Shown in pieces: positions 1 through 8,096 of a stretch of DNA of 8,096 nt. The DNA is from DASVDK01 sp036562265 [NCBI: Thermodesulfobacteriota bacterium] (lineage in GTDB: Bacteria > DASVDK01): NCBI GenBank assembly GCA_036562265.1, contig DATCKS010000185.1, positions 1-8,096 of the forward strand. Direction: 5' to 3'. Both the position numbers and the translations under genes were made by a program. The number at the start of each line of letters is the position of its first letter. Within the stretch, counting starts at the first letter, position 1. A model generated the notes under the pieces. It was given only the letters and a program-made list of their open reading frames with translations. It was not told where the DNA came from and did no database searches.

Positions 1-106
1 GCCCGTACGTCGGCACTCCCGGGCCGCGCCAAGACCCGCCGTCCATCAGGACCGGCATCCCGCCCGTCCGGCGGAGCATGTCCTCGAGCTGCGCCACGGC
101 CTGCAT
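1..106 (-). CDS. Partial CDS (first 35 codons), possible head-tail joining protein
   Basis: The gene starts at an ATG at 106 and runs off the left edge with no stop, giving 35 residues that begin MQAVAQLEDMLRRTGG and include MPVLMDGGSW. It starts 4 nt after the stop of the small gene upstream, so it is co-transcribed. Only a weak purine stretch (AAGAAG, within the end of the upstream gene) lies ahead of the ATG; internal Met10, Met17 and Met21 are alternative starts. In lambda-type gene order the place after capsid and accessory head genes is held by head-completion or head-tail joining proteins (FII and its analogues). The helix followed by a short 'GG-x-PV-x-x-DG' strand would fit such a protein, but the fragment is too short to assign a family. 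The function is inferred mainly from position. Confidence 0.55.
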   Translation of the reverse strand, partial: MQAVAQLEDMLRRTGGMPVLMDGGSWRGPGVPTYG

Positions 107-110
107 GGGG

Positions 111-368
111 TTACTTCTTGCCCTGCTTCCCGCCGTCGTCGTCGCCGTCCCGCTTCGACGCTGTTGCCTTCTGTGGCTCGGCGACCGCCTCGACAGCCTT
201 GCCGCGCCGGATCAGCTCGCGGCCGAACGGCTCGGAAACCGTGTAGACCTTCCCAGGCTCGAGCGTCTCCGCATCCTCGCCGATTACGGCGCCGATCATC
301 CGGACCCGGATCGTTCTCGTTCCTATCGCCACGATGTCCCCCTTCGGGTTGAACGTGCTCAGCACCAT
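111..368 (-). CDS. Small head-region protein (85 aa), possible capsid accessory
   Basis: This 85-residue protein starts at ATG 368 and lies directly downstream of the capsid fusion. Residues 1-62 look like a compact beta-rich domain: a strand region IRVRMIGAVIG (20-30), then EPGKVYTVSEPFGRELIRRGKAVE (37-60, shown in part: PGKVYTVSEPF and ELIRRGKA). The pattern 'PG-x-x-Y-x-V ... ELI-x-x-GKA' recalls short proteins common near phage head genes. Residues 66-85 are a charged, probably disordered tail rich in Lys, Asp and Gly. In lambda this neighbourhood holds D (decoration) and FI; either role is possible by position, but I see no clear similarity to gpD. A purine stretch, AAGGGA (381-376 on the minus strand), ends 7 nt before the ATG and overlaps the arm of an upstream hairpin. 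Real gene: high confidence. Function: uncertain. Confidence 0.75.
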   Translation of the reverse strand: MVLSTFNPKGDIVAIGTRTIRVRMIGAVIGEDAETLEPGKVYTVSEPFGRELIRRGKAVEAVAEPQKATASKRDGDDDGGKQGKK

Positions 369-433
369 CGTTCAGTCCCTTCGCGGTTGTGGGGCGGGGC
401 CTAAGCCCCGCCCGCGGCGAAGGACGTCCCCGA
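369..433 (-). promoter_or_regulatory. Hairpin filling the capsid / small-protein gap
   Basis: The gap between the capsid stop and the next start folds almost completely. An inner stem of 9 perfect G-C pairs joins 392-400 to 405-413 with the 4-nt loop CTAA (TTAG in the minus transcript). An outer stem of 7 pairs joins 378-384 to 417-423. No T-run follows on either strand, so it is not an intrinsic terminator. The 3' arm of the outer stem in the minus transcript overlaps the likely ribosome site (376-381) of the downstream gene, so it could damp or couple that gene's translation, or protect the 3' end of capsid mRNA. The pairing is read directly; the role is inference. Confidence 0.55.
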
Positions 434-2926
434 TTAGATCAGGGACGCGTCCTTGATGACGGCGAACGCCTCGGGGTTCCGCAGCGCAACGCCGGCCATC
501 TGGAACGCCGTGACCTCGATGATCCCCTTCTTCTTCTGCGAATAGGGGTCGACAACGAGCTCGTAGGCCCCGAAGTAGCCGATGATGAGCTGCGACCACA
601 CGCCGAAGAGGATCGCGTGCAGGTTCGTGCCGCCGCCCTTCGTGAGGTTCGACGGAACCTGCGTCGAGACCTCGGCGCGGTAGCCGTTCATCTCGTTCCC
701 CTGCCACACGGGCATCCCGTTGGTCCCCTCGAACATCTGGGTGACCTTCAGGAGCCCACGGATCCCGGGCGTCGTGAGGTACGCCATCGCGCCGATGTCG
801 GCATCGTCGGACGCCACCTCCGTCTCGAGCTGGACGATATGCTCGAAGGTCGGTCGGCCGCCGTCCGTGCCGATCGGCACCACGTTGACCCCGCTGGTGT
901 TCAGGATCCCCGTGGGCGCGTCGCCGCCCGGCCCGTTGATCGCAGCCGCGTCGATCCCGAGCGCGGCGACCAACGCGAGATCGTTCTGCACGAACGCATC
1001 GACGTCGATGCTGCCGAGCGTGAGGAACTGGCGGGTGTAACCCGTCGTGGCGCTCCCGCTCTTCGGCGAGAGCAGCACCTGACCGATCGTGGCGTCAGTG
1101 TCTGCCAGGTCGCTGCCCGGGTTCTCCGGCCGCCAGGTCCACTGTGCGCTCCCAGTCTGCCGCGGGAAGGCGATCTCGGCATTGAGCCCGGAGATCGTCT
1201 GGGCCCCGAGTGCGACGACGCGCATCCGCGGCCGCAGCATGTCGATCAGGTCGCCAGGCTCCGTGAAGACCGCATTGCCGCCGGCCGTGGGCGAGAGCGT
1301 GTTCAGCGCCGCGAGACGCTGGCCGAGCGCCGGATCCACCGCGGAGACCCGAGCGAGAAGAGCCGGGTCGACCCGCAGACCGAACGACGCCGCATCGCGC
1401 GTCTTGATCCGGTGCGGGACGAAGATCCCGCCGCGGGGCTTGTAGCCCTTCGGCAGATTCTTCTCGATCTCCTCGGAGACCTCGCGCTCGAAGCCCGCCT
1501 CGATCCCGCCCTCGCTCTTGGGGAGCTGCGAGAGGATCGCCCGGCTGATGGAATAGCGGCGTGCCTCCTTCTCAGAGAGCTCGACCGCCGGCGCCGTCAT
1601 GGCCTGGAGGTTCTCCCGGGCCTCCCGGGCGAGCTCGAGCCCGATTTCGCCGACAGACTTCCCGCTGCGGATATATTCCGCAGCCCGATCGAGGACGCCA
1701 TGCGCCTGGCACAGCTCCACGATCTGCGCGGCCCGCTGCTGTTCCGCCTCGCGGTCCGCGCCCACCTGCACCGCCGGCGTGGCGGTGGCCGTCGCGGCCC
1801 CCGTCTGGGCCGCGGAGTCCTTCTGAGGATCCACGATCTCCTCCCTGGCCTCTGAGGCCGCTTCGGGTGCCGGGGATTCGTCCTCGTCCGTCGACCCGTC
1901 CCCGTCCAGGTCGACGTCGTCTTCGGGATCCTCGAGCGGATCCCCATCATCGTCATCGCGCTTGTCTTCCGGGGCCTCGGCCTCGAAGACGTGCGCGATC
2001 GGCCACGCCGCCCCGGGCGCGACCTGCACAAGCAGCTCGCCGGCGGCCGCCGTCGCCGTCGCGCGGACGGTGGCGCCGGTGTAGAGTCCGATCTGCCGGC
2101 GCCGGTCGACGCCGACGTCGGCGAGGACCTCCTCGAGCGTTGCGATCCGGTCCGCCATGCCGAGCTCGACCGCTTCCTCGGCGAGGACCGTCCGGCCCTG
2201 GCCCCACGCCTCGCTCATCACGACGTCCTCGGATACGCCCCGATGCCGCGCGACGTCGCGGACGAACGCCTCGTAGTAGACATCCATCTGGGCCTGTAGA
2301 TGCTCCCGCGCTTCGTCCGACAGCGGCTCGAAGGGGTTGCCCTCGGCTTTCCGGGCGCCGGCGCGGATGACCGTCGCCGTGATCCCTTCCTTCTCGAACA
2401 AGCGGCTGAACTCGAGGTGCACACCGTAGACTCCGATCGAGCCTACCTCGCCGCTTGGCGTCACGACAAACTCGCCGGCGGCCGTGCCGATCCAGTAGGC
2501 CGCGGACGCGGAAAGCGCGTTCGCGACGGCGATGATCCGCTTCGTCTTCCTGGCCTCGAAGATCTTCCGCGCGAGCTCAGGGACGCCGTAGACGGTGCCG
2601 CCCGGGCTGTTGATGTCGATTACGATCGTCTCGATCGCCTCGTCCTCGACCATCCGGTCGAACTCGAGCGCGATGTGCTCCGTCGATGCCGGCCACCGGC
2701 GGGCGCGGTGCAGGATCACCCCGGCGATCTGGAGCACGCCGACGCCCCGGCCGGCGGCCGCCGTCTCGCCGCGCATCTGCGCCATCGGCCCGAGCGCCGC
2801 CCGGATGTCGACGCCCTCTCCCCGGGCCTCCGCAGCGACAGCGTCGAGGAGGCGCTGGATGCGCGTCGGCTCGAGCGCGATCGGGCCTGAGAGGAGCGCC
2901 CGGACATCCTGGATCGTCGCGTTCAT
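434..2926 (-). CDS. S49 prohead protease - scaffold - HK97-fold major capsid fusion (830 aa)
   Basis: One uninterrupted frame encodes three head functions. Residues about 60-275 are an S49 (SppA / lambda gpC-like) serine peptidase: oxyanion-loop motif VIDINSPGG (102-110), probable nucleophile Ser141 in SASAAYW, GEVGSIGVYG (159-168), and probable general base Lys193 in RAGARKAEGNP. The Ser-Lys spacing of 52 equals that of Bacillus subtilis SppA (147/199). Residues about 315-352 are very acidic, followed by an Ala/Gln/Glu-rich helical region to about 500, which fits a scaffold or delta-like domain. Residues about 545-830 are an HK97-fold capsid protein (for example AGGNAVFTEPGDLIDMLRPR at 548-567, NGPGGDAPTGILN at 664-676, GYFGAYELVVDPY at 783-795). 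The ATG overlaps the portal stop (ATGA) and follows GGGAAGGG by 4 nt. Lambda splits these roles among C, Nu3 and E; protease-capsid fusions are known in other phages. Self-cleavage somewhere before about residue 548 is expected but the exact site cannot be read. Confidence 0.93.
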   Translation of the reverse strand: MNATIQDVRALLSGPIALEPTRIQRLLDAVAAEARGEGVDIRAALGPMAQMRGETAAAGRGVGVLQIAGVILHRARRWPASTEHIALEFDRMVEDEAIETIVIDINSPGGTVYGVPELARKIFEARKTKRIIAVANALSASAAYWIGTAAGEFVVTPSGEVGSIGVYGVHLEFSRLFEKEGITATVIRAGARKAEGNPFEPLSDEAREHLQAQMDVYYEAFVRDVARHRGVSEDVVMSEAWGQGRTVLAEEAVELGMADRIATLEEVLADVGVDRRRQIGLYTGATVRATATAAAGELLVQVAPGAAWPIAHVFEAEAPEDKRDDDDGDPLEDPEDDVDLDGDGSTDEDESPAPEAASEAREEIVDPQKDSAAQTGAATATATPAVQVGADREAEQQRAAQIVELCQAHGVLDRAAEYIRSGKSVGEIGLELAREARENLQAMTAPAVELSEKEARRYSISRAILSQLPKSEGGIEAGFEREVSEEIEKNLPKGYKPRGGIFVPHRIKTRDAASFGLRVDPALLARVSAVDPALGQRLAALNTLSPTAGGNAVFTEPGDLIDMLRPRMRVVALGAQTISGLNAEIAFPRQTGSAQWTWRPENPGSDLADTDATIGQVLLSPKSGSATTGYTRQFLTLGSIDVDAFVQNDLALVAALGIDAAAINGPGGDAPTGILNTSGVNVVPIGTDGGRPTFEHIVQLETEVASDDADIGAMAYLTTPGIRGLLKVTQMFEGTNGMPVWQGNEMNGYRAEVSTQVPSNLTKGGGTNLHAILFGVWSQLIIGYFGAYELVVDPYSQKKKGIIEVTAFQMAGVALRNPEAFAVIKDASLI

Positions 2927-4461
2927 CGGCCCTTCCCGTTCAGCGCCGGCGCGTGCCGGCCGTTGCCGTGGGCGCGGATCTCGAGCGGCTCGAGCTCGAG
3001 CGCGGCCCGCTCATCGTCCGACCGGCCCCCACCCGAGCGCGACACGTCAGTCGTGAGCTCGAGGCCCAGCTCGCCCGCCATCCGCTCGGCTTCCTCATGC
3101 TCCCGGAGCACGTCGTAGAAGTCGAGGCCCCGCTCGGCGGCCATCCGCTGGTAGCTGTCCAGCTTGAGCCGGAGCGCGATCGCTGCCGCGCGTAGGTCCT
3201 TCTCGGGGTCGACCCAGTCCCACCCCCGGGGCTGCCAGCGCCTCGAGCGGTAGCGCGTCCAGTCGCGGCTCGGAACGTCGATCGCCCCAACCGTGACGGA
3301 CCACTTCAGCCACGCGAGGAAGACCGGGTCGACATAGTGCCGCACGGTGAACCATTGGAGCCCTCGATAGACATCCCGGTCGGTGAGCTGTGCGGCGCGT
3401 AGGCTGTTGTAGCTGACGCCCTCCCAGTCGTTCGCGAGAGCGTTGTAGCTCGGGCCCAGACCGGAGGCGATGGACTGGAGCATCCCCTTCCGGAACTCCC
3501 GGAAGGCGTTCGTCGGGTGCTGCGGATCGAAGGGCTTGAACGTGTACCCAGGCGGGAGGACGTCGAAGACGCCTGGCTCCGCCTCCATCCGGATCGCCTC
3601 GGCCGCCTCGATGGCCCGGCGAACGACCGCGCCAGCCTCCTCGGACTTCTGCTCGAAGAATCCGCCCTTGGCGCTCGCCACCCGAGCGGCGACCAGCTCC
3701 GCCTCCTCGTATGCCCCGACCATATGAAGCGCGAGCATCACCGGCGCCAGCGGTGGCACGCCCCGGGTCTGCCCGACGCGCCGCGTCCGGTAGACGTGGA
3801 GGATCTGGTCAGCCGGGATTGCGACTCGCTCGCGCGCCGTCGCCTGGTAGTCGTGCGGGTGCCGCGTCCACAGGTGATACGCCACCGGCCGGCCCCAGGC
3901 GTTGAGCTCGACGCCCATCCGGACCTCGTTCCTGCGGGCGTCCGGCGCGCGGTTGTAGGATTCGTCAAGTTGGTCGGCGTCGAGGAACTGGATCGCGAAG
4001 CCGAACTCGTTATCCCACCCGGGGAGGAGCCGGACCAGGACCTCGCCATCCTGCGCCCACGTCTGCACCACCATCTGCTCGGCGTCGACACGGTGCATCC
4101 GGCCGTCCGCGGTGCACACCCCGACCGCGCTCCACTCCTCGTATGCCTCCTCGATCCGGTCACTCAGGCGCACGTCGAGCCCGCCGGTCGGTCTCTGCAC
4201 GGTCGACTGGAACCGGATCCCGTGATGCCCGATCACGTTCGCAGCGAGGAGCTCGAGGAAGCGGACCGCGATCGGGTTGTTGCGGCACAGCTCTCTCGAG
4301 CGCCGGCGCAGCGTCGTGAGGTCCCACCGGATCTCGTGGTCGGCGCTCCGGAGCACGGCGAGGACCCAATCCGCCGTCAGCCGGCTGAGCTCGGCGCCGG
4401 CGTACGCTGCGGCGGAGCGCCGCGGCCGCTGTAGCTCGAGCGCACGCGCGAGGGGGTTCAC
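2923..4461 (-). CDS. Portal protein, lambda gpB family (512 aa)
   Basis: The portal forms the dodecameric ring at one capsid vertex through which terminase pumps DNA and to which the connector and tail attach. Family signs (lambda-type portal) are seen in order: RRRSRELCRNNPIAVRFLE (52-70) followed by NVIGHHGIRFQS (75-86); DADQLD (161-166); the RVGQTRGVPPLAPVM segment (228-242); LGPSYNALANDWEGVSYNSL (335-354), matching the conserved 'LG-x-x-Y-x-x-L-x-x-D ... Y-x-S-x-R' core; and PRGWDWVDPEKD (411-422) near the C-terminal helices. Length is typical for the family. The start is GTG at 4461, not ATG, supported by an excellent ribosome site (GGAGGTGA) ending 3 nt upstream and by a GTGA overlap with the stop of the gene before it. 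Its own TGA overlaps the capsid-fusion ATG. The basic Gly/Arg/Asn tail (about 475-512) is probably disordered. Confidence 0.95.
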   Translation of the reverse strand: MNPLARALELQRPRRSAAAYAGAELSRLTADWVLAVLRSADHEIRWDLTTLRRRSRELCRNNPIAVRFLELLAANVIGHHGIRFQSTVQRPTGGLDVRLSDRIEEAYEEWSAVGVCTADGRMHRVDAEQMVVQTWAQDGEVLVRLLPGWDNEFGFAIQFLDADQLDESYNRAPDARRNEVRMGVELNAWGRPVAYHLWTRHPHDYQATARERVAIPADQILHVYRTRRVGQTRGVPPLAPVMLALHMVGAYEEAELVAARVASAKGGFFEQKSEEAGAVVRRAIEAAEAIRMEAEPGVFDVLPPGYTFKPFDPQHPTNAFREFRKGMLQSIASGLGPSYNALANDWEGVSYNSLRAAQLTDRDVYRGLQWFTVRHYVDPVFLAWLKWSVTVGAIDVPSRDWTRYRSRRWQPRGWDWVDPEKDLRAAAIALRLKLDSYQRMAAERGLDFYDVLREHEEAERMAGELGLELTTDVSRSGGGRSDDERAALELEPLEIRAHGNGRHAPALNGKGR

Positions 4462-4673
4462 CGCTCACCTCCGCGGCTGGTCCTGGTCAGCGCGTAGAGC
4501 CCCTCCGTCGCGAGCGTCCAAAGGAGCTTCCACCCGCCGAGGGAGAGGAAGAAGAGCCCCGCCGAGAGCGGCCAGACCTGCCAGACGAGTAGCTCGGCGA
4601 TCCCCCAGGTGAGGAGCGCCCACCCCGCGACGAACGACGCCGAGGTCAGGAGCTCAGCGCGGAGCCGGACCAT
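4458..4673 (-). CDS. Small two-span membrane protein (71 aa), unknown function
   Basis: This short gene sits between the gpW-like gene and the portal. The proposed start is ATG 4673, giving MVRLRAELL... and 71 residues. The frame stays open further upstream to 4958, but that part is an Arg/Ser-rich shadow of the neighbouring gene, so I exclude it; a TTG at about 4694 is a weaker alternative start. Two hydrophobic stretches, about 12-33 and 36-58, are rich in Trp, Leu and Ala and are joined by a short turn (QVWPLSAG). Positive residues at both ends (MVRLR, RTSRGGER) suggest that both termini face the cytoplasm. The gene begins 13 nt after the previous stop, and its last codons contain the portal's ribosome site, so the two are translationally coupled. 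No family is recognised. A holin-like, exclusion or membrane-docking role is possible but unsupported. Confidence 0.65.
   Translation of the reverse strand: MVRLRAELLTSASFVAGWALLTWGIAELLVWQVWPLSAGLFFLSLGGWKLLWTLATEGLYALTRTSRGGER
4465..4472 (-). promoter_or_regulatory. Strong ribosome-binding site of the portal gene
   Basis: The minus strand reads GGAGGTGA, an 8-base match to the anti-Shine-Dalgarno consensus, with GGAGG ending 6 nt before the GTG at 4461. It decides the portal start, because no ATG occurs nearby in that frame. It lies inside the last codons of the membrane-protein gene, which favours coupled re-initiation. Confidence 0.85.
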
Positions 4674-4686
4674 GCCATGCCAGAGC

Positions 4687-5217
4687 CTAGCGAGCGCGCG
4701 CAAAGACCACCTCCACACGCTGCCCGAACCGGCCGGGGTTCCGCTCCGCCGCCACCTCGGCGGCGTAGATCGCACGGAGCCGCACGAGCTCGCGCATCGG
4801 GATGTGCTTGACCGAGCGGCCGTTGATCGTGACCTCCTCGAGGTCGGACGTGAGCCGGCCTTCGATCGCCGCCTCGATCGCCTCGAGGACCCGCTCGGCG
4901 TGCGTCGCGCGCCCGACCGCTTCGATCGGATTCGCCCGAACCGCAAGGTCGCCCTCATAGACGGCGAAGCGATCCGGGCCCCGCTCGACGAAGCCGTACA
5001 GCCGGTACGTCCCCGCCTTCAGGTGTTCGGTGTCCGCCGCGGCGAGCCTGACCCGGTAGAGGTCGCCGGCGGCTTCGGCCTCGACGTCAAGGTCGACCGG
5101 GCCCCGGATCGCGTATTGCAGGGTCCAGCCGTCCGCCGGCGGATACGCCGCCAGCTCGCGGTCCCATTCGACCGTCGTTCCTGCGGTCAGCTCGGTCGGC
5201 TCTCGAGTCGGGGGCAT
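4687..5217 (-). CDS. gpW-like head-tail connector with extra N-terminal domain (176 aa)
   Basis: The gene lies between terminase large subunit and portal, the position of W in lambda. The C-terminal part (about 105-160) reads as a helix (AERVLEAIEAAIEGRL), a strand pair around VTINGRSVKHIP (129-140), and a second helix (MRELVRLRAIYAAEVAAER). This helix-hairpin-helix layout is that of gpW, which lambda uses to stabilise the packaged head and build the tail-attachment site. Lambda gpW has only about 68 residues; here about 100 residues precede it. That part contains PTELTAGTTVEWDRELAAYP (8-27 region) and DGWTLQYAIRGP, followed by alternating strands to about 95, and looks like an Ig-like beta domain seen in other prophage proteins at this locus. 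The ATG at 5217 has no clear ribosome site; the terminator U-tract lies just upstream. The family assignment rests on pattern and position. Confidence 0.7.
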   Translation of the reverse strand: MPPTREPTELTAGTTVEWDRELAAYPPADGWTLQYAIRGPVDLDVEAEAAGDLYRVRLAAADTEHLKAGTYRLYGFVERGPDRFAVYEGDLAVRANPIEAVGRATHAERVLEAIEAAIEGRLTSDLEEVTINGRSVKHIPMRELVRLRAIYAAEVAAERNPGRFGQRVEVVFARAR

Positions 5218-5228
5218 GACGGCGCCGG

Positions 5229-5272
5229 AAAACGAAAAAGCCCCTTGCCCGGGCCAATCCCGGGAAAGGGGC
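5229..5272 (-). terminator. Intrinsic terminator between terminase and connector genes
   Basis: A long hairpin pairs GCCCCTT (5240-5246) with AAGGGGC (5266-5272) and CCCGGG (5248-5253) with CCCGGG (5259-5264), with a single G/A mismatch and a 5-nt loop (5254-5258). On the minus strand it is followed by TTTTTCGTTTT (5239-5229), so it acts in the direction of the phage genes. It would cut transcription between terminase and the rest of the head genes unless read-through or antitermination operates. No T-run follows on the plus strand. Confidence 0.8.
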
Positions 5273-5351
5273 GTGTTCGCCAGTCTGTCGCCGGCGGGTC
5301 TCGCCGGCCTTTGCTACGCAAGCTAGCGAATTATCATCCCCTCCGCAAGTC
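5273..5351 (-). other. Structured leader ahead of the internal terminator
   Basis: After the terminase TAG the minus strand holds an AT-richer island (GATGATAATTC near 5328-5337) with a GATAAT hexamer resembling a -10 box, but no convincing -35 element at 16-18 bp. Then comes a perfect 7-bp GC hairpin, GCCGGCG/CGCCGGC (5290-5296 with 5302-5308, 5-nt loop), and then the terminator. A 4-codon reading frame (ATGATAATTCGC then TAG) follows GGAGGGG closely. I recognise no known riboswitch or sRNA family. The stretch may be a small RNA, an attenuator or just a spacer. Confidence 0.4.
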
Positions 5352-7373
5352 CTAGCGTCGCCAGCCGTGCACCCAACTGCTTCGGCGGATCGGACGGCCG
5401 GGGATTCGGACGGGGGCATCCTCGGCCTTCGGCACCTCAGGCGGCTGGCGCGCCTCCTCCGCGAGCCGCGCGAGGATGGACGTATCGCCGGACGTGTAGA
5501 TGTGCATCGCAGCGAGACAGAGGACCTCGAGGTCGATCGCCTCGTTTCGCTCCCGGAGCTGGATGTAGCGCCGCACCCGCCGGCCGCCCTCGGTGACCCA
5601 TTGCGCCTTTTCCGCCGTGAGCTGTGCGAAATATTCTGCGTCCGCGTCGGCGCAGAAGTGCATATAACCCGGCCCCGGGCGCTGGATCTTGAGCCGCGCG
5701 AATAGCAAGTCTTTGTACGCCGTCGTTCCGATCGTCCAGGGTTTCACCCCATGGCGGTTGCGGCGCTTCGGCCGCGAGAGCGGTTCCCGGGCTCGATGAT
5801 CGACGCCGATCGACGCGTAGACGCCGCGATGCTCCCGCTCCCGGACGAACTCGTACACCTGTGGCTTCAGGTACCCGGCATCGATCAGGGCGCATGCGAT
5901 CGACATCTCGGCGCCTTTCTCGTGGCGGTAGGTGCGGGTCAGCATCGCGTCGAGGCGCTGCCACGTCTCCGGTCGCTCCGGGTCGCCGTAGATGCGGCGA
6001 TGCGTGATGAGCCAACTTTGCTCGCCGGCGCCGAAGCCCCGCACGGCGAGCTCGAGCCGGTCGACCTGGACGTCGACGCCGGCGACCAGGAGCCCGACGC
6101 CATCTGGGACCTCCACGGGCTCGCCCTTGTCGTCGACGTAGACCTTCGCCCGGGCCGCGAGGGCCTCCGGCTTGACCTCGCCCTCGTCTTCCCATGTCTC
6201 GGCGAGGACCAGGTTCACGAACGCCTGGAGCTTCTCCGGCTTTCCCTGTGCCTCGAGCCATTCGCGGACCAGCCGCGGCCACTCCGACCCCGCCAGGAGC
6301 ACCACAAGGGCGCTGAAATGGAAGCCGAGCCTGCGCGCCTTCCCATCCCGGACAGGCTCGCCGTCGTCCGTCAGGTACTTTCCCCGCGGCACGATCGTGT
6401 ATTTGTGGCGCTCCTCGATGATGCAGCCATTCTCGCAGAGGTAGTAGACACTGTCCGGATCGTGACGCGTCTCGCGCTCGGTACCGCCGCACTCCGGGCA
6501 CGGGGCATTCAGGCCCTCGAGCTGCACCCCGCACGCTCGGCAATGCACCGTCTTCGTCCATTTGATCCCGTACGGGGTATCAGGTCCGCCCCATCGGAGC
6601 ACCTGGTACTTCCCGCAATGGGGGCACGGGACATGGAACCGACCGTGCCTCTCCATCGACAGCCGGAGGCGCTCGATCTTCGAGTGTCCCTTGACCTTCG
6701 GCGTCGAGACCCAGACGAATTTCCGGTTCCAGAAGCGGTCGGCGCGCTTCTTCGCAAGGGCGACCTGGTCACCTTCATCGTCGATTTGATCGTCCCAGGC
6801 GTCGAGCTCATCGCCGAAGACGTAGCGGGCCGGGACCATGCGGAACGCGCGGCCACTCGCGGCGCCGACGATTCCGAGCGACCCGTGCGGGAAGCTCTTC
6901 TCGAGGATCGTCGCCTCGCCGGTCCTGGCCTTCGAGTCCGCCACCAGCCGCGAAAGCGACGGCGTCGCGCGGATCATCGGCTGGAGCTTCTTCTTGCTGA
7001 ACTTCTCCGCCTCTTCCCGGGTCGGCAGAATGACCAGGATCGGCCCCGGGTCATGTTCGATTGCATACCCGATCGGGTTCAGGATCGCGCCCTCGGTCGC
7101 CCCCGCCTGACTCGGCTTCTGAACGACGACTTCCTCGACCGACGGATCCCAGATCGCGTCCATGATCTCGATCAGGTAGGGGACCCGCTCGGCGCGGTAG
7201 CGGCCGGGCTCGCTCTCCCCCTTGCCGAACTCGCGGTTCTTTTCGGCCCATTCGCGGATGGTGAGGTCGGGCGGGAGCGCGAAGGCGGACCGGAAGACGG
7301 CGGCCTCGACGGCGGCAGCCCGGCGCCGCGCCGCGGCGAGGTCAATCGGAGGCGTCCTCGTCTTCACCAGCAT
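5352..7373 (-). CDS. Terminase large subunit, GpA family (673 aa)
   Basis: This is the ATP-driven packaging motor and nuclease that cuts concatemeric phage DNA and pumps it through the portal. In the N-terminal ATPase a divergent Walker A segment VVVQKPSQAGATEG (82-95) is followed by a Walker B-like ARYVFGDELDAWDD (182-195, acidic pair Asp188-Glu189) and a coupling motif VWVSTPK (220-226). A zinc-ribbon region carries four Cys pairs: CPHC (250-253), CRAC (278-281), CPEC (292-295) and CENGC (313-317). The C-terminal nuclease half shows AGVDVQVDRLELAVRGFG (431-448, Asp434 and Asp438), ALIDAGY (495-501, Asp498) and RNEAIDLEVLCLAA (609-622, Asp614), as in GpA proteins. The ATG at 7373 lies 32 nt inside the small-subunit gene, a coupled arrangement, with only a weak ribosome site (AGCAGG). 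Length is close to the family norm plus the additional Cys insertion. Confidence 0.95.
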   Translation of the reverse strand: MLVKTRTPPIDLAAARRRAAAVEAAVFRSAFALPPDLTIREWAEKNREFGKGESEPGRYRAERVPYLIEIMDAIWDPSVEEVVVQKPSQAGATEGAILNPIGYAIEHDPGPILVILPTREEAEKFSKKKLQPMIRATPSLSRLVADSKARTGEATILEKSFPHGSLGIVGAASGRAFRMVPARYVFGDELDAWDDQIDDEGDQVALAKKRADRFWNRKFVWVSTPKVKGHSKIERLRLSMERHGRFHVPCPHCGKYQVLRWGGPDTPYGIKWTKTVHCRACGVQLEGLNAPCPECGGTERETRHDPDSVYYLCENGCIIEERHKYTIVPRGKYLTDDGEPVRDGKARRLGFHFSALVVLLAGSEWPRLVREWLEAQGKPEKLQAFVNLVLAETWEDEGEVKPEALAARAKVYVDDKGEPVEVPDGVGLLVAGVDVQVDRLELAVRGFGAGEQSWLITHRRIYGDPERPETWQRLDAMLTRTYRHEKGAEMSIACALIDAGYLKPQVYEFVREREHRGVYASIGVDHRAREPLSRPKRRNRHGVKPWTIGTTAYKDLLFARLKIQRPGPGYMHFCADADAEYFAQLTAEKAQWVTEGGRRVRRYIQLRERNEAIDLEVLCLAAMHIYTSGDTSILARLAEEARQPPEVPKAEDAPVRIPGRPIRRSSWVHGWRR

Positions 7374-7947
7374 CGGCCTGCTGTTCGATCCGGTCCGCCT
7401 CGCGAAGGAGCTCCTCGAGGAGTTCGTTCACGAGCGTCTTGAGCGTGGCGAGCCGGTCGGTGTCCGTCTCGCATGCGCCGAGGCGGGGCGTCCAAGCGCC
7501 GGGGATGTTCTTCAGCCGGCCGGCGAGCCGGCCAACGATCCGCTCGAGCCGCTCGCGGTGCATGGAGAGCGGGATCAGCTCGCCCTCGAGCTGCGCCACC
7601 TCGAGCTCACGCCGGCGGGCGAGCGCGACCTCCTTCCGCCGGCGGGCCTCGGCGTAGCTGATGACCTCCTCGCCCGCCGGTTCCCCCGCCGGGTCGGTCG
7701 GGCGCCCCGAGGGGGGAACCGGTTCCCCCTTCCGGGTCACTCCCGAGATGCCCCGGCCGCTCGCCGCAGCGACCCGGTCGCCGGGCCAGGCCGCATCGGC
7801 GGCCGCAACGTCGATCAATCCGTCCGGGCCGGCCTGAATCTGGCCTCGCGCAATGGCTTTCCGGACCGCTGCGGGGGTGCCGCCGGGGAGCCCGAGCGCC
7901 GCTCGGTGACGGGCGTACGCCTTGATGCCGAGGCGGGCAGGTTCCAC
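7342..7947 (-). CDS. Terminase small subunit (201 aa)
   Basis: The small subunit recognises the packaging site and delivers DNA to the large subunit. Residues about 1-55 form a DNA-binding-like helix-turn-helix: AYARHRAALGL, then GTPAAVRKAIARGQI (23-37), then DGLIDVAAADAAW (42-54), the pattern of an Nu1-like excisionase-type winged helix. A Pro/Gly-rich linker (about 62-95) leads to a long charged helix, SYAEARRRKEVALARRRELE (97-116), and a C-terminal helical region ending in an acidic tail (EDEDASD), which suits oligomerisation and contact with the large subunit. The start is GTG at 7947: an in-frame TGA lies two codons upstream, and GGAGGG (7960-7955) sits 7 nt before it. It overlaps the large-subunit gene by 32 nt. 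Family assignment rests on position plus these patterns; sequence conservation in small subunits is weak. Confidence 0.85.
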   Translation of the reverse strand: MEPARLGIKAYARHRAALGLPGGTPAAVRKAIARGQIQAGPDGLIDVAAADAAWPGDRVAAASGRGISGVTRKGEPVPPSGRPTDPAGEPAGEEVISYAEARRRKEVALARRRELEVAQLEGELIPLSMHRERLERIVGRLAGRLKNIPGAWTPRLGACETDTDRLATLKTLVNELLEELLREADRIEQQADAGEDEDASD

Positions 7948-8096
7948 GGCTCAGCCCTCCGCGGCTGGGGGGACCAAATTCGCGACCTGGTGCAAACACC
8001 GGCGCCGGGGTCTGCGGATACCCGCGGCCGAGGTCCGCAGGAGGACCCGCGATCGCGGGCCGGCCTGGAGTCCCGGGGCAGTCATCGCTCCCGACC
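7948..8096. other. Region upstream of terminase; open frame and 14-bp palindrome
   Basis: No gene can be assigned with confidence. On the minus strand a frame is open from the window edge to the TGA at 7951-7953, with an ATG at 8085 that would give 44 residues. Its Arg/Pro-rich composition (for example IRRPRRRCLHQV) is unlike the neighbouring proteins, though its close spacing to the small terminase would fit the end of an upstream gene. Within it lies a perfect palindrome, CCCGCGATCGCGGG (8046-8059). In phages with a lambda-type terminase the cos site commonly lies just upstream of the small subunit, so this region is where one would look for it. That role is inference only. Confidence 0.3.
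7955..7960 (-). promoter_or_regulatory. Ribosome-binding site of the small terminase
   Basis: GGAGGG on the minus strand sits 7 nt ahead of the GTG at 7947. It fixes the non-ATG start, together with the in-frame TGA at 7951-7953 that rules out a longer protein. Confidence 0.75.

What the first reader, a model, noticed from the sequence alone, without database searches (positions are those of the whole stretch)
434..2926. Protease, scaffold and major capsid protein fused in one 830-codon frame
S49 peptidase signs (Ser141, Lys193, spaced by 52 as in Bacillus subtilis SppA), an acidic/helical linker and an HK97-fold capsid domain lie in one frame with no stop or frameshift. Lambda encodes these roles as C, Nu3 and E with D in between. 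A 1:1 fusion means about 415 protease copies per T=7 head if every subunit is full length, so the prohead must tolerate or remove them. Protease-capsid fusions are known in phage annotation, so the architecture is unusual but not new; what may be distinctive is the S49 rather than S78-type domain together with this linker.
Basis: partly seen in the sequence, partly recalled or inferred. Interest (0 to 1): 0.6.

Follow-up and report, generated by a model that had tools for sequence, protein, structure and literature searches.

The report
Capsid gene nested in protease fusion
One phage gene joins an S49-type protease to the major capsid protein, and a conserved internal start signal suggests that it also makes the capsid protein alone, so that only some shell subunits would carry the protease.

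Summary
Window 434-2926, minus strand, is one open 830-codon frame: S49 peptidase domain (residues 64-268, Ser141/Lys193), acidic linker, HK97-fold capsid domain (560-825). It is no artefact: the architecture recurs in other contigs. Protease-capsid fusions are known (NCBIfam NF045540/NF045541; a ClpP type in Paracoccus prophages). The S49 fusions form two groups inside the S78 fusions (one clade rejected, p-AU 0.001), so the protease changed at least twice. At the junction lies an in-frame GTG (residue 365) with a strong Shine-Dalgarno. Seven of eight aligned S49 fusions have a start in that column, the eighth one column on. Over 123 fusion genes, 79 have an in-frame junction ATG with a good Shine-Dalgarno, against 17 and 1 in the other frames and a mean of 28 in codon shuffles. 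Likeliest mechanism: a nested gene making a 466-aa capsid precursor plus fewer protease-capsid subunits, as lambda C/Nu3 does. That both products are made is inferred; I had no protein data.

The parts
434..2926 (-). Fusion gene: S49 protease + linker + HK97-fold major capsid protein, 830 aa
2123..2737 (-). S49 (SppA-like) protease domain, residues 64-268
2504..2506 (-). Catalytic Ser141 codon (motif SAAYW)
   Evidence: invariant in 12 S49 domains; position
2348..2350 (-). Catalytic Lys193 codon
   Evidence: invariant in 12 S49 domains; position
1847..1972 (-). Acidic linker, residues 319-360 (21 of 42 D/E); upstream of the internal start, so on the full-length product only
1840..1846 (-). Internal Shine-Dalgarno AGGGAGG, 5 nt before the internal GTG, -10.4 kcal/mol
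1832..1834 (-). Proposed internal start codon GTG, residue 365 (among 8 aligned S49 fusions: ATG in 6, GTG in 2; same column in 7, one column on in L219)
434..1834 (-). Proposed nested capsid gene, 466 aa precursor
1610..1774 (-). Confidently predicted helices (residues 385-439), delta-domain or scaffold-like
   Evidence: AlphaFold2 model
1280..1285 (-). Predicted maturation cut A548|G549 (by homology with R4C, where the solved chain maps by numbering to residues 362-629 of a 629-aa precursor)
   Evidence: inferred
452..1249 (-). HK97-fold capsid domain, residues 560-825
   Evidence: Pfam; fold match to R4C capsid 8gta
2923..4461 (-). Lambda-type portal protein, overlapping the fusion gene by 4 nt (ATGA)
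4458..4673 (-). 71-aa hydrophobic protein, likely two membrane helices
   Evidence: membrane helices read by eye
4687..5217 (-). Head-tail joining protein (adaptor position as in R4C_004)
   Evidence: phrog_5774; R4C order
5352..7373 (-). Terminase large subunit, gpA type
7342..7947 (-). Terminase small subunit
   Evidence: phrog_57

Best explanation
This is a head-maturation gene with two nested products. Translation from the ATG at 2926 gives an 830-aa S49 protease-capsid precursor. Translation from the in-frame GTG at 1834, with its own strong Shine-Dalgarno, gives a 466-aa capsid precursor with a helical delta-like N-terminus and no protease. The two co-assemble through their identical capsid parts, so the fusion carries the protease into the prohead at sub-stoichiometric dose. 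The Ser141/Lys193 protease then cuts near A548|G549, leaving a mature capsid protein of about 282 aa and removing protease, acidic linker and delta region. In evolution, protease cassettes of the S49 and S78 types replaced each other upstream of the kept nested capsid gene more than once. Shown: domain content, catalytic residues, conservation and enrichment of the internal start, tree positions. Inferred: that both products are made, their ratio, the cut site and in-trans cleavage.
For: Window: the internal GTG has the strongest SD of the 33 in-frame ATG/GTG codons scored (-10.4 kcal/mol), against -5.4 for the gene's own start. In the alignment of 8 S49 fusions a start codon (ATG 6, GTG 2) stands in one column in 7 and one column on in L219, inside otherwise gappy sequence. 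Set test on 123 representatives thinned from 152 distinct fusion genes: in-frame junction ATG with SD <= -5 in 79 genes, against 17 and 1 in the other two frames and a codon-shuffle mean of 28 (maximum 41 of 200 shuffles). Junction ATGs in frame: 80 of 187 have such an SD, against 161 of 1675 in the protease and capsid parts. The predicted nested precursor (466 aa) is near the length of two free capsid proteins of this kind (438 and 431 aa). It folds well as an HK97-type protein (pLDDT 83.5; best PDB match R4C capsid 8gta). In R4C the 268-residue 8gta chain maps by numbering to the end of the 629-aa gene product. The window is similar to the S78 fusions (140 of 140 hit) from about residue 393 onward (median; 1 of 140 has a match starting before residue 250). 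The window's kind of S49 fusion is split into two groups within S78 fusions; one clade is rejected, p-AU 0.00124. In L324 a single in-phase stop divides S78 and capsid frames, and the capsid ATG with SD -9.5 lies 12 codons after it.
Against: No protein or ribosome data. Gene by gene the signal is weak: codon-shuffle p <= 0.05 in only 20 of 123 genes (window 0.027), and at SD <= -9 with ATG or GTG the observed number (11) does not exceed the shuffles (11.9). 44 of 123 genes lack a junction ATG with SD <= -5. S-CBS3, Mano and Alexa show no junction start among their five best. Of the three S49 fusions with Phage_capsid_4, none has a junction start as its strongest; L160 (GTG356, -7.6) and L155 (ATG393, -6.4) have candidates ranking third, L136 only a TTG (not tested against a null). 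SD strength is no sure guide here: large terminase and adaptor, at the starts I assigned, score 0 and -1.7, portal -10.6. Frame +2 is a poor control because it has only 9 junction ATGs, against 187 in frame and 139 in +1. The acidic linker is rich in GAG codons, which look like SDs by chance; shuffles keep those codons but do not remove the doubt. In the window the start is GTG, not ATG, and ATG443 (-7.4) is a second candidate. The 8gta chain may have been cut by the depositors.
Confidence: 0.65

Rival explanations
1. Only the full-length 830-aa fusion is made. All roughly 415 subunits of a T=7 head carry the protease inside the prohead, and each is cut free in cis or in trans; the internal SD is a by-product of the Glu-rich linker (GAG GAG codons).
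For: The frame is open throughout. Portal and fusion genes overlap as ATGA. Linkers give SD-like sequence by chance: codon shuffles still give a mean of 28 of 123 genes with an SD-ATG, and at SD <= -9 there is no excess over shuffles.
Against: The excess of in-frame SD-ATG over shuffles and frame +1, the aligned start in the eight S49 fusions and the start with SD just after the stop in the unfused L324 and L328.
Confidence: 0.23
2. The S49 domain is not a maturation protease but a structural or targeting appendage; head maturation is done by another enzyme.
For: No activity data exist; the SppA equivalog cut-off is not reached.
Against: Ser141 and Lys193 are invariant in 12 S49 domains. The gene sits right after the portal, where prohead proteases sit. 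The domain takes the place of S78 prohead proteases in related genes. No other protease was matched among the seven window ORFs scanned.
Confidence: 0.05
3. The fusion is an assembly or sequencing artefact that hides a stop or frameshift.
For: A single contig was given and no reads were seen.
Against: The same S49-capsid fusion occurs in L038, L047, L199, L200, L219, L230 and, with other capsid types, in L023, L106, L136, L155, L160. GC3 is 0.87-0.93 in all four segments of the gene.
Confidence: 0.01

Closest known systems
NCBIfam NF045540 (ClpP-like prohead protease/major capsid fusion) and NF045541 (prohead protease/major capsid fusion)
   Same: Protease and major capsid protein in one frame
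   Different: The window gives 19.8 bits to NF045541 (cut-off 525) and no NF045540 hit at E <= 1. Its protease is S49 and its capsid domain of the PF05065 type. R4C (175.5 bits) and S-CBS3 (133.1 bits) also stay below the NF045541 cut-off.
S78-type fusions of the same capsid clade: S-CBS3 gp04, PT1, PPpW-3, RcCronus, R4C_006
   Same: Same place after the portal, with a terminase upstream and a related capsid part; a junction start with SD in several
   Different: Protease of the S78 kind (Pfam S78 above cut-off in S-CBS3, PT1, PPpW-3; only sub-threshold HK97 prohead protease hits in R4C and RcCronus)
ClpP (S14)-gpT capsid fusions of Paracoccus prophages (PMC6536676)
   Same: Published protease-capsid fusion in 17 prophages, read by its authors as a fusion of the two genes
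   Different: S14 protease domain and Mu gpT-type capsid; the passages I saw do not mention an internal start
Lambda C/Nu3 (and herpesvirus UL26/UL26.5); both recalled, no call
   Same: In-frame nested, 3'-coterminal product lacking the protease, which outnumbers the protease-bearing one (recalled)
   Different: There the nested product is a scaffold; here it would be the capsid protein itself, scaffold-like region included

Membership tests
Peptidase family S49 | Profile match above Pfam gathering score | tested here: met
   111.5 bits against 24.9
Peptidase family S49 | Ser/Lys catalytic dyad, 52 residues apart | tested here: met
   Ser141 and Lys193; invariant in 12 domains. That SppA has this spacing is recalled. 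In the two best PDB chains the position of Lys193 holds Ala; I recall that such constructs carry an inactivating mutation.
Peptidase family S49 | Proteolytic activity | not testable with these tools
   no experiment
SppA signal peptide peptidase (TIGR00706) | Equivalog cut-off score | tested here: not met
   133.6 bits against 155.45
HK97-fold major capsid protein (PF05065) | Profile match and fold | tested here: met
   103.4 bits against 24.2; model pLDDT 83.5, best PDB match 8gta at E 8e-21
NCBIfam protease/capsid fusion families NF045540, NF045541 | Curated whole-protein cut-off | tested here: not met
   19.8 bits against 525 for NF045541; NF045540 not listed
Nested protease gene (lambda C/Nu3 kind) | Conserved in-frame internal start with ribosome-binding site upstream of the non-protease part | tested here: met
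   at the level of the gene set; in the S49 fusions; many single genes lack it (44 of 123)
Nested protease gene (lambda C/Nu3 kind) | Both products made in the infected cell | not testable with these tools
   no protein data

The most novel reading that the evidence does not exclude
Protease-capsid fusion genes of tailed phages are commonly nested genes. A kept internal ribosome-binding site makes the bulk capsid precursor, while stopless read-in from an exchangeable protease cassette (S78 or S49, swapped repeatedly at the junction) makes a minority of protease-bearing capsid subunits that load the protease into the prohead. This would be a capsid-level counterpart of lambda C/Nu3 and herpesvirus UL26/UL26.5.
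Probability: 0.6. Interest if true: 0.68.

Novelty: new variant of a known kind. Interest (0 to 1): 0.6.

Why it matters
Phages with a protease-capsid fusion pose a dosage puzzle: a protease on every subunit of a shell. A nested start would solve it with a device known from lambda and herpesviruses (recalled), and would change how 600-900-aa 'major capsid proteins' are annotated. The repeated S49/S78 change within one fused frame shows how far the protease is interchangeable while the capsid gene stays. Both points can be tested in cultured phages with S78 fusions, such as R4C.

Tried and rejected
AlphaFold2 of the full 830-aa chain with 8 sequences gave a poor model (pLDDT 42.3) and was not used. 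The S49 domain tree is poorly resolved (30 of 58 inner branches open, bootstrap not settled). It puts the window with L038, whereas the capsid tree puts it with L199 and L200; this fits cassette exchange but I do not lean on it. The residue after junction SD-ATGs is S/T/A/D/E in 76% of 79, against 34% of 1008 after Met in the capsid fold; I dropped it as evidence because linker composition alone could give it. The genome-contig scan (best 80 of 410 relatives kept) gave no PF05065 fusion; of its S49 ORFs I scanned seven long ones with Pfam (which also held L035 from viral contigs), and three proved to be fusions with Phage_capsid_4. The window's own genome is not held.

Literature: ten searches, of which 11, 19, 38, 66 and 85 returned nothing. 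I judged from listings and starts of abstracts, plus passages or sections of six papers (PMC10276861, PMC10132091, PMC7411985, PMC7996906, PMC6536676, PMC10305713). In these I saw no report of an S49-capsid fusion or of an internal capsid start in such genes; most listed papers were not opened, and the library lacks most subscription journals. PMC10305713 says only that protease and capsid genes are fused in some cases. Liu and Mushegian 2004 on prohead protease displacement is not held; I saw its title in reference lists. My S78 class rests on a profile built here from five fusions.

Full report
OBSERVATION. The frame is on the minus strand: ATG at 2926, stop at 434-436, 830 aa with no internal stop. 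Pfam finds Peptidase_S49 (residues 126-269) and Phage_capsid (560-825), both far above their cut-offs; NCBIfam adds SppA_dom (64-268, below the SppA equivalog cut-off) and major_cap_HK97. Ser141 and Lys193 are in place and invariant in 12 aligned S49 domains. The best sequence relatives with solved structures are SppA proteases for the N-terminal part and the R4C capsid (8gta) for the C-terminal part. Residues 319-360 are half Asp/Glu. Neighbours, minus strand: small and large terminase (gpA type), head-tail joining protein, a small hydrophobic protein, lambda-type portal, the fusion, then an 85-aa ORF.

THE FUSION IS REAL AND HAS RELATIVES. In 50,697 phage records no place covers 80% of the fusion (923 records match in part, 40 listed). 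Five of the near capsid relatives that I opened lie at the same point of the operon as one gene, but with an N-terminal half of the S78 kind: S-CBS3 gp04, PT1, PPpW-3, RcCronus, R4C_006. Pfam S78 passes its cut-off in the first three; in RcCronus and R4C only sub-threshold HK97 prohead protease hits appear. Separate S49 and capsid genes also occur (PG1). S49-based scans of viral contigs gave 104 loci (24 and the best 80 of 596), of which 4 are S49-capsid fusions: L023, L038, L047, L106. A scan of genome contigs (best 80 of 410 kept) gave no PF05065 fusion but three S49 fusions with another capsid family, Phage_capsid_4: L136, L155, L160. Two capsid-based scans, each capped at 80 loci, then gave 160 capsid ORFs with the window: 139 fused to S78, 9 to S49 (one, L225, on the same contig as L047), 9 cut by a contig end, 3 separate. 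The second scan was seeded with S78 fusions; in the first, seeded with S49 fusions, 67 of 79 new loci are still S78 fusions and 8 S49 fusions. In this sample of the capsid clade fusion is the rule and S78 the usual partner.

PROTEASE EXCHANGE. In a tree of 66 capsid domains (48 of 140 S78 fusions: the first 48 of 68 picked for diversity) the S49 fusions of the window's kind fall into two groups, (window, L199, L200) and (L038, L230, L047, L223, L219, L220), both among S78 fusions; the second lies with six S78 fusions in a branch of 100/99 support. Holding these nine rows as one clade is rejected (p-AU 0.00124), and with L023 and L106 more strongly (8e-6). The set was named before this tree, but a smaller earlier tree had hinted at the split with weak support (84/37). 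Two gains of S49, or one gain and a return to S78, would both fit. The window matches the S78 fusions (140 of 140) from about residue 393 onward (median; 25-75% range 381-396), with one match that starts before residue 250. The exchanged unit is therefore the protease upstream of the junction. Displacement of prohead protease genes is a known theme (Liu and Mushegian 2004, title seen only); its occurrence inside a fused frame is what I add.

THE INTERNAL START. The window's junction holds CAGGGAGGAGATCGTG: a 7-base SD match at -10.4 kcal/mol, 5 nt before an in-frame GTG (residue 365, nt 1834-1832), the strongest of 33 in-frame ATG/GTG codons scored. The gene's own start scores -5.4. In the alignment of eight S49 fusions (L047 and L223 near-identical) a start codon, ATG in 6 and GTG in 2, stands in column 482 in seven and in column 483 in L219, with SD energies from -5.9 to -10.4, among variable sequence; L023 and L106 have a like GTG (-8.8, -8.4). 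It ranks first to third among the in-frame ATG/GTG codons of each of these ten genes. For a set test, 152 distinct fusion proteins were thinned to 123 representatives (114 S78, 9 S49). Counting ATG only, SD <= -5 in the junction: 79 genes in frame, 17 and 1 in the other frames, 28.0 in codon shuffles (maximum 41 of 200). At <= -7: 35 against 3, 0 and 8.1 (maximum 18). The junctions hold 187, 139 and 9 ATGs in the three frames, so frame +1 is a fair control and frame +2 is not. Of the 187 in-frame junction ATGs 80 have such an SD, against 161 of 1675 elsewhere in the genes. 116 of 123 genes have an in-frame ATG there, and the distance from the SD-ATG to the fold is 127-209 residues (median 163). 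Two free capsid proteins of this kind have 438 and 431 aa. Two near-identical loci, L324 and L328, show the separate state: S78 and capsid frames in the same phase, one TAG between them, the capsid ATG with SD -9.5 twelve codons on; they fall among the S78 fusions, with weak support.

AGAINST IT. Single genes rarely reach significance (20 of 123 at 0.05; window 0.027), and with GTG included the excess vanishes at <= -9 (11 against 11.9). 44 of 123 genes lack a good ATG site. S-CBS3, Mano and Alexa have no junction start among their five best, and in the three Phage_capsid_4 fusions it is at best third. SDs of the window's other genes vary: portal -10.6, downstream ORF -5.0, adaptor -1.7, large terminase 0 at the starts I assigned. 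Glu-rich linkers make SD-like sequence by chance; the shuffles address this but do not abolish it. I had no protein data.

MECHANISM. Most likely the gene yields a 466-aa capsid precursor in bulk and an 830-aa protease-capsid precursor as a minority, which co-assemble. The protease then cuts near A548|G549. The cut site is inferred from R4C: the chain deposited as 8gta has 268 residues and maps by numbering to residues 362-629 of a 629-aa gene product, starting after TATA at GGVL, which aligns with SPTA|GGNA here. The R4C paper (one section and passages seen) reports 415 copies of that gene's product in a T=7 head; the terms protease and cleav do not occur in its main text. The nested product is predicted to fold well (pLDDT 83.5) with helices at residues 385-439, and its best PDB match is that capsid. 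The acidic linker lies upstream of the internal start, so it would be on the fusion product only.

NOVELTY. Protease-capsid fusions are known: NCBIfam has two such families, and a Paracoccus study describes ClpP-gpT fusions in 17 prophages (passages seen). In ten searches of the held library, judged from listings and from passages of six papers, I did not see an S49-capsid fusion or an internal capsid start in such genes. I rate it a new variant of a known kind. The comparisons with lambda C/Nu3 and herpesvirus UL26/UL26.5 are recalled.

Noticed in passing
window 4458-4673, minus strand: A 71-aa hydrophobic protein (probably two membrane helices) between the head-tail joining gene and the portal gene; similar small proteins precede the portal in L038 (1-333) and L023 (67-384).
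   Followed up: partly
L324 2199-4196 and L328 2568-4565: S78 protease and capsid frames in the same phase, divided by a single TAG, with the capsid start and strong SD 12 codons after it: a natural separate state of the fusion.
   Followed up: partly
L136 5823-8987, L155 6677-9373, L160 6662-9511: S49 protease fused to a different capsid family (Phage_capsid_4) in a Chloroflexia MAG, Planctomycetes bacterium Pan216 and a Pirellulales MAG: a third kind of S49-capsid fusion.
   Followed up: partly
L106 2880-4952: Two ORFs, the first with repeated segments, lie between portal and fusion gene; in the window, L038, L047 and L023 the fusion follows the portal directly.
   Followed up: no
window 111-368, minus strand: An 85-aa ORF after the fusion gene with weak similarity to phrog_2616 and DUF7302; function unknown.
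   Followed up: no
L023 3068-3257: The fusion of L023 carries an extra segment (from SYPHHW to HHRRALG) between the S49 domain and the acidic linker that the other four fusions of alignment A3 lack.
   Followed up: no
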